Below are positions 1 through 64,000 of a stretch of DNA of 64,000 nt, one piece after another; the first letter of the stretch is position 1, and each line of letters opens with the position of its first letter. The stretch lies in the NCBI GenBank assembly GCA_019638285.1, contig JAHBUB010000003.1, positions 1 to 64,000 on the forward strand, in the 5' to 3' direction. The stretch comes from Cyclobacteriaceae bacterium. GTDB lineage: Bacteria > Bacteroidota > Bacteroidia > Cytophagales > Cyclobacteriaceae. Below the pieces are notes generated by a model. It was given only the letters and a program-made list of their open reading frames with translations. It was not told the DNA's origin and ran no database searches. The position numbers and the translations under genes are program-made.

Positions 1-1
1 A

Positions 2-187
2 GGATACGACCAAGGGCCAGAAGAAATGGGCGAACAAATCGAAGCGTTTTTAAAAGAGGGATTGGTAAATATTATAGGTGGTTGTTGTGGTACTACTCCG
101 GAGCACATTCAAGTGATTGCAGAGTTGGCATCTCAATATAGTCCAAGATTAATTGTGAATGATCAACAAACAGTCCATAGTCCATAG
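2..187 (+). CDS. metH: Homocysteine-binding half of split methionine synthase (C-terminal fragment)
   Basis: The window opens inside this gene, so only the last 61 codons are visible. They contain GGCCGTTP at about codons 26-33 of the visible part. This is the conserved Cys-Cys zinc-site segment at the end of the homocysteine S-methyltransferase barrel. The protein would bind zinc and homocysteine and pass it the methyl group from methylcobalamin. The stop codon at 185-187 lies inside a repeat (176-224), so the last few residues (after about codon 57) are encoded by repeat DNA. The pterin, cobalamin and activation modules follow in a separate gene at 648. The split is therefore real in this genome. 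I recall a two-gene MetH as common in this phylum, so it need not be a mutation. The homocysteine-domain identity is confident from the motif and the neighbour. Confidence 0.85.
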   Translation, partial: GYDQGPEEMGEQIEAFLKEGLVNIIGGCCGTTPEHIQVIAELASQYSPRLIVNDQQTVHSP

Positions 188-224
188 TCAGTCGATTGCC
201 TGTCGTATGTGACTATGGTCTATG
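176..224. repeat. Long hairpin at the left end of the cassette
   Basis: CATAGTCCATAGTC (176-189) and GACTATGGTCTATG (211-224) form a 14-bp stem with one mismatch and a 21-base loop. The stem includes the last codons and stop of the upstream metH fragment. It could weaken read-through into the following genes or act as the recognised cassette end. Confidence 0.65.
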
Positions 225-268
225 AACCAATTAAGTTTTAACCAACCGATCAATAAAACGATTATTTT

Positions 269-622
269 ATGGCATTTAAATTTGAAAAACTAAAGGTGTG
301 GCAAAGTGCGATTGAATTATCTGGTGAGATTTCAGAGTTGACCGATAATTTTCCCAAAAAGGAATTATTTATCTTAACATCTCAAATTCAGCGGGCGTCC
401 GATTCAATTGCATTAAATATTGCAGAAGGATCAACTGGACAAACCAATCCAGAATTCCGGAGATTTTTGTCATTTGCACTTCGATCCGGAATAGAAGTTG
501 TTTCATGCATTTATGTTGCTAAGAGAAGGAAGTTGATAGATCAACCTCAATTTGATTACTTCTATAACTATTTAACGGAATTGATAAAAGGAATTCAGGC
601 ATTAAGGAACTCCATCAAGTAA
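269..622 (+). CDS. Four-helix-bundle protein (S23/IVP family)
   Basis: A 117-aa protein with the hallmarks of the four-helix-bundle family first known from intervening sequences in bacterial 23S rRNA. It has an N-terminal FEKLKVWQ segment, a central Q..RAS.SI.LNIAEG segment at about residues 40-55, and a following F.RFL..A..S. helix. The length is typical for the family (about 110-125 aa). The family forms pentameric helical bundles with a basic surface and its cellular role is not settled. Here it is not in an rRNA gene. It is wedged between the two halves of metH inside a repeat-bounded unit (173-664). No signal peptide or membrane segment is seen. The ATG at 269 fits the family N-terminus. 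Family call is confident; function unknown. Confidence 0.88.
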
Positions 623-647
623 AGATAAAGCTGATTTGCAATCGACC

Positions 648-3329
648 ATGGACAATAGACTACTACAACTAAGCGGATTAGAAGCTGTAATAATAACTCC
701 GGAATCAAACTTTACAAATATTGGGGAGCGTACCAACGTGACTGGTTCCGCCAAATTCCTTCGTCTTATAAAGGAAGGAGATTTTGAAAAGGCACTAGAG
801 GTGGCGCTGGATCAGGTAAGAGGGGGCGCACAGGTGATTGATGTAAACATGGATGAGGGGATGCTGGACAGCAAAGAAGCCATGGTTAAGTTTTTAAATC
901 TCATGGCAGCTGAACCCGAAATCGCCAAAATTCCGGTGATGATCGATTCATCAAAATGGGAAGTGATTGAAGCGGGGCTGAAATGTTTGCAGGGAAAGGG
1001 GATTGTGAATTCCATCAGCATGAAGGAAGGAGAGGAAGAATTCATCCGACAGGCGAAATTAGTGAGAAGGTATGGCGCTGCTACCGTAGTGATGGCCTTT
1101 GATGAGCAAGGACAAGCGGATACTTATGAAAAAAGAATTGCCATTTGTCAACGGGCTTATCGCATTTTAGTAGACCAGATTAAATTCCCTCCATCCGATA
1201 TTATTTTCGATCCCAATATTTTTCCAATTGCCACAGGGATTGACGAACATAGGAATTATGCCGTTGATTATTTTAGAGCTGCCAAATGGATAAGAGAAAA
1301 TTTACCAGGCGCACATGTTTCAGGTGGGGTGAGCAATGTTTCATTTAGTTTCCGTGGAAATCAACTGGTGAGAGAAGCCATGCACTCCGCATTTCTTTAC
1401 CATGCTATACAACACGGTATGAACATGGGAATCGTCAATCCTACCATGCTCGAAGTGTATGATGAGATTCCAAAAGACTTATTGGAACGCGTAGAAGATG
1501 TGTTGCTCAACAGGAGAGAAGATGCTACTGAGCGGCTGTTGGATTTTGCTGAAACGGTGAAAGGATCTGCAAAGAAAAGAGAAACTGATGACAGTTGGAG
1601 GCAGGGCACCATTCAGGAAAGGATAACCCACTCGTTGGTAAAGGGAATAATCGACCATATAGAAAAAGATACGGAAGAAGCCCGCCTGATGTATGATAAG
1701 CCATTGGAAGTAATTGAAGGGCCATTGATGACAGGCATGAATGTGGTGGGAGACTTGTTCGGTGCCGGTAAAATGTTTTTGCCACAGGTAGTAAAGAGTG
1801 CGAGGGTAATGAAAAAGGCGGTAGCCTATCTAACGCCTTATCTGGAGGAAGAGAAACGAAGAAGTGGAAATACAGGACAGCAGGCTGCAAAGGTATTGCT
1901 AGCCACAGTGAAAGGCGATGTACATGATATCGGTAAAAATATCGTGGGGGTAGTGCTGGCTTGCAATAACTACGAGGTGATTGATTTGGGAGTGATGGTG
2001 CCTTCAGAAAAGATACTGGAGACGGCCAGAAGAGAAAAGGTAGATATGATTGGCTTAAGCGGCCTGATCACTCCTTCGCTGGACGAGATGGTGCATGTGG
2101 CCAAGGAGATGAAACGCGAAAAAATGGATTTGCCATTACTGATTGGTGGCGCTACGACTTCACGCATTCATACTGCCGTTAAAATTGATCCTGCATATGA
2201 TGGAATTGTGACTTATGTGTTGGATGCATCAAGAAGTGTACCAGTGGTCAGCGAACTTATGAATCTCCCTGCGAGAGAAGATTTTAAGACAAGAGTTAAG
2301 AAAGAGTACGTTGACTTAAGGGCCGATCATGAAAAGAAGCAAGAGATAAAAAACTATATTCCGCTGGTTGAAGCCAGAAGAAACAGAGTGGATATTAATT
2401 GGGAAGCCACGAATGTAACTACTCCCTCTTTTTTGGGGACGAAACAGCTTATCCAATATCCTTTAAAAGAAATAAGAAAATTCATTGACTGGACACCCTT
2501 TTTCCAAACATGGATGTTGGCGGGTAGGTACCCTGGTATATTAGAAGATAAGGTGGTGGGCGTGGAAGCAAAAAAATTATTTGATGATGCACAACGTATG
2601 TTGGATGAGATCATTCAAAATAATTCGTTGCAGGCAAGTGGTGTGATCGCATTTTACCCTGCCGCTTCCACTGAGGATGACAATGTAATCCTGTACACCG
2701 ATGAGAATAGGGACAAGGAGTTGAGTCGTTTTCATTATTTACGTCAGCAAAACAAGAAAGCAGCTAAGCTTCCCAATTTCTGTCTTTCCGATTTCATTGC
2801 TCCTGTTGATTCGGGGAAGAAGGACTACATAGGCCTTTTTGCTGTTACTGGAGGAATCGGACTGGAAGGGCTGTTAGAAAGATATAAAGCGGACCAAGAT
2901 GATTACTCTGAGATCATGGCCAAATCGCTTGCGGACAGACTTGCTGAAGGTTTTGCGGAACTGCTCCATGAAAAGGTGAGAAAGGAGTTTTGGGGCTATG
3001 CGGCCGATGAATCTCTTTCTGATGAGGAGCTCATAAAGGAAAAATACGAGGGCATTCGGCCAGCACCTGGTTATCCGGCCTGCCCTGAGCATACTGAGAA
3101 GGGCATACTTTTTAACTTGTTGCAGGCAGAGAAGATCGGAATGAAATTAACAGAATCATTTGCCATGTACCCGGCTGCTGCGGTAAGTGGATTTTATTTT
3201 TCGCATCCTGACTCAAAATATTTTGGATTGGGTAAGATCAGTAAGGACCAAGTGGCAGACTATGCGAAACGAAAGAACATGACGGTGGAAGAAGCTGAGA
3301 GGTGGCTGTCACCCAACTTGGCATATTGA
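648..3329 (+). CDS. metH: Methionine synthase, folate/cobalamin/reactivation modules
   Basis: This 893-aa protein carries the second to fourth modules of cobalamin-dependent methionine synthase. The methyltetrahydrofolate-binding barrel begins at [11 protein letters not shown] (about residues 24-34). The cobalamin domain has DVHDIGKN, where His426 would be the lower axial ligand of cobalt. The S-adenosylmethionine reactivation domain has [15 protein letters not shown] near residue 805. It ends with the usual [12 protein letters not shown] region. The homocysteine module is in the gene ending at 187. An in-frame TTG at 636 is possible, but the ATG at 648 is preferred because the family homology starts at about LSGLE. 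That ATG lies within the right terminal repeat of the cassette at 173-664. The enzyme feeds on the methyl-folate made by MetF at 3813. Confidence 0.95.
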
Positions 3330-3340
3330 TATTGATGGTT

Positions 3341-3384
3341 CACGCAAAGGACGCAAAGTAAATACACGCAAAGACCGCGAAGTA
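3341..3384. repeat. Tandem direct repeat at left cassette end
   Basis: CACGCAAAGGACGCAAAGTA (3341-3360) is repeated at 3365-3384 as CACGCAAAGACCGCGAAGTA, with a 4-base spacer. The second copy runs into the ATG of the GxxExxY gene at 3384, so the repeat forms its entire leader. Confidence 0.75.
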
Positions 3385-3761
3385 TGGATGAAAATGAGTT
3401 ATCATATAAAATAATTGGTGCGGCACTTAAGATGCACACCACTTTGGGACCAGGATTATTGGAGTCTGTTTATGAAACAGCATTAGCTCACGATTTAATT
3501 GAATTCGGATTAGCAGTAAAGAAGCAGACTGCACTTCCTTTTGTTTATAAAGATATTAAAATGGATGCAGGCTTCAGAATCGATTTATTGGTTAATGACA
3601 TGGTGATTATTGAAATAAAATCCGTTGACGTATTAGCTCCCGTTCATTTCGCCCAGACATTGACTTATTTAAAGCTTTCGGATTTAAAGCTAGCATTACT
3701 TATAAATTTTAATGTAAAATCACTAAAAGAAGGAATTCACAGAATCGTCAACAATTTGTAA
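3384..3761 (+). CDS. GxxExxY protein
   Basis: A 125-aa protein with the family signature GPGLLESVYE at residues 22-31 (G, E and Y in the GxxExxY spacing). Later strands IDLLVNDMVIIEIKSVD resemble the catalytic core order of a PD-(D/E)xK nuclease-like fold: D at about residue 68, and the E-I-K of IEIKS near residues 76-78. That fold link is an inference from pattern, and no activity is established from sequence here. The family is short, multi-copy and scattered in Bacteroidota. The gene lies between metH and metF inside a unit with nested inverted repeats. The ATG at 3384 gives the usual MDENELSYKIIGAA start. It has no signal peptide. Confidence 0.88.
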   Translation: MDENELSYKIIGAALKMHTTLGPGLLESVYETALAHDLIEFGLAVKKQTALPFVYKDIKMDAGFRIDLLVNDMVIIEIKSVDVLAPVHFAQTLTYLKLSDLKLALLINFNVKSLKEGIHRIVNNL

Positions 3762-3812
3762 TTAGCGGACTTTGCGAAAAAAACTTTGCGTCCTCCGCGT
3801 GAAAAGAAGAAA

Positions 3813-4769
3813 ATGAAAGTAACAGAACACTTAAAAAATGCTAACGGTAAAACACTTTTTAGCATTGAAATATTACCCCCATTGAAAGGGGAGAACATAC
3901 GAAGGTTATTTGACCACATGGATCCATTGATGGAATTCAAACCTCCGTTTGTGGATGTGACTTACCATCGCGAGGAGTATGTCTACAAGAAAAAGGAGAA
4001 TGGATTGTTGGAAAAACAATCTACCCGCAAGCGACCAGGAACGGTAGGGATTTGCGCAGCCATTCAAAATTACTATAAAGTAGATACAGTACCCCATATC
4101 ATCTGTGGTGGGTTTTCAAGAGAAGAAACTGAAAACGCATTGATTGATTTACAGTTTTTGGGAATAGACAATGTGTTGGTATTGCAAGGAGATGCCATCA
4201 AAAATGAAGGCCGGTTTGTTCCGGAACCCGATGGTCATCACTATGCCTCGGAACTATTGGAGCAGGTGATTAAAATGAACCACGGAATTTATCTGGATGA
4301 GGAACTGCAAAACACAACACCTACTAATTTCTGTGTGGGCGTGGCCGGCTACCCAGAAAAACATTTTTGGGCTCCCAACCTTAAGTCGGATATGAAATAC
4401 CTCAAAGCCAAAGTGGATATGGGGGCAGAATACATTGTCACCCAAATGTTCTTTGACAACAAGAAATATTTTGATTTCGTGGAACACTGCCGTGCAGAGG
4501 GAATCAATGTTCCTATTATCCCCGGGCTAAAACCCATCACTGCCAAAATGCAGACCAATGTCTTGCCCACCATATTTCATATCGACTTGCCAGATACCCT
4601 GGTAGATGAGGTGGAGAAATGCAAAGACAACAAGGCGGTGAAAGAAGTGGGTGTGGAGTGGGCGATTAATCAATCAAAAGAGCTGATCAAATATGGAGTT
4701 CCTACACTTCACTTTTATTCTATGGGTAAATCCGATCCTATCTACAGAATAGCCAAAGAGCTTTTTTAG
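3813..4769 (+). CDS. metF: Methylenetetrahydrofolate reductase
   Basis: The 318-aa product is a flavoprotein that reduces 5,10-methylene-tetrahydrofolate to 5-methyl-tetrahydrofolate, the methyl donor for the MetH protein encoded upstream. Family segments are FSIEILPP near residue 14 (the acidic catalytic region), the NVLVLQGD strand, and AEYIVTQMFFD for cofactor and folate binding. The length is normal for MetF. A TTG at 3786 in the same frame would add nine residues encoded by cassette repeat DNA. The ATG at 3813 is preferred because MKVTEHLKNA leads directly into the conserved core. The gene is the last of the metH-metF operon, interrupted by two cassettes. Confidence 0.95.
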   Translation: MKVTEHLKNANGKTLFSIEILPPLKGENIRRLFDHMDPLMEFKPPFVDVTYHREEYVYKKKENGLLEKQSTRKRPGTVGICAAIQNYYKVDTVPHIICGGFSREETENALIDLQFLGIDNVLVLQGDAIKNEGRFVPEPDGHHYASELLEQVIKMNHGIYLDEELQNTTPTNFCVGVAGYPEKHFWAPNLKSDMKYLKAKVDMGAEYIVTQMFFDNKKYFDFVEHCRAEGINVPIIPGLKPITAKMQTNVLPTIFHIDLPDTLVDEVEKCKDNKAVKEVGVEWAINQSKELIKYGVPTLHFYSMGKSDPIYRIAKELF

Positions 4770-4783
4770 AATAAATTGCAGGC

Positions 4784-4928
4784 AAAAAAAAGGAGGCTGT
4801 CTCAAAAGTTACAAAAGGAGCGCTTTTCTGAGCGATAGCGAAGAAGCTTTCGTTATTTAGACCTTAAATAAGGGATGTTTCGCTATCGCTCAACAAAACG
4901 GAATACTTTTGAGACAGCCTCTTTTTTA
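4784..4928. mobile_element. MITE-like palindromic element
   Basis: About 145 bases form nested inverted repeats. The outer arms are GAGGCTGTCTCAAAAGT (4793-4809) and its exact complement at 4905-4921, flanked by A-runs on the left and T-runs on the right. The middle arms are GAGCGATAGCGAA (4830-4842) with TTCGCTATCGCTC (4879-4891). The inner arms are TTATTTA (4853-4859) with TAAATAA (4865-4871). No coding capacity is seen. The GGCTGTCTCAAAA end is of a kind I recall from insertion-sequence termini, so a non-autonomous element is likely. Because it lies between convergent genes with A/T-runs at both ends, it may also serve as a two-way terminator. Confidence 0.65.
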
Positions 4929-4935
4929 TTAAAGT

Positions 4936-4978
4936 GACTTGCCCTAAAATAGGTTGTCAACTTATTTTAGGGCAAGTC
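4936..4978. terminator. Perfect hairpin between convergent genes
   Basis: GACTTGCCCTAAAAT (4936-4950) pairs perfectly with ATTTTAGGGCAAGTC (4964-4978) across a short loop. It lies 13 bases past the stop of the GDSL lipoprotein gene and after the MITE-like element. There is no clean T-run on either side, so it may be a processing hairpin rather than a classic intrinsic terminator. Confidence 0.45.
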
Positions 4979-4991
4979 AAAGTGGCACTAC

Positions 4992-6569
4992 TTAAGGTAT
5001 CGGTAACGCTGTTGCCGAATACAGACTTACATCTGTCAAAGGAACAGTAGCACCGAACTTGGCATTGATGGCCGATATGAATGTGCGTGATAAGAAAGCA
5101 TATCCGCGGCTGTTAGGGTGCGCACCATCCTCAGAATAAAATCCTGTGGGTGGATTTATATTTGGAGTGATGGTTACTCCGTTTAACACAGCAGCACCTG
5201 CACCTACAAAGGAAGTCATGGTTGCATCGATATCTGCCAATGCCAATCTACCTGAATTAGCAGCTACGGTAGTGGCTACGGTTGCATTAAAAGCCGTTCT
5301 TGCATCGTTGATGGCAGTAATTTCAGTAGGAATCAACACATACTGATCTGGTAATGGTACGGATACGCCATAAACTTTATTGGGATCTCCACCAACTGAA
5401 GTTCCAATTACAGATCCTGCACTTAATGGAAGTATATCTGTGCTTTTTGTTTGCCTAGCGATAGCATAGGGTAAAAGTCCAGCGTAGGGTCCAGCCATAT
5501 AAGCGGATAAATCGGTTAATGTCTCATCATTCATCAAAATGCCGTTTTGCCCCTCCACATAAGCCACCTTTCTTTTGGCTGCTTCATCTGCAGTGATCAC
5601 AGTGGCTCCGACCATTCCATCTAAAAACGCATTATAATTATTGGCCAGCGAAGTAGTGACACTGGCAGCAGTACCTGCATCAAGAGGCAACGCATTCCAG
5701 GCCACGGCAGTAAAATGTGGCATTTTAAAAATATCCGGAAAATTACCTACTACTCCCTTAATATTTGGGTCGGTCAGCATACCTCCAATTGCAAATCCGT
5801 ACTGGGCACTGAAAGCTCCACTAGATGTAAGAGGGGCTTTAGCAGGGTCTCCTCCAAAAGCAGCGTGTAAAAAGAAATCATCTAACCCTAACCAGAACAT
5901 AAAGAAAGTTCCTCCTGCAGCTGCAGCATCTCCAATAATGGTTGATGTTCCTGTGCCTGGATAAGCAAGTCTTCCATAAAAAGGGCTAAACCGAGGATCA
6001 ACTCCAGCACCTGCCCATGCACCTGTTTCGGGTATGAGCGATTGTCCAAGAACAATAGCAGGCACACCAAAATTATTTAAAGTAGCCTTTCCACCGGTGT
6101 AAATGAATCCTGGATTAAGTCCTGGATTTGGCAATGCTTCAAGATTCCCTGCTGCATACGCCTGTGGCGTTGGTTTAGGGGAAGCCCCTTGTAACAGCAT
6201 CCTTCCCAAAACTGGTTTTGTTGGATCACTAAGGATAGGTTGGGTAATGAATATATTATATCCCAATGTGGCATTGATAGTGGGTTGTACAAATTCGCCA
6301 CCACCCACTCCGGTAACTTGAAACTGCTTGGCCATGATGGCTGGCAAAGAATTATTCTGACCTTCTGTGAAAAGTGCGCCACCCTGCATGCCCGCAACAA
6401 AGGAGTTACCAACGGCAATGAACTTCGAGAAGTCTGCCGAGCCAGGTGCTCCGGTAATAGGATCTGGTGTTACCACAACAGGTGGAGTAGTAACAATCAG
6501 TTCCTGCTCACACGATACTGTGATTAGCAGCCCCAGGGTGAGTATTGAAATGAATTTAAAATTTTTCAT
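4992..6569 (-). CDS. SGNH/GDSL-type hydrolase lipoprotein
   Basis: This 525-aa lipoprotein has a short signal peptide ending at the lipobox Cys20 (LLITVSC). The SGNH block I is KFIAVGNSFVAG (GNS at residues 54-56, Ser56 as nucleophile candidate). Block V is EDGAHPNSRGY with Asp481 and His484. These give the expected Ser-Asp-His layout of an esterase/lipase of the GDSL clan. The block I motif has Asn in place of Asp in GDS, a variant seen in this clan. It probably acts on lipid or acyl esters at the cell surface. It follows the TonB receptor gene at 6593-9352 with a 23-base gap in the same direction, so the pair is likely one operon in which the receptor imports or exports the lipid-related product. 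The substrate is unknown. Confidence 0.8.
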   Translation of the reverse strand: MKNFKFISILTLGLLITVSCEQELIVTTPPVVVTPDPITGAPGSADFSKFIAVGNSFVAGMQGGALFTEGQNNSLPAIMAKQFQVTGVGGGEFVQPTINATLGYNIFITQPILSDPTKPVLGRMLLQGASPKPTPQAYAAGNLEALPNPGLNPGFIYTGGKATLNNFGVPAIVLGQSLIPETGAWAGAGVDPRFSPFYGRLAYPGTGTSTIIGDAAAAGGTFFMFWLGLDDFFLHAAFGGDPAKAPLTSSGAFSAQYGFAIGGMLTDPNIKGVVGNFPDIFKMPHFTAVAWNALPLDAGTAASVTTSLANNYNAFLDGMVGATVITADEAAKRKVAYVEGQNGILMNDETLTDLSAYMAGPYAGLLPYAIARQTKSTDILPLSAGSVIGTSVGGDPNKVYGVSVPLPDQYVLIPTEITAINDARTAFNATVATTVAANSGRLALADIDATMTSFVGAGAAVLNGVTITPNINPPTGFYSEDGAHPNSRGYAFLSRTFISAINAKFGATVPLTDVSLYSATALPIP

Positions 6570-6592
6570 ATCGTTAATTTTTTAAGTCTGGA

Positions 6593-9352
6593 TTAGTTAA
6601 AGAACTCATCAAACGTAATGGAGATATAGTACTGTTGACCCACGAAAGGCGCACCAAGGTTGGTTCTGTAGTCACCTCCACCTATGTTGGTTCCACCTAA
6701 TTTAATGGTTGACTTAATAGAAGGTACGCGATAATTAATCTGTGCATCTACTACACCAAATTCTGGAACCATCCATTCTCCATAAGACGACTGCCACAGA
6801 AACTCATATTGCCACCGGTAGTTTACATTGAATCCCAGGTTCTTTGCAATTTTTCTATTAGCAAGTCCTACACTCACTTTATTTCTTGGTGTATTGAAGT
6901 TGGCCCTGAAGTCAGCGGTTTCGTTGGCTTCATAATAAGCCCAGCTCCAGTTTCCATTTACCGTAAAGTTTCTTGGGAGACTGTAGGTTAAGCCCAGCCC
7001 AACACCATATGATTTAACGGATTCGGTTGCATTGTTATAAAGGGAGAAACGGGTACCAGCAGGCAATGGATTGCCCTGGTGTGAGGTTGCGTTTTTGGCA
7101 GCCACAATTTGTCCCCCGATGAAATCCTGGTATTCAGTGTAGTATCCATTAAGGTCAATCAGTATTTTATTGTTGAAAACGCCTTTATATCCCAATTCAT
7201 AGGCTTGTAGGCTTTCAGGTGCCACATACGGAATGTCGGCAGTAATCAGTTTAGAAGGATCTCCTCCTACTGTAGCGCCTGTAGTCGGGTCTAAACTTCC
7301 TCCAGAAGCTCTGTACGCTGCATAGGATGCATCTGTATATGCACCTCCATTGTGTACGCCATACCTTGCGGCATTGGCCTCTGTGCTACCCAGAAGTATT
7401 TCACTTGAAGAAGGGAAATAAATAAACTGTGCTTGTGTATCTGGGTTTCTAAAACCTGTCTGAAACGAAGCGCGTATATTTTGATTTTTAGACAATTCGT
7501 ATACTGCGGAAATCCGTGGAGTTGTTCTTCCATCAAAGTTTTCATTCTTATCGTAACGAAGTGAGGCGCCCAGTTTTAACTTTTCAGCAATGGTTTTGGT
7601 TGCCTGAATGTAAGCACCAAATTCATTGATTGGAATCCGCTCAAAGTTTACGCCATCTGTAGGAGCTTCATTAAAAATGGTTCCGCTGGAGAACAGATTG
7701 TATTGCCTGAAGTTTCCACCCACTTGAACTTCGGCAAAGCTGATTTTATCTGCAAAATTGTAATTAAATTCTGCGTGGTATAATCTTGAATCGTCCATGA
7801 ATGAAGCGCCAGGAGGATTTCTTTGGAAATATCTCTGTCTCACCGTATTCATTAAATCTGTATATTCTTGAGATCCATCTGCTGGCCTGGTCCGGTCTGC
7901 GTAGCTCCGAGCGGCCGCATGTGCTGCGCTTTGATTACCTGCGGGCACACCGGGTATATAACCTTGAAGTGCCAGCACATATCTTTGAGCGTATTCAGGG
8001 GCCCATTGCGCGGCAGTAGGAGAGATTGATTCATTGGCGTATGCACCCAATGCTGAAAGGTTATAAGAATCACCCGCATCAGTAGCGGTCATATATCCGC
8101 GCACAAACCAGTTATCTGCCTTCAACTCAAGCTTGTGAAACTGCTGGGAGAAATCGCGAAGTATGTATTTCTCTGTTCCCTGATAAATAGAACTTCCTCC
8201 ACCATAACGATAGTTGTAGAGTGCTTCCACTTTATCATTGATCCTATAATGAAGCGCCACATCCCCCTTAATGCTTTTCACTCCATCGCTTTCCAACATG
8301 TCTTCTTCTTTGAAGCCGGTTCTGCGAAGATCAAGGGTTCCGAAGGTGCCTCCAATGGGCACTGGAATAATCGCTTCGTCTCCATATGTATTCAGTCCAT
8401 CAAAATTGGGCATGCCACTTAAGTCTTCGGTAGACTCCGGATTGGTTCTTTCGGTTTTATAGTCATTGCTTGTCCAGTCGGTAGCTTGCATGATTGAGAA
8501 GTTGACCTTAAAAGCAAGCTTGTTGTTAAATGCTTTTGCATAACGAAGGCTATATTGAGTAAGAGGATGGGAGCCCCCTGCCTCTGAATTGGTAATGCCT
8601 GCCTTTACCTGAGCGCTTAAGCCCTGGTATTCAAAAGGGCTTTTGCTTTTCATAATAAGAATACCATTAAAAGCGTTTGGTCCGTAAAGTGCGGAAGCTG
8701 CTCCAGGCACCAATTCAACACTTTCTACATCCAATTCACCAATACCAACAATATTCCCGGTAGGGAAGTTAAGCAACGGAGCCTGGGTATCCATTCCATC
8801 CACTAACTGAACAAAGCGGGTGTTGGCAATGGTGGCAAAACCCCGTGTGTTCACTGCGGTAAAGTTCATGCTTCCAGAATTTACCTGAACACCCTTTACA
8901 TTGGCCAAGGCATCATAGAAATCGGGGGTAGCTGCTTGTCTGATGGCTGTGATATCCATTTTTTCAATCGTCACCGGAGATTGGAGAATGCTCTCTTCAA
9001 CACGGGAAGCGGAGATCACTACCTCATGTCCAAGCATCGATTGCTCTTCCATAGTGATTTCAATTCCAGTAGTGTTCGCATTGGTTATTTGTAATTCCTG
9101 GGTAGCAAATCCGATGAAGGAAAAGCTTAGGGTAAAGGGTGGGCTTTGGGAAAGATTCAATTTAAATTGACCATTTAAATCGGAAATTGTTCCTACCACC
9201 AGACCTTTAACAACAATGTTAACACCGGCCAGGGATTCATTGGTGCTGCCATCTTTTACTGTTCCCGAAATGGTACTTTGGGCAAATGCGCCCAGGGTAC
9301 TTGTCAGAACAACAAAAAACGCCAGCGCGAATTTTGTGTAGATTTTATTCAT
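6593..9352 (-). CDS. TonB-dependent receptor with carboxypeptidase-regulatory-like domain
   Basis: A 919-aa outer-membrane receptor. It has a signal peptide ending near FAQ25 and a carboxypeptidase-D-regulatory-like beta domain at about residues 28-110 (STISGTVKDGSTNESLAGVN). A TonB plug follows at about 120-235 (ASALYGPNAFNGILIMKSKSP), then a long beta-barrel to the C-terminus (FDEFFN). It lacks the SusC signature arrangement and has no SusD partner. Its partner is the GDSL lipoprotein directly downstream, which suggests uptake of a lipid-type or esterified compound. This is inference from context. The region upstream (about 9378-9385, minus strand) contains TAGATTTA, one base off the TAnnTTTG box. 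Confidence 0.9.
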   Translation of the reverse strand: MNKIYTKFALAFFVVLTSTLGAFAQSTISGTVKDGSTNESLAGVNIVVKGLVVGTISDLNGQFKLNLSQSPPFTLSFSFIGFATQELQITNANTTGIEITMEEQSMLGHEVVISASRVEESILQSPVTIEKMDITAIRQAATPDFYDALANVKGVQVNSGSMNFTAVNTRGFATIANTRFVQLVDGMDTQAPLLNFPTGNIVGIGELDVESVELVPGAASALYGPNAFNGILIMKSKSPFEYQGLSAQVKAGITNSEAGGSHPLTQYSLRYAKAFNNKLAFKVNFSIMQATDWTSNDYKTERTNPESTEDLSGMPNFDGLNTYGDEAIIPVPIGGTFGTLDLRRTGFKEEDMLESDGVKSIKGDVALHYRINDKVEALYNYRYGGGSSIYQGTEKYILRDFSQQFHKLELKADNWFVRGYMTATDAGDSYNLSALGAYANESISPTAAQWAPEYAQRYVLALQGYIPGVPAGNQSAAHAAARSYADRTRPADGSQEYTDLMNTVRQRYFQRNPPGASFMDDSRLYHAEFNYNFADKISFAEVQVGGNFRQYNLFSSGTIFNEAPTDGVNFERIPINEFGAYIQATKTIAEKLKLGASLRYDKNENFDGRTTPRISAVYELSKNQNIRASFQTGFRNPDTQAQFIYFPSSSEILLGSTEANAARYGVHNGGAYTDASYAAYRASGGSLDPTTGATVGGDPSKLITADIPYVAPESLQAYELGYKGVFNNKILIDLNGYYTEYQDFIGGQIVAAKNATSHQGNPLPAGTRFSLYNNATESVKSYGVGLGLTYSLPRNFTVNGNWSWAYYEANETADFRANFNTPRNKVSVGLANRKIAKNLGFNVNYRWQYEFLWQSSYGEWMVPEFGVVDAQINYRVPSIKSTIKLGGTNIGGGDYRTNLGAPFVGQQYYISITFDEFFN

Positions 9353-9500
9353 ATGGAAAAGATTAAGTTTGTTTAAATCTACAAGAATTTACTCAATCCT
9401 AACAGCCGTTCAGGAGGTTTTTTGCCAGTGGTCTGCCAGGTATCCTTTTCGTAATATGAACTAAATCCGCAAATCTGATGGAGAGTTTCACTCCAGTAAA

Positions 9501-9833
9501 TTATCCCTTATTTTCCTTTTTAATGTGCTTTACCAGCTTTTCACATAGGCTATTGATCTCATTGGAGATATATTCGTCCCCGGTAGAGGTGAGTGCACTT
9601 TGGGCCAATCCACCCAAGCAGTCAATATAAAATCGCTTCATTTCCTCTACAGGCATGTCTTTTGTCCATAAATCAATGCGCAGTGTATTTTTTTGTTGAT
9701 GATCCCAAAGCGATATGCTGATGGATTTGGTCTCTGATAGCTCCTCGGGTTTATCAGAAGCATCCCAGGTAATGCGCTCGGGCGTATTCTTTTCGTCTAG
9801 TTCTACGTTAAAATTGATAGTGGATTGCTTCAT
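9501..9833 (-). CDS. gldC: Gliding motility protein GldC
   Basis: A 110-aa cytoplasmic protein that matches GldC from memory. It has an N-terminal beta segment (INFNVELDEKNTPERITWDAS) and the characteristic SISLWDHQQKNTLRIDLWTKDMPVEEMKRFYIDCLGG block at residues 41-75. A helical C-terminus with LCEKLVKHIKKE follows. GldC is one of the proteins linked to gliding motility in Bacteroidota. Its exact role is not known and it has no signal peptide. The gene overlaps the end of the acetoacetyl-CoA synthetase gene by 4 bases (9830-9833), so it is translated from the same transcript. Confidence 0.9.
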   Translation of the reverse strand: MKQSTINFNVELDEKNTPERITWDASDKPEELSETKSISISLWDHQQKNTLRIDLWTKDMPVEEMKRFYIDCLGGLAQSALTSTGDEYISNEINSLCEKLVKHIKKENKG

Positions 9834-11794
9834 GGTTTGGGTTTCAAATACTGATGATAAAAATCGATATAAAATTTCATTGAGTCCGGGTTTCTGAGTG
9901 CTCCTTTGTTCACCACTTTCTCAGGCTCCCGGCCCATAAATATTTTCTTAATAGGAGCTTCTGTCTTCTTGCCGCTTATCGTATAAGGAATATCAGGAGT
10001 TTCAAAAATTTCGTCAGGAACATGCCTTGGACTGTATGCATCCTTGATGGCTTTGTTAATCCTATTCTTTAATTCATCGTTGAGCGTCACGTTTTCGGCA
10101 AGCATTACAAACAACGGCATATAGAATTCGCCTTTGTCGCGCTCTACGCAGATGATGACACTGTCTTTCACTTCTTTTATAGGGTCTACAGCACGATAGA
10201 TTTCGCTGGTACCTATTCTTACTCCGCCACGATTTAAAGTAGCATCTGATCGCCCATAAATGATCACGCCATTGTGTTCGGTTATTTCAATCCAGTCACC
10301 GTGTCGCCAGATGCCCGGAAACATTTCGAAGTAACTTTCATTATAGCGCTCAAAGTTTTCATCACCCCATAAGAATATTGGCATGGAAGGCATGGGCTTG
10401 GTAATTACCATTTCACCGACTGCCTGATTTACTTCATTTCCATCGTCATCGTAGGCATATAAAGAACATCCCAGAGTTCTGCATTGGATTTCACCTTGGT
10501 GTACGGGTAACAAGGTATTGCCCCCTACAAAACCGCTGCATACATCCGTGCCGCCACTCATGCTGGTAAGCCATACATCTGATTTTATATGATCATATAC
10601 GTAGGCAAAACCTTCAGGAGGCAGGGGGCTGCCTGTAGATCCGATTCCCCTAAGATGTTGCAAATCAAATGACTTACCTGGTGTGGTATTGGCTTTCATG
10701 TTGGCCAACAAAAAGCCAGCGCTTGTTCCAAAATGATTCATCTTGGTTTCTTCAGCAAACTTCCACAACACATTGAGATCAGGATATCCCGGACTTCCAT
10801 CATAGAGTATCATCACACCCTCGCACAACAAAGTGGCTTGTATGTGGTTCCACATCATCCAACCGGTAGTGGTGTACCAAAAGCAGCTTTCTCCAGGCTG
10901 AAGATCTTTGTGAAAGGTGAGGTACTTCAATTGTTCCAATAAGATACCGCCATGAGAATGTGTGATGGCTTTAGGTAGGCCCGTAGTGCCGCTTGAATAT
11001 AAGACCCAGATGGGATGGTTGAATTCGACACGGGCAAAACTCAATGAGGCCGAACGATTACTCATTATAGCCGACCATAAAACGTGATCGCGTTGTAGCG
11101 TAGAAGAGGATGAAATAAGTACTACTTTTTCAATAGAAGGAATGGCCTTTACCACCGCTTCAATGACCTCTTTTTTGTCAAACTCCTTTCCACCATAGGA
11201 ATATTTATCCATGGCCACCAATACTTTGGGTGCTATTTGTGCAAACCGATCAATGACCGATTGTGTGCCAAAATCGGGAGAGCAACTGGACCAAATAGCG
11301 CCAATACTGTTACTGGCCAAAAATGCAATTGTAGCTTCTGGAATACAAGGAAGGTAGGCCACTACACAATCTCCTTCTTTGATGCCAGCAGAAATAAGGA
11401 AATTTTGAAAAGCAGCAGTATCTCTTTTCAGTTCATCCCAGGTAATGTGTTGAATTGGCTTTTTTTCACTGGCGTGAATAATAGCGGTTTCACCTTTTTT
11501 GAAATTTCTGAAAATATGTTCTGCGTAATTTAAACGGCTGCCCTCAAACCATTTGATACCGGGCATTTCGTCACTGGAACGAACAGATTTATACTTGCCC
11601 TCTGAAATGATATTGAAATAACTCCACAGGCTTTTCCAGAAATCATCAATATGATCCACCGACCACTTCCAGAGTTCATCATAATCTTTGAAATGGAGAT
11701 TGAGATTTTCGGCAAGCCATATTTTGTAACGCGTTAGGTTGGCGTTCTTAATTGTTTCAGCTGTAGGTTTCCAAAGTACTTTGTTCATAACCAT
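9830..11794 (-). CDS. Acetoacetate-CoA ligase
   Basis: A 654-aa AMP-forming acyl-CoA synthetase. The N-terminus (LWKPTAETIKNANLTRYKIWL and the following WSVDHIDDFWKSLW) is the extension typical of acetoacetyl-CoA synthetases. The adenylation P-loop is VLYSSGTTGLPKAI (about residues 270-283). The C-terminal swinging domain carries PYTISGKKTEAPIKKI with the catalytic Lys. It would activate acetoacetate to acetoacetyl-CoA for lipid synthesis or ketone-body and leucine use. A second Met at residue 3 (11788) is an equally good start. The first bases overlap the end of ribF by 10 bases. The downstream gldC overlaps by 4. Substrate assignment rests on recalled family features and full length, and is fairly sure. 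Confidence 0.9.
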   Translation of the reverse strand: MVMNKVLWKPTAETIKNANLTRYKIWLAENLNLHFKDYDELWKWSVDHIDDFWKSLWSYFNIISEGKYKSVRSSDEMPGIKWFEGSRLNYAEHIFRNFKKGETAIIHASEKKPIQHITWDELKRDTAAFQNFLISAGIKEGDCVVAYLPCIPEATIAFLASNSIGAIWSSCSPDFGTQSVIDRFAQIAPKVLVAMDKYSYGGKEFDKKEVIEAVVKAIPSIEKVVLISSSSTLQRDHVLWSAIMSNRSASLSFARVEFNHPIWVLYSSGTTGLPKAITHSHGGILLEQLKYLTFHKDLQPGESCFWYTTTGWMMWNHIQATLLCEGVMILYDGSPGYPDLNVLWKFAEETKMNHFGTSAGFLLANMKANTTPGKSFDLQHLRGIGSTGSPLPPEGFAYVYDHIKSDVWLTSMSGGTDVCSGFVGGNTLLPVHQGEIQCRTLGCSLYAYDDDGNEVNQAVGEMVITKPMPSMPIFLWGDENFERYNESYFEMFPGIWRHGDWIEITEHNGVIIYGRSDATLNRGGVRIGTSEIYRAVDPIKEVKDSVIICVERDKGEFYMPLFVMLAENVTLNDELKNRINKAIKDAYSPRHVPDEIFETPDIPYTISGKKTEAPIKKIFMGREPEKVVNKGALRNPDSMKFYIDFYHQYLKPKP

Positions 11795-12726
11795 TTTCCT
11801 TCACGAAGTGCATTCAGCGCAGACGACTTGTCTGCGATTAACTGTTTTTTCAGGGCCTCAAGATCATCAAAATGAGCATCTTTTCTTATGGGCGCCATTA
11901 GGTGGAGGGTGATGCTCTCGCCATAGATATCCCGATCGAAGTCAAAGATATTTACTTCTATTGACCTTTGTGTGCCTCCCACGGTGGGCCGATTGCCAAT
12001 GTATAACATACCGCCATATACTTGATCTGAATATGTTACCGTCACTGTATATATTCCTTCTGCCGGTACCAATTTATAATGGGAATCGACATCTATGTTC
12101 GCGGTGGGGAATCCCAATATCCTGCCCAGTTTTTCTCCTTTTATTACCCTGCCTGAAATGGCGTAAGGACGACCTAAAAAATGGTTGGCTGTTTCAATAT
12201 CTCCTTCAATAAGCGCTTTTCTTATTTTGGTAGAACTCACTCCCACATTATCTATGTCTTGCCTGGATATTTCTTCAACATCAAATCCATATTGCGGTCC
12301 GTTTAGTTTCAGTTGTTCAAAACAGCCTTCCCTGTTTTTTCCAAATCGGTGATCGTAACCAATTACCAGTTTTTTTGTACCAATGCATTTCACTAAAATA
12401 TTATCGATGAATTCTTGTGAGGATATCTGAGAGAATTCTTTTGTAAACGGGATGCGCAACAAGTGCTGAATCCCCTGCGCTTTCAATAGCGCTGCTTTTT
12501 CTTCAAATGTATTGAGTACCTGCAATGTATTTTCCTCAGGGTAGAGCACCAGCCTGGGGTGTGGCCAAAAAGTGATGACCACCGTTTCTCCCTTGTATTT
12601 TTCTGCGATTTCTTTTAGCCGCTCCAGTATTTTCTGATGCCCGATATGGACACCATCGTAAGTGCCGCTGGTGACAATGGCGTTATTCAGTTTTGGGAAA
12701 TCGTCTATGCTATGATAAATTTTCAT
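11785..12726 (-). CDS. ribF: Bifunctional riboflavin kinase/FAD synthetase
   Basis: A 313-aa protein with two domains. The N-terminal FAD synthetase (nucleotidyl transferase) domain has SGTYDGVHIGHQKIL at residues 20-34, including the HIGH-like HIGH motif. It continues with VIGYDHRFGKNREG and VSSTKIRKALIEGDIE. The C-terminal riboflavin kinase domain begins at GRVIKGEKLGRILGFPTANI (about residues 195-214). It turns riboflavin into FMN and then FAD in the cytosol. The gene overlaps the end of truB by 17 bases and the start of the acetoacetyl-CoA ligase gene by 10, so translation is probably coupled. Length is normal for the family. Confidence 0.96.
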   Translation of the reverse strand: MKIYHSIDDFPKLNNAIVTSGTYDGVHIGHQKILERLKEIAEKYKGETVVITFWPHPRLVLYPEENTLQVLNTFEEKAALLKAQGIQHLLRIPFTKEFSQISSQEFIDNILVKCIGTKKLVIGYDHRFGKNREGCFEQLKLNGPQYGFDVEEISRQDIDNVGVSSTKIRKALIEGDIETANHFLGRPYAISGRVIKGEKLGRILGFPTANIDVDSHYKLVPAEGIYTVTVTYSDQVYGGMLYIGNRPTVGGTQRSIEVNIFDFDRDIYGESITLHLMAPIRKDAHFDDLEALKKQLIADKSSALNALREGKWL

Positions 12727-13375
12727 GAGCCAGTTCTTCCAGTGTTTGGGCGTCTTTTAGTAAAAAATCCCCAATTCGGGTACGGCAAAGTTCTGACAGA
12801 TAGCCGCCAACTCCAAGCGCCTGGCCTACATCGTGTGCTAAACTTCTAATGTAAGTGCCTTTTGAACAAACCACCCTAAAGCCCACCTCAGGGAGGTTGA
12901 TATGAGTGATTTCAAATTCTTTGATAGTGACTTCTCTTGCTTTGAGTTTTACTTCGCTGCCCGCACGAGCCAGTTTGTAGGCTCTTTTTCCGTCTACTTT
13001 AACCGCAGAGTGCAAGGGAGGAGCTTGCTCAATGGTTCCCGTAAATTGAGAGGTTACTTCCTGTATCATCTGCTCTGTAATACCCGAAATATCCTGTGGT
13101 TGAGTGGGTTTTGTTTCCAGGTCATAAGAAGGTGTAGTCTGCCCAAGAATCATTTTTCCCGTGTATTCTTTCTCTTGTGCCTGAAAGGTGTCAATGCGTT
13201 TGGTCATTTTACCTGTACACAGAATTAATAAGCCGGTGGCCAGGGGATCCAAAGTGCCGGCATGACCAATCTTTTTTATTTTCAAAATACCCCGGAGTTT
13301 CTTCACCACATCAAAAGAAGTCCACTCCAATGGTTTGTTGATTAACAGAATTCTATCTGAAGCATCCCATTCCAT
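12710..13375 (-). CDS. truB: tRNA pseudouridine(55) synthase
   Basis: A 221-aa enzyme that makes pseudouridine at position 55 of tRNA. The catalytic segment is KIGHAGTLDPLATGLL (about residues 35-50) with the nucleophilic Asp in GTLDPLA. Further TruB blocks are NKPLEWTSFDVV near the N-terminus and CSKGTYIRSLAHDVG near residue 170. The frame stays open for 27 codons upstream, but homology starts at [15 protein letters not shown]. The ATG at 13373-13375 overlaps the uppP stop by one base (TAATG), which supports this start. The protein ends without a PUA-type extension, a short form common in this phylum. It overlaps ribF downstream by 17 bases. Confidence 0.95.
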   Translation of the reverse strand: MEWDASDRILLINKPLEWTSFDVVKKLRGILKIKKIGHAGTLDPLATGLLILCTGKMTKRIDTFQAQEKEYTGKMILGQTTPSYDLETKPTQPQDISGITEQMIQEVTSQFTGTIEQAPPLHSAVKVDGKRAYKLARAGSEVKLKAREVTIKEFEITHINLPEVGFRVVCSKGTYIRSLAHDVGQALGVGGYLSELCRTRIGDFLLKDAQTLEELAHENLS

Positions 13376-14169
13376 TATAGAACGGATAACTCCACGCCAA
13401 AATAATAGAGCGCCAGGATAAGCACGCCTACGATGATGCGGTAGTAACCGAACCATTTGAATCCATGCTGGGTGAGGAAGGAGATAAATGACTTGATGGC
13501 AAACATCGCTACGATAAATGCCACGACATTGCCCACCAGTAACAATGCCACCTCATTACTTCCAAAGCTATTTCCTTCCTGGTAAAACTTGAGCAGTTTA
13601 TAGGCGGTGGCTGCAAACATGGTAGGTACAGCTAAGAAAAATGAAAATTCAGCAGCGGTTTTTTTATTTAACTTTTGCGACATGCCACCGATGATAGTAG
13701 CTGCCGATCGCGATACACCGGGGATCATGGCGATGGTTTGGAAAAAGCCAATCTTTAAGGCCTTGGAATAGGTGACTTCATTATTTTCATTCTCCGCTGT
13801 GTCCTTGAAGATTTTATCTATAAAAATGAAAATGACACCCCCAAGGATGAGGGTAACAGCTACAACCTCTACACGCTCCAGCAATGCATCAATGGAGTCG
13901 TTAAATAACAGTCCGATGACAGCAGCTGGAATGAAGGCTACAAACAATTTGTAATAAAAGGAAAGGGAAATAAAGAAGCGCTTCCAGTACAATACCACTA
14001 CTGAGAGAATGGCACCCAATTGAATGGCAATGGTAAATGTTTTGGTGAATGAATCATCAGCAATTCCCATTAAAGAGGATACGATGACCATATGACCTGT
14101 AGATGAAACGGGCAAGAACTCGGTAAGGCCCTCTACAATGGCCAATATTATAGATTGGAAAATAGACAT
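13375..14169 (-). CDS. uppP: Undecaprenyl-diphosphate phosphatase
   Basis: A 264-aa integral membrane protein with about eight hydrophobic segments. Family motifs are [17 protein letters not shown] at residues 14-30 and [14 protein letters not shown] near residues 145-158. These supply the Glu and Arg/Ser residues of the active site. It removes a phosphate from undecaprenyl pyrophosphate so that the lipid carrier can be reused in peptidoglycan and O-antigen synthesis. It lies between the DUF3098 gene (9-base gap) and truB (1-base overlap), in the block ftsX-DUF3098-uppP-truB-ribF that is conserved in Bacteroidota. Confidence 0.96.
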
Positions 14170-14178
14170 GAAGTGTCT

Positions 14179-14385
14179 TTATTTTTTCTCTTTGGGTGAA
14201 TAGAGAATGGCTACGATCTCAATAATAAATCCGGCCACCACCACAATAGGAGCGAGGGTTATTCCCATAAAACCAAAGCCATAAGGTTCGGAATCCAGCG
14301 CCATAAAGGTAAATCCTGCAATCACCGTGAGCAAACCAATAATCATCAGTTGATAATTCTTTCTTGTAAAGGGAAGTTTGTTCAT
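14179..14385 (-). CDS. DUF3098 small membrane protein
   Basis: A 68-aa protein with two hydrophobic segments (about residues 12-30 and 40-62) and a short loop containing ALDSEPYGFGFMGITLAPI. This pattern is that of DUF3098, a small family that sits next to ftsX in many Bacteroidota. Its role is unknown. Two bases separate it from ftsX upstream and nine from uppP downstream, so it belongs to the same transcript. The constant position between a divisome-linked protein and a cell-wall lipid recycling enzyme suggests an envelope role, which is inference. Confidence 0.88.
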   Translation of the reverse strand: MNKLPFTRKNYQLMIIGLLTVIAGFTFMALDSEPYGFGFMGITLAPIVVVAGFIIEIVAILYSPKEKK

Positions 14386-14387
14386 TG

Positions 14388-15299
14388 TCAGTAGAGTTGG
14401 TCTAAGGATAATTTTAAATATTTATTAACCGCACGAAAAGTGCTTAAGAGGGCAACGATAATACCGGTGATTAACAAAATACCAGCAAGTATAGCCAGTC
14501 GTTCTGTGTTTTGAATGAATTGTAAATCCTCAATGCGCTTATTGGCAAACGCAATGAGCCCCATTAAAAGTGTGGATGCAATTACCCCGGCCAAAAGTCC
14601 ATGTGCCATTGACCTGTAAAGGAAAGGCTTTTGTATGAACCAACTCGTGGCACCCACCAATTGCATCGACCGGATGAGAAATCGCTGAGAAAATAATGCA
14701 AGCCTGACTGTATTGTTGATCAGCAACACTACGGTAAACAATAACAACAGCGCAATGCCAAGTAATATAATACTGATTTTGGTGACGTTTTTATTGATGG
14801 AATCAATTACACTTTCTACATAATAGACCTGAAAAACCCCATTGATCTTCTCTACTTCTTTTTTAATAGAATTTAGTTTTGAAGCCTCATGGTACTCCTC
14901 ATCGATGTTTACAAGGAAGGCATCCTTCAGGGGATTGTCTCCCAGGAACTTTTGAAAATCTTCTCCGGTTTCTTCAATAAATTGTTTTGCGGCCTCTTCT
15001 TTAGAGACAAACTGAACGGCTCCGTTGGGTCGATTTTTTGCGGTAAAGGGTTTTGCAGTGAGTGTTTTTTGAATTTGCAGCCGCTGTGCTTCAGTAACCC
15101 GGCTTTGTAAAAAGACCTGAATCTTTACACTATCCCTCACCACCTTTTCCAGTTCTTTGGAATAGATTATGAGTGCGCCAAATACACCTATCACAAAAAG
15201 GGCAAGTGAAATACTAAAGACCACACTGAAGTAGGGGTAACTACCCAGCTTTTTCTTTTTGACCTTAAATTTTGGAACCTCTCCTACCATGAAGGCCAA
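14388..15299 (-). CDS. ftsX: Cell division protein FtsX
   Basis: A 303-aa permease-like protein. A basic N-terminus (KFKVKKKKLGSYPYFSVV) is followed by transmembrane helix 1 at about residues 26-46, then an extracellular domain to about 170. Three more helices follow in the C-terminal half, with the FtsX-type IRSMQLVGATSWFIQKPFLYRS segment near residue 210. FtsX works with the ATPase FtsE to activate cell-wall hydrolases at the division site. No ftsE is seen in this window. A start at 15290 (MVGEV) is also possible: a TATCTTTG box at 15297-15304 (minus strand) overlaps the ATG at 15299 and would favour the shorter form with a nearly leaderless transcript. Confidence 0.92.
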   Translation of the reverse strand: MAFMVGEVPKFKVKKKKLGSYPYFSVVFSISLALFVIGVFGALIIYSKELEKVVRDSVKIQVFLQSRVTEAQRLQIQKTLTAKPFTAKNRPNGAVQFVSKEEAAKQFIEETGEDFQKFLGDNPLKDAFLVNIDEEYHEASKLNSIKKEVEKINGVFQVYYVESVIDSINKNVTKISIILLGIALLLLFTVVLLINNTVRLALFSQRFLIRSMQLVGATSWFIQKPFLYRSMAHGLLAGVIASTLLMGLIAFANKRIEDLQFIQNTERLAILAGILLITGIIVALLSTFRAVNKYLKLSLDQLY

Positions 15300-15346
15300 A
15301 GATAAGGAGATTGGTGATTTATGCCTACGGGTTGACAGGATCGCTT

Positions 15347-16186
15347 TTAATTCTTCTTCCGGTATTTTTCCAGCTTAATTAACAATGCCTGATCCCTGAT
15401 CATGATCAGCGGAACAATATCATGCTCATTCTCGTCCAGTTTATAATAACTGTTGTTATAATAAAGGAATATGCTTCTTATATCACCATTGAGCTCAATA
15501 ATTTCATATAGACTTGAGTCGAATGGGCCATAAAGCACCAGTTTGGAATCCTTGAATTGATAGTGGAATGAATAATCCTTGTCGTTGGTATTTAAATCGA
15601 CTTCTATCGCAGAGGGGGATATCGTTGGCTTATTGTCCGACTTTGGAGCAATCACATCTTCCCTGTTTTCTTTCATTTCCTCGGTAAGGTCAAGCACATC
15701 AATACGGGGAGAGCTCACTTTCTCTTCTTTTGGTTGTTTCACCTTCGGGGTGGTCTCGTTGGGTTTCTGCCTCAAATCAGCTTTTGAACCTTCGTTTGAT
15801 TCGATAATTGTTTCCAACTTTTCCTGTGGCTCTTCAATAGGGGTGAGGGGTTGGGTTATGTTAGTTTCTTCTGTTTTTACCTGCTGTTCCTGGGTAGGAG
15901 TAGATCTAAGACCGAAATAAAGCGCTGTGCCTAAAATTCCGGCAGAAATAGTGGCGATGGCAATTTTTCCTATGACAGTACTTGCAGTACCACCTACAGG
16001 AACGTTGTTGAGCATTGCTTTTAATTCAGCAGCGCGAGCCGACTTCACCCCCTCGATAATTCCTTTCTGCAAGTTGACCTCCGCCTTCAATTGAGGGTTT
16101 GCATTCATTTGCTCCTCAAATGCGCTTCTTGCACCATCATCCAAGCGGTGGGTTAGGTAGTCTTCTATTAATTCAAATTGGCTCAT
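15347..16186 (-). CDS. Probable membrane partner (anti-sigma-like) of the upstream sigma factor
   Basis: A 279-aa protein. Its N-terminus (MSQFELIEDYLTHRLDDGARSAFEEQMNANPQLKAEV) resembles the zinc-less anti-sigma helical domain common in this phylum. One transmembrane helix lies at about residues 70-91 (IAIATISAGILGTALYFGL). A long low-complexity Glu/Pro/Lys linker runs at about 95-185, and a C-terminal beta-rich domain covers about 190-279. It starts 4 bases after the sigma factor stop, so the two are co-transcribed. The natural reading is that the N-terminal domain holds the sigma factor at the membrane while the outer domain senses a signal. No extracellular domain family was recognised, and the anti-sigma call is inference from position and topology. 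Confidence 0.6.
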   Translation of the reverse strand: MSQFELIEDYLTHRLDDGARSAFEEQMNANPQLKAEVNLQKGIIEGVKSARAAELKAMLNNVPVGGTASTVIGKIAIATISAGILGTALYFGLRSTPTQEQQVKTEETNITQPLTPIEEPQEKLETIIESNEGSKADLRQKPNETTPKVKQPKEEKVSSPRIDVLDLTEEMKENREDVIAPKSDNKPTISPSAIEVDLNTNDKDYSFHYQFKDSKLVLYGPFDSSLYEIIELNGDIRSIFLYYNNSYYKLDENEHDIVPLIMIRDQALLIKLEKYRKKN

Positions 16187-16190
16187 TTTC

Positions 16191-16730
16191 TTAATCTAAA
16201 AAGTCCTGCTCAGAATACTGAGATCTTACCAGTTCATCTAATTTTTGTTTGCACTTGTATTTTTTCGTTTTTGCAGTATCTGTATTTGCAAATCCCAGCC
16301 GATCCGCTATTTCTTGCATCGACATTTCATCAAAATAGTAATACATCAAAACCTTCCTACAAGTTTCACCAAGCTGATTCAAACACTTGGCCATTATCTT
16401 TTCCCTTTCAGGGCTATCCATGTCCATCGTTACCGCAGAATCTTTGGCTTCATGGGAGAGCCGCTTTTTTCTTTCCAACTCCTTCCTCCATAAATTCTGG
16501 CATACGCTGTACACGTACGTACTGATCTTTGAGGTTAAAACCAGCTTTCCAGACCGGGCCTTTTGCCAGAATACCACTAGGGCATCCTGATATACGTCCC
16601 TGGCTTCCTCTTCTGTTCCGCTATTGGTGATGACCAACTTGGTCATCATCCGATAGTATTTTTTATAAATGAACTCAAGAGCCTTCTCATCACCTTTTTG
16701 AATTCTCTCAAAGATCTCTTTTTCGTCCAT
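16191..16730 (-). CDS. RNA polymerase ECF-type sigma factor
   Basis: A 179-aa sigma-70 family protein. Region 2 covers about residues 20-90 (ALEFIYKKYYRMM, EEARDVYQDALVVFWQKA). Region 4 is about residues 115-165, with MYYYFDEMSMQEIADRLGFAN as its helix-turn-helix. Unlike many ECF proteins, the end of region 4 reads TDTAKTKKYKCKQKLDELV, the form I associate with a Bacteroidota-specific subgroup. The frame is open 11 codons further upstream, but MDEKEIFERIQKGDEKALEF is the normal start. It is followed 4 bases later by the membrane protein gene at 15347-16186, its probable regulator. The target genes are unknown. Confidence 0.9.
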   Translation of the reverse strand: MDEKEIFERIQKGDEKALEFIYKKYYRMMTKLVITNSGTEEEARDVYQDALVVFWQKARSGKLVLTSKISTYVYSVCQNLWRKELERKKRLSHEAKDSAVTMDMDSPEREKIMAKCLNQLGETCRKVLMYYYFDEMSMQEIADRLGFANTDTAKTKKYKCKQKLDELVRSQYSEQDFLD

Positions 16731-16835
16731 CTTAGAACCTGAATTAAATACTCTGAATGCCACTGCTGGTAACCTGGTTAAGTGTTAAATGGAAGTATTA
16801 AGGGATAAAGATCGTTAAATTCAGTTAAAGCGAGA

Positions 16836-17267
16836 TCATTCGGACCTATGCCATGTTTGAGTACGATAAAAGGGCCCCCAATAACCCCTCACTTTTAAAT
16901 CATTTTCTTCGATCCAAAGTTTGCACCGATAAATTTTCCCAACCTTAGGGTCAAGAATGGTTCCACCTCCATAACCATTCTCTTCCAAAGACATGTTCTG
17001 AATAATTTCCATGCCCAAAACTTTTTTGTTGTATCGTATATCATCTACGGGACAATCAATGCATAATGGATTGGGATCTTCATCAGCGGACCTGAACAAT
17101 TTTATGATCTTTCCATAAAATTTGCCATTGCGTTCGGTGATCTCTACAATTGATTTTGCTTCGTGGGTTTCATCATCGATGGTCTTCCACCTTCCAGTGA
17201 TCCCTTGCGCAAAGATTGGGATTACCCCAACGAAAAATAGAACGAGGACAGACAACGATTTGTGCAT
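16836..17267 (-). CDS. DUF2147 secreted protein
   Basis: A 143-aa protein with a signal peptide cleaved after about FAQ21. The mature part starts GITGRWKTIDDETHEAKSIVEI and continues with GKFYGKIIKL, LGMEIIQNMS and GYWGPFYRTQTWHR. These match the recalled pattern of DUF2147, a small lipocalin-like beta-barrel family of the periplasm with no assigned function. Two Cys residues in PLCIDCPVDD are close together and could form a disulfide or bind a metal. It lies downstream of the pyrophosphatase gene on the same strand but is separated from it by a strong terminator (17280-17310). It is therefore probably transcribed on its own. Confidence 0.85.
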   Translation of the reverse strand: MHKSLSVLVLFFVGVIPIFAQGITGRWKTIDDETHEAKSIVEITERNGKFYGKIIKLFRSADEDPNPLCIDCPVDDIRYNKKVLGMEIIQNMSLEENGYGGGTILDPKVGKIYRCKLWIEENDLKVRGYWGPFYRTQTWHRSE

Positions 17268-17279
17268 GGCCTAAAATAT

Positions 17280-17310
17280 AAAAAAAGCCACGCATTGTGC
17301 GTGGCCTTTT
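17280..17310 (-). terminator. Rho-independent terminator after the pyrophosphatase gene
   Basis: GCCACGCA (17287-17294) pairs with TGCGTGGC (17298-17305) across a 3-base loop. On the minus strand the hairpin is followed by a run of seven T. It ends transcription of the pyrophosphatase gene 20 bases past its stop. Confidence 0.88.
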
Positions 17311-17329
17311 AATGTTGTGGAGCGAAAAC

Positions 17330-19627
17330 TTACTCTGCGTCCAAAATAATGGTAGTGCTTTCAGCTACAATTTCTGTTTTTGTTTCAGGAGTAGCTTTTG
17401 AAACTGTTGTTTCATCAGATTTTACCAATAGTGGAGCAATCACCAGGGCCACTACAGACATTAGTTTTAACAAGATATTCAATGAAGGCCCGGAAGTATC
17501 TTTGAAAGGATCCCCTACAGTATCACCCACCACAGCAGCTTTGTGCGGCTCAGATTTTTTATAGAACATTTCTCCATTGATTTCAACGCCTTCTTCAAAA
17601 CTCTTTTTGGCATTGTCCCAAGCACCTCCTGCGTTGGATTGGAAGATGGCCATAAGCACACCACATACCGTTACGCCAGCCAGCATCCCACCCAGTGCCT
17701 CTACTCCAAAACCTGGCATGAAAGCAATTATTACGGGAGCAGCAATTGCCATTACTCCGGGCAGCACCATCTCTCTGAGGGCGGCTTTCGTAGATATGTC
17801 AACACATTTTCCGTATTCAGCTTTTCCATCGGCATCGTGAAATATTTGTTGATCTTCAGCAGACCAGTCCTTCATTTCTGTATCACCATTCTTTCTCATC
17901 ACCCCGAGAGCGGCTTTCAATTCAGGGATATTGGTAAATTGCCTTCTTACTTCTTCTATCATGGCCATGGCAGCACGACCTACAGCACCCATTGACAAAG
18001 CTGAGAATACGAACGGAAGCATACCTCCGATAAATAAACCTGCCATTACATTGGCTTTAGATACATCAATTGAACCTAAGTGAGCAGTTGTCATAAAGGC
18101 GCCAAACAAAGCAAGGGCAGTAAGTGCAGCGGAGCCAATGGCAAAACCTTTACCGATGGCCGCAGTAGTATTTCCAACAGCATCTAATTTATCTGTTCTT
18201 TGGCGTACTTCTTTAGGCAGTTCAGACATCTCAGCAATACCTCCCGCATTGTCAGAGATAGGTCCGTAAGCGTCTACGGCAAGCTGAATACCAAGGTTGG
18301 AAAGCATCCCTACGGCAGCAATGGCAATACCATAAAGTCCGCCAAAATTAAAAGCACCAATAATTGCCATGGCAAGAATCAGAATAGGAATGGCGGTAGA
18401 CATCATTCCCACACCAAGACCTGCAATGATGTTGGTAGCGGCACCTGTAGAGGATTGACGCACAATAGACAACACGGGTTTTTTACCCATGCCTGTATAA
18501 TATTCTGTTACTAATCCTATTAATAACCCGGCTACCAAACCGATGACAGTGGCAATGAAAATACCAGTGGAACTGTAGAAGTTTCCTTTCTCAGGATCGG
18601 CCCAGGCATACAATGGATCTTTAAACCACCATCCGTCTGCTGGCAACATCCACTTGATGATAAACCATGAAGCTATAATCATAATCACAGAAGAAACCAG
18701 TTCGCCTGTGTTCAATGCTTTTTGCGGATCACCACCTTCTTTCACCTTTACAAAGAAAGTACCAATAAACGACATCACGATGCCTGTACCCGCCAATACC
18801 AATGGCAACAATACCGCAGAAAGTCCACTAAAATTATCAGAGAAACCAGGGACCATAAACGCGGCACCCAATACCATGGTACCAATGATAGATCCTACGT
18901 ATGATTCAAATAAGTCGGCACCCATACCTGCTACGTCACCCACATTATCACCCACATTATCAGCAATGGTGGCAGGGTTCAAAGGATGGTCTTCAGGAAT
19001 ACCTGCTTCCACTTTACCTACCAGGTCAGCTCCTACGTCAGCGGCTTTGGTATAAATACCACCGCCCACACGCGCAAACAGAGCGATGGATGAGGCTCCA
19101 AATGAAAACCCGGTTAACACGGTGATTACCTGTGTCAGATTGGCTTGTGTATCAACACCGTATATAGAGGCGTAAATAATGAAAAGAACACTTAATCCGA
19201 GCACCCCAATACCTACCACACCCATACCCATTACAGATCCTCCGGTAAACGCTACTTCAAGGGCACGGCCCAAGCTCGTGCGTGCGGCCTGTGTAGTGCG
19301 TACATTGGCCTTCGTGGCTACACGCATACCAATAAAACCTGCCAGTGCGGAGCTGAATGCACCCAATACAAAAGAGATTCCTACCAGGGGGGAGGAGCTC
19401 TCGCTGCTTGCCGTGAAGGCCAATAGAGCGGCCACACATGCTACAAATACAGACAATACTTTGTATTCTGCTTTCAAAAATGCCATTGCACCTTCGGCAA
19501 TATGGCCGGCAATTTTTTTCATTTTGTCCGTACCGGCATCTTGTTTTGATACCCACGCACTCTTCCAAATTACATACAACAACCCCAACAAGCCTAGGAG
19601 GGGCATAACATACAATACAGTCTGCAT
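17330..19627 (-). CDS. hppA: Membrane-bound ion-pumping pyrophosphatase
   Basis: A 765-aa protein with about 16 hydrophobic segments. The substrate site is [29 protein letters not shown] (about residues 195-225). A second acidic cluster is [16 protein letters not shown] (about 450). The segment [18 protein letters not shown] has Ala where potassium-independent enzymes carry Lys, so this should be the potassium-dependent class. It couples hydrolysis of pyrophosphate to export of protons or sodium; which ion cannot be told by eye. The C-terminus extends past the last helix with a short acidic tail. The upstream region has a TATCTTTG box (19694-19701) and a leader hairpin. It is monocistronic, with a terminator at 17280-17310. 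Confidence 0.95.
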
Positions 19628-19652
19628 AAAGGTTAGATTAATTAATACTCAA

Positions 19653-19676
19653 ATGCCCGTTTTTTTAAATGGGCAT
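19653..19676 (-). other. Leader hairpin before the pyrophosphatase gene
   Basis: ATGCCC (19653-19658) and GGGCAT (19671-19676) form a short inverted repeat around an A/T-rich loop. It lies between the likely promoter and the start codon, so it would be in the 5' untranslated region. Confidence 0.35.
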
Positions 19677-19693
19677 GGCTTTTAAAAGCTCCG

Positions 19694-19701
19694 CAAAGAT
19701 A
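19694..19701 (-). promoter_or_regulatory. -7 box upstream of the pyrophosphatase gene
   Basis: The minus strand reads TATCTTTG, an exact match to the Bacteroidota -7 form TAnnTTTG, 67 bases upstream of the start codon. No clear TTTG at the -33 spacing was seen. Confidence 0.4.
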
Positions 19702-19745
19702 GAATAAGCATCAAAAGATTAAAATTTAACTTGTGCCTTGCTATC

Positions 19746-20120
19746 CTATAAAGAGAACATCTGTTTTAAACTGCCCCACAACCTCTTTCTCAATGGATCT
19801 TCTTCCAGCAAGGTGGTGAGGCTGTCGGCCAGCACCAATTGCGTTTCCGGGGTAGTCACTATCTCATAAGTAGCTATTCCCGGGGCCTCAATGCCAAAGC
19901 CAATAAGTTGAGCAGGTTTCTCTTTCCACTCAGACATATCCAATGATTTCATCTCAACAATGCGCACTGCCGCCAGACTCAACTTCAAAGCATTCAGAAT
20001 TTTAGACAAGAGTTCAACCTCTTTTTCACCCAAATCCTTCCATTTTGAGCTGATAATGACCGTGACAGGCAAGGGAAGTAAATAAAGCGCTTCCGTAAAG
20101 GTGGCTTCTGTGCTATTCAT
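19746..20120 (-). CDS. Hypothetical protein, possible DNA polymerase III psi-like subunit
   Basis: A 124-aa soluble protein that I do not recognise with certainty. An N-terminal short segment (EATFTEALYLLPLPVTVIISS) is followed by alternating strands and helices: LLSKILNALKLSLAAVRIVEM, then AQLIGFGIEA. It ends in a conserved-looking LVLADSLTTLLEEDPLRKRLWGSLKQMF. The layout, with a helix of the type L...ALxLS...V.I, a central strand, and an exit P.R..LW helix, resembles the psi subunit (HolD) of the clamp loader and its uracil-DNA-glycosylase-like fold. This is a visual analogy, not a demonstrated homology. It starts 9 bases after the thioesterase gene stop and is probably co-transcribed. Its length of 124 aa is close to that of psi (137 aa). 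Confidence 0.45.
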   Translation of the reverse strand: MNSTEATFTEALYLLPLPVTVIISSKWKDLGEKEVELLSKILNALKLSLAAVRIVEMKSLDMSEWKEKPAQLIGFGIEAPGIATYEIVTTPETQLVLADSLTTLLEEDPLRKRLWGSLKQMFSL

Positions 20121-20129
20121 AATTCACCA

Positions 20130-20654
20130 TTAGGTTTGAATGTCGAAAATAGACTTCAATTCGTTAGCATCCTTTGGATTCATACGTTGTGCAAGGATCA
20201 GTCGCAGTTGTCTTCTTCGCAAGGCACCATCAAATTGTATTTTTTCATCCTCAGTTTCAGGTTCTATCTCAGGTACTGCGGTGGGTCGACCTTCCTTATC
20301 CAAGGCTACAAAAGTAAAGTAGGCCAGATTGCTGTCTACTCTTACATTGGAAGGAATATCTTCTGCCTCTACTTCAATCCTTACTTCCATGGAGGTGTTA
20401 AAAGCACGCGTAACTTTTGCCTTTAAGGTCACTACATTACCCAGTTGAATGGGGGTCCTGAATGAGATGTTATCCACTGAGGCGGTAACCACGACCCGAT
20501 TAGAATGTTTCTGGGCGGCTATGGCCGAAACAATATCCATCCAATGCATAAGTCTTCCGCCCATAAGGTTAGACAATGTATTGGTGTCGTTGGGTAGTAC
20601 CAATTCGGTCATACTCACTAATGATTCTCTGGGATGCTTCTTTTTTAGGGTCAT
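20130..20654 (-). CDS. Acyl-CoA thioesterase (hotdog fold)
   Basis: A 174-aa single hotdog domain of the YciA/ACOT type. The helix with NLMGGRLMHWMDIVSAIAAQKHS (residues 28-50) includes the usual G.LM.W.D pattern around the active site. The strand VVTASVDNISFRTPIQLGNVV follows, and then ARVTRAFNTSMEVRIEVEAED-like strands. It would hydrolyse acyl-CoA to free acid and CoA in the cytosol. The C-terminal 35 residues form an Arg/Gln-rich helix (ALRRRQLRLILAQRMNPKDA) not needed for the fold. It lies directly upstream of the possible psi-like gene. The acyl chain preferred is not known. Confidence 0.88.
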   Translation of the reverse strand: MTLKKKHPRESLVSMTELVLPNDTNTLSNLMGGRLMHWMDIVSAIAAQKHSNRVVVTASVDNISFRTPIQLGNVVTLKAKVTRAFNTSMEVRIEVEAEDIPSNVRVDSNLAYFTFVALDKEGRPTAVPEIEPETEDEKIQFDGALRRRQLRLILAQRMNPKDANELKSIFDIQT

Positions 20655-20736
20655 TAAAGGTTAGGATATATGCTTAAATAAAAGGTTTTACAAAAATCAT
20701 AAAAAAACACCACCAAATGGCATGCTGAGAATGGGC

Positions 20737-21384
20737 TTATTTCCAACCCTGCTGGCCTCGTAAAGGCACAAAAGCAAAATAATCGAATGCTTCTTCTAAC
20801 AATTGGTTTCCCTGTTTTGTGATTTTCAGCATCTTTTGCCTCTCCCGATCGCCTACTGGGATTACCAACACACCCCCTTCTGCCAATTGCTCCGTGAGGG
20901 CGGTAGGTACCACAGGGGCCCCTGCTGTAACTAAAATTTTGTCAAAAGGAGCTTTTGAAGGCACCCCCTTGGATCCGTCACCATGGATGAAATGGGGTTT
21001 ATAGCCCAATTGAGGCAAAAAATCCCTTGTGCGCTCGAATAGTGTCCTGTTATACTCTATAGTATAAAGTTTTGCGCCCATTTCTAGAAGAATACAAGCC
21101 TGGTAACCTGATCCGGTGCCAATTTCCAGTACTTTATCTCCTGGCTTCACATTTAGCTTCTCCGTCTGAAATGCCACCGTATAGGGTTGGGAAATGGTCT
21201 GCCCTTCACCAATGGGGAAGGCTTTGTCCTCATAGGCATGAACCAGCAGCGCATCATCAAAAAATGCGTGTCGGGGCACCTTTCCGATGGCGGCCAATAA
21301 CCGCTCGTCCTTAATGCCCTTTAAACTCAGTTTTTTGACCAGTTTGTTGCGGAGCCCGCGTTGTTTATAGTTGTCTTCTACCAT
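20737..21384 (-). CDS. pcm: Protein-L-isoaspartate O-methyltransferase
   Basis: A 215-aa methyltransferase that repairs isoaspartyl residues in aged proteins using S-adenosylmethionine. Motif I is VLEIGTGSGYQACILLEMGA (about residues 85-104). The Pcm-specific segment GEGQTISQPYTVAFQTEKL lies just before it (about 60-78). FDKILVTAGAPVVPTALTEQL follows. The frame is open 14 codons further upstream to 21426, but MVEDNYKQRGLRNKLVKKL at 21384 is the family-like start. A structured hairpin lies 146 bases upstream (21530-21581). The gene is downstream of the CHAT gene on the same strand but separated from it by a strong terminator. Confidence 0.94.
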   Translation of the reverse strand: MVEDNYKQRGLRNKLVKKLSLKGIKDERLLAAIGKVPRHAFFDDALLVHAYEDKAFPIGEGQTISQPYTVAFQTEKLNVKPGDKVLEIGTGSGYQACILLEMGAKLYTIEYNRTLFERTRDFLPQLGYKPHFIHGDGSKGVPSKAPFDKILVTAGAPVVPTALTEQLAEGGVLVIPVGDRERQKMLKITKQGNQLLEEAFDYFAFVPLRGQQGWK

Positions 21385-21529
21385 GTAAATTTGTCGCAAA
21401 AGAGGCCAATTTTTCAGGTTAAACAAAGTTTTATAACTTTTGTAGGAAAATTGAAACCGAAGCGCCTATCTTAGGGTTCTCTAATACACAGTCAATAAGC
21501 TTTTTTGCCATAGCGTTAAACTGTGTGAA

Positions 21530-21581
21530 CCTGACCATTCACAGTAGGAGTGGTGTCACCACAAACTACTGGTTGGTCAGG
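21530..21581. ncRNA. Highly structured 52-base element upstream of pcm
   Basis: Three stacked stems can form on one axis: CCTGACCA (21530-21537) with TGGTCAGG (21574-21581), CAGTAG (21542-21547) with CTACTG (21566-21571), and GTGGT (21550-21554) with ACCAC (21558-21562) around a 3-base loop. The bases between them are small bulges. There is no T-run, so it is not a standard terminator. An alternative pairing of CTGTGTGAA (21521-21529) with TTCACAG (21538-21544) would break the outer stem. It could be a regulatory leader of pcm, a small RNA or a REP-type repeat. Confidence 0.45.
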
Positions 21582-21591
21582 GAATATTTAT

Positions 21592-21630
21592 AAGAAAACC
21601 CCGAAATTTGCTTTTTTTCGGGGTTTTCTT
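21592..21630 (-). terminator. Strong terminator after the CHAT gene
   Basis: A 15-bp perfect stem, AAGAAAACCCCGAAA (21592-21606) with TTTCGGGGTTTTCTT (21616-21630), lies 11 bases past the stop of the CHAT gene. T-rich arms on both strands would let it work in both directions. Confidence 0.85.
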
Positions 21631-21640
21631 GTTTATAGAC

Positions 21641-24340
21641 CTAAAGCCCAATGATGACGAAAGGCGCCCAATAGTAAGGGGCAGAATAGGTTTTATCCTT
21701 GATCATCTTCAGTTTTGAGGCCCTTAAAGCGGCTGAAAAATTACTGTTATTATTGGTTAATAATTGCGTGTAAAAATCACGCATTAATTGGGAAGTAGAG
21801 GCATCGGCCACGCTCCAAAATGACACGATAATGTGATGCGCTCCTGCGTAGACAAGCGCTCGGGAAAGTCCTATAACGCCTTCCCCTTTCGAAATTTTTC
21901 CAAGGCCGGTTTCACAAGCAGAAAGTGTCACTAAATCTGCGTCTAATTCAAGATTATAAATTTCCCCAGAAAAGAGATTACCATCTTCGTTGGTCCCCTG
22001 ATTTAAAAATATTCTTGAAAGTTCCGGATTTTGTTCGTCCACAATACCGTGTGTGGCAAAGTGGAGATATTTATAATTTTTGATAGATGCAGACTTGATA
22101 TGATCTTCGTCAGCTTGGTCTTTGATGAGGGTTTCACTTTTTAAATTTCGCGAACTGAAAAGTTGGGCAATCTCTTTCACCTCTTCTTCGGTGCCTGGCA
22201 GTGCGTTGAGGTTGCCATTGGAAGTAAATACTACGGGGGCACACAGAAGGACAGACGCAGGAGCAGTAGTGGAAGTACTGCGCATATTGTTCTCAAAAAT
22301 TAAACCCACTGAGAACTCGTAGCTAATGCTGTAGTCATTCAACACATAAGGCAGCTTACCGTAATCGTCAGCACGTTTTACGCGTTTCGTAAATAAAGCC
22401 TCAAAGGGGATTATCCCCATACGACCCGTAGGGACAATGACCAGATGTCCAATGTTTCCCGGAAGAGGAGGGATCATTGCTTTGGATAATACTTCAGCCG
22501 ATTTTACATAGGTATTAATTTCATTATAAAACAGGCTGTTGCGAAGCCCTGTAATGAGCTTGTCAAAGTCGGCAGGTATTTCACTATCAATGATTTTGTA
22601 CTTGCGGTGGGAGATGATGAACGTATAAAGTCGGTTGTCCTTTTCCTCCATAAAATAACTGATAATGGCTGTTTTGTTATCCAACTTGGCCTGGATATCG
22701 GTAATAGTAGGAGAGGCAGCGTTGAACTTTAGGTTGTAGTATTCTGGAAATTTTCCCTCAAGATTTTTCACAAAGGCTTCATAATTGCGATTTACTTTGA
22801 ATAAGATATCGCGAATGGACTGCTCTTCTTCGGGGGATGGTTTTTGCGCAAGCTTTTGGTTACAGTAGGCCGCCAGGGCTTTAAGGTATTTCTCTTCTTC
22901 TAAAAGTGTTGGTGGGATGCCCGCGAAAGATTTTGCGTTGGAATCTGAAATGGCATCTTGTAAGACGGCAGCTTTACTCTTTTCCGAAAAATAGAACATC
23001 AATTCCCTGAATTGCTTTTTCTTCCATGCATTCATGGCCAGGGTATGGGCTACCCTCACCCCATCGGCATACACTTCATTGGCAATAACACCCAAGGCAA
23101 GTTTATCGCTCTCACTGTTAATTTGATTTCTAAGCCTCTCAATTAGGACATCACATTTCTTAATGGATTCCATGCTCTGGAGCAGGTCAGCGAATTTTAG
23201 CGTGGCGCCAAAATATTTAGCTTCATAGGCTTCTGCTCTAAAGAGAAGGGAGTACAAAAGCACATTTCCATTATAATAATTCTCTCCATCAGGATTTACA
23301 GAGGGGTCATTATTATCAAAGTCTTTTACATTGGCTTGCAATGCCCGCTGGTAGTAATGGATCGCCTCATTATACTTTCGTTGTGAAAGCTGGATGTTGC
23401 CGATGGCGTTTAATGTGGAGGCAATATCCGGATGTTTCTTTCCATAGCTCGCTTCGTACATTTTCAGGGCACGGTCGAAATAATCCTCACCTGCTTGGGT
23501 GTCGCCCATTTTCACATAAGTTTGCCCTAGGTTAGAAAGCACAAAAGCTTTTGCCGGATGTGCCTGGGGATATACTTTCTCCCAAATTTTTAATGCGATA
23601 TCTAAACTGTTTATTGCATCACTGTAAAATTCGAGCTGTCGATAGATCACACCCAGGTTGGTATTGGCAATAGCAATTTTAGGGTGGGTTGCTTCATGCA
23701 ACTGCTTGTATATTTCCAAGGATTGATTGTAATAATCCATGGCTTTCTCTGCGTCCAGCGTGGTGTACACGAGCCCCAAATCATTGTATGTGGCTGCAAT
23801 AAGTTCGTGTTTTTCTGGTAACACTTCTTTTCTTAATGACAGTGCCCTCAAAAGTTGTTCTTCTGCCTGCTGGGATTTGCCCGTTACATTATAAATGATA
23901 CCCAATGTGGCAATGGCTTCAGCCGCATCCAACGAGGTGCTGTGGCCGGATTGTTCAAAGGATTCAAGGGATGATTGCAGGGATTCCAGTGCCAGATCAT
24001 TTCTGCCCTGGTTGAGGTAAAGCGTACCCTTGCTACTGCTTACCAGCGCAGAGGCCAATTCTTTATTGGACGTGAGTTTTTCAACTTCAATTGAAAGTTT
24101 GTCAATGAGTTTGCGTCCTTCCTCCAACTGACCTGATCGAATAAGTGCCTGGGCTCTTTTGCAGTTTGCCTGTATATCCGCCAGATTGTTACTCACACTC
24201 AAGCCTTCCGTAATACGGATTACCTCTGTATAGTTAGCATCTAAAAGTAAGGAGTCCAGAGTTTCTAATTTCGTCTCCTGAGCGAGCAAGGGAAACGAAA
24301 GAAAGAAGAATACGGTAAAATGAAAAATATGCTTTTTCAT
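21641..24340 (-). CDS. Secreted TPR-CHAT caspase-like protein
   Basis: An 899-aa protein with a signal peptide (cleavage after about LLAQ21). An array of tetratricopeptide repeats runs from about residue 60 to 350 (for example KMGDTQAGEDYFDRALKMYEASYGKKHPDIASTLNAIGNI). A helical linker follows to about 550, and then a C-terminal CHAT protease domain at about 620-899. The catalytic pair is visible as His764 in YLHFATHG and Cys809 in LSACETGLG. The last strand FVIIGL ends the domain as usual. CHAT proteins are caspase-like peptidases. Here the signal peptide puts it in the periplasm or outside. It is translated right after a beta-barrel gene (1-base gap) and ends at a strong terminator, so the two form an operon. 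The substrate is unknown. Confidence 0.88.
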   Translation of the reverse strand: MKKHIFHFTVFFFLSFPLLAQETKLETLDSLLLDANYTEVIRITEGLSVSNNLADIQANCKRAQALIRSGQLEEGRKLIDKLSIEVEKLTSNKELASALVSSSKGTLYLNQGRNDLALESLQSSLESFEQSGHSTSLDAAEAIATLGIIYNVTGKSQQAEEQLLRALSLRKEVLPEKHELIAATYNDLGLVYTTLDAEKAMDYYNQSLEIYKQLHEATHPKIAIANTNLGVIYRQLEFYSDAINSLDIALKIWEKVYPQAHPAKAFVLSNLGQTYVKMGDTQAGEDYFDRALKMYEASYGKKHPDIASTLNAIGNIQLSQRKYNEAIHYYQRALQANVKDFDNNDPSVNPDGENYYNGNVLLYSLLFRAEAYEAKYFGATLKFADLLQSMESIKKCDVLIERLRNQINSESDKLALGVIANEVYADGVRVAHTLAMNAWKKKQFRELMFYFSEKSKAAVLQDAISDSNAKSFAGIPPTLLEEEKYLKALAAYCNQKLAQKPSPEEEQSIRDILFKVNRNYEAFVKNLEGKFPEYYNLKFNAASPTITDIQAKLDNKTAIISYFMEEKDNRLYTFIISHRKYKIIDSEIPADFDKLITGLRNSLFYNEINTYVKSAEVLSKAMIPPLPGNIGHLVIVPTGRMGIIPFEALFTKRVKRADDYGKLPYVLNDYSISYEFSVGLIFENNMRSTSTTAPASVLLCAPVVFTSNGNLNALPGTEEEVKEIAQLFSSRNLKSETLIKDQADEDHIKSASIKNYKYLHFATHGIVDEQNPELSRIFLNQGTNEDGNLFSGEIYNLELDADLVTLSACETGLGKISKGEGVIGLSRALVYAGAHHIIVSFWSVADASTSQLMRDFYTQLLTNNNSNFSAALRASKLKMIKDKTYSAPYYWAPFVIIGL

Positions 24341-24341
24341 A

Positions 24342-25286
24342 TCAGAACCGATAGTAATAACTTACGGTCGATACCATAGGACGGGTAAGCCCATCCGGAT
24401 TTACTTTTCGATCTGTAAGCTTCACACCCATTAATAAACGAATTCCGGATTGTACATTGAAGCTATATCCAAAGGTGCCTATGACAGAGAGTGCCATCCC
24501 TGTTGTGCCATCTAGTTTTTTTCTGATTTCGGTTACGGGATCCAATATGGAATCTTTGCTGATTCTAATAATGGGCAATGCTCCAATAGAAGCATTAAAC
24601 TGAGAGAATCTAAAATTTCGTTCTACGCGGAACATAATGTCAGTCCCTCGCTTTAAATGGTTAGATTGATTGTACTTTTTCACATAATTGAAATCAGGGT
24701 ATACGGGTTCGCGCCACTCTTCCCATACAAAAGTATTTTCATTTGCATTGAAAGGATGTTGTAGTCCAGTAGCAAATAACCAGTCTCTTGTTTTTAGGGA
24801 AATACCAGTAATGAAATCGTAGGTTCCGAGGCTGGTTTGATAGTACATAGGGAAGTCAATATTGTTCCGTGTCGGGTCTGCTAAATTTGCTTTGTTAGAA
24901 GGAATTTTAGTACCAATCGTATAGTTGATATCGTATTTGTCAGTTGCTTTCAGGCTTTGCGTAAGGCTTAAGGAGATGTCACTCATTCCGCTTGTATTGC
25001 CAAAGTTCCCGTGTATGGCCTGGTAGGGGAGCTTGATCTGGAGAAAGGTTTTTGGAGTGATGCTAAAGTTTAAATCAGCCGTGGCTACATATATAATTGG
25101 CGAAGCCGTGGTGACGCCCCTGTAAAAGCCGAATTCCATGGAGCGGAGTTTAAACGCTACCTTTTTGTTAAATGGCTGGTCGGGTTTCATGGCACCCATG
25201 GTGCAAAACCCAGCATCGCTGCATCCCTGACCCACCACAGTAAGGGACAGTACCATTGAGTATAGTAATATGACAGCTCGAATCAT
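24342..25286 (-). CDS. Probable outer-membrane beta-barrel protein
   Basis: A 314-aa protein with a signal peptide (VVGQ20). Alternating beta strands cover the whole length and it ends in the aromatic YYYRF typical of outer-membrane barrels. Two Cys follow the signal peptide (GCSDAGFCTMG). Segments such as FLQIKLPYQAIHGNFGNTSGMSDISLSLTQSL resemble barrel proteins of the transporter-like alpha-helix-free group found in Bacteroidota, but no named family was recognised. The CHAT gene begins one base after its stop. An upstream TACTTTTG box (25318-25325) fits a promoter for the pair. A role as membrane anchor or channel for the CHAT partner is possible but not shown. Confidence 0.65.
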   Translation of the reverse strand: MIRAVILLYSMVLSLTVVGQGCSDAGFCTMGAMKPDQPFNKKVAFKLRSMEFGFYRGVTTASPIIYVATADLNFSITPKTFLQIKLPYQAIHGNFGNTSGMSDISLSLTQSLKATDKYDINYTIGTKIPSNKANLADPTRNNIDFPMYYQTSLGTYDFITGISLKTRDWLFATGLQHPFNANENTFVWEEWREPVYPDFNYVKKYNQSNHLKRGTDIMFRVERNFRFSQFNASIGALPIIRISKDSILDPVTEIRKKLDGTTGMALSVIGTFGYSFNVQSGIRLLMGVKLTDRKVNPDGLTRPMVSTVSYYYRF

Positions 25287-25292
25287 GATCTA

Positions 25293-25336
25293 AATTCAAG
25301 ATTTGCCATGCAAAATTCAAAAGTAATTCAAGATTT
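25293..25336. repeat. 12-base direct repeat in the barrel-CHAT promoter region
   Basis: AATTCAAGATTT occurs at 25293-25304 and again at 25325-25336, start to start 32 bases. The pair brackets the -7 box at 25318-25325, so it could be a regulator site. Confidence 0.4.
25318..25325 (-). promoter_or_regulatory. -7 box upstream of the barrel-CHAT operon
   Basis: Minus strand TACTTTTG matches TAnnTTTG exactly, 32 bases upstream of the barrel start codon. No good -33 element was seen. Confidence 0.4.
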
Positions 25337-25468
25337 AAAATTGGGCGTGTCATGGTCTCTGATTTCCTGCTCCCAGGAGGGGGACTCTAACCTTAGGCTA
25401 TCTTCTGGTTGAGTGCAAAACCTTATGACGCCTTATTGAAAATCTATACTGCTGTAGCTTTTGAATGA

Positions 25469-26449
25469 CTACATGCCCAGTGATTGGTTTTCTACGGATG
25501 CCAATTCTATAATCTTTTCGTATTCTGCCGCATTGAGGTCGTTAAAGAAATAATGAACAGGATTTACCGTTTTGCCATTAATGAAGACTTCATAGTGCAG
25601 GTGAGGAGCAGTGGAAAGTCCGGTATTTCCTACATAGCCAATCAATTCCCCGCGTTTCACCTTTTGACCTTTATTTACTGCAAATCCGTGCATGTGGGCG
25701 TAGCGGGTTCGGTAACCGAAGCCGTGATCTATTTCTACACTTTTTCCATACCCACTGAAACTCACATCGACCAGGTCTACGACTCCATCGGCAGTGGCAT
25801 AAATGGGGGTTCCAATTGGAGCTGAAAAATCGATACCCGCATGCATTTTCTTTACTTTGTAAATAGGATGAAACCTTAATCCATAGCCAGAGGAGAGTCT
25901 AATCAATTCTTTATTGGAGATGGGTTGAATAGCAGGGATGGCTGCAAACAACTGTTCTTTCTTTACTGCCAGTTGTACTACCTCATCCTGTGACTTGGAT
26001 TCTATATATACTTTCCGCCTGAGCTTGTCTACGTGCTCACTCAACCTCACAATAATATCTTCATGAATGATGTCCTTGTTCTTAATATCCTGATAGCGAT
26101 CTACCCCTCCAACTCCGGCATTTCTAATGGAGGCTTCAATGGGCTCAGCTCCCAATACTGCACGGTAGATGTTATCATCACGGTGTTCCATCTTGGCCAG
26201 AATGGCATCTAGTTGTTGCACTTCTTTGGAGATGGTCTCATAATAATATTCGAGTTCCTTTACTTCGTTGGCGAGTAGTAATTCTTTTGGTGATTCAAAA
26301 TAGGTAGTGTAAAGCAGCAGCAAGCCTACCGCCATGATCAGAGTCATCGATATGATTCCTAACGTATTAAGAATGATATCCCCTGTAGTGGTTTTAACTC
26401 TTTCGTACTTACACGTCTCGGTATCGTAATAGTATTTTATCCTTGCCAT
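25469..26449 (-). CDS. M23 family metallopeptidase, membrane-anchored
   Basis: A 326-aa protein with one transmembrane helix at about residues 28-49 (LNTLGIISMTLIMAVGLLLLY). A coiled-coil region at about 65-150 is followed by a C-terminal LytM/M23 domain. Zinc ligands are in MHAGIDFSAPIGTPIYATADG (His204 region and Asp) and in TAPHLHYEVF (HxH). GYGKSVEIDHGFGYRTRYAHMHG supplies the remaining conserved His. It would cut peptidoglycan cross-bridges or act as a scaffold in the periplasm. It starts 14 bases after mogA in the trhO-mogA-M23 transcript, and no functional tie to those genes is evident. Both zinc motifs appear complete, so an active enzyme is likely. Confidence 0.9.
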   Translation of the reverse strand: MARIKYYYDTETCKYERVKTTTGDIILNTLGIISMTLIMAVGLLLLYTTYFESPKELLLANEVKELEYYYETISKEVQQLDAILAKMEHRDDNIYRAVLGAEPIEASIRNAGVGGVDRYQDIKNKDIIHEDIIVRLSEHVDKLRRKVYIESKSQDEVVQLAVKKEQLFAAIPAIQPISNKELIRLSSGYGLRFHPIYKVKKMHAGIDFSAPIGTPIYATADGVVDLVDVSFSGYGKSVEIDHGFGYRTRYAHMHGFAVNKGQKVKRGELIGYVGNTGLSTAPHLHYEVFINGKTVNPVHYFFNDLNAAEYEKIIELASVENQSLGM

Positions 26450-26463
26450 GGTCTCGTTATGCT

Positions 26464-26994
26464 TTAGCGAATAGCGGGCCTAAAAGGTTTAATAATATCC
26501 TCATTACATTCTAAAAAAGGGCCTTCCAGTAAATCAATACAATATGGAATTGCCGGAAATACTGCATCCAAACACTGTCGGATGGCTTTTGGTTTCCCCG
26601 GAAGATTTACAATAAGGGTGTTATTTCGTATACCGGCCGTTTGTCTTGAAAGGATAGCGGTAGGGACATATTGAAGGCTTACTGATCGCATCAGTTCGCC
26701 AAAGCCGGGCATCATCTTAGAACAAACTGCTTCGGTGGCCTCGGGAGTTACGTCACGCAACGCGGGGCCTGTTCCCCCTGAGCTTACAATAAGACAGCAC
26801 CCTTTATTATCGGCCATGTCTATCATGGTCTGCTCAATCAACTCTTGTTCATCGGGGATAACGGCATATTCTTTTTCCCAGGTACTCGTGAGGTATTCGT
26901 TAAGCGTATCGACAATGGCTTTGCCGGGAAGATCTTCATAGATGCCCTTGCTTGCTCTGTCTGAAATATTAATGATGCCTATGCGTGCAATCAT
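26464..26994 (-). CDS. mogA: Molybdopterin adenylyltransferase (Mog/MoaB type)
   Basis: A 176-aa protein of the MogA/MoaB fold. The signature [17 protein letters not shown] lies at about residues 67-83, and [21 protein letters not shown] near 145-165 is the second substrate-binding loop. It adenylates molybdopterin before metal insertion in molybdenum cofactor synthesis. No other moa/moe gene is in the window. It overlaps the end of trhO by 4 bases and precedes the M23 gene by 14. MoaB and MogA are hard to separate by eye; the length (176) is a little short of E. coli MogA (195) and close to MoaB. Confidence 0.85.
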
Positions 26995-28028
26995 TTTATA
27001 TTTGATTTGTGCAGGATCTTTTCAGATCGCCCTTTTTTGAATACCTGCCGCCCTTTATTGATACCAGCCCTTAGTGCCTTTTGCTTTTCTTCCGGCAGTT
27101 CAATGATCTCTTTACACTCGATAGAGCAACAGCCATTTAGTTTCTCTGCACATTCATCACATTGAATAAAAAGGAGATGGCATCCATCATTCTTACAGTT
27201 GGTGTGGGTATCGCATGACTTTCCGCATTGGTGACACACGCTGATAATATCCTCTGAAATGCGTTCACCCAATCGTTCGTCAAACACAAAATTTTTGCCT
27301 ACAAACTTATTGTCAAGTCCCAGTTCCTTAGCCTGTCTGGCATATTCGATGATGCCACCATTCAATTGAAATACATTCTGAAAGCCGCTGTGTTTTAGCC
27401 AGGCACTTGCCTTTTCGCATCGGATGCCTCCGGTGCAATACATGATCACGTTTTTTTCTTTTTCTGCTTCCAGCATTTTTACTACGGCTGGTAGTGCATC
27501 CCTAAAAGTGTCAACATCCGGGCAGATGGCATTTTTGAAATGACCTACTTCGCTTTCATAGTGATTGCGCATATCCACAATAATAGTGGAGGGGTCTTCA
27601 CTCAATTGATTAAATGATTGTGCGTCCAGATGATGCCCTGAATTAGTCACATCAAAAGAGTCGTCATTGAGGCCATCCGCTACAATCTTTTTACGAACCA
27701 GGATTTTTAATTTGAAAAAGGATTTGCCATCGTCATCCACTGCTAAATTTAACCTGACGTTGTTTAGGAAAGGAATGCTGTAGAGGTAGGTCTTAAAGTC
27801 ATTGAAATACTGAGCGGGTACACTTATTTGGGCATTGATCCCCTCATGGGCTACATAAATTCTACCCCATACCTGAAACTTATCCAACCCTGCGTAGAGC
27901 TCATCCCTGAAAGTGTGAGGGTCAGCAATACCGTGATATTTATAAAAAGAAAGTGTTTTTCGAACGTACGGAATGTCCTTCAATTGATCTTTCAAAATCC
28001 GTTTGTCAATACGGTTGTATAAGGCCAT
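26991..28028 (-). CDS. trhO: tRNA uridine(34) hydroxylase, rhodanese-fold
   Basis: A 345-aa protein of the TrhO/YceA family. The N-terminal domain has [11 protein letters not shown] and [17 protein letters not shown]. The rhodanese domain spans about 120-225 with the active-site loop [18 protein letters not shown] (Cys near 183). The C-terminal extension is rich in Cys ([20 protein letters not shown], then CDEC and CCSIEC), which suggests zinc binding. It hydroxylates uridine 34 of certain tRNAs towards 5-hydroxyuridine. The frame is open to 28079, but [16 protein letters not shown] at 28028 is chosen because a -7 box lies at 28049-28056, downstream of the longer start. Confidence 0.92.
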
Positions 28029-28048
28029 GGCTTCAAAATATGATCTTG

Positions 28049-28056
28049 CAAATTTA
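28049..28056 (-). promoter_or_regulatory. -7 box upstream of trhO
   Basis: Minus strand TAAATTTG matches TAnnTTTG exactly, and an ATTG lies 20 bases further upstream (28077-28080) at the -33 spacing. The position supports the start codon at 28028 for trhO. Confidence 0.45.
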
Positions 28057-28093
28057 CTGAAAAATTGAATTCCTGACAATCTAACTTATTATA

Positions 28094-28107
28094 AGTCAGT
28101 CGATTGC
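28094..28107. repeat. Solo copy of the four-helix-bundle cassette end
   Basis: AGTCAGTCGATTGC is identical to 186-199, the inner part of the left end of the cassette at 173-664. It sits 3 bases before the stop codon of the TPR/zinc-ribbon gene (28111), in the gap before trhO. No partner end was found near it. Confidence 0.6.
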
Positions 28108-28110
28108 TAA

Positions 28111-28758
28111 TCAGGGTTTTGTGGTAGAAGGCTGGAGTTGTCCTTTCAATAACAGGTTGTAATCTTCACAGCCTAAATAACCCAGCTTGTGACAATAGGG
28201 GCACGTTTTGTAGGTGTCGCTCACATATCCTTTTTTTATGATTACAGTGGATCCTTTGCATACAGGGCAGGTTACTTTACCGGTAGGGCCACAGTCTATA
28301 TCGTAATCTTGCGAAAGCACCTGGCCTGCCTGCTTCGATTCTACAAGTCGCTCTTTCATCAGTTCTTCTTCTGCACTTTTCAATCTTTCCACAGCCTGGG
28401 CAGAGTACTGACCTGTAGTACCTTTTAATTGAATGTACTTATTCAACCAGTCCACACTTTGCTTGAAATTGCCTAAGTAGAAAGAGTTTTCACCAAAATG
28501 GTACACAAGGTCAGAAGGAACACTTTTGGTGGTGCGCAAGAGCTGGCGGAATTTGCTATCGGCCAGTAAATATTCTCCTTGTTGCGAAAGAAGTATGGCA
28601 GAGTCCAACAAAGCTTTATAGGCTTGCCGCTCAGAGGCCTCCCGTTGGAGTTCAAATTCACGAATCCTTTGTTCCTGCGTTTGTGCCACCACCGTAAGTT
28701 GGAATATCAGAACAAATAGTATGGAAATGAATGTTTTCAATTCGCAGAAATTAGACAA
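28111..28758 (-). CDS. Secreted TPR-like protein with C-terminal zinc ribbon
   Basis: A 215-aa protein with a signal peptide (VVAQ26). A helical region with TPR character follows (residues about 30-140, for example EYLLADSKFRQLLRTTKSVPSDLVYHFGENSFYLGNFKQSVDWLNKYIQ). The C-terminus carries CGPTGKVTCPVCKGS and CPYCHKLGYLGCEDY, a DnaJ-like Cys-rich zinc-binding pattern of CxxC pairs. The combination of an exported TPR with a zinc ribbon is unusual. The gene overlaps the end of the ACMSD gene by 8 bases, so it is translated from that transcript. No family or function is recognised. Confidence 0.7.
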   Translation of the reverse strand: MSNFCELKTFISILFVLIFQLTVVAQTQEQRIREFELQREASERQAYKALLDSAILLSQQGEYLLADSKFRQLLRTTKSVPSDLVYHFGENSFYLGNFKQSVDWLNKYIQLKGTTGQYSAQAVERLKSAEEELMKERLVESKQAGQVLSQDYDIDCGPTGKVTCPVCKGSTVIIKKGYVSDTYKTCPYCHKLGYLGCEDYNLLLKGQLQPSTTKP

Positions 28759-29758
28759 ACAGTTTCTTATCTAAATCGAGCCATTCCAGGGTGGAGTTAC
28801 TGAATATGTCCTCCTTGCTTTCCTGGCTGATGTCCATCTCTTCAATAAACTTGCCAATTTCGAGATCCCCTAATGGAAACGGATAATCGGATCCAAGGGT
28901 TATCCTTTTTGTTCCCTGCAGTTTGATTACATACTCAAGCATCATGGGGTCATGCGTAATAGAATCAACCCAAAATTTTCCGAGATAGTTGCGGGGGTTT
29001 ACATCATTGTCAATGGCCACCAAGTCAGGACGGCAATTGAAACCATGCTCAATGCGACCGATGGTTGACATAAATGAGCCCCCGGCATGAGCAAAATTGA
29101 CGCGCAATTTGGGTAGCCTTTCGAAAATGCCACCAAAAATCATAGAACAGATAGCGCGCGAGGTTTCGGCCGGCATGCTCACCAGCCAGGGAAGCCAATA
29201 CCGTTGCATTTGCTTCATACCCATCATGTTCCAGGGGTGAACCAATATGGCCATCCCTAGCTTTTCACACGCTTCAAAAATAGGGTAGAACCGATCCTCA
29301 TTCAGGTTTTCGTCATTGATATTGGAGCCTATTTGAATTCCTTTTAATCCAATTTTTTTGCAACGCTCTAACTCCTCCACCGCCAACTCTGCGTCCTGCA
29401 TGGGCAGGGTGCCCAGGCCGATATAATTTTTCGGATACTTGGTTACAATTTCGGCTATATGATCGTTTAAAAATTCTGAGACAGTAAGGCAATCAAGGGA
29501 CTTGGCCCAGTAAGAAAACATGACCGGGACCGTGCACACTACCTGTACTTTGGTATTGAATGCTTTGTATTCCTCTATTCTCAATTCAGGATCCCAGCAG
29601 TTCTCCTCAATTTCTCTGAAAAACTGGTTGCCCTTCATCATCTTGGCGGCTCCTTTTTTGTGATGCTGTAAATAGATAAAGTCTCCGTATCCGAATTTTT
29701 TACTCCAGTGAGGCAATTTCTTGGGTAGGATGTGTGTGTGGGAGTCTATTTTAAGCAT
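28751..29758 (-). CDS. 2-amino-3-carboxymuconate-6-semialdehyde decarboxylase (ACMSD)
   Basis: A 335-aa metal-dependent amidohydrolase-fold decarboxylase. It aligns in memory with human ACMSD almost block for block: MLKIDSHTHILPK, KKFGYGDFIYLQHHKKG, ENCWDPELRIEEY, TVPVMFSYWAK, GLGTLPMQDAELAVEELERCKK, VHPWNMMGMKQMQRYWLPWLV, and GSDYPFPLGDLEIGKFIEEMD. The zinc ligands are the HTH of SHTHIL and the later His and Asp. The enzyme diverts the kynurenine pathway product away from quinolinate. No other kynurenine gene is in the window. The frame extends to 29773, but the -7 box at 29778-29785 and homology both favour 29758. It overlaps the TPR/zinc-ribbon gene. Confidence 0.93.
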   Translation of the reverse strand: MLKIDSHTHILPKKLPHWSKKFGYGDFIYLQHHKKGAAKMMKGNQFFREIEENCWDPELRIEEYKAFNTKVQVVCTVPVMFSYWAKSLDCLTVSEFLNDHIAEIVTKYPKNYIGLGTLPMQDAELAVEELERCKKIGLKGIQIGSNINDENLNEDRFYPIFEACEKLGMAILVHPWNMMGMKQMQRYWLPWLVSMPAETSRAICSMIFGGIFERLPKLRVNFAHAGGSFMSTIGRIEHGFNCRPDLVAIDNDVNPRNYLGKFWVDSITHDPMMLEYVIKLQGTKRITLGSDYPFPLGDLEIGKFIEEMDISQESKEDIFSNSTLEWLDLDKKLFV

Positions 29759-29777
29759 TTCAGAAAAGGGCAATCCT

Positions 29778-29785
29778 CAAATTTA
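29778..29785 (-). promoter_or_regulatory. -7 box upstream of ACMSD
   Basis: Minus strand TAAATTTG matches TAnnTTTG exactly, 20 bases upstream of the ACMSD start codon at 29758. A -33 element was not obvious. Confidence 0.45.
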
Positions 29786-29844
29786 CAATAAAGTGGCGAT
29801 GAAGGAAAGCCTGGAGGCCATCCTATATTATCTCCTATATTACC

Positions 29845-30180
29845 AGTCCGTGTTGGGAACAGTTGCGCATATTTATCGGGCGGTCGCGGATAATACAAGA
29901 GCAGTTGCTTGTAATGAGGGAACGGTCGCGCATAATGCATGAGCGACTACGCATAATTATCGGACGGTTGTGGATAATGCAAGAGCAGCTACGGATAATT
30001 ACTGAACGGTCACGGGTTGTGCAAGAACAGTTGCGGATGACCGAGGAACGGTCACGCATAATATATGAACGACTACGCATAATTATCGGACGGTCGCGGA
30101 TAATACAAGAGCAACTACGCATAATTATCGGTCGGTTGGTGGTTGCCCAAGAATACACGGGGTAGCAGCCGAACGATCAT
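29845..30180. repeat. 21-bp tandem repeat array (about 15 copies)
   Basis: From 29866 to 30159 the sequence divides into fourteen consecutive 21-base units, and one weaker unit is visible on each side. Two unit types alternate irregularly: CGCATAATTATCGGACGGT-type and CGGATAATACAAGAGCAAC-type, with imperfect copies between. A 42-base higher-order period is partly kept. The unit length is a multiple of three, so both strands remain open over the array. The forward frame (29863-30165) reads as heptads of the SRIIQEQ/LRIIIGR kind. No spacers of constant length separate the copies, so it is not a CRISPR array. Confidence 0.8.
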
Positions 30181-30496
30181 GGGTGACACTGCCCAGAAAA
30201 GTGTGTAAGTGCCTGGTAGTGTCTAAGCAACTGCGTAAAGGGTTTATATTTTGCACCGCTCTCCGAAGATGTTAATAAATGACACTACCACCGATGCCGG
30301 CAGCACCCTCATGGGTGTAATTTACTTCTGCACTTGCGCGTCTTATCAAGACTTTAGGGAAATCCGCTTGAAACGAAAACAGGTGCGTAGGGTTGTACTA
30401 ATAAAATAAAAATAATATTTTTAAAAAGTTGGGTTTTCCTGAAACTAATTTTAAAGCGACACGTGTTTAAGATATATAACTAAAACAATTAAAGTT
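30181..30496. other. Non-coding stretch with an inverted repeat
   Basis: Nothing that looks coding was seen between the 21-bp array and the gene at 30497. TGGTAGTGTC (30214-30223) and GACACTACCA (30281-30290) are exact inverted copies 57 bases apart. The related GACACTGCCC lies at 30185-30194. These could be the eroded ends of an insertion sequence. Confidence 0.4.
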
Positions 30497-31216
30497 ATGA
30501 CCCATGTTAAAAACGTGCAAGCCTTTGGGAAGCTCACAGGCATCTGCACCGGGTATGGAGGAGCTTACAATCCCGGACAACAAAACCTCCAGGTGAATGC
30601 GATGGCCACCTTAATGACCAAAGCACAACAAGCAATGGATAAAGTCAATGAAGCACAAAGCCTCTACGACCTTGCCACCAACGAGCGCTTCAAAGCCTTC
30701 AAAGGACTGAGGCATCTCGCTTCGGGTGTGTGCGCCCTCCTTCAAGCCAGCGGAGCTGACCCACTTCATGTAAGTGATGCGCGTGCCAGCTGCCGGAAGA
30801 TTTGGGGTTCGCGCAAAGCCACCCGAAAGGCAAACGCAGAAGCCACAGCTGAGGGGAAACCCAAGCCGGCTTTTGGCTATCCGCACGACTTCGCCAGCAT
30901 AGTAAATTACTTTGCGGCACTGGTCGAGACAATTGCCAACGAGCCAAAGTATCAGCCCAATGAAGAGTCGATGACACGCAAAGGGCTGCAAAAAAGATTG
31001 GCTACGTTGCAGCGACTCAATCAAGGGGTAACTCAGGCGGAGATCAGGCTGACCCAGGCAAAAAGGGATCGCAACGAGCTGTACTATCATCAGGCTGATG
31101 ACAACCTGTTTACTACCGCCCTTTCCGCCAAGCTGTACATCCGTGGTATCTTCGGATATAGGAGTGCACAGCACATGGAAGTAGCGAGATTACGTTTCAC
31201 CAAACCCCGACTCTGA
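30497..31216 (+). CDS. Hypothetical protein (unrecognised, 239 aa)
   Basis: I do not recognise this 239-aa protein. It has no signal peptide and no membrane segment. It is mostly helical with many Ala, Lys, Gln and Arg. Two long helices (about residues 35-75 and 165-205, for example QKRLATLQRLNQGVTQAEIRLTQAKRDRNELYY) could form a coiled coil. A basic segment, CRKIWGSRKATRKANAEAT, lies near 96-115. The last residues SAQHMEVARLRFTKPRL are also basic. It is more GC-rich than its AT-rich neighbours and has its own terminator. It stands alone next to the 21-bp repeat array and possible insertion-sequence remains. These features suggest an accessory gene. Binding to DNA or RNA is possible from the charge but is not shown. 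Confidence 0.75.
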   Translation: MTHVKNVQAFGKLTGICTGYGGAYNPGQQNLQVNAMATLMTKAQQAMDKVNEAQSLYDLATNERFKAFKGLRHLASGVCALLQASGADPLHVSDARASCRKIWGSRKATRKANAEATAEGKPKPAFGYPHDFASIVNYFAALVETIANEPKYQPNEESMTRKGLQKRLATLQRLNQGVTQAEIRLTQAKRDRNELYYHQADDNLFTTALSAKLYIRGIFGYRSAQHMEVARLRFTKPRL

Positions 31217-31235
31217 TGCTAACCATTGCTAATTA

Positions 31236-31270
31236 AAAACCTCTGCGGTCAGACTGCGGAGGTTTTTTGT
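31236..31270 (+). terminator. Terminator after the 239-aa hypothetical gene
   Basis: AAAACCTC (31236-31243) pairs with GAGGTTTT (31259-31266) around a loop with further G/C pairing, followed by a T-rich tail. It starts about 20 bases after the stop codon. Confidence 0.85.
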
Positions 31271-31309
31271 TTTAGGGAGATTTTTAACTTTTAGGGTTAT
31301 TCCCATGGC

Positions 31310-31328
31310 GGTTCGTGAGACACGAACC
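31310..31328. repeat. Perfect short hairpin, REP-like
   Basis: GGTTCGTG (31310-31317) pairs with CACGAACC (31321-31328) across an AGA loop. It stands between the terminator of the 239-aa gene and the end of the Lrp gene. It has no T-run and resembles a repetitive extragenic palindrome. Confidence 0.5.
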
Positions 31329-31395
31329 TTGGGTTGGATTCGTACTTCTATACAATATATATTATTACCGCGCGTATGTGATCCATGACCTACGA

Positions 31396-31860
31396 TTAAA
31401 ACAGTGGAATTACGGAGGAGCGTTTTACTTCATTCAACACAAAGGTACTTTTGATCTGAGATACATTGGGTAAGGCAGCTAGTGTACCCGATGAAAGCTT
31501 ATGATACGCTTCCAAGTCTTCCACCACCACTTTTAAAAGGAAGTCATTGGCACCACCCATTAGGTAGCATTCTATCACTTCTGGTATTCGGTTTACCGCT
31601 TTGCCAAAACTTTCTATTGCTGACAGCTTTTGACTCTCCAGGGACACGGAGCAAAAAACCACCATCGAACTTTTAACCTTGGTGGTATCCAGTACGGCTA
31701 CATATTTTTTGATAATACCCTCCCTGTCATACCGCCTCATGCGCTCATAAATGGGTGTCTTGGTGAGGTTAAGCTTGTTCGCCAACTCTTTGGTGTTTGT
31801 CTTTGCATCTTTTTGTAACAACTCCAACAGGCGTTTATCAATGGTATCCAGTTTAGTCAT
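31396..31860 (-). CDS. Lrp/AsnC-family transcriptional regulator
   Basis: A 154-aa regulator. The N-terminal helix-turn-helix domain is MTKLDTIDKRLLELLQKDAKTNTKELANKLNLTKTPIYERMRRYDREGIIKKYVAVLD (residues 1-58). The C-terminal ligand-binding alpha/beta domain (about 65-150) contains GGANDFLLKVVVEDLEAYHKL. Such proteins bind DNA as oligomers and sense amino acids. The gene is transcribed away from the trans-sulfuration enzyme at 32022. By analogy with methionine gamma-lyase loci it is likely to control that gene. An open frame continues 16 codons further upstream, but MTKLDTIDKRLL is the normal family start. The shared upstream region has repeated ATTCC/GGAAT motifs (31862-32002). Confidence 0.9.
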   Translation of the reverse strand: MTKLDTIDKRLLELLQKDAKTNTKELANKLNLTKTPIYERMRRYDREGIIKKYVAVLDTTKVKSSMVVFCSVSLESQKLSAIESFGKAVNRIPEVIECYLMGGANDFLLKVVVEDLEAYHKLSSGTLAALPNVSQIKSTFVLNEVKRSSVIPLF

Positions 31861-31861
31861 A

Positions 31862-32002
31862 GGAATTATTCCGCATTTGATTCTTTTTAGCCTCAATTTA
31901 TAAATCAATTCCTAACAACAAGACAAAAAATAGGAATTAACACGGTCTATGACATAAATCATCTTATAATATTCCTGTCACGTGTAAATTTGCTACTATT
32001 CC
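31862..32002. promoter_or_regulatory. Candidate Lrp operator region between divergent genes
   Basis: ATTCC or its complement GGAAT occurs at 31862, 31868, 31909, 31933, 31971 and 31998, six times in 141 bases. One pair forms the exact inverted repeat AATTCCTA (31907-31914) and TAGGAATT (31931-31938). This spacing and multiplicity fit cooperative Lrp-type binding. Confidence 0.45.
31985..31992 (+). promoter_or_regulatory. -7 box upstream of the trans-sulfuration enzyme
   Basis: TAAATTTG matches TAnnTTTG exactly and ends 29 bases before the start codon at 32022. It lies between two of the ATTCC motifs. Confidence 0.5.
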
Positions 32003-32021
32003 AACACTAAATCAGCGAATT

Positions 32022-33269
32022 ATGAGCACAGCGATACATCCCGAAAGTTTGATGATGTCCTACGGCTACAAGCCAGAGTTATCAGAAGGCGCAGTAAAGC
32101 CCCCCATTTTTCAAACGTCCACCTTCGCATTCAAGACAGCTGAGGAGGGAAAAGCCTTTTTTGAAGTAGCTTATGGCTTAAGGGAGAAAGCACAGAATGA
32201 AGAACTGGGGTTGATTTATAGTAGGATCAACAACCCTAACCTGCAGATACTGGAGGAACGACTGTGCCTTTGGGACAAGGCCGAACAATGTGCAGTTTTT
32301 GAAAGCGGTATGTCGGCCATCAGCACGGTGATGCTTGAATTTTTGAAACCAGGAGACCTCTTGTTGTATAGCCTTCCCACTTATGGAGGTACCGACCATT
32401 TTATCAATTACTTTTTGAAATCAATTGGCGTGGAATGTGTTGGGTTTCGCGCGAACCAAACTAAAGAGGAGATCATCGAATTAGTAGAACAAAGTGGCAA
32501 GTCGGATAGACTTTCACTGATCTACATAGAAACTCCTGCTAACCCTACCAACGATTTAATTGACATCAGAATGTGCCATGAGATTGGAGCTCGATATTCA
32601 TCTGGCGAACGGCAAGTGTACACTGCCGTTGATAATACGTACATGGGACCGCTGTGGTCAAGTCCGCTACAGCATGGAGCTGATTTAGTAATTTACTCTG
32701 CTACTAAATACATTGGTGGACACAGTGACTTGATTGCAGGTGCGGTATTGGGCAATGGTGAAATTATGCAAAGGGTAAAAACACTCCGTACCTTCCTGGG
32801 CAACATGGCAAGCCCGCATACCTGTTGGCTGCTACTCAGAAGTTTGGAGACCTTAAAGGTACGGATGGAGCAGCAAGCAAGGAGTGCGCAAGAAGTGGCT
32901 AAATTTTTGGAAGCACACCCCAAAGTAACCCAAATGCATTATCTGGGAAGCTTAAAGCCTTCTTCAAAGTCTTATGATATATATACGCGACAATACAGTT
33001 CACCGGGGGCTATGATTTCCTTTGAAATTGAAGGCAATCAGCCAGGAGCGTTTCGCTTCCTCAACAAGTTAAAGTTGATAAAGCTGGCAGTGAGTTTGGG
33101 TAGTACGGAGAGTCTTGTCCAACATCCTGCATCCATGACTCATGTTGGATTAACGCAGGAGTTAAGAGACAGAATTGGAATCACGGAAGGATTGATCCGT
33201 CTATCGATAGGGGTAGAAAATCACGAAGACATCATTGCCGATATCAAGCAAGCTTTTGCTTCCAATTAG
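32022..33269 (+). CDS. Cys/Met-metabolism PLP-dependent enzyme (cystathionine gamma-synthase/methionine gamma-lyase type)
   Basis: A 415-aa fold-type I PLP enzyme. The Schiff-base lysine is in YSATKYIGGHSDLIAG (about Lys229). Other family blocks are YSRINNPNLQILEERL, FESGMSAISTVMLEFLKPGD, PTYGGTDHFINYFL and YIETPANPTNDLIDI. It carries an insertion near residue 35-60 (EEGKAFFEVAYGLREKAQNEELGLIYSR) that is seen in a subset with lyase activity. The reaction could be cystathionine gamma-synthase, cystathionine gamma-lyase or methionine gamma-lyase; sequence alone does not decide. It is divergent from an Lrp regulator with shared ATTCC sites, which suggests amino-acid-responsive expression. A hairpin follows the gene. 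Confidence 0.85.
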   Translation: MSTAIHPESLMMSYGYKPELSEGAVKPPIFQTSTFAFKTAEEGKAFFEVAYGLREKAQNEELGLIYSRINNPNLQILEERLCLWDKAEQCAVFESGMSAISTVMLEFLKPGDLLLYSLPTYGGTDHFINYFLKSIGVECVGFRANQTKEEIIELVEQSGKSDRLSLIYIETPANPTNDLIDIRMCHEIGARYSSGERQVYTAVDNTYMGPLWSSPLQHGADLVIYSATKYIGGHSDLIAGAVLGNGEIMQRVKTLRTFLGNMASPHTCWLLLRSLETLKVRMEQQARSAQEVAKFLEAHPKVTQMHYLGSLKPSSKSYDIYTRQYSSPGAMISFEIEGNQPGAFRFLNKLKLIKLAVSLGSTESLVQHPASMTHVGLTQELRDRIGITEGLIRLSIGVENHEDIIADIKQAFASN

Positions 33270-33644
33270 AACCATCTTAAGACTACGTTCAATTAAATCT
33301 ATAAGTTTTGTAAGTCATTGCGGGTGGTATTTACCAGCAATGACCTTGTAGTATTAATGTGCAAATTCAACTTTCGTTTTTCTTCGGCACTTATCCTCAC
33401 TCAGAATCACTCTCAGTGAACGCTGAGGTTTGAAAATTACTCATAAACAGTTTTTTACTAATTTTTTCTGGAACTTGAATGGAAATACAAAAAGCGTTAT
33501 TTTTCCTGCGGTTGAAAAGATACTCACCACCAAGCGAAAGGGGATAGGTACAGATAACGTTTGGATATAATCCGACTTGTCGAAAAAGAGATTCAAACCA
33601 TTTGACAATAAATTGTGTCTAAACTTTTCATTTAGGGGTAAACA
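33270..33644. other. Intergenic stretch with a hairpin, no gene seen
   Basis: No convincing coding frame is present. The main structure is a hairpin, GTCATTGC (33314-33321) with GCAATGAC (33337-33344) and an inner TGGT/ACCA pair, that could end or process the upstream transcript. A second weak hairpin, CTCAG...CTGAG, lies near 33415-33432. The rest is AT-rich. Confidence 0.4.
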
Positions 33645-34148
33645 ATGGATAAAGCTAAATGGATTCTCACCTTTTTGGCCATTTTAGGGATTATGGCAGT
33701 TTCTTGTAACGAGAAAGATTTTGATGTACAAAATTTAAGTCCTGATGAATTTGTGAGCTTATTAAAAAACGGAACTTACGTTGATAAAGTTGGAAATGAA
33801 TTGCCGAACTTTTCAATGAATCACATTGAAGGGCTTATTAACTATTTAAACGACACAACTATCATTAAAGAGTTCCCGCACAATCCCATTTCCTCTAGAA
33901 TAACGCATCCTAAAATATTGAACGAATGCATTATGTGGACCATTGATGGAATACGACTTGGGAAAAAGTACCCTTCACTTGAGCCATCTTTGTTAGACAC
34001 AATTAAAAATTATTCAAGATTGACAAACAAGGAATTATGGATGTTGGGTAACAATTATGTTGACTGGCACAATGAATTCAAAATAAATCCTTCTGAGGCA
34101 TTGAGAAAAAAGGACCTATTGGGGAATACGACCTATAAGTGGAATTGA
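33645..34148 (+). CDS. Small lipoprotein, DUF4943-like
   Basis: A 167-aa lipoprotein with a signal peptide and lipobox ending at Cys21 (IMAVSCNEKDF). The mature part reads FDVQNLSPDEFVSLLKNGTYVDKVGNELPNF, then a central helix HIEGLINYLNDTT, then FPHNPISSRITHPKILNECIMWTIDGIRLGK. This resembles the DUF4943 lipoproteins of Bacteroidota as I recall them, but I am not certain. It stands alone in an AT-rich stretch and its transcription unit is unclear. The next gene is the urea transporter, 220 bases away. Function unknown. Confidence 0.65.
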   Translation: MDKAKWILTFLAILGIMAVSCNEKDFDVQNLSPDEFVSLLKNGTYVDKVGNELPNFSMNHIEGLINYLNDTTIIKEFPHNPISSRITHPKILNECIMWTIDGIRLGKKYPSLEPSLLDTIKNYSRLTNKELWMLGNNYVDWHNEFKINPSEALRKKDLLGNTTYKWN

Positions 34149-34369
34149 ATTGTATAATTATTGGGCGATTCCTCCTGATCTAACCCTATTTGGGACAACC
34201 CTATCAGAACCTTAAAACCTGAAAATGACTTTTTAATATTTCTTCACTAATTTTTTCATCGCCCATGGACTAAAACATGGGCGCTATTTTAGTAGTGATT
34301 TATAGAGGGTGGGATAGTCCTCATGCATGGTCTTTAGATATTAAATTAGATAACCTAATAGCGTATTTG

Positions 34370-35218
34370 ATGAAATTTGTACAAACGATTTTACGAGGTA
34401 TTGGTCAGGTAATGTTTCAAAATAATATTTATTCTGGAATTTTATTTTTAATTGGAATTTCTTACAACTCCTGGTTATTAGGATTGGCAGCCCTGTTTGG
34501 CACAATAATAAGTACCGGTTCCGCTCTAATTTTGAGGTATCCAAAAGATGATATTCAAAACGGGCTTTATGGTTTTAATGGAGCATTAACGGGCATTGCT
34601 GTACTGTTTTTTTTCGAGGTAAATTTTATTATCGTCTTAGCGCTAATAGCAGGCGCTGTATTGTCAACTGTAATGATGAACTTGTTAAAGAAAGTTATTC
34701 CGCCATTGACTGCACCTTTTGTAATGGTAACTTGGTTTGTGATATATTCATTACAGTTCGTTTTTAACTTTCCGTTACTACCTTCTTCAGAGCCTACAGG
34801 AAATACCATTGATATTCTAACCGCATCAGGCAATAGTTTCGGTCAAGTGATGTTTCAAGAAAATAGGATAACCGGACTATTTTTTCTTTTGGGTATATTG
34901 GTAAACAATAGACTAATGGCTATTTATGCCGTGTATGCTGCTGTTTTAGGCGCTTTGGTTGGATGGCTTTTTTCAGCACCTTTTTCTACAATTAATGCTG
35001 GGCTTATGGGCTACAATGCAATACTTTGCGCCATTGCACTTACAGGAAAAAGAAGGGCAGATTTTCTGTGGATCACCCTTGCTATAGGCCTCTCCACATT
35101 GTTAAATATCGGATTATCAATGACTGGAATAATTGCACTCACCGCCCCATTTGTGGTAGTAACTTGGATAATTTGGAAGTTAAAACAAAAAACTCAGGTT
35201 AAGGAAGTGGTGGCTTAA
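34370..35218 (+). CDS. Urea transporter family protein
   Basis: A 282-aa integral membrane protein with ten or so hydrophobic segments arranged as two homologous halves. The repeat is visible as GQVMFQNNIYSGILFLIGI ... LYGFNGALTGIAVLFFF in the first half and GQVMFQENRITGLFFLLGI ... LMGYNAILCAIAL in the second. The motif LxGxNxxLxxxAL in each half is typical of the urea-channel family (PF03253). It should let urea cross the membrane without energy. The frame is open to 34277, but MKFVQTILRGIGQVMFQ is the usual family start. No urease gene is in the window and the stretch is AT-richer than its surroundings, so it may be an acquired gene. Confidence 0.88.
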   Translation: MKFVQTILRGIGQVMFQNNIYSGILFLIGISYNSWLLGLAALFGTIISTGSALILRYPKDDIQNGLYGFNGALTGIAVLFFFEVNFIIVLALIAGAVLSTVMMNLLKKVIPPLTAPFVMVTWFVIYSLQFVFNFPLLPSSEPTGNTIDILTASGNSFGQVMFQENRITGLFFLLGILVNNRLMAIYAVYAAVLGALVGWLFSAPFSTINAGLMGYNAILCAIALTGKRRADFLWITLAIGLSTLLNIGLSMTGIIALTAPFVVVTWIIWKLKQKTQVKEVVA

Positions 35219-35311
35219 CTGAGAATTAAGTTATTCGTAATCTGCCACTGGCCATACACACACCGGTGTGAAACTTTAAAGTAAACCCAATACATTCAAA
35301 ATATATTAACA

Positions 35312-35935
35312 ATGAAAGAATTTTGGGAAGAAGCATTTAAAGACAAACAGGAAATGTGGGGTTTTGAACCTGCAAAATCTACTGTATTGATTAATGACTT
35401 TTTTATTGAGCAAAATGTTAAAAATGTACTTATTCCTGGCATTGGTTATGGACGAAATGCTCAAATATTTAGGGATCATGGAATGACTGTAACAGGAATA
35501 GAAATTTCCGAAACTGCCATTGATTTGGCCCATAAACATTTTGGGAACGACTTGATTATTTATCACGGTTCGGTAACTGAAATGCCATTTGATAAAAATC
35601 TATATGACGGAATATATTGTTACGCTTTAATTCACTTGTTGGACAAAAAGGAAAGAAAAAAACTGATCCAAGACTGCCTTAACCAACTAAAAGAAAACGG
35701 GTTTATGGTTTTTGCAGCTGTTACAAAAGAAGCACCGATTTATGGTCAGGGTACTCGCATTGATAAGGATAGATTTGAAATATTTGGTGGTGTAAAAATG
35801 TACTTTTACGACAAGGAGACAATACAAGAAGAATTTGGTAATGCAGGATTATTTGAAATAAAAGAAGTGATGGATGTCTATCCCTTTTATCTCATAAAAT
35901 GCAAAAAGAACACAGATAGAAAGTTGACGAAATAG
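35312..35935 (+). CDS. Class I SAM-dependent methyltransferase
   Basis: A 207-aa methyltransferase. SAM motif I is NVLIPGIGYGRNAQIFRDHGMTVTGIEIS (about residues 37-65), and motif II reads MPFDKNLYDGIYCYALIHLLD (about 92-112). The start MKEFWEEAFKDKQEMWGFEP and the IPGIGYGRN loop resemble the thiopurine/tellurite-type methyltransferase group. The family contains enzymes for tellurite, halide and thiol methylation, and the substrate cannot be told here. It follows the urea transporter by 93 bases and is in the same AT-rich stretch. No membrane segment or signal peptide. Confidence 0.85.
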   Translation: MKEFWEEAFKDKQEMWGFEPAKSTVLINDFFIEQNVKNVLIPGIGYGRNAQIFRDHGMTVTGIEISETAIDLAHKHFGNDLIIYHGSVTEMPFDKNLYDGIYCYALIHLLDKKERKKLIQDCLNQLKENGFMVFAAVTKEAPIYGQGTRIDKDRFEIFGGVKMYFYDKETIQEEFGNAGLFEIKEVMDVYPFYLIKCKKNTDRKLTK

Positions 35936-35993
35936 AAAAACTTAAGCCTTCCATGTTCATGTCGCCATCAACCCAGTGTTGGGACATACAAAC

Positions 35994-36239
35994 TCAACTT
36001 TCTTTTTTCTTCGGCACCGGATCGTAGCCGCTGGTGCCCCATGGATGGCAACGACCAATTCTTTTCATACCCAGCCAGGTGCCTTTGAGTGGTCCCCATT
36101 CTTGTATCGCTTCTATGGTGTATTGAGAGCATGAGGGGGTATGGCGACAATGAGATCCTAATAGGGGAGATAGGGTAAGCTGATAAAAGCGAACGGGTAA
36201 AATCAATATTTTTTTAAATATGTTATTGATGAGGCTCAC
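35994..36239 (-). CDS. yidD: Membrane protein insertion efficiency factor YidD
   Basis: An 81-aa protein with the YidD signature: an amphipathic N-terminus ([42 protein letters not shown]) with three conserved Cys and the PSCSQY box at residues 36-41. [17 protein letters not shown] near the C-terminus completes it. YidD helps the YidC insertase place proteins in the inner membrane. The start codon overlaps the last base of cysS (36239), so it is translated from that transcript. No yidC, rnpA or rpmH neighbour is present. A longer start than MSLINN is not available. Confidence 0.95.
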
Positions 36240-37744
36240 TATTCAATCTCATAATCAATTGTTCCGTCTTTCCCATCTTTCAACTGCACGCCCATTGCTT
36301 TGAGGTCGTCACGTATTTCATCAGACAAGGCAAAGTTCTTATCGGTGCGGGCTTTCTTTCTGATGTCAATCAACATTTGAATGAGGCCATTCAGCAATTG
36401 CTCGTCTTGTGCATTGTCTTCTCGTAATCCCAATACCTCCTGAATGAAGTTGATATAAGTATTTTTGAAATGGGTGAAGGTATTTGAATCAATAGCACCT
36501 AAATCTTGATTCCCTGATTTAAAATCATTTATCCTCGCTGACATTTCAAACAACACCGCTAAGGTTTTGGCCGTATTGAAATCATCACTCATGCTCAGAT
36601 AGCACTCATCTACCAATCGATCAAGGTCATTTTTTAGACTTTCGTTGATCGCAGTTGTTTTGGGGTGATTCAGTTCTTTCAACGCATCCAATGCGTTCAT
36701 TAGTTTTCGGTACCCTTTCTCCGCAGCGTTGAGGGCATCATTGCTGAAATCCAATGTGCTGGAGTAATGTGATTGTAACATAAAGAAGCGAACGGCCATG
36801 GGCGCATACGCTTTTGTGAGTAGCGGATGGGATCCGGTAAACAATTCATGGGGAAGGAATGAATTGCCTTTTGACTTACTCATTTTCTCACCATTTACTG
36901 TGAGCATGTTGGAGTGCATCCAATAGCGTACAGGAGCGATTCCATAAGCACCCACACTTTGAGCAATCTCACACTCGTGGTGCGGAAACTTTAGGTCCAT
37001 ACCACCACCATGAATGTCAAATTGTTTTCCGAGGTACTTGGTGCCCATCGCAGAACACTCTAAATGCCATCCTGGTATTCCTTCTCCCCACGGAGAGGGC
37101 CATCGTTGAATGTGATTGGGTGGCACGCCCTTCCAAATGGCAAAGTCAATGGGATTTCTCTTTTCGTCCTGTCGATTGAGCGCACGAGATCCGTCCATAA
37201 GTTCTTCAATGTTTCTTCCACTGAGTTCTCCGTATTTGTGCTTTTCTGAGAATTTATTTACATCAAAATAAACAGAACCATTCACCTCATAAGCATATCC
37301 GTTTTCGATAATTTTTTTTACCATCTCTATTTGTTCCACAATGTGGCCGGTGGCGGTAGGCTCAATGGTGGGAGGAAGGATGTTGAAAATGCGGCACACC
37401 TCATGAAAACCAATGGTGTACTTCTGAACGATTTCCATGGGCTCCAGTTGCTCCAGTCTTGCCCTCTCTTCGATTCTATCCACTCCTTCGCCTGCATCGT
37501 TGGTGAGATGGCCAGCGTCTGTAATATTGCGCACGTAGCGAACTTTGTATCCTATGTGGGTGAGATAGCGAAATACCACATCGAATGCGGTAAAAGTCCT
37601 TAAGTTGCCCAAGTGCACTTCACTGTACACGGTGGGACCGCAAGAATACATTCCTACAAAAGGTGGGTTGAGCGGCTCAAATTTTTCCTTTTTTCCGCTT
37701 AAAGTGTTTGAGATCGATACAGGGTATTTCTTAAACAGATCCAT
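36239..37744 (-). CDS. cysS: Cysteinyl-tRNA synthetase
   Basis: A 501-aa class I aminoacyl-tRNA synthetase. The HIGH-equivalent is [19 protein letters not shown] (zinc Cys of the CGPT and HLGN at about 31-46). KMSKS appears in [10 protein letters not shown] at about 275-284. Zinc ligands are also in [12 protein letters not shown] and HHECEIAQS. The C-terminal DALR-type helical domain (about 320-490) closes the protein. The ATG at 37744 is preceded by a TATCTTTG box at 37766-37773. The downstream yidD is translated from the same message. Length is normal. Confidence 0.97.
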
Positions 37745-37765
37745 TTACTGTGCTCAATTTAGATG

Positions 37766-37773
37766 CAAAGATA
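37766..37773 (-). promoter_or_regulatory. -7 box upstream of cysS
   Basis: Minus strand TATCTTTG matches TAnnTTTG exactly, 22 bases upstream of the cysS ATG. An ATTG at 37790-37793 lies 16 bases further, a short -33 spacing. Confidence 0.45.
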
Positions 37774-37891
37774 CGATTTCTGCTGCAAGCAATAAGTATT
37801 CACGGATTGGATTACCAGTCAATAGGTTGCAAGTAACCAGTTGCCAGTTTGAAGGTGACCCATCCAATGGATGCAGGGCTATCGTTCTGAT

Positions 37892-39274
37892 TTAATTGGG
37901 TATCAAAAAAAACTCGTACTTGTTACATGGATTGTAAAGTCGAAATACTTTAATGCCATTTTGTGGCAAGTCGAAGGCGTAGATTTCTCCCCCTGCAAAT
38001 ATTTCGTCTGTAATCTCTTTAAGTGCTTGCTCTGTGCCTGCCGGAGGAGTGGCGGAATAATAATATTGATCCAGTAGACTCACCTTGAATAGATTCACAG
38101 CCGTATTGGTAGGTTGGTATTCTCTCACATATATTTCCCCATTCTCCATAATAAACCCAACCGAATAGATGGGGATAGAAGGGTTTTTTAGCGGCACTCC
38201 ATAGAACAAAACGAAACCACTTGTTCCCGGAAGTTTCTGCGCAATGCTTCCTGTCTCTTGTAAACTTTTGCCCTGACCATCAAAAACAAATAGCGCATTG
38301 ACGGTGTACACCGTTTTTGCAAAATCACTGCCTCTGTTGCTAAGCATTGCGTTAACAATGCTAACTGACCCCACACCTGGGGTTTGGCCGTTGTATCGGG
38401 GTTCGGTATTGTTTACGCCCGATGCGCAAAGATCGGGGCCGGTAAGATTGAAGTCGCTTAGGGTGAGTGCGCTGATGTTATTGGATTGGCCATTAAAATT
38501 AAATGATAATGGTTTTTCTAATACCAGCTGACCATTGGACAGTGTGTATTTACTAGAATGATTTAGGGTAACCCGTGTGTTAGCAAGCACTTCGTCCCTG
38601 GTAGTACCTTTCCCTGCAAATTCGGCTGTAAGAGTCCTCTTGGTCAAATCGATTGTCCAGAAAATTGAAATGTTCTTATCACTTAAGATCACCTGCTGAG
38701 TAGGGTTGATGGTACCAAAGATTTGGGGGTTTTTCAAATTGAATTGCATCAGGTTTGTGGCAATGTCTCTGGCAAACTCACTCTCATCGTTTGCTCCGGC
38801 AGGAGTGAAAACCAACTGAGTAGGGTTTGAGGTGTCTGATTTGCTTTCGAAAATCAAATCATTACCTTCCTTCTTTTTAAATAAGAACTCAAACTCACCA
38901 CCGAAAGTAGCCTCATCCAGTTCAAAGAGATAGTGGAAGACACCATACGTCTCCATAATTAATTCCAGCCCCAATGCATTGTCGATGCGGTAGGTGATGG
39001 TGTTGTCAAAGAATTCTCCATTGCTGTCAGGTATATCTGACTTTATATTCACCTGGCCATCGGGTGTGAATTTCATTAGAATCAAAAACGTACCAGACGC
39101 TTCCGTAGGTTGGTACTCCAATCTCCATCCGTTGGGGGGAGCTGTGAGTTCTGTTCTTAATCCATCAACAGCTTCTTTTACCCGTTCTTCAACAGGGGGC
39201 ATATTGGTTTTGTCCTCGTTGCAGGAAACCACAATGGCAAAAAATATTAATATGAGAATGTAGGATCGCAACAT
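37892..39274 (-). CDS. DUF4302 lipoprotein of a SusC/SusD operon
   Basis: A 460-aa lipoprotein with a lipobox ending at Cys18 (IVVSCNED). The mature part begins MPPVEERVKEAVDGLRTELTAPPNGWRLEYQP, the N-terminal pattern of DUF4302 proteins as I recall them. It continues as a long beta-rich chain with a C-terminal NPCNKYEFF. Such proteins sit in SusC/SusD loci with the HExxH lipoprotein that lies 2 bases upstream here (gap 39275-39276). A surface-exposed accessory or ligand-binding role is likely but unproven. It is the last gene of the operon from the PKD lipoprotein at 45798. No catalytic motif is visible. Confidence 0.82.
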   Translation of the reverse strand: MLRSYILILIFFAIVVSCNEDKTNMPPVEERVKEAVDGLRTELTAPPNGWRLEYQPTEASGTFLILMKFTPDGQVNIKSDIPDSNGEFFDNTITYRIDNALGLELIMETYGVFHYLFELDEATFGGEFEFLFKKKEGNDLIFESKSDTSNPTQLVFTPAGANDESEFARDIATNLMQFNLKNPQIFGTINPTQQVILSDKNISIFWTIDLTKRTLTAEFAGKGTTRDEVLANTRVTLNHSSKYTLSNGQLVLEKPLSFNFNGQSNNISALTLSDFNLTGPDLCASGVNNTEPRYNGQTPGVGSVSIVNAMLSNRGSDFAKTVYTVNALFVFDGQGKSLQETGSIAQKLPGTSGFVLFYGVPLKNPSIPIYSVGFIMENGEIYVREYQPTNTAVNLFKVSLLDQYYYSATPPAGTEQALKEITDEIFAGGEIYAFDLPQNGIKVFRLYNPCNKYEFFLIPN

Positions 39275-39276
39275 TT

Positions 39277-40137
39277 CTAATTTAATTTGGCCTGAACCGC
39301 ATTCCGTACCGCTTGTAAATCAACATTGACTACCTTTTTATAATGTTCTATAATGGCAATTAATTTTTCTCTCACCATTTTACGCCCTGCGTTCCTGGCA
39401 TCACATTCTGGTGTTGTACAACCAAGCTCATCGGTCATAAATTCAGTCTCAAAGTTTTTGTTGTATAAAAAGAAAGCTACGGTCTCGGCAAAATCCTCAT
39501 TGGGAGAGCTGGTGGCATACGGAGAGACGAAACCTCGCTTGAGGGCATCTTCATCTGAGAGCGACACCCAAAAGCCAGGACTGGTATAGCCGGCCGGAGA
39601 AATTTTTTCAAAGTCAGGCGGAAGCTTGTGCCTTTGATGTACGATATGCGCAAACTCATGATACACGGTATGCAGTTGCAATTCTTCCCACTCTTTGTCA
39701 GTCGGATCGATAGCATTTACATAAGTAAAAGTAATTTGTGCACCTGCATCTGCTGTTCCAAGCACTACAGTACCATCATCGTTATAAATAAAGCCTCCCA
39801 GCAACACTACTTCGGAGGGAACATACGATCTGAAATAAGCTTCGCCATTTTGCACTTCAAGAAAAGGATCTACCCAAAACTTTTGTATGAAGTCGAGCAT
39901 GGGTTTTACTACTTCTAGCTTAGGGGGAGCTACTCGTTGAGTGGGCTTGATGTACCTGTCTACAAAACGATAGCGAATGGCCATTCCATATTCTTCTCTG
40001 AAGTTTGACTCAATAAACTTATCCAAATCCGTTTCCAACTGCACATTGGTTTGCGTAACTGGTACATTGAGCGTTTCATCTGGATAGCAACCCACTAAAA
40101 GGAAAACAATGAAGAACAAAAAGGGTATTGTTTTCAT
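39277..40137 (-). CDS. SusC/SusD-associated zinc metallohydrolase lipoprotein
   Basis: A 286-aa lipoprotein, lipobox ending at Cys17 (VFLLVGCYPDE). The zinc-protease signature HEFAH is in TVYHEFAHIVHQRHKLPP (about residues 164-181). A third zinc ligand is probably in the later SPNEDFAETVAFFL segment. This organisation matches the substrate-import-associated zinc metallohydrolase family that I recall from SusC/SusD operons. It probably processes a peptide or protein substrate at the cell surface before import. It lies one base from susD and two from the DUF4302 gene. An unusually high number of short gaps in this operon fits tight co-translation. Confidence 0.88.
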   Translation of the reverse strand: MKTIPFLFFIVFLLVGCYPDETLNVPVTQTNVQLETDLDKFIESNFREEYGMAIRYRFVDRYIKPTQRVAPPKLEVVKPMLDFIQKFWVDPFLEVQNGEAYFRSYVPSEVVLLGGFIYNDDGTVVLGTADAGAQITFTYVNAIDPTDKEWEELQLHTVYHEFAHIVHQRHKLPPDFEKISPAGYTSPGFWVSLSDEDALKRGFVSPYATSSPNEDFAETVAFFLYNKNFETEFMTDELGCTTPECDARNAGRKMVREKLIAIIEHYKKVVNVDLQAVRNAVQAKLN

Positions 40138-40138
40138 T

Positions 40139-41641
40139 TTATCTGGGGTTTGCAGTTAAGCCTCCAACATCCACAGCAGAGGTGGGGATTTGTAACACTT
40201 TTCTCAAGTCGTCATCCTTCAGTTCAATGGTTGCCCCATTCTCCAACAGGTGCTTCACAGGTATTTTATAACGTTTGATGTCAAACCATCGCATACCCTG
40301 CACTAAAAACTCTCTTCTTCGTTCTCGGATTAGCCATTCGATCACCACTGCACGGTTGCTCACATTACCAAGCCCACCCACACCAAAGAAATTGCGCAGA
40401 TCATTGATGGTTATTGTAACAGCCCCACTGTATCTTTTATTGGCCAACGTTTGCAGGTCCGCCATTGCTTCGGTGATTCTGTTTTTCTCAGCCAGTGCTT
40501 CCGCTCTATTGAGTAATACCTCTTCTCCTCTAAACATGATACCGATGTGGTAAGGCGTACCCACATTGGAGTTGAGGCTGCTTCGTTCAAAAAGGCTTTC
40601 GTATCTGGCCGGAAAGGCGCCATTTTCCCCTTTTTGGTAAGAAGGGTTTTCCCTCACGTCTGTTCCTCCAAATGGATTGGAACTAAATATGTCGTCATAT
40701 ACTTTGTTGGTGGGACCGTGGCCAAAATCAAGTCTTTGTACCAGGGAAATCTTTCTCATTAACAGTAAGTTGCTCCTTTGTTGAGGGGAGGAGTAAAGTT
40801 GTGGATAGGCAGTAGGAGATGAGCTGGCGTTTTGAAATTCTTGCGAGGTGAGATCCCGAACAAATGAGCCTGGATCGCTGCCCAACATCTGCGTGCTGTA
40901 CTCAATGCACTTATCGAAATCCTGCTTGAAGAGATAAAACCTTGAGGCGAAGGCCAAAGCAGCATTTTTATTGAAATGATATTTTCCGGAATTCTTAAAG
41001 AAGCTATCGTCTATCAATTCAATGCCTTTGAGCATATCGGCTTCTACTTTGTCATAGACTTCTTTTACGGTATTGCGTTTGTAAGTTTTAATAAAAATGG
41101 TCTCTGGCGTTTCTACATAAGGGATACCCTTATCACTTTCTGCTTTATTACTATCATAATGTTTGCCAAAAAGATTGACCAACATGAAATGACCGTATGC
41201 CCTTGTGAGGCGAGCTTCTGCTTCTACGGCTTTCTTTCTTTTTTGATCTGTTTTCGTAGTGGCCGGTATGGATTCGATGACAGCCAGCACTTCATTGGCG
41301 TGGGCAATGGCATTGTATGTTTCATACCAAAAGAAGGGAGGTGTATCTTGCTCATCCGGATCATCTGTAAAATCTTCCCATGCATACGCGCGCTCATGGG
41401 ATTGTCGCAGTGTTACTCCTCTGATATAATCTGAGTTGTCCGTCATCCAGTCTGTGAATGCCGGAGAGGCTACTGCGTAGGCATTGGTAAGTAATTGCGC
41501 TGCTTTGTCCAGGTTATCCAAGGTTACCCTGTTGTCTGGCGCTTCATTTAGAAAATCGTTGCAGGCAGCAGGCACCAAAAGCAAACCCGTAATTATTACT
41601 TTTTGAAACGTGGGCCTTATGATTCGATTGAATATCTTCAT
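40139..41641 (-). CDS. SusD/RagB-family nutrient-binding lipoprotein
   Basis: A 500-aa lipoprotein with lipobox ending at Cys27 (LLVPAACNDFLNEAPDNR). Helical TPR-like scaffolding is visible: EDFTDDPDEQDTPPFFWYETYNAIAHANEVLAVIESIPAT and ARLTRAYGHFMLVNLFGKHYD at about 88-165. The SusD C-terminal segment is EWLIRERRREFLVQGMRWFDIKRYKIPV near 455-482. It forms the lid of the SusC barrel and binds the substrate outside the cell. It overlaps susC by 4 bases (41638-41641). The presence of a zinc protease lipoprotein in the operon suggests a peptide-type substrate rather than a glycan, which is inference. Confidence 0.95.
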   Translation of the reverse strand: MKIFNRIIRPTFQKVIITGLLLVPAACNDFLNEAPDNRVTLDNLDKAAQLLTNAYAVASPAFTDWMTDNSDYIRGVTLRQSHERAYAWEDFTDDPDEQDTPPFFWYETYNAIAHANEVLAVIESIPATTKTDQKRKKAVEAEARLTRAYGHFMLVNLFGKHYDSNKAESDKGIPYVETPETIFIKTYKRNTVKEVYDKVEADMLKGIELIDDSFFKNSGKYHFNKNAALAFASRFYLFKQDFDKCIEYSTQMLGSDPGSFVRDLTSQEFQNASSSPTAYPQLYSSPQQRSNLLLMRKISLVQRLDFGHGPTNKVYDDIFSSNPFGGTDVRENPSYQKGENGAFPARYESLFERSSLNSNVGTPYHIGIMFRGEEVLLNRAEALAEKNRITEAMADLQTLANKRYSGAVTITINDLRNFFGVGGLGNVSNRAVVIEWLIRERRREFLVQGMRWFDIKRYKIPVKHLLENGATIELKDDDLRKVLQIPTSAVDVGGLTANPR

Positions 41642-44600
41642 AGCCCAATGTTTAATGAGAAGGTGATGATCTTGGGTTGTGGCAATGCCACACCACCTGA
41701 GCTAAAGAATTCAGGATCTTGCCCGTTCAATGCCTTGTCAGAATATAACAATGCAATGTTTTGCCCTTCGAGTGAAATATTGGCATTGGCCAACCCTATG
41801 CGGTTCGTCACATTACCTGGAAGTTGATAGGAGAGTCTGGCTGATTTAAGCCGGATATAGTCTCCATTGGCTACTCGAATGTTACTCTTGTTGTATAAGT
41901 CGTAGGATAAAACCGCATAAGTATCCACTTGTGAAATTCCTTTGTCAAGTATTACTGGAATATTGGTTCGCATTTCATCACCAGGCACCGCCCATCGGTT
42001 CACCAGATCGCCAGGGAGTGCATCCGTATCATTATAGGTGGCAAAGAATGAATCGTTGAGCCTGATTTTGTAATCATATTTGAATGAGAGCAGAAAGCTA
42101 AGTGCAAAATTCTTGTAGGTAAAAGAATTGGTAAGCCCACCTGCACCCCGTGGCTCGATCGGACCGCCATAAGTGAGTAATGTTCCTAGGTCTTTCCTGC
42201 TTTGTAGATCGAATTCTGAGGCTATTTCGCCCTTGTCATCATAAAATTGAGGTAGTCCCTTTTCACTCAACCCTGCAAATTTTGTAGAATATACTCCGCG
42301 TCTGGGGCCGCCTAATACTGCAGCACCGTTCTGACTTATGGCATCCACCAAACGTGGCCCATAATCCAGACGGGTAATTTTGTCTTTGGTATAACCAAAA
42401 TTGAAATCTGTTTTCCATGTGAATCCAGGCCTCTTCAAATTGACTGTAGACAGGGAGACTTCAAAGCCTTGGGCTTCCATGTCTGCAAAATTCCCAACCT
42501 TTAATCCTTGCCCACCGATGCCGCTGGTTTGCACTACGCCAATGAGGTCAAGGGCATTGCGTACATAATAATCTAAAGATCCGCTCACATTGAATTTCTT
42601 TAATCCAAAATCCAATCCCACGTTAAATTCTTTCAGCTTTTCCCACGTGAGTTCACTGTTGGTGAGGTCTTTGATTCTTAGTACCGGCTCCACATCGGTA
42701 GGCCTGATGGTAGCATCGGCCTGTAGGTTGAGCAAAGCACTCGCGTTGGGAGGGAGGTTCCCTGATATACCATAAGTAGTTCGAAGTTTAAGGGAATTGA
42801 ACACGTTGAGACCCGGAGTACTTTCAAAAAAGCTTTCATTGTCAATGTTCCATGCCCCGCTCACATTCCAGGTGGGCAGATAGCGTACTGCATTGCTTTC
42901 ACCCAATTGGTTGGATCCGTCATACCTTGCAGTGAAGTTGGCCACATAACGTGACTTGTAGGCATAGCCTCCATTAAAGAAGAGTCCCACGAACCGATCT
43001 CTTTCTTCTGACCGGGAGTAATAATCAATATTTTGAAGATTGAAGAACTCAATAATTTTCGGATCGGTGATAACCACACCACCACTTTCATAAATAACAC
43101 CCAACCCGGTGGCGCTGGTGGTGAGCCGATTGGTAAATCTGATTTCCTCACCTGCCAATACATTTACTTCATGCGCATTGTTAAATGTGTTGGACCAGTT
43201 TACACTCATCCGGTTAAAAAAGTTGAGTAAATTATTTTGATCTAGGTAATTGAATCCGCCCTGTGGAAGTACAACTGCAGGGTTAAGTCCTGGGTTATTT
43301 GGATCTCTGAAAAGTAGGTTATTCGCTTCTTGAATGAATTGGGTAGCGTTTGCCCTGTAGGCTTCCGCCTGATTAGAGCGCTCGTGCACGGTATGATCTC
43401 TTCTGGTGTTGGCATAGCGGGCTTGTAGCACACCGTTCACAGATATGTTTTTCCGTGGCTTGATTTCAAAATCCGTTTGTGCTGAAACATCCGACACGGT
43501 GATGTCCATAAAGTTCAACTCTAATTCCTCCAGGATATTAAAGGGCGCATAGTTTCTTCTGAAAAACTCACGATTGCCATTGTCATCAAAAGGACGAATG
43601 GATCTTGCTGTATTCAACGCATAACTAAATGGATTGATGTCAAAACCCCTGCTGAATTTTCCTGTGATGGGATCAAACTCCCTGTTGCGTGTGCCTGGTA
43701 CTTTTTGGTCGCGGTAGCTGGCAGAAAGCTTCAAGCCAAAGGTAAAGTAGTCAGAAAGAAAATAAGTGTTGCGTGCGGTGCCAGTAAACCGTTGTACTTT
43801 ATCCGCAATGGTTTGTCCTTGGTCATTAAGGTAACTTATTGAATAATAACTGTTGGATTTATCATTGCCGCTGGTGAAGCTGAGGGAATGCTGTTGTTGC
43901 AGGCCGACATCCCTGAACAGTACATCAAACCAATCGGTATTGGCATTTTCATATTTATTTAAAAATGTTTCATTCAAGGTGCCACCAGGGCCCCAGTTCA
44001 GTTGGTGGTTGGCAATCAGATCAAACATTTTACCCATGGCACCATAGTTAGATGCCCTTACAGAAGTGCTCAGATCGATCAGTCCTTTTTCAAACAACTC
44101 CCGGTAGACCGACATCTCTTCTGCCGAATTGAGCAAATCAAATTGATTGTAAGTAGGTCGAAGCTTACCCGAGAAATTGCCTGTATAGTTTACTTTTAAA
44201 GCTCCACTTTTTCCTCGTTTGGTGGTGATTACGATGACACCGTTTGCAGCCCTTGCCCCATAGATGGCGGTGGCAGAGGCATCTTTCAGCACCTGAAAAG
44301 ATTCAATGTCGTTGGGATTGAGATTGGCTACGGAAGAACTGATCAAGGTGTTGGCATTTCCTGAAATAAAATCCTCTGCGCTTACGTTAGAGAGGTCTTC
44401 AAGAATAACGCCATCCACGACAAACAAAGGCTGGTTGTTGCCATTGATAGAGGCATTGCCTCGAATTCTTATTTTCGGTGAAGTACCGAATGTTCCAGAA
44501 ACATTATCCACACTTACACCTGCCACCCGCCCTTCTAAAACCCTTCCTACATCGGAGAGTCCGTCCATTTTTATGTCCGACATCTTCACGTTTTCGGAGG

Positions 44601-44979
44601 CACCGGTAAAGAGCTTGCGCTCCACTTCCTGAAATCCTGTCACCACTACTTCATCGAGTATGTCTGTGGATTCGCTGAGGGTGATGTTAAAAGAGGATTG
44701 CCCGTTGATGGATTGGCGAACTTCCTCCATGCCTATCATTCTAAATAACAATACCTGATTGCTATTCGCTTTAATAGTGAAGTGGCCATCAAAATCACTG
44801 ACGGTACCTGTGGTTGTATTCTCAATAAGGATGTTTACACCGGGAAGGCCCTCGCCCTTGTTGTCAGACACCTTTCCGGTAATGGTTAGTTCAGATTGGG
44901 CGTGAGATGTGAAGAATGCCCCAATGCAAATCAGGCAAAGCAACATCTTTTTAAAGCCACCCCAAATTCCAACGCGCAT
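41638..44979 (-). CDS. SusC/RagA-family TonB-linked outer membrane protein
   Basis: An 1113-aa TonB-dependent transporter of the SusC type. The signal peptide ends near HAQ28. A carboxypeptidase-regulatory-like domain follows (ELTITGKVSDNKGEGLPGVNILIENTTTG). The SusC-type plug has VLKDASATAIYGARAANGVIVITTKRGK (about 230-257), then a large beta-barrel to ITFSLNIGL. With SusD it imports a substrate across the outer membrane. A start 11 codons later is possible (MLLCLICIG), but the given ATG is kept. It is the second gene of the operon, 39 bases after the PKD lipoprotein. Confidence 0.95.
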   Translation of the reverse strand: MRVGIWGGFKKMLLCLICIGAFFTSHAQSELTITGKVSDNKGEGLPGVNILIENTTTGTVSDFDGHFTIKANSNQVLLFRMIGMEEVRQSINGQSSFNITLSESTDILDEVVVTGFQEVERKLFTGASENVKMSDIKMDGLSDVGRVLEGRVAGVSVDNVSGTFGTSPKIRIRGNASINGNNQPLFVVDGVILEDLSNVSAEDFISGNANTLISSSVANLNPNDIESFQVLKDASATAIYGARAANGVIVITTKRGKSGALKVNYTGNFSGKLRPTYNQFDLLNSAEEMSVYRELFEKGLIDLSTSVRASNYGAMGKMFDLIANHQLNWGPGGTLNETFLNKYENANTDWFDVLFRDVGLQQQHSLSFTSGNDKSNSYYSISYLNDQGQTIADKVQRFTGTARNTYFLSDYFTFGLKLSASYRDQKVPGTRNREFDPITGKFSRGFDINPFSYALNTARSIRPFDDNGNREFFRRNYAPFNILEELELNFMDITVSDVSAQTDFEIKPRKNISVNGVLQARYANTRRDHTVHERSNQAEAYRANATQFIQEANNLLFRDPNNPGLNPAVVLPQGGFNYLDQNNLLNFFNRMSVNWSNTFNNAHEVNVLAGEEIRFTNRLTTSATGLGVIYESGGVVITDPKIIEFFNLQNIDYYSRSEERDRFVGLFFNGGYAYKSRYVANFTARYDGSNQLGESNAVRYLPTWNVSGAWNIDNESFFESTPGLNVFNSLKLRTTYGISGNLPPNASALLNLQADATIRPTDVEPVLRIKDLTNSELTWEKLKEFNVGLDFGLKKFNVSGSLDYYVRNALDLIGVVQTSGIGGQGLKVGNFADMEAQGFEVSLSTVNLKRPGFTWKTDFNFGYTKDKITRLDYGPRLVDAISQNGAAVLGGPRRGVYSTKFAGLSEKGLPQFYDDKGEIASEFDLQSRKDLGTLLTYGGPIEPRGAGGLTNSFTYKNFALSFLLSFKYDYKIRLNDSFFATYNDTDALPGDLVNRWAVPGDEMRTNIPVILDKGISQVDTYAVLSYDLYNKSNIRVANGDYIRLKSARLSYQLPGNVTNRIGLANANISLEGQNIALLYSDKALNGQDPEFFSSGGVALPQPKIITFSLNIGL

Positions 44980-45018
44980 ATTCTCCGGATAAGGTTCGTT
45001 GTGTTAGAAATTTTCGGT

Positions 45019-45798
45019 TTATCTCAGTTCGTAAAAAAAGACAATGTCAATGAAATGATCGGTCGAATTAAAACCTGAAATAGAAAAATTACCTTTTGTG
45101 CCATCCTCACTTGTTATTACTGAGGGCGCTTGAACTGGGTTAAAGGTTACACCCATTACAAATGAGAATGGGTCGTTGAGAGAGGGGTTGTCTTCGTCAG
45201 TACCATCCCAGTCGGTTAAAACAAAAGCCCATGTTTCATTCGTTAAAATCAGATCTGTGGTAACTGTATTGCCTACATCCTGTCCGGATGCATCGAAAAA
45301 TATGGGGCCATAAAGAGAGTTCTCAATATCCTTATCTGTCAGATCAGCATTGCTTTTATTTACAATGAAATCTACAAATAAATCTGGGCGCTTCTTATCC
45401 TCATCCACCTCATCCTTATCCCAAGCAAAGCCCAAACTATCCATAGGGAATGCCTTTACAATATAACCAACGAGGTACCGTTGTCTAATTGTTATTTCCC
45501 TTGAAACAGAATCCACCTGGCCGTCTTTGGTAAATGCTTTTAACACAACCTTCACTGTTCCGGGATCATCAAAAGTAATGGTAGGGGAGATTTCGGTTGA
45601 AGTTTGCCCGTTGCCAAAAGTCCATTCATACCTATCGGCATTAAGAGTACGATTATCAAACATGATCGGCCTGCCTACTTCTGCAATTTGATTGGTGAAG
45701 TCCACTGTAGCGCGTGGCAACGGATCATCTTCACTACAGGCAAAGGCAAAGACAGCCAAGACAACTATCCACAACGAACGGGTAAGGCTTTTTATCAT
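45019..45798 (-). CDS. PKD-domain lipoprotein
   Basis: A 259-aa lipoprotein. The signal peptide ends at the lipobox Cys21 (VLAVFAFACSEDDPLP). A PKD domain follows at about residues 28-105 (VDFTNQIAEVGRPIMFDNRTLNADRYEWTFGNGQTSTEISPTITFDDPGTVKVVLKAF). A second beta domain of unknown type covers about 110-259. PKD domains often mediate binding on the cell surface. It is the first gene of the SusC/SusD operon and sits 39 bases upstream of susC. The frame begins at 45822, but MIKSLTRSLWIVVLAVFAFAC is a proper signal peptide start. The domain may give substrate or partner recognition. Confidence 0.82.
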   Translation of the reverse strand: MIKSLTRSLWIVVLAVFAFACSEDDPLPRATVDFTNQIAEVGRPIMFDNRTLNADRYEWTFGNGQTSTEISPTITFDDPGTVKVVLKAFTKDGQVDSVSREITIRQRYLVGYIVKAFPMDSLGFAWDKDEVDEDKKRPDLFVDFIVNKSNADLTDKDIENSLYGPIFFDASGQDVGNTVTTDLILTNETWAFVLTDWDGTDEDNPSLNDPFSFVMGVTFNPVQAPSVITSEDGTKGNFSISGFNSTDHFIDIVFFYELR

Positions 45799-46061
45799 AT
45801 GGGTAAAAGTTACGTCAAGCACTAAAAATAGACAAAAATTGGCAGGAGCATACCTACTTTATAAAGTTAACAGTTCTTGAATAAACTTTAAGGGTGTTTT
45901 GGAAATATACCCCACAATGGAAGAGTAAAACTTATAAAACTGTGGTATTGGCAACCTTTTGGGTAAGGGATTATTCATTGATTGAAGTGACCTTACCCAT
46001 TTATCGCTCCTTTTCAAAGCAATTCTTTTTTGTTACTTTTCTGCCCTCAAAAAAACATATC

Positions 46062-47579
46062 ATGAAAAATTTATATAGAATTACCCTGTTTTGTGCAGCG
46101 GTTTTGTTTACACCACTTGCCCTTTTTTCACAAGCCAAACCAGACACCATTCCGAAAGGGGAGGTCTCAACTACCAATCAAACTGTGCGTATCGATGGTA
46201 AAGTCATCACCTACAAGGCAATGGCAGGAACCATGTTGTTGCGCAACAATGATGACGAGCCCATTGCGCTGCATGGATTTACCGCTTACCTAAAGGATGG
46301 GGTTACCGATCCAAAAACCAGGCCTATCACCTTTGTATTTAACGGAGGCCCGGGATCTTCTTCTTTGTGGTTACATATGGGCGTAATTGGTCCCAAGCGG
46401 GTGGTAGTGAATGATCCTGGCTATACCCCCGCGGCACCTTACACACTAGAAGATAACAATGCCTCAATTTTAGATGTATCTGATATTGTAATGATGGATC
46501 CTATTGGTACCGGATTAAGCCATGCCGTAGGTAAAGCAGAGAACAAGGACTTCTGGGGTGTAGATCAAGACATTAGAATGATCAGCCAATTTATCAGACA
46601 GTTTGTTACTGAACAAGACCGTTGGAACTCCCCGAAATTTTTGTTAGGCGAAAGTTATGGCACGTTCAGAAATGCCGGTGTGGTTAATTACTTGCAAGAA
46701 AACATTGGCATGTCAATGAATGGAGTGATCATGGTTTCTGCTGTGTTTGATCTCCGTACCCTTGTTTTTGCACAAGGAGATGATATTTCTTATGTGATGA
46801 ATTTGCCCACCTACTCGGCTGTAGCCTGGTACCACAATAGGGTGCCCAACAAGCCAGCCAGCTTGGAGGCATTCGTTCAGCAGTCGCGTGAGTTTGCAAA
46901 AGGAGAGTATACCACCGCATTAATGGAAGGCGATGGCCTGGTGGGTGAGGCGCGTGAAAAGATTAAAGAGCGGCTGGCCTACTTTACAGGGCTGAGTAAA
47001 GAATACCTTGAAAAGGCTGATTTGAGAGTAAGTGAACCTGAATTTACAGAAGAGCTATTGCGTGACGAACACAAAACTGTAGGGAGATTAGATGCAAGGT
47101 TTACCGGAATCAATCAAGATCCATTGAGCCAGTACTCCTCGTATGATCCTCAAAGTGCTGCCATCAGTCCGGCATATACTGCTTTGTTTATGGATTATTT
47201 TTACAACACCTTAAAGGTGAACAAGGCAAATACTTACTACACTTCGGCTTACGGCAGAAAAGGTTTTGATTGGGATTGGAAACACGCCATGAATGGTGGA
47301 GGTTTTCCTACACCTCCTAATACAGGTCCTGATATGGCACAGGCATTGTCACGCAATCCACACCTTAAGATTATGATCTTAAATGGTTATTACGATTTGG
47401 CTACTCCGTTTTATGGTGTGGAATACTCCATTAACCATCTTGGTTTGGAGAAAGACATCAAAAAGAATATCATCATGAAGTACTATGAAGGGGGCCATAT
47501 GATGTATACCCATAAACCATCCTTAGAGAAATTCAAAAAAGAAACTGCTGAGTTTATCGTACAAATGAGCAAGCATTAA
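46062..47579 (+). CDS. S10 family serine carboxypeptidase-like protein
   Basis: A 505-aa exported protein with a signal peptide (cleavage about LFSQ25). The catalytic triad is visible in family order: Ser198 in FLLGESYGTFR, Asp in NGYYDLATPFYG near residue 445, and His in GGHMMYTHKPS near residue 480. The oxyanion region is FNGGPGSSSLWLHMG. It should cleave C-terminal residues from peptides in the periplasm or outside. The frame is open 56 codons further upstream, but these lack a signal peptide, whereas MKNLYRITLFCAAVLF is a good one. It is followed by a hairpin (47588-47618) that separates it from a convergent gene. Confidence 0.9.
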   Translation: MKNLYRITLFCAAVLFTPLALFSQAKPDTIPKGEVSTTNQTVRIDGKVITYKAMAGTMLLRNNDDEPIALHGFTAYLKDGVTDPKTRPITFVFNGGPGSSSLWLHMGVIGPKRVVVNDPGYTPAAPYTLEDNNASILDVSDIVMMDPIGTGLSHAVGKAENKDFWGVDQDIRMISQFIRQFVTEQDRWNSPKFLLGESYGTFRNAGVVNYLQENIGMSMNGVIMVSAVFDLRTLVFAQGDDISYVMNLPTYSAVAWYHNRVPNKPASLEAFVQQSREFAKGEYTTALMEGDGLVGEAREKIKERLAYFTGLSKEYLEKADLRVSEPEFTEELLRDEHKTVGRLDARFTGINQDPLSQYSSYDPQSAAISPAYTALFMDYFYNTLKVNKANTYYTSAYGRKGFDWDWKHAMNGGGFPTPPNTGPDMAQALSRNPHLKIMILNGYYDLATPFYGVEYSINHLGLEKDIKKNIIMKYYEGGHMMYTHKPSLEKFKKETAEFIVQMSKH

Positions 47580-47587
47580 ATATGGTT

Positions 47588-47618
47588 GCTGGATTCTGGA
47601 GTCTATCCAGAATCCAGC
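47588..47618. terminator. Bidirectional hairpin between convergent genes
   Basis: GCTGGATTCTGG (47588-47599) pairs perfectly with CCAGAATCCAGC (47607-47618) over a 7-base loop. It starts 9 bases after the S10 peptidase stop and ends 16 bases before the SEC-C gene end. It lacks a long T-run. Confidence 0.6.
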
Positions 47619-47633
47619 ACTATTTGCTAGGAC

Positions 47634-47921
47634 CTAGAAAGCATTGTGCCAATGGCCATGCTCATAAGACCAGACCTTGCCGGGAGGAGCTTCGCCCTCC
47701 GGTGGAGCAGATGGGGTAAAACCTTGACCCTGCGCTTCTACATTGTTGGTCGTATTGGTGTAATAGCCAACTATTCCGATGGCAAACAAAGCAACCAGAA
47801 TACCAGTGATTACAAAGGCTTTATTCATGCCACGATTGGAAGTTTCGTTATGCATGTGACAGTTTTTGTATTTCTTCCCACTACCACAATGGCAGGAATC
47901 ATTTCTACCCAATTTTTCCAT
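47634..47921 (-). CDS. SEC-C motif small membrane protein
   Basis: A 95-aa protein. The N-terminal SEC-C zinc-binding motif is RNDSCHCGSGKKYKNCH (residues 6-22, with C-x-C and C-H ligands). One transmembrane helix follows at about 34-53 (AFVITGILVALFAIGIVGYY). A short Pro/Gly-rich tail ends in PPGKVWSYEHGHWH. The motif is best known from the SecA C-terminus, where zinc helps bind SecB and ribosomes; here it is alone on a membrane anchor. The C-terminal HGHWH may be a second metal-binding patch. It has its own leader and is convergent with the S10 gene. Function unknown. Confidence 0.82.
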   Translation of the reverse strand: MEKLGRNDSCHCGSGKKYKNCHMHNETSNRGMNKAFVITGILVALFAIGIVGYYTNTTNNVEAQGQGFTPSAPPEGEAPPGKVWSYEHGHWHNAF

Positions 47922-48078
47922 GATAACAACAGTTTACTGAATCCTTGAAATTAGAAAATAAATAGTAAAGAGGGAAGCCACTGGTATAATTGAATCCATC
48001 TTCTTTCGGATTCAGAATCCACAATCGAGAATAAAGGGATAATGCTTGGTATTAACTCTAACCTGGTTTTCGTTTTAA

Positions 48079-48864
48079 CTACACCGGATCTTCTATTTTT
48101 AAAACATAAATATACGGCCAGTATTTTCCGGTAACCAACATAGACTTGGTGCCTGCATGCCAGGCGATCCCGTTCAATACGTCTGCTTTCGCATTGAGCA
48201 GTTGTGCTTGTTGCACAAGTTTGGAAAGATCAAGAAACCCAGATACCTCCCCATTGACGGGGTTGATCTTGGCGATCCAATGCGTTTGCCATACGTTGGC
48301 ATAAATGGACCCGTCTATGTATTCCAGCTCATTAAGGGCGTTGACAGGCTTACCTTGGTAGGTAACTTTCAATTCTTTCTTTATTTCGAAGCTGAGCGTA
48401 TCCCTGAAATACAAGCTACTGGTGCCGTCACTCATAATCAATTGGGTGCTGTCGTGCGTCAATCCCCAACCTTCGGTCTTATACTTAAACTCATTCAATT
48501 TTTTAAATGTGTGGAGGTCATACACGAAGCCAATTTTGCTTTTCCAGGTCAACTGATAAATCTTGTTGTTCAAAATGGTAATGCCTTCGCCAAAGTATTT
48601 GTTGTCAAGGATTACTTTTTTATCCGCCATCCCTGTCTTAATGTTTACGATACCAATCCAGGAACCTTCCTGCCCTGTACTTTCATAGAGTTCTCCATTA
48701 TGGATAATCAAACCCTGTGTGAAGGCTTCCTTATCGTGGGGAAACGTGCTTTGTACTTTGAAATTGATAAACGTAGGATTTTGAATCACTTCTTTTTTCT
48801 TGGTACAAGAAATCAAAACCAGTATAAGACATAAAGGATAAAAGCGTGTGAAGATTGTTCTCAT
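48079..48864 (-). CDS. Glutaminyl-peptide cyclotransferase-like lipoprotein
   Basis: A 261-aa lipoprotein with lipobox ending at Cys20 (LVLISCTKK). The mature part forms a five-bladed beta-propeller of the glutamine cyclotransferase family: FPHDKEAFTQGLIIHNGELYESTGQEGSWI near residue 40, KIYQLTWKSKIGFVYDLHTFKKLNEFKYKTEGWGLTHD, then NELEYIDGSIYANVWQTHWIAKINPVNGEV. These enzymes turn N-terminal glutamine into pyroglutamate on secreted peptides. It is the last of three lipoprotein genes (49941-50747, 48868-49944, this one) with a 3-base gap to the preceding one. The propeller residues look complete. Confidence 0.88.
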   Translation of the reverse strand: MRTIFTRFYPLCLILVLISCTKKKEVIQNPTFINFKVQSTFPHDKEAFTQGLIIHNGELYESTGQEGSWIGIVNIKTGMADKKVILDNKYFGEGITILNNKIYQLTWKSKIGFVYDLHTFKKLNEFKYKTEGWGLTHDSTQLIMSDGTSSLYFRDTLSFEIKKELKVTYQGKPVNALNELEYIDGSIYANVWQTHWIAKINPVNGEVSGFLDLSKLVQQAQLLNAKADVLNGIAWHAGTKSMLVTGKYWPYIYVLKIEDPV

Positions 48865-48867
48865 TTG

Positions 48868-49944
48868 TTATTTAACGGAAGGATTGACCCAAAGGTGACT
48901 AAACCAATACCAATTTCCAGCACTGTCAGGGGCGGTAAGCGTGTAAAGTGTTCTCCGTCTCTGGGTAAGGTCACTCATGGATTGCAAAGTAAGCTCCATT
49001 TGCCGATCGTTGTGATTAAGTATATTGATTTTACAATCTCCTCCTTGTACAAAGCATTGGAGTTGATTCATCAAAAGCCCTTTGGTGTCAATGGTCAATG
49101 TCAACAAGGGTTTATTCGTGCTGTTAGGAATCAGGTTTTCTTCAGGTGATTTTTTGATGACTTTTAATGATTGCATAGATGCTTTTTCATAAAACATTTT
49201 AGCATAATGCTCTGACATGGGAAAACGAGGGATTTGGTATTTGTCGGTTATGCTATTCATCACTCCTGAATTTTGAGCGGCAGCACCCTGGAATCCATTT
49301 GACTTTACTATGGTTTTCATTTTCTTATCAAATTCGCCATAAGGGTATGCGAATACTTTAGAGGTAATACCCAATTTCTCTTTTATTAACTGCTGTGCGC
49401 TTTTTAAATCATTCTCAAAATCAGAGTATCGCACATTGGGTGGCCTATTGAGAAAATAATCATGCGTGTGGGTATGGTTTCCAATTTCTATTTTCTGTTC
49501 TGTGGCCTCTTTTAATTGTTGCCAGTCCATATAGTCACCAGCACCCACTGTTTCTGTGTTGATAAACAAAGTGGCTGGGAATTTATACTGGCGGAGTAAT
49601 GGCAACCCATTATTAAAAAAACTTTTGTATCCATCATCGATGGAGATAACGGCCGTTTTTTTAACGGGGGTGTTGTTTGAAAGATAGTCAATCGCATCGG
49701 ACAGACTCAACACCTGATAATGGTGATCGGTCAACCACATGAGATGCTCTTCGAAATCGTTAATAGATATGTTGGTGGTGGGAAAACGATTGTCACCAAA
49801 CCGATGATAAACAAAACAAACCACTTCTTTGTAGTTTGGTTCTGTGCTTGCCATCGTGGAATTATCAGCATTTGATTGTTCAGATTGCTGGGGTGCGCAG
49901 CAGTAAATCGAAACGGTTAATACAAAGATCAATATTCGATTCAT
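48868..49944 (-). CDS. Polysaccharide deacetylase-family lipoprotein
   Basis: A 358-aa lipoprotein, lipobox near Cys15/Cys16 (TVSIYCCAPQ). The NodB-type deacetylase motifs are AVISIDDGYKSFF (catalytic Asp-Asp, about residues 97-110), IGNHTHTHDY (HxxxH metal ligands, about 152-161) and VFAYPYGEFDKKMK. The C-terminal 100 residues are a separate beta-rich segment. It would remove acetyl groups from a surface or wall polysaccharide. It overlaps the preceding glucosaminidase gene by 4 bases, ATGA, and is translated with it. The three genes here all act on envelope material. Confidence 0.88.
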   Translation of the reverse strand: MNRILIFVLTVSIYCCAPQQSEQSNADNSTMASTEPNYKEVVCFVYHRFGDNRFPTTNISINDFEEHLMWLTDHHYQVLSLSDAIDYLSNNTPVKKTAVISIDDGYKSFFNNGLPLLRQYKFPATLFINTETVGAGDYMDWQQLKEATEQKIEIGNHTHTHDYFLNRPPNVRYSDFENDLKSAQQLIKEKLGITSKVFAYPYGEFDKKMKTIVKSNGFQGAAAQNSGVMNSITDKYQIPRFPMSEHYAKMFYEKASMQSLKVIKKSPEENLIPNSTNKPLLTLTIDTKGLLMNQLQCFVQGGDCKINILNHNDRQMELTLQSMSDLTQRRRTLYTLTAPDSAGNWYWFSHLWVNPSVK

Positions 49945-50747
49945 GGCACTACAAAATATTGAGGGTCGAGGATGTAGTTGTCATATTTTGTCAGATTATT
50001 ATACTTAATAATTCTCTTCAACTGTTCAGTATACTCGTCTCTCCTTTCACTATAGTATTTCAGGTGGGGGAGTAGAACAAAAGGATCATTGCTTTCCTGA
50101 AGCGCTGTGCGTAATCCCCTGTATGCACGAGCTGATCCTAGTGTTTTGAAGTAGTCAGCGATAGATTGTGATATATCATCGTAGGCCCTTACGTGTATCG
50201 CATCACCCTCTCTTTTTGATTTGGCGCGCAGTCTGGTGTCATCGGTGTTGTAAGACCACATACCAAACACATTATTGCCTTCAATAAAAAATCGCGATTG
50301 CCCCCATCCGCTCTCTACCGCAGCCTGCGCCAGCACGATGCTGTTGGGAACAGTGCTCATGCGCTTTAGCAGATTTTCGATATCGCTGGCTTTGTATTCC
50401 AATTTTAGGGCATGGTAATAAGTGCTATCCTCCTCATTCCAATGTTTTTTTTCTTTGATCACATGTACTTTTTCGCGTTCAACATGCAAATGGTGTTTGG
50501 CAATAAGGACAGAGGGAAGAATAATAGCGATAAATAGTTTTTTTGCATTGGGTATGGTCTGATATTTCAGTCCAGAAACATGGGTATACACAATAGGTTT
50601 TACTAATGAGTCATTTACCAACTGCACCTGACTGAGCGAATCTACTTTAATGGTAGTAATTTGCAGAACGCGTTCTTTATCCTCACATCCCGCCAATAGG
50701 ATAAGACAGAAGATTGAAAGAAATATGCAGACACGACAAATGTTCAT
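49941..50747 (-). CDS. Glucosaminidase (Bax-like) lipoprotein
   Basis: A 268-aa lipoprotein with lipobox ending at Cys20 (CLILLAGCEDK). The glucosaminidase domain has the catalytic Glu in SIVLAQAAVESGWGQSRFFIEGNNVFGMW (about residues 150-180), followed by RAYDDISQSIADYFKTLGSARAYRGLR. This matches the Bax-type subgroup of N-acetylglucosaminidases, which cut peptidoglycan. The frame is open 16 codons upstream, but MNICRVCIFLSIFCLILLAGC is the proper lipoprotein signal. It is the first gene of a three-lipoprotein operon. A hairpin array lies upstream. Confidence 0.85.
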   Translation of the reverse strand: MNICRVCIFLSIFCLILLAGCEDKERVLQITTIKVDSLSQVQLVNDSLVKPIVYTHVSGLKYQTIPNAKKLFIAIILPSVLIAKHHLHVEREKVHVIKEKKHWNEEDSTYYHALKLEYKASDIENLLKRMSTVPNSIVLAQAAVESGWGQSRFFIEGNNVFGMWSYNTDDTRLRAKSKREGDAIHVRAYDDISQSIADYFKTLGSARAYRGLRTALQESNDPFVLLPHLKYYSERRDEYTEQLKRIIKYNNLTKYDNYILDPQYFVVP

Positions 50748-51048
50748 GGGGTAAAGATAAGCAAAGAGGGCACCCAATAGCGATAGAGGATTCAATGCCT
50801 ATTGTTTCATTTTTCATGCCTAGGGTAATGAACCCAAAAAAGTCATTAGACTTTTTTGCACAAAGTGCTGACGATTGAAAATGAAATACTTGCTGCTACA
50901 TTATTGAAGTAAGTTTTGCTTTCATTTTCAATGTCAGGGTTAATCCTGACATTCCTGACGGTCTCGCAGGAATCGTCATCCGAAGGACAAAATTGTCATT
51001 AGGAATGACAATTTTGGGATGAATATTGTATCAAATTAGATAGGAAAG
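50748..51048. repeat. Array of consecutive hairpins in an intergenic region
   Basis: Five inverted repeats follow one another with almost no gap: AAAAAAGTC/GACTTTTTT (50836-50857), ATTGAAAATGAAA/TTTCATTTTCAAT (50874-50932), ATGTCAGG/CCTGACAT (50931-50952), TTCCTG/CAGGAA (50952-50972) and CAAAATTGTCATT/AATGACAATTTTG (50988-51016). The last is 13 bp with a 3-base loop. The set separates the glucosaminidase operon from the lipoprotein gene at 51112. No coding frame is seen. Confidence 0.7.
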
Positions 51049-51091
51049 AAAAAAGCCGTTGGTTTATTCAATACACCAACGGCTTTTTTTT
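51049..51091 (-). terminator. Terminator after the 254-aa lipoprotein gene
   Basis: AAGCCGTTGGT and its complement ACCAACGGCTT form a perfect stem (51053-51063 with 51075-51085). On the minus strand the hairpin is followed by a run of T. It lies 21 bases after the stop codon. Confidence 0.88.
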
Positions 51092-51111
51092 GATAAGTGA
51101 TCATCAATGCT

Positions 51112-51876
51112 TTATTCGGGCCATACTCCGGATTCTTCTACTTCTTCATTTGAATTGTAATACACATAGGTCCCGGCTGTGCCATTGGCATTCCATGTAA
51201 TGTGATTTTGGAGTTTTCCATTTTCGAAAACTTTAATACTTCCTGAATAATCCGGGTTAGAAGTGATATTGATCTTTTCATTATCACTTAAAATGTTAAA
51301 ACGAAAGACACCCAAGGCGGTTTCGTCCCACTCAAACCTAATGGATAAGCTGTGATCATCTTCATCATATAACTCCAAGAAACCTTGTTTGCCGTTTTTA
51401 GACCGTTCTGAATGCCAATATTTTATAAACTCATTGTTATTTTCTTTAATAAAGAGTTCAAAAATATAATGAGTGCTGGTTTCTGAAAGTTGGTATCCAT
51501 AGGTTAGACTTTCGTTGCCATCAGTGATGGTCCAGGTATAGGCAGATACGTTTGTTTTGATGTTGGCCGTTCTTCCACTATCCCCACCGATTCTTCCAAA
51601 AATAGATTCATCGGATTTGGTGGCTCCAGAGGGTGGTTGCATTGCAGAGACAATGTAAACGATACTGTTGGCCATCGTCAAGTGGCCATATATCTGACCG
51701 GCATTCATGTCGGTTGAGTTTTTAATACCATCCGGAATTATTAGGGGTGGATTATCGATATCAAAACCGAATTCCACATCTTCAAAATCGGGTTGAACAT
51801 CTTCATCTTTGCTACAAGAAGTAAAGATCAAGGCGACAATAATTAACCAAAGGCTTGAATTAAATAGTCTTTTCAT
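51112..51876 (-). CDS. Hypothetical lipoprotein (254 aa)
   Basis: A 254-aa lipoprotein with lipobox ending at Cys21 (ALIFTSCSKDED). No family was recognised. The mature part is rich in beta strands and in Asp, Glu, Ser and Asn. Its C-terminal stretch (GSIKVFENGKLQNHITWNANGTAGTYVYYN) resembles MORN-like or toxin-antitoxin-unrelated repeat strands seen in surface lipoproteins. It has its own -7 box (51899-51906) and terminator (51049-51091) and so is a single-gene unit. A surface or periplasmic role is likely from the lipobox; function unknown. Confidence 0.78.
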   Translation of the reverse strand: MKRLFNSSLWLIIVALIFTSCSKDEDVQPDFEDVEFGFDIDNPPLIIPDGIKNSTDMNAGQIYGHLTMANSIVYIVSAMQPPSGATKSDESIFGRIGGDSGRTANIKTNVSAYTWTITDGNESLTYGYQLSETSTHYIFELFIKENNNEFIKYWHSERSKNGKQGFLELYDEDDHSLSIRFEWDETALGVFRFNILSDNEKINITSNPDYSGSIKVFENGKLQNHITWNANGTAGTYVYYNSNEEVEESGVWPE

Positions 51877-52322
51877 ATTTCATTTTGTAATTGAGCTGCA
51901 AAGTTAAACAATATTTATACCCTGCGAATCATTACATTGATAAATTCACAATTTATGTAGGGTTTACCTTCTCAAGTATAATTTATTTGATCATTGACAT
52001 GAAGAAACTTTTTTTGAGTGAGTAGGAACTACCCAAACATGTTCTTTATTTTTATTTGTGCGTGAGAAATTGTGGATTGTTTCATAATACACTTCATGGA
52101 AATCGAATGGGTTGATTTCGGTGATTGAATTTTTCTAGTGATTCACTTCTCTGGTTATGCCTAATTTATAAGGTCACATCAGTTAGATCCAATTCTCGGA
52201 GATTTTCTATCTATTGGATTAGTGGTGTTCTGCACTAGACATCTGGTTTATTTGCTTTTTCTACAATTTACTCCCTTTAAAATCACTGGTTGTTGGTATT
52301 TATTTTGTCTTTATCTTGCAAT
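51877..52322. other. Intergenic stretch before ribE
   Basis: No coding frame longer than a few dozen codons is convincing. It holds the promoter of the lipoprotein gene on its left side. No FMN riboswitch-like set of conserved bases was recognised before ribE. The rest is AT-rich and unstructured to the eye. Confidence 0.4.
51899..51906 (-). promoter_or_regulatory. -7 box upstream of the 254-aa lipoprotein
   Basis: Minus strand TAACTTTG matches TAnnTTTG exactly, 23 bases upstream of the start codon. A TTCG at 51925-51928 lies 18 bases further upstream, one base off TTTG. Confidence 0.45.
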
Positions 52323-52910
52323 ATGTTTACTGGCATTATAGAAACAATAGGCAAGGTGGTTGATGTCAATCGGGAAGGCGAGAATACGCACTATGGCATT
52401 GTCTGTGACATTACCCCTGAGTTGAAGGTGGATCAAAGCATTTCTCACAACGGAGTTTGCCTTACGGTAACAAAAATAGAGGATAACAAGTATTGGGTCA
52501 CCGCCATTAAAGAAACGCTCAATAAGTCTAATCTAGGAAAATTAAAGCAAGGGAGTATCGTGAACCTCGAACGGAGCATGCTCAACAATGGCCGATTTGA
52601 TGGCCATATTGTCCAAGGACACGTTGACCAAACAGGTATCTGTAAGTCGATAAAAGAGGAAAATGGGAGTTGGTTGTTTGGTTTTGAATATGATCCCACC
52701 CAGGGGAACCTTACTGTGGAAAAAGGGTCAATTGCCATTAATGGAGTGAGCCTCACCTGCTTCAATTCAGAAGAAAGTAGTTTTCGTGTCGCAATTATTC
52801 CTTACACATACGAACACACTAATTTTCACCAATTAAAAGTGGGAGATACTGTAAATCTAGAGTTTGATATTATTGGTAAATATGTGAGCAAACTAATACG
52901 CGGTAATTAA
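52323..52910 (+). CDS. ribE: Riboflavin synthase, alpha subunit
   Basis: A 195-aa enzyme of two lumazine-binding repeats. The N-terminus MFTGIIETIGKV is the family hallmark. SISHNGVCLTV is followed by MLNNGRFDGHIVQGHVDQTG in the first repeat, and SIAINGVSLTC with YTYEHTNFHQLKVGD in the second. It joins two molecules of 6,7-dimethyl-8-ribityllumazine to give riboflavin. The frame is open from 52290, but MFTGIIE at 52323 is the correct start. The M61 peptidase gene follows 79 bases later on the same strand. Length is normal. Confidence 0.96.
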   Translation: MFTGIIETIGKVVDVNREGENTHYGIVCDITPELKVDQSISHNGVCLTVTKIEDNKYWVTAIKETLNKSNLGKLKQGSIVNLERSMLNNGRFDGHIVQGHVDQTGICKSIKEENGSWLFGFEYDPTQGNLTVEKGSIAINGVSLTCFNSEESSFRVAIIPYTYEHTNFHQLKVGDTVNLEFDIIGKYVSKLIRGN

Positions 52911-52989
52911 TTCATGAACGTATACTCAAACGCGAAGTTAAACACCATGGAATTGCTCTTTTCTTAACTGGTACCTTAATGATAATTAT

Positions 52990-54801
52990 ATGAAGAAGAT
53001 TATTTATCTGATTTTGTTGGTCACCGGCCTCAGCTATGCTCAAACCTTCAATGAGTATGAGATTTCGTTTGAGAATGCTGTTCACCATGAAGCAAATGTA
53101 GTGCTTACCTTTAAAGACATTCAAAATGATGTGTTGGAAGTGCGCATGGGCCGTTCATCACCCGGGCGATATGCACTTCATGAATTTGCCAAGAACATTT
53201 ATAATGTAAAGGCACAAGATAGTAAGGGGAATCCATTGCCCATCACACGGCCAAATCCTTATCAATGGAATGTAGCCAAACATGATGGGACCGTTAAGTT
53301 CAGTTATACGCTTTTTGGGGATAGGGGTGATGGAACCTATCTGCAAATAGATGAGACGCATGCGCACTTGAACATGCCCGCTACATTTGCATTTGCAAAA
53401 GGGTTTGATACTCGACCTATTAAAGTAAATTTTAAAATTCGAGAAGATTTAAAATGGAAAATCGCTACCCAGCTAAAACACTTAGAGGGCAATTCCTATA
53501 TGGCACCTGATTTTCAATACCTTATGGATAGTCCTGCTGAAATAAGTAATTTCATGCTTAGGGAATTTACGGAGGAGTCAAATGGAAAAAGTTACACCAT
53601 TCAGATCGCGCTTCATCACCCGGGAAGTGAATTAACAGCCGACAAACTTTTCGAAGGTGTTAAGAAAATAGTAAGACAGCAAAAAGCGGTATATGGAATG
53701 TTGCCCGATTATGATTTCGGTACCTATACGTTTTTAGTCTGTTATATGCCGCAGGCCAGTGGTGATGGCATGGAACATCGTAATTCTACTTATGTTACTG
53801 GTAGAAATTCACTGGAAGGGGAGGGAATAAATCGAGCGTTGGGCACTATTTCTCATGAATTTTTTCATTGCTGGAATGTGGAGCGCATTCGACCTGCCTC
53901 CCTGGCGCCTTTCAATTTTGAGCGAGCCAATATGTCTGGAGAATTATGGTTTGCGGAAGGATTCACTTCTTATTATACTGGATTGATCCTTTGCCGTGCC
54001 GGATTGTTGGATCAAAAGGCATACGTAGAGAGTCTCAGTAACTCAATTAACTATGTTAAAAACAGTCCAGGTCGCGATTATTTCAATGTAATTGAAATGA
54101 GTTACCAAGCGCCCTTTGCGGATGCATCTACTTCAATAGATCCGAATAATAGGAGCAATACTTTCATTAGCTATTACTCATATGGTGAGGTACTTGGCCT
54201 GGCCCTTGACCTGTCTCTTAGAAATTTGAAAGGAAGCTACTCATTGGATGGTTTTATGAAAAGTGTTTGGGAAAAGTTTGGCAAAACAGAAATCACTTAT
54301 ACACTCTCAAGTTTGAGGGCCTCTTTGGCAGAGTATGTTACCCCGGATTTCTCCAATAATTTTTTTGATAGATATATTTATAAGAGTGAATTGCCAGATT
54401 ATAAAAGCCTACTTCCCACTGTAGGTGTATCCTATTCTGCAATGGCTCCTAATAAAGCACATATGGGAGCAGATTTTATTAATATAGACGGTGGTATTAT
54501 GATTTCTGATTATACCACAATAGGGGCACCAGCATACAAAGCCGGTCTTGAAAAAGGAGATATCATTTCATCTATTAATGGAAGCCCAATTACAACTACT
54601 GAAATTTTGAAAACACGGATGGATCAAATGATACCCGGAAAAGAAATTTCTATTAGTTATAAACGATTGGATGAGATGCGGACAACTCAATTGATGCTTG
54701 AAGCAGATCCTCTCATGCAAACAAGATTGTTTGAGGATTCGGGATTTAAACCCGATGCTGATAAACTAAAACGAAGGTCAGGCTGGCTTCAAGCCAAATA
54801 G
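52990..54801 (+). CDS. M61 family metallopeptidase with PDZ domain
   Basis: A 603-aa exported protein, signal peptide ending about SYAQ18. The M61 catalytic site is GTISHEFFHCWNVERIRP (about residues 292-309), giving the HExxH zinc motif, with the third ligand in GELWFAEGFTSYYTG. A PDZ domain at about 490-570 contains AYKAGLEKGDIISSINGSPIT. The family includes glycyl aminopeptidases. It acts in the periplasm or outside. It may share a transcript with ribE, but there is no functional link. It ends 24 bases before a convergent PAP2 gene. Confidence 0.92.
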   Translation: MKKIIYLILLVTGLSYAQTFNEYEISFENAVHHEANVVLTFKDIQNDVLEVRMGRSSPGRYALHEFAKNIYNVKAQDSKGNPLPITRPNPYQWNVAKHDGTVKFSYTLFGDRGDGTYLQIDETHAHLNMPATFAFAKGFDTRPIKVNFKIREDLKWKIATQLKHLEGNSYMAPDFQYLMDSPAEISNFMLREFTEESNGKSYTIQIALHHPGSELTADKLFEGVKKIVRQQKAVYGMLPDYDFGTYTFLVCYMPQASGDGMEHRNSTYVTGRNSLEGEGINRALGTISHEFFHCWNVERIRPASLAPFNFERANMSGELWFAEGFTSYYTGLILCRAGLLDQKAYVESLSNSINYVKNSPGRDYFNVIEMSYQAPFADASTSIDPNNRSNTFISYYSYGEVLGLALDLSLRNLKGSYSLDGFMKSVWEKFGKTEITYTLSSLRASLAEYVTPDFSNNFFDRYIYKSELPDYKSLLPTVGVSYSAMAPNKAHMGADFINIDGGIMISDYTTIGAPAYKAGLEKGDIISSINGSPITTTEILKTRMDQMIPGKEISISYKRLDEMRTTQLMLEADPLMQTRLFEDSGFKPDADKLKRRSGWLQAK

Positions 54802-54824
54802 AAAACTTTTTGTTTAACCAATAA

Positions 54825-55406
54825 TCAGAGTTCTGATGGCTTGGGCTTTCCGAATTTATTTACCAACCAATTGGCAAATAAAAATCCTATCCATCCACAT
54901 AATAAACCGATGATGGCGCCCACTATTATGTCCCCAGGATAGTGAACCCCCAGGTAGATCCGGGTGTAACTCATCAGAGCTGCCCATAGGAAGATGGCAC
55001 TTATCCAATAATAGTGTCCTCTGAATATCAGAAACACCAACATGGACACACCAAACGTGTTGGCCGCATGCCCGGAGGCAAAGCCATACAAACCACCTTT
55101 ATAATTGTTTACAATATGTACCAGCCCCTCCAGGGAGGGCTCCTGTGACGGGCGTAACCGGGAAAAGAATGGTTTCATAAAACCTGAAGTAATCTGATCA
55201 GAAAGGGCAATACAAAGTGCTACTCCCAACAAAAAGTAGATTGCATTCCACTTCTTGAATTTGATGATAAGGTAAATTAAGAACAGATAAAGAGGCAACC
55301 AGAATATGGTTTTCGTGGCCAAAAGCATGACTGGATCCAGCCAACTGGTATGAAATCCGTTGAAGTAAAGAAGAAGTTCTCTATCGAGTTCAAGTAGGCG
55401 CTGCAA
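54825..55406 (-). CDS. PAP2-family phosphatase
   Basis: A 193-aa membrane protein with about five transmembrane helices. All three phosphatase motifs are visible: KPFFSRLRP (about residues 78-86), FASGHAANTFG (about 108-118) with the catalytic His, and YTRIYLGVHYPGDIIVG (about 147-163). It would dephosphorylate a lipid phosphate, such as undecaprenyl pyrophosphate or phosphatidate, on the outer face of the inner membrane. It is convergent with the M61 gene and divergent from ctlX. The exact substrate cannot be told from the motifs. The cytoplasmic end is a short KPKPSEL tail. Confidence 0.92.
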   Translation of the reverse strand: MQRLLELDRELLLYFNGFHTSWLDPVMLLATKTIFWLPLYLFLIYLIIKFKKWNAIYFLLGVALCIALSDQITSGFMKPFFSRLRPSQEPSLEGLVHIVNNYKGGLYGFASGHAANTFGVSMLVFLIFRGHYYWISAIFLWAALMSYTRIYLGVHYPGDIIVGAIIGLLCGWIGFLFANWLVNKFGKPKPSEL

Positions 55407-55413
55407 AATCGAT

Positions 55414-55421
55414 TACATTTG
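55414..55421 (+). promoter_or_regulatory. -7 box upstream of ctlX
   Basis: TACATTTG matches TAnnTTTG exactly, 24 bases before the ATG at 55446. It lies in the short space between ctlX and the divergent PAP2 gene. Confidence 0.4.
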
Positions 55422-55445
55422 TATGAAAGCCAAAATTAACCCATA

Positions 55446-56378
55446 ATGTTTAATGAAATGAGTTTTTTTCAGGTTCCTCACACAATATTGATGATACGTC
55501 CGGCCTCCTTTGGGTACAATCCAGAAACTGCGGCCTCCAATGCTTTCCAGAAAAAGAATGATGATGAGGCTGTTCATCATAAAGCCATAAAGGAATTTGA
55601 TAAAGCAGTTGAAGCCCTGATGGTCAAGGGTATTTCCGTGTTGGTGATAGACGACACCCCGCAGCCAATAACAACGGATGCTATTTTTCCTAATAACTGG
55701 ATTAGTACACATCAAGATGGGAAAGTAATTATCTATCCGATGATGGCACCCAGCCGAAGAAGGGAAAGGCGTATGGATGTGGTGGCACAATTGGAGGAAA
55801 AGTATAAAACCATAGAAGTAATAGATCTTAGTGCACCTGAATTGGAGGGAAAGTTTCTGGAAGGTACGGGTAGTATCATTTTTGACCATCCCAATAAAAT
55901 AGCTTATGCGTGTCGCTCGGAGAGAACAAATGAGGAATTATTTGTATCACTTTGTAAGCGATTGGGCTACAAGCCCATTGTATTTAATGCGGTAGATGAG
56001 CGTGGACTTGCCATCTACCATACCAATGTAATGATGTGGGTGGGAGAATCATTAGCAGGTATATGTCTGGATGCGATTCATAATGAAGAGGATCAGGAGT
56101 TAGTTTTGGCCCAACTAAATGCCACCAACCATAAAGTGATTGCGCTGAGCTATGCGCAAATGAATTCATTTGCGGGTAATATGTTTGAGGTACGGAATGC
56201 CAATGATGAGCGATTTTTATTATTGTCAAAGGCAGCTTATGATTCTTTGCTGCCAGGCCAACTTCACGAAATGGAAAAGCATCTGACACCAATGCCTCTT
56301 GATATTAGTACGATTGAAGAGAGTGGAGGTGGCTCGATTCGTTGTATGGTGGCAGGCATCCATCTTCCTCTTAAATAA
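55446..56378 (+). CDS. ctlX: Citrulline-utilization hydrolase-like protein (CtlX type)
   Basis: A 310-aa protein of the amidinotransferase/arginine deiminase fold. The start HTILMIRPASFGYNPETAASNAFQ is the pattern of the CtlX group. The catalytic region includes IFPNNWISTHQDGKVIIYPM with the His, and GTGSIIFDH; the C-terminal GGGSIRCMVAGI would carry the nucleophilic Cys (about residue 303). CtlX-type enzymes act on citrulline or related guanidino compounds. A later Met (55458, MSFFQ) is an alternative start. It is divergent from the PAP2 gene, and no arginine-metabolism neighbour was seen. Confidence 0.83.
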   Translation: MFNEMSFFQVPHTILMIRPASFGYNPETAASNAFQKKNDDEAVHHKAIKEFDKAVEALMVKGISVLVIDDTPQPITTDAIFPNNWISTHQDGKVIIYPMMAPSRRRERRMDVVAQLEEKYKTIEVIDLSAPELEGKFLEGTGSIIFDHPNKIAYACRSERTNEELFVSLCKRLGYKPIVFNAVDERGLAIYHTNVMMWVGESLAGICLDAIHNEEDQELVLAQLNATNHKVIALSYAQMNSFAGNMFEVRNANDERFLLLSKAAYDSLLPGQLHEMEKHLTPMPLDISTIEESGGGSIRCMVAGIHLPLK

Positions 56379-56466
56379 TGCTCCAATTATAAGCGTTGTG
56401 GGGTTTTGCTATGCTCCATGACCTAATTTTTATAAATTGGAGCCTGTAGATTAGGCTTTAATTACT

Positions 56467-57951
56467 ATGAAAAAATACGATCTCGTTATTATTGGGGCTG
56501 GCCCTTCCGGCTATGCTGCTGCCATGCGCGCATTGGATTTCCGAAAAAAGGTCTTGCTGGTAGAAAGAAATAGTGTGGGAGGAGCAGGTGTGGTGAATGG
56601 TGCATTGTCCTCAAAAACCTGGTGGGAGTTGTCCAGAGAGACATCCGTCTTTAGAAAGAACTTGAAACGTTTTAATATAGAGGCACCCAGTGTAAACTAT
56701 GACGAAATTCAGGCTGAAGTGCATCGGGCTATCGATGAGCGCAGGTCCATGTTGGAGTTGCATATAGCCCAGCTCAAGGATTCCAATTATTCCAATCTCC
56801 TGGAGTTTAAAAATGGAAATGCCAAACTGATTAGTCAAACTGAAATTGAGATCACCAATGGCGCATCTAAAGAGGTAGTTCATGGTGATTACATCATTTT
56901 GGCAACGGGCAGCAGGCCGAGGTATCTTCACGAGCTTCCCATCGATGAAAAAATTGTAATGACCAGCGATGGCATTGAGAGTATGGATGATTTTCCCGAA
57001 AGCATGGTGATAGTAGGTGCAGGGGTGATTGGCTGTGAATACGCCACTATATTTTCAGGATTTGGAAAAACAAAAGTACATCTGATCGACAAAGGAAATC
57101 GCATTCTTCCTTTTGAAGACGAAGATGTGGTGAATATCATTGAGCGCAATATGGAAAACAACGGGGTGCTCATCCATCGAAATTCTAAACTCGTTAGAAT
57201 GGAAATTAGGAATGAAAGAGTGGAGTATGAATTGGAATATAATGATGGAGGAAAGGAAGTGTTTAACGTAGAGAAGGCGCTAATCTCTGTGGGAAGGACG
57301 CCTAACTATGAGAACCTTTGGGAGGATGGTGTAAATATAAATATTAACAAAAGAGGGATTGAGGACAATGACACTCAAACGAATGTTTCAAATATTTACG
57401 TAGTAGGAGATCTTACCGCTGACATCTCTCTGGTAAATGTGGGTGAACTGGAGGGCAGGTATGCAGTAGAGCGAATTTTTGGTAAACCAAAGCGAAAACT
57501 TATATATGAAAACATAAGTACTATTATGTTTTTAAGTCCCGAAGTGGCGGGGGTGGGATTGAACGAAACACAAGCGCGTGAAAATAAGCTTGATTATAAA
57601 GTAGTGACTTTAGATTATAGTTGCATACCTCGGGCAATTGCAAAAAGGAACACCCAGGGCTTTATCAAACTTTTGGTAACCAATGACGAGGACATGAAAA
57701 TACTGGGTGTGAAGGTGGTGGGTAATCATGCCTCTAGTGCCATTCAGGCGGTTGCAGTTTTGATTTCTATGAATAAGGGAATAGAAGAGCTGGCAGAGTG
57801 TGTTCATCCTCACCCATCGATTACAGAAGGAATTCAGGAATGTGTTCGGATGTTGATGGGAAAATCCATGTTTAAACCAACTGCTTTAAGAGATAAAATT
57901 ACATGCCGTTCCTGTGTTGATTGCGTATATGAGGATATTATCTTTAATTAA
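56467..57951 (+). CDS. Flavoprotein of the disulfide-reductase family lacking the redox cysteines
   Basis: A 494-aa protein with the full layout of dihydrolipoamide dehydrogenases. The FAD motif is IGAGPSGYAA (G10, G12, G15), and the NAD motif is MVIVGAGVIGCEYATIFSGFG near residue 180. A second FAD segment is NIYVVGDL, with a C-terminal dimer domain at HPHPSITEGIQE (His447, Glu454). Where the redox disulfide normally reads CLNVGC, the sequence is GVVNGA: Cys41 is Gly and Cys46 is Ala. The C-terminal tail carries CRSCVDC (Cys480, 483, 486). It therefore cannot work through the standard disulfide. It may be an NAD(P)H oxidoreductase of the soluble transhydrogenase kind. A secreted protein gene starts directly after its stop. 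Confidence 0.85.
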   Translation: MKKYDLVIIGAGPSGYAAAMRALDFRKKVLLVERNSVGGAGVVNGALSSKTWWELSRETSVFRKNLKRFNIEAPSVNYDEIQAEVHRAIDERRSMLELHIAQLKDSNYSNLLEFKNGNAKLISQTEIEITNGASKEVVHGDYIILATGSRPRYLHELPIDEKIVMTSDGIESMDDFPESMVIVGAGVIGCEYATIFSGFGKTKVHLIDKGNRILPFEDEDVVNIIERNMENNGVLIHRNSKLVRMEIRNERVEYELEYNDGGKEVFNVEKALISVGRTPNYENLWEDGVNININKRGIEDNDTQTNVSNIYVVGDLTADISLVNVGELEGRYAVERIFGKPKRKLIYENISTIMFLSPEVAGVGLNETQARENKLDYKVVTLDYSCIPRAIAKRNTQGFIKLLVTNDEDMKILGVKVVGNHASSAIQAVAVLISMNKGIEELAECVHPHPSITEGIQECVRMLMGKSMFKPTALRDKITCRSCVDCVYEDIIFN

Positions 57952-58563
57952 ATGAAAAGCATTTTTCTTTTTTTTGTGCTTTTACTATTGGGCTCGTTTG
58001 CTACCGTATTTGGTCAGGAAACGGAGCGTGTAGCACCAAAAGGTAAATTTGGAAGAAAACAGAAATCCTTATTTACTGAACATATCGACTTCGAGGGGAT
58101 GGTAAAGCGCTATCTTATGAAGGAGACACAGCCCATGGAGCCCCTGGAAGGTATCTATTCTGTGTCGGCCATCATTTCTAAAAGGGGTGGGTTTTTATCT
58201 AACCCTAACAGGGAAAAAATAATCGCCAGAAAAGATAATTACGCCAAAGTGGTGATCATGAAGGATTCTGAAAATTCACATAGAGAATACCTGGAAGTAT
58301 CTCTGGCTTCTAAGATTCCAGGTAAATATCCTGTAGTAGGGGAGTTCAGCAGCTTATCTGAGGGAAAGGCGTTTGTTTACAAGCATTATGAACCCAAACA
58401 ACCCATTAACTCCTATTCCTTTGTGTTATCCGAATTTGATATTCTGGATGGTGTACTCACCGAGGTAGTTCGCAGGAAAACCATTACCTATAAGCTTTCC
58501 TACCTAAAGGTCTATCCGAAGAAGGAAGATATTTTTCTTCACAGATTTCCTAATAATAAGTAG
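57952..58563 (+). CDS. Secreted hypothetical protein coupled to the flavoprotein
   Basis: A 203-aa protein with a signal peptide cleaved after about FGQ24. The mature part is basic at the start (KGKFGRKQKSLF), then beta-rich (GIYSVSAIISKRGGFLS, YAKVVIMKDSE, YKLSYLKVYPKKEDIFLHRFPNNK). No family was recognised. Its ATG follows the flavoprotein stop with no gap at all, so translation is probably coupled. The last 14 bases overlap the end of a convergent nitroreductase gene, so the 3' regions interfere. A periplasmic role is likely from the signal peptide; no catalytic motif is seen. Confidence 0.72.
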   Translation: MKSIFLFFVLLLLGSFATVFGQETERVAPKGKFGRKQKSLFTEHIDFEGMVKRYLMKETQPMEPLEGIYSVSAIISKRGGFLSNPNREKIIARKDNYAKVVIMKDSENSHREYLEVSLASKIPGKYPVVGEFSSLSEGKAFVYKHYEPKQPINSYSFVLSEFDILDGVLTEVVRRKTITYKLSYLKVYPKKEDIFLHRFPNNK

Positions 58564-59236
58564 CAATTTCCGCCAACGATTTTCGTGCAAGTTGAGGTAC
58601 ATAAGTGTTCTCCGTTGGGTACCCCACAGGGATAAGTAGAAATGGTCTTTCGTTTTCTGGACGTTTAAGCAATTTTGTTAAGAAATTCATAGGCCTGGGA
58701 GTGTGCGTGAGCGCCACCAATCCTGCATGGTGAATGGCAGTCAGTAAAAATCCGCAAGCCAAACCCACGGACTCCGCTACATAATAATTTGTTTTCTTAT
58801 TCCCATTGGGATTTAGATCATAAGTTTTTTTGAATACGATGATGAGATAGGGGGCGATTTCCAGAAAGGGTTTCTGCCAATCGGTTTGAAGGGGTTTAAG
58901 ATCATCTAGCCATTCTGTGGGCATTCGGCTATTATAACTCTCGTATTCTTCCTCTTCTGCGGCCTTCCTTATTTGTGTTTTTAAATCAGCGTCACTGACT
59001 ATACAAAAAGCCCATGGTTGCTTATGGGCACCAGAGGGTGCGGTGGATGCACAGCAGATAATATTTTCAATCACTTCTTTAGGTATCGGCTTATCGGAAA
59101 AATCTCGCACTGTCCTTCGCTTGTCCATCCATTGGTAGAAAAATTTGCTACGTCTTATCGTTTCTTCTTCAGAATAGCTTTCATGATGGTAGGCTATAAA
59201 CTCATACCCATTAATAATTTTTATTTTTTTATCCAT
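58550..59236 (-). CDS. Nitroreductase family protein
   Basis: A 228-aa flavoprotein of the nitroreductase fold. RRTVRDFSDKPIPKEVIENIICCASTAPSGAHKQPWAFCIV (about residues 39-80) holds the FMN-phosphate and ribityl contacts. YYVAESVGLACGFLLTAIHHAGLVALTHTPRPM and the final P.GYPTENTYVP complete it. It reduces nitro compounds or acts as a quinone or flavin reductase with NAD(P)H. The N-terminal 36 residues (YEFIAYHHESYSEEETIRRSKFFYQW) match iodotyrosine-deiodinase-like members of the family in layout, which I only note as possible. The gene converges on and overlaps the secreted hypothetical gene by 14 bases. Confidence 0.9.
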   Translation of the reverse strand: MDKKIKIINGYEFIAYHHESYSEEETIRRSKFFYQWMDKRRTVRDFSDKPIPKEVIENIICCASTAPSGAHKQPWAFCIVSDADLKTQIRKAAEEEEYESYNSRMPTEWLDDLKPLQTDWQKPFLEIAPYLIIVFKKTYDLNPNGNKKTNYYVAESVGLACGFLLTAIHHAGLVALTHTPRPMNFLTKLLKRPENERPFLLIPVGYPTENTYVPQLARKSLAEIATYY

Positions 59237-59240
59237 AAAG

Positions 59241-59271
59241 GAAATTTATGAATTGATTCCCAATGTACAAA
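59241..59271 (-). promoter_or_regulatory. -33/-7 promoter pair for the nitroreductase gene
   Basis: On the minus strand TTTG (59268-59271) is followed after 19 bases by TAAATTTC (59241-59248), one base off TAnnTTTG. The start codon at 59236 begins only 5 bases after the box, so the message would be nearly leaderless. Confidence 0.4.
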
Positions 59272-59316
59272 CACGGCATGGAGAAGATTTTGTGAAATAC
59301 AATGGGATAGATATTT

Positions 59317-59928
59317 TCAGGGTTTTGCAGAATTGTGCCTTTCTTCCAACACCTTTGTCACATCTGTGAGGGTTGTGTTTTTGGCAGATAAGAGTAGGAG
59401 GTAGTGGTACATGAGGTCGGCAGCTTCATTAAGGAAAAGCTCCTGATTTTCATCTTTGGCTTCAATCACCAACTCCACGGCTTCCTCTCCTACTTTTTGA
59501 GCAATTTTATTAATGCCCTTTTCCATTAGTTTGGATGTATAGGAGGTGGAGGTGGGGTTATTTATTCTATCCTGAATAATAGCTTCAAGATGGTGAAGAC
59601 TAAAAGATGGATTGGTTTCGTTGAAACAGGTATCGGTTCCCGTGTGGCATACGGGGCCTGTTGGATTTACTTTGATGAGCAAACAATCCTGATCACAATC
59701 CGGTTTGATTTCGGTGAGGTGAAGGAAATTTCCTGAAGTTTCTCCTTTTGTCCAGAGTCGGTTTTTACTTCTGCTAAAGAAGGTCACCCGTTTTTCTTCC
59801 AAAGTCTTCAGCAAAGCACTTTGATTCATATAACCTACCATTAACACTTTAGATGATACGCCATCCTGAATTACACAGGGGATAAGTCCTGTTGCTTTGT
59901 CAAACGTAATATTGCTTATATCAATCAT
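59317..59928 (-). CDS. hisI: Bifunctional phosphoribosyl-AMP cyclohydrolase/phosphoribosyl-ATP pyrophosphatase
   Basis: A 203-aa two-domain enzyme (HisIE). The N-terminal cyclohydrolase part has the zinc-binding DCDQDCLLIKVNPTGPVCHTGTDTCF (about residues 77-102) with the conserved Cys residues. The C-terminal pyrophosphatase part has KLMEKGINKIAQKVGEEAVELVIEAK and NEAADLMYHYLLLL. It carries out steps 2 and 3 of histidine synthesis. It is the last gene seen of the operon hisC-hisB-hisH-hisA-hisF-hisIE, 1 base after hisF. Length is normal for the fused form. Confidence 0.96.
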   Translation of the reverse strand: MIDISNITFDKATGLIPCVIQDGVSSKVLMVGYMNQSALLKTLEEKRVTFFSRSKNRLWTKGETSGNFLHLTEIKPDCDQDCLLIKVNPTGPVCHTGTDTCFNETNPSFSLHHLEAIIQDRINNPTSTSYTSKLMEKGINKIAQKVGEEAVELVIEAKDENQELFLNEAADLMYHYLLLLSAKNTTLTDVTKVLEERHNSAKP

Positions 59929-59929
59929 C

Positions 59930-60685
59930 TTAGTTTCTTATAGCAATGTGATTTTCTTTTAAATAAGATTTCAAATCAGGAATGGATATTTCACCAAAAT
60001 GAAAAACGCTTGCAGCCAATGCGGCATCAGCTCCACCTTCTTTAAATACTTCAGCAAAGTGGCTCATCGTTCCTGCTCCTCCGGAGGCAATGATAGGGAT
60101 GGTTACCAGTTTGCTCATTTCGTTCAAGGCCTCCACAGCAAAACCGTTTTTGGTACCATCGTGATTCATACTTGTAAAAAGTATCTCACCAGCCCCCCGC
60201 AATTGACCTTCTTTCGCCCATGAAAACAATTCCTTGTCGGTGGACCTTTTGCCGCCATGTGTGTACACCAACCAATAGTCATTTTCTAACCGGGCATCAA
60301 TGGCCAATACAATGCACTGAGATCCAAATTCTTTTGCCAGTTGATTAATTAGATCTGGATTCTTTACCGCAGAGGAGTTGATAGAAACTTTGTCTGCCCC
60401 AGCCTTCAATAATCGATCAACATCACCAATGGAATTAATGCCTCCCCCAACCGTAAATGGGATTGTGCACTCCGCAGCAATCTCTTTGACCAATGAGGCA
60501 AAAGTTCCTCTCTCTTCTGTGGTGGCCGAAATGTCAAGAAAAACCAACTCATCTGCACCTTGCTTGGCATACAGTGTACCCAGCGCCACTGGATCTCCGG
60601 CATCGCGAAGTCCTTCGAAATTAATGCCTTTAACCGTTCTGCCATCTTTTACATCAAGGCATGGAATTATTCTTTTGGTCAGCAA
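59930..60685 (-). CDS. hisF: Imidazole glycerol phosphate synthase, cyclase subunit
   Basis: A 251-aa TIM-barrel protein with the HisF signature [19 protein letters not shown] and catalytic Asp11 in LDVKDGR. A second catalytic Asp is in VLAIDAR near residue 130, and the phosphate-binding loops are VGGGINS and ASGGAGT. It makes imidazole glycerol phosphate and AICAR using ammonia supplied by HisH, encoded two genes upstream. It lies 2 bases after hisA and 1 base before hisIE. Length is normal. Confidence 0.97.
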
Positions 60686-60687
60686 AT

Positions 60688-61404
60688 TTAGAGGATTAAA
60701 GGTTTAAGATCCGTGAGTTTTATTTTTCCTTCATAGAAGGCCTTTCCTATGATTACAGAGTCGACTTTTATGTATTGCAATTGAATGATATCTTCCACAG
60801 AACTTACACCACCACTTGCTATTACTTTTAAATCCGGGAAACGGCTTATGATTTTTTTATATAAACCAAAATTAGGTCCGTTGAGCATCCCATCAGTTTC
60901 AATATCAGTGCAGGTCGCATATTTTAACAAAGGCTCATATTGCGCGATGAGATCAAATAGATTCAGGTCAGTTTCTTCTTGCCATCCATTAATTTGCACA
61001 TTATCCCCCCGCACGTCTGCGCTTAAAATGAAATTCTCCGGACCATATTCTTTCATCCAGCTTTTAAATTTCTCCGGTTCCATTACAGCAATTGATCCTA
61101 TATTGATTCTGTGGATGCCCAGTTCCAATAGCTGATCTACTTCCTGATTTGTTTTGACTCCTCCTCCAAAATCGACATGAAGAGCTGTTTTATTCAGAAT
61201 CTCAGCGATTACTTTCCAGTTGACTACTTCTCCTTTTTTGGCACCATCCAGATCGATAAGGTGTAGGTACTCGAGATTGGCCGCTTCAAACTCCTTTGCC
61301 ACTTCAGCTGGATTGTCTCTGTAGACTTTCTTTTTATTAAAATCTCCCTGGGTAAGACGGACACATTTTCCATCTACCAGATCTATCGCTGGAATAATCT
61401 TCAT
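60688..61404 (-). CDS. hisA: Phosphoribosylformimino-5-aminoimidazole carboxamide ribotide isomerase
   Basis: A 238-aa TIM barrel. The N-terminus [22 protein letters not shown] contains the catalytic Asp8, and the second catalytic residue Asp is in [12 protein letters not shown] (near residue 168). Phosphate-binding loops are DFGGGVKT and ASGGVSS. It isomerises ProFAR to PRFAR, the substrate of the HisF/HisH enzyme. It sits 4 bases after hisH and 2 before hisF. Length is normal and both catalytic Asp residues are kept. Confidence 0.97.
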
Positions 61405-61408
61405 GAGC

Positions 61409-61999
61409 CTAACTTCTAATCCGTAAAAATTGTTTTAATATTTTCTCGCCAACCTCAGCTGACTTTTCAGGATGAAATTGGACTGCAAAAAAATTGTCTT
61501 TTTCCATCGCTGCGCTAAAAGGTACAATATAATCGGTTTGCGCTACGGTATACGGATTGATAGGTACATAGTAGCTGTGAACAAAATATACAAATCTATC
61601 TTCAAAACTAGACCCCAGCCACCCCTTAGTTTGTGTCAGGTTATTCCACCCTGTATGCGGTACCTTACTTATATGAGTAGCTTCAAAGTGTTTTACAGTA
61701 AGGTCAAATATGTTTAAACACGGGGTGTTGTTCTCTTCTGAGAGCTTACACATTAGTTGCATTCCAAGGCAAATACCCAATACGGGTTGTTTAAGCGTTG
61801 GGAGTAAATGATCCAGGTTTTTATCTCTTAAGTATTTCATGGCCGTGCTGGCTTCTCCCACACCGGGGAATATAATCTTTTCAGCAGCCTTTATTTCTTC
61901 AGGGTCGTCTGTGATACAATAAGAAACTCCGATTCTATCCAATGCAAAAGCTACCGATTGCGTGTTGCCTGCATTGTATTTTATGATAGCTACGTCCAT
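61409..61999 (-). CDS. hisH: Imidazole glycerol phosphate synthase, glutaminase subunit
   Basis: A 196-aa class I glutamine amidotransferase. The nucleophilic Cys is in PVLGICLGMQLM (about Cys77). His and Glu of the triad are in FFAVQFHPEKSAEVG near residues 178-180. The N-terminus DVAIIKYNAGNTQSVAFALDRIG is typical of HisH. It releases ammonia from glutamine for HisF. It lies directly after hisB (sharing base 61999) and 4 bases before hisA. Length is normal. Confidence 0.97.
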   Translation of the reverse strand: MDVAIIKYNAGNTQSVAFALDRIGVSYCITDDPEEIKAAEKIIFPGVGEASTAMKYLRDKNLDHLLPTLKQPVLGICLGMQLMCKLSEENNTPCLNIFDLTVKHFEATHISKVPHTGWNNLTQTKGWLGSSFEDRFVYFVHSYYVPINPYTVAQTDYIVPFSAAMEKDNFFAVQFHPEKSAEVGEKILKQFLRIRS

Positions 62000-63096
62000 T
62001 ATAGGGTACCTTTTGTAGTGGGGAGTATGGCGCTTTCCAAGTCTCTTTGTTTGGCCATCAGAATAGATTTGGCAAATGCTTTAAAGAGCGCTTCTGCTTT
62101 ATGATGTTCGTTTTCACCTTCGGCTTTCATGTTGAGATTACATCGGGCTGAATCAGAGAAGGATTTAAAAAAATGAAAAAACATCTCAGTCGGCATTTCT
62201 CCAATTTTTTCACGCTTAAATTCTACGGCCCATTCAATCCACGGCCTACCACCAAAATCCAGCGCCACCTGGGCAAGACAGTCGTCCATCGGTAAACAAA
62301 ACCCATATCTGGCCAGTCCCATTTTATTACCAAGTGCCTTAGTAAAAGCATTTCCTAATGCAATTCCAGTGTCCTCAATGAGGTGATGCTCATCCACATG
62401 CAGGTCCCCCTTGGCATCAATTTCCAAATCCATTTGTGCATGTCTGGCTATTTGTTCCAACATATGATCAAAAAAGCCGATGCCGGTTTTAATTTTTGAT
62501 ATCCCTTTGCCGTCAAGATTGAGACGAATGCTTATTTGTGTTTCATTCGTGTTTCGAATTACTTCTGCTTTTCTGGGCGCTTCAACAAGGTGTTCATAAA
62601 TATCTTCCCATGACGATACGGATTGACATTGGGGCAATTGGGTGGTAAGGTCCGAATTCAATAACAATCCTTTACAGCCAAGATTGATAGCCAGCTCCAT
62701 GTCGGTGGCACGATCGCCTATTACATAAGAATTCCTTAAATCATACTCAGGGGTAAAGTAGGGGGCAAGCATGGCCGTGCCTGGCTTTCTGGTGGGTTTA
62801 TTTTCGTTGGGAAAAGACCGGTCAATATATTCACTCGAAAATTTAATTCCTTCGTTCTCCAATGTACGAATCATCTTTGTATGGGCTGGCCAGAATGTTT
62901 CCTCCGGAAAGCTTGAAGTACCCAATCCATCCTGATTGGAAACCATTACCAATTCATATTCTGAACGTTCTGCAATTTTCCTCAACCAGGTGATTACACC
63001 AGGTAAAAATTCCAATTTCTCCAGACTGTCAATTTGCTTATCTGCTGGTTCGATGATCAAGGTGCCATCTCTGTCTATAAACAATAATTTTTTCAT
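61999..63096 (-). CDS. hisB: Bifunctional histidinol phosphatase/imidazole glycerol phosphate dehydratase
   Basis: A 365-aa fused enzyme. The N-terminal HAD phosphatase domain (about residues 1-165) begins [14 protein letters not shown] with the nucleophilic Asp8 and Asp10. It keeps [10 protein letters not shown] and the later [10 protein letters not shown]. The C-terminal dehydratase domain (about 170-365) has [17 protein letters not shown] and [14 protein letters not shown] with metal-binding His and Glu. It performs steps 6 and 8 of histidine synthesis. The last base of the stop overlaps the hisH start (61999), and the start overlaps hisC by 4 bases. Length fits the fused form. Confidence 0.97.
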
Positions 63097-64000
63097 GGGT
63101 TGGTGTTTTGATAATCGTTCAGGGCGTTAATTAATATTTTATTTTCATCTGGTGTACCTATTGATATTCTTATGCAGTTGTCACAAAGAACAGTGGATGA
63201 CCGGTCGCGTGCAATAATTCCCTTTGTTAATAAATACTGATAACATGCTTTCGCATCCTTCATCTTGACAAGGAGAAAATTGGCTTGTGATGGATACACT
63301 TTGACTACAAACAATAACTGTTTGATAGCTGTTTCTAATTCTTTTCTCTCTTGCTTTAAGATACCGATCCAATCTTGGGTCTGCTTCCCATTGTCGATAG
63401 CTTCTTTGATCTTTTGTTGGGTAATGGAATTGATGTTGTAAGGAGGTTTGATTTTGGTTAATATTTGAATCACCTCCTCTGAACCATACCCTACACCCAA
63501 CCTAAGTCCTGCAAGGCCCCATGCTTTAGAAAATGTCTGAAGCACAACAAGGTTTGGATAATCATCTAAAAATGGTAAAAAGCCTACGCTGTCGGCAAAA
63601 TCAATATAGGCTTCATCCATCACGACTAATCCGGAGAAAGATTGTATGAGGCTTTTAATTTTATCCCGATTCAATAGATTGCCGGAAGGATTGTTGGGGC
63701 TACAAAGAAAAATGATTTTGCTTTTAGGATCAACACATTCATAGATTGGCTGAAGATCTATTTCAAAATCGAAGGTGAGGAGAGGTTGTCTTATTTTAAT
63801 ATTGTTAATATCGGCACACACACCATACATACCATAGGTAGGCTGGGGAACGATGATGTTGTCTACTCCCGGTTCACAAAAAGCCCTTATCAGAAGATCA
63901 ATGACTTCGTCACTGCCATTTCCAAGAATAATTTGCTCCGGGCCAACTCCCTTTAATTGGGAGATAGCCTGTTTCAATGCATTTTGTTTTGGGTCTGGAT
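63093..64000 (-). CDS. hisC: Histidinol-phosphate aminotransferase (start outside the window)
   Basis: The gene runs off the right edge and at least 302 codons are visible. The upstream part reads [17 protein letters not shown], the usual HisC early segment, so the true start lies before this window. PLP-binding features are the Lys of [22 protein letters not shown] with the preceding DEA, and the conserved CSPNNPSG and [11 protein letters not shown]. It converts imidazole acetol phosphate to histidinol phosphate with glutamate. It is the most upstream gene visible of this operon, and hisB overlaps its end by 4 bases. A Met-like TTG at 63975-63977 inside the frame is not a start. Confidence 0.95.

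Follow-up and report, generated by a model that had tools for sequence, protein, structure and literature searches.

The only gene between the two methionine synthase genes at the beginning of this contig belongs, as we consider fairly likely from the comparison of sequences, to a family of minimal mobile cassettes approximately 0.4-0.6 kb long, free-standing counterparts of the intervening sequences (IVSs) of rRNA genes. The original prediction, made on the window (the whole stretch of 64,000 nucleotides analysed), had described a small repeat-bounded cassette without a transposase, and this description is supported by the inverted arms, by empty sites in relatives, by separate entries into one gap and by relatives in other phyla. 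The arms, their period and locus specificity, the placement, the presence or absence with empty sites and the reuse of gaps were all observed in the genomes compared, whereas it counts against a mobile cassette that no recombinase was found and no movement was observed. Genes with the labels 'four helix bundle protein' and 'S23 ribosomal protein' are common yet unexplained. If each of them is indeed the one gene of a minimal mobile cassette and encodes its recognition factor, three long-standing questions could be tested jointly, namely why rRNA IVSs carry an S23 gene, where intergenic heptanucleotide hairpins originate and how an element without transposase spreads. The family is also of use as a small system of a protein and its repeats, with a repeat period that differs between the protein families.

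At the locus itself, the 3' end of metH1 (2-187, forward strand), the homocysteine-binding half identified by reading the sequence and by its position before metH2, is cut at its 5' side because the window begins at base 1 of the contig. Its stop codon TAG (185-187) falls within the left arm of the cassette (172-199, forward strand), a heptad array that reads AGTCCAT AGTCCAT AGTCAGTCGATTGC. An inverted copy of the heptads lies inside the left end (210-227, reverse strand) and is 89% complementary to 173-190, forming a local hairpin. The four-helix-bundle gene of the S23/IVP family (269-622, forward strand, 117 aa) is, as predicted, the sole gene between the tail of metH1 and metH2. The right arm (638-664, reverse strand) carries the heptads ATCGACC ATGGACA ATAGACT (641-661), inverted with respect to the left arm, and includes an ATG (648-650) that is a possible start of metH2. 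We chose this ATG as the start (the ORF list has TTG at 636), so that metH2 spans 648-3,329 on the forward strand and comprises pterin-binding, B12-binding and activation domains. The cassette had also been thought to split MetH in two, which does not hold: metH1 and metH2 are separate genes in the genus even where the gap is free of cassettes, and they nearly touch in several such genomes (e.g. G017, G020 and G026). A second cassette with the same layout follows metH2 (3,339-3,803, forward strand). Its gene (3,384-3,761) is a GxxExxY gene (PF13366), flanked on both sides by (A)CGCAAAG-like units in arrays inverted to each other, whose arms at 3,339-3,359 and 3,783-3,803 are 90% complementary.

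Regarding the protein, profile searches with the product of 269-622 exceeded the curated cut-offs of both PF05635 (E 3.3e-32, 111.3 bits, cut-off 33.8) and TIGR02436 (E 1.4e-30, 105.7 against a cut-off of 24), and the fold agrees with this membership. The predicted structure (pLDDT 96.4, TM 0.95 to 2gsc) suggests that the protein folds like Xcc0516, a pentameric member of the S23 family, and more distantly like Avd, the accessory protein of the diversity-generating retroelements (DGRs), with a TM of 0.77 to Avd 4dwl (E 0.41) and of 0.78 to the DGR RNP 8ube (E 0.62). A resemblance of PF05635 to Avd is noted in PMC10053308. The layout of a DGR is not seen at the metH locus, where the neighbours are metH1 and metH2 and neither a reverse transcriptase nor a template repeat adjoins.

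The ends of the metH copy are marginal on their own, and it is the evidence from the family that makes them convincing. The predicted terminal repeats (173-199 and 638-664) do have nine inner bases that are perfectly complementary, but the good match proposed beyond them is weaker, with 11 of 27 positions ungapped. The best gapped alignment of the two 27-nt ends scored 24, a value attained in 24 of 2000 mono-nucleotide shuffles (p around 0.012), and with a milder mismatch penalty it scored 26, reached by 81 of 2000. A repeat search gave 18-nt arms at 172-189 and 644-661 that are 83% complementary, and the local hairpin within the left end is stronger than this pairing. Furthermore, taken at its simplest, the expectation of the same ends around the genome's other four-helix genes is not borne out: the end sequences vary among the genome's own six copies and those of the five others are different. 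The GTCNAT heptad of the metH copy is found again, in inverted pairs, at three loci of the same genome that have no four-helix gene.

Across the genus, mutually inverted flanking arms were found above the 95% null in 76 of the 112 four-helix ORFs and above the 99% null in 52, as against 13 and 7 respectively for arms in direct orientation around the same ORFs. Control genes had inverted arms above the same 95% cut in 2 of 49 cases and above the 99% cut in none of the 49; 36 of the 112 four-helix ORFs are left without arms that pass the 95% cut. Counting one copy per site, inverted arms were present at around 27 of 39 sites and direct ones at around 4. The arms are specific to their locus: the own partner arm was among the best five of 112 for 71 ORFs and ranked first for 37, and when copies from one site were compared, it was a better fit than the other copies' arms in 66 of 91 cases and a poorer one in 24. 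Although the arms differ between loci, they become more similar as protein identity rises. Arms at unrelated sites were alike in 4-6% of the pairs with protein identity below 40%, compared with 47% (left) and 56% (right) in the 36 pairs with at least 70% identity, at least 13 of which involve one locus, L245, and 9 of which have no comparable flank; across all 17126 pairs, arm similarity and protein identity show just a small rank correlation (0.08 and 0.06).

The unit of these arms is mostly a heptamer. With a score of at least 9 on both sides, period 7 was found at 67 of the 192 loci (66 of 187 after removing duplicates, since the sets contain 5 pairs of duplicated loci), period 8 at 17 (16), and each of the periods 4-6 and 9-12 at 0-1. 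The period also depends on the protein family. At a score of at least 7 on both sides, lag 7 occurred in 53 of 112 four-helix loci and in none of the 35 GxxExxY loci, while at this score lag 9 occurred in 0 of 112 and 9 of 35 and lag 8 in 8 of 112 and 8 of 35. We also considered that stop codons may explain the period, because 7 is coprime to 3 and three units bearing TAG would thus stop all frames. This idea was dropped, given that several arm types (GTCCGGAA, GGTTACC, GGGAACA) are free of stops, as judged by eye and uncounted.

As for the placement, both neighbours are co-oriented with the gene in 106 of the 112 four-helix ORFs of the genus, compared with 29 of 49 genes of the window, which were counted somewhat differently, and the left arm lies at most 40 nt from the upstream stop in 67 of 74 cases. 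This co-orientation could come from selection after insertion instead of targeting. The comparison of the metH gap in relatives, proposed along with the original prediction, could be made in 34 genomes of the genus with a readable gap; the four-helix gene is absent in 25 of them and two more hold only a truncated piece of it. Clean empty sites were also found in relatives at murE-mraY and mraZ-rsmH. No clean target-site duplication was found at metH, murE-mraY or mraZ-rsmH, although murE-mraY has a possible 4-bp GAAC duplication by eye, next to a right flank that is just 91.6% identical. At the L148 site the flanks have no match in G007, G013, G024 and G033, therefore no empty site can be read there.

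In the phylogeny, 21 of the 27 tips from the metH gap, some of which are the same locus twice, fall in one clade of 23 tips (support 0.94), and we think that the metH copy is probably an old insertion followed by many losses and not a fresh one. Nevertheless, the metH-gap copy of G028 groups in the clade of another site (support 0.97) and constraining all metH-gap copies to one group costs around 93 log-likelihood units, which points to a separate entry into this gap. The difference between G035 and G007 at metH looks like an allele replacement by recombination.

The GxxExxY cassettes are like the four-helix ones in being bounded by inverted arrays of short units between co-oriented genes (29 of the 34 GxxExxY genes of the genus with readable neighbours). 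They differ in their protein, which belongs to the PD-(D/E)XK nuclease superfamily, in their period of 8-10 and in that a few end types are common to several loci. A unit of exactly 9 bases was rejected, as the signal is blurred over lags 8, 9 and 10 (8, 9 and 3 of 35). Their arms are not as firm as those of the four-helix cassettes either: scores above 23 were reached in 30 of 35, yet scores above 34, the 95% point of their own set, in just 10 of 35, and the second cassette of the window (L010) equals this point and does not exceed it.

The free-standing four-helix form had been singled out as interesting. It is not rare, as the family is present in 157 of 198 Bacteroidota genomes drawn at a completeness of at least 90%, with up to 16 copies. 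In other phyla, relatives of up to 67% identity were found, one of them within a CRISPR-like array, all in MAGs, where mis-binning is possible. No phage carrier was matched at E 1e-5 among 50,697 records, and 22 plasmid records were matched, 17 of them cyanobacterial and all below 60% identity.

A cassette of this kind consists of a single four-helix-bundle gene, typically between facing inverted arrays of tandem heptamers, and settles at the stop/start junction of two co-oriented genes in the same direction, where it may be read from the promoter of the host operon. The four-helix protein would most likely be the factor that recognises the arms, plausibly with one heptad per subunit of the protein ring, and arms and protein together may suffice for movement with host enzymes, such as a nuclease, replication or a reverse transcriptase. 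A broader proposal, which we put forward only tentatively, is that the cassettes form a mobile element class of their own: an Avd-like ring that belongs to no known recombinase family would read an array of short repeats, the protein would set the unit length (7 for four-helix, 8-10 for GxxExxY) and host enzymes would act at co-oriented junctions. In that case, rRNA IVSs might represent copies trapped in rRNA, and the cyanobacterial heptanucleotide hairpins derivatives that lack the gene.

Alternatively, the cassette may be an intervening sequence of mRNA, whose arms pair in the operon transcript into a stem that is cut by RNase III, which releases the cassette as in the 23S rRNA IVS; the arms would be kept for the RNA stem, and movement would maybe go via RNA. 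The protein family shared with the 23S IVS, the Avd-like fold and the co-orientation in 106 of 112 ORFs fit this, and there is a precedent in Coxiella, whose 23S IVS, with its terminal stem of 28 bp, is cleaved by RNase III in vitro according to PMC4990558. However, we judge it somewhat unlikely, since among the differences between arms, pairs that are retained as G-U in the sense RNA are not favoured (in the genus 58 were kept and 79 broken, in the named set 52 and 80), the RNA of the window cassette has no better fold than its shuffled versions (z -0.86, with 18 of 100 equally good) and the predicted fold has the local left hairpin in place of a long closing stem. The test of G-U against A-C differences and the shuffle folds do not support an RNA stem as the force that maintains the arms.

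It is also conceivable that the heptad hairpins come first, as simple repeats that expand and pair or as hairpins like the short tandemly repeated repetitive (STRR) sequences of cyanobacteria, and that the four-helix gene is a passenger entering them by recombination. Heptad hairpins without ORF are indeed present in the same genome, G004 and G031 have them in their metH gaps, and intergenic hairpins of period 7 are reported from cyanobacteria in PMC2670836. However, a passenger would not be expected to show the rise of arm similarity with protein identity that is seen between unrelated sites, nor a period that tracks the protein family. Furthermore, remnants of decayed ORFs (G014 and G034 in the metH gap; G009 by eye) suggest that hairpins can derive from cassettes, and overall we find this explanation unlikely.

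More improbable to us is a host regulatory or defence gene that is kept in operons and whose arms control its own expression or that of its neighbours. The ORF is strongly conserved (Q39, E53 and E76 are kept in at least 98% of the 192 family ORFs) and almost always flanked by co-oriented genes, as such a gene could be, but four-helix genes occupy 39 sites with differing neighbours, one and the same gap can house a four-helix or a GxxExxY cassette, and absence and decay are frequent. Finally, a normal gene inherited from an ancestor, whose palindrome arose by chance, in line with the modest end score of the metH copy and with the single clade of most metH-gap copies, is already contradicted by the absent or truncated genes at metH, the further empty sites elsewhere and family arms far above the controls, and is scarcely credible.

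Returning to the mobile cassette, its closest known counterparts include the rRNA IVSs that encode S23/IVP (Coxiella, Leptospira). These share with the cassettes the protein family, a size of around 0.43 kb, terminal inverted repeats and tandem heptamers near the S23 start. The inverted repeats and heptamers around the S23 ORF are clear at the family level, and modest in the metH copy. Unlike rRNA IVSs, the cassettes lie between protein genes (here metH1 and metH2, not in an rRNA gene), have several copies per genome and carry arrays whose sequence is specific to the locus. According to PMC4990558, the heptamers before the S23 start of Coxiella vary in copy number among strains and the ORF is described as decaying, whereas the ORF of the cassettes is conserved.

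Insertion sequences and MITEs resemble the cassettes in their terminal inverted repeats, scattered copies, empty sites and forms without ORF. The cassettes differ from them in having no transposase (the only gene-like ORF is the PF05635 one), no ends common to the copies of a genome, as the six own copies show, and no clear target duplication. The cassette itself has an ORF; the form of a MITE would suit the three hairpins that lack an ORF and have a similar heptad. An integron, with an array of cassettes beside an integrase gene, is not what is seen at metH, where a single cassette lies between the two genes. We found no description of free-standing heptad-bounded four-helix cassettes in the open-licence PMC literature, among the matches listed. 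The STRRs of cyanobacteria are 7-bp tandem repeats able to form intergenic hairpins, and in the available sections of PMC2670836 they are described without a gene, whereas the arrays of the cassettes bound one. Some four-helix genes on cyanobacterial plasmids do have heptad arms, with the units GGGAACA (L282) and GGTGACA (L280).

The gene lying in the gap between metH1 and metH2 was 269-622, encoding 117 residues with a profile match to PF05635 / TIGR02436; metH1 ends upstream of it (stop codon at 185-187) and metH2 is its downstream neighbour. The nearest named relatives of the protein are from Cyclobacteriaceae MAGs (85% and 83% identity). The original prediction had bounded this cassette with inverted repeats at 173-199 and 638-664. 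Their 9-base core is indeed perfect, but the ungapped identity is just 11 of 27 positions; the gapped alignment scored 24, which was equalled by 24 of 2000 shuffles. The left end also has a hairpin of its own, where 173-190 pairs with 210-227. The stop codon of metH1 is inside the left arm and an ATG (648-650) is inside the right arm.

The same ends were not found around the other four-helix genes of this genome (3.98 Mb, 85 contigs). Instead, each of the six genes lies, by eye, between its own pair of inverted arrays of short tandem units, the arm scores of the other five copies being 34 (L002), 33 (L003), 27 (L005), 43 (L006) and 26 (L007). In the genus set there were 175 four-helix matches (summed over rows) in 34 of the 36 genomes. 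We took 115 loci down the score list, skipping some by hand, including metH-gap copies already seen, stop-broken copies and copies at a contig end; the approximately 60 remaining were mostly lower-scoring. These loci gave 118 ORFs, the stop-broken L122 entering twice, and the 112 with 300 nt on each side were used. The window copy is outside this set because it is too near the start of its contig, C23, with which the window begins. Measured against mispaired arms, 76 of the 112 had inverted arms scoring above the 95% point and 52 above the 99% point; in the direct orientation, the counts were 13 and 7, respectively. Among 49 control genes of the window, two were above the same 95% cut and none above the 99% cut (direct orientation, 2/49). 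When the ORFs were grouped into 39 sites by the similarity of both neighbours and one copy was kept per site, around 27 were above the 95% cut, around 20 above the 99% cut and around 4 in direct orientation. Regarding the 80 named loci, whose cut-offs rose to 35 (95%) and 45 (99%) because a heptad near RGTCNAN is common to arms of different loci, inverted arms were above these points in 31 and 10 cases, and direct arms above their own points in 20 and 8.

With each neighbour defined as the longest open frame found in about 800 nt, both were co-oriented with the four-helix gene in 106 of 112 cases. The corresponding figure for window genes was 29 of 49, although this came from a differing count, of ATG-initiated ORFs. 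For 74 copies the arms were above the cut and the neighbour was readable; in 67 of these, the left arm started at most 40 nt from the stop codon of the upstream gene.

Relatives lacking the gene do exist: among 34 genus genomes with a readable metH gap, 25 had no four-helix ORF in it, seven had the gene (G000, G009, G010, G025, G028, G029, G035) and two a truncated piece (G014, G034). Heptad arrays were retained there without the ORF in G004 and G031. In the tree, 21 of 27 metH-gap tips, some of them one locus fetched twice, fell in one 23-tip clade (support 0.94), which takes in G051, a genome from another family. Thus, the metH-gap insertion appears to be old and often lost. The copy of G028, however, falls within a clade belonging to a different site (support 0.97), and constraining every metH-gap copy to a single group cost around 93 log units (FastTree).

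Other sites differed between close genomes as well. At murE-mraY, G007 has 418 bases with a four-helix cassette where G035 has one base, the flanks being 98.8% and 91.6% identical. At mraZ-rsmH, G025 carries a cassette and neither G010 nor G011 does (flank probes 94-98% identical, longer flanks about 90-91%), and in G009 there is an apparent remnant by eye. The cysD-cysN gap holds our genome's copy L006, and in G026 and G033 copies from a different clade. G007 and G035 were 97-99% identical at three loci and 95% at metH2, and it looks as if their metH allele had been exchanged through recombination. The whole metH junction differs between G035 (L018/L296) and G007 (L020/L295), including the codons adjoining the cassette.

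The four-helix flanks showed autocorrelation at lags 7, 14 and 21, exceeding controls. At score 9 on both sides, arrays had period 7 in 67 and period 8 in 17 of 192 loci (112 genus, 80 named), and any other period within 4-12 in 0 or 1 locus each; removing five duplicate pairs left 66 and 16 of 187. Array length peaked at 4-5 units. Between unrelated sites, the likeness of arms rose with protein identity, clearly only from around 50% up; 36 pairs reached at least 70%, with both flanks comparable in 27 and many involving L245. Furthermore, in 66 of 91 cases an arm matched its own partner better than it matched the arms of other copies at its site (24 worse, one tie). Taken together, period, identity trend and own-arm fit suggest that the arms travel with the protein and are constrained by it, both arms changing together.

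The sequence data themselves show the arms and their period, their specificity to the locus, and the placement and turnover of the cassettes. Regarding the protein, Q39, R42, S46, E53 and E76 were kept in 96-99% of 192 four-helix proteins. The predicted structure of the window protein (pLDDT 96.4) matches 2gsc (TM 0.95) and 2rld, whereas Avd (4dwl; TM 0.77, E 0.41) and a DGR ribonucleoprotein (8ube; TM 0.78, E 0.62) are more distant. Xcc0516 (2gsc) is described as a homopentamer (PMC4990558). The four-helix protein may bind the arrays, perhaps with one unit per subunit of a protein ring. An RNA stem, as known for rRNA intervening sequences, was not supported by the types of mismatch between arms.

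A GxxExxY (PF13366) cassette follows metH2 (3339-3803), with inverted arrays of CGCAAAG-like units on both sides; in G025 this gap is occupied by a four-helix cassette, followed by metF. For this sister type of cassette we sampled 36 loci from 105 matches and used 35 ORFs. Inverted arms scored above 23 in 30 and above 30 in 17, although 18% of mispaired controls also exceeded 23, because end types are common to several loci, as did 19 of 35 direct arms; 10 were above the set's own 95% point (34). At score 7 on both sides, GxxExxY loci had period 8 in 8, 9 in 9, 10 in 3 and 7 in 0 of 35, against period 7 in 53, 8 in 8 and 9 in 0 of the 112 four-helix ORFs.

A pattern like the heptads of the window copy, with up to 2 mismatches, had 11 matches in our genome vs 4 with a reversed control. 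They include both ends of the window copy, together with inverted pairs on contigs C14, C29 and C78; the gaps that contain these pairs are bordered by co-oriented open frames and lack a four-helix gene. Intergenic ORF-less heptad hairpins were seen at L283, L284, L292 and L289 (C14, C29, C78 and C23:121 kb), three of them between co-oriented frames. A partly self-complementary stretch at 4785-4930 (GGAGGCTGTCTCAAAAG ... CTTTTGAGACAGCCTC) had no second copy when one was sought in the genome; it may thus be a terminator-like palindrome and not a member of a repeat family.

Relatives in other phyla came from one MAG each of Omnitrophica (67% identity), Thermodesulfovibrionales (64%) and Auribacterota (61%) and from another Omnitrophota (56%), and mis-binning of these contigs is possible. 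In the Thermodesulfovibrionales locus (L215, 930-1940) the cassette lies within a regular 37-nt repeat-spacer array, a CRISPR by eye, with the repeat on either side; the adjoining repeats, again by eye, are incomplete at both. We read six of 22 plasmid hits, all six cyanobacterial; four had arms scoring at least 30 (L279 30, L280 56, L281 46, L282 60) and two at most 19. In the Anabaena plasmid locus L280, the four-helix gene (1477-1845) has GGTGACA heptad arms and lies between annotated cas6 and cas4.
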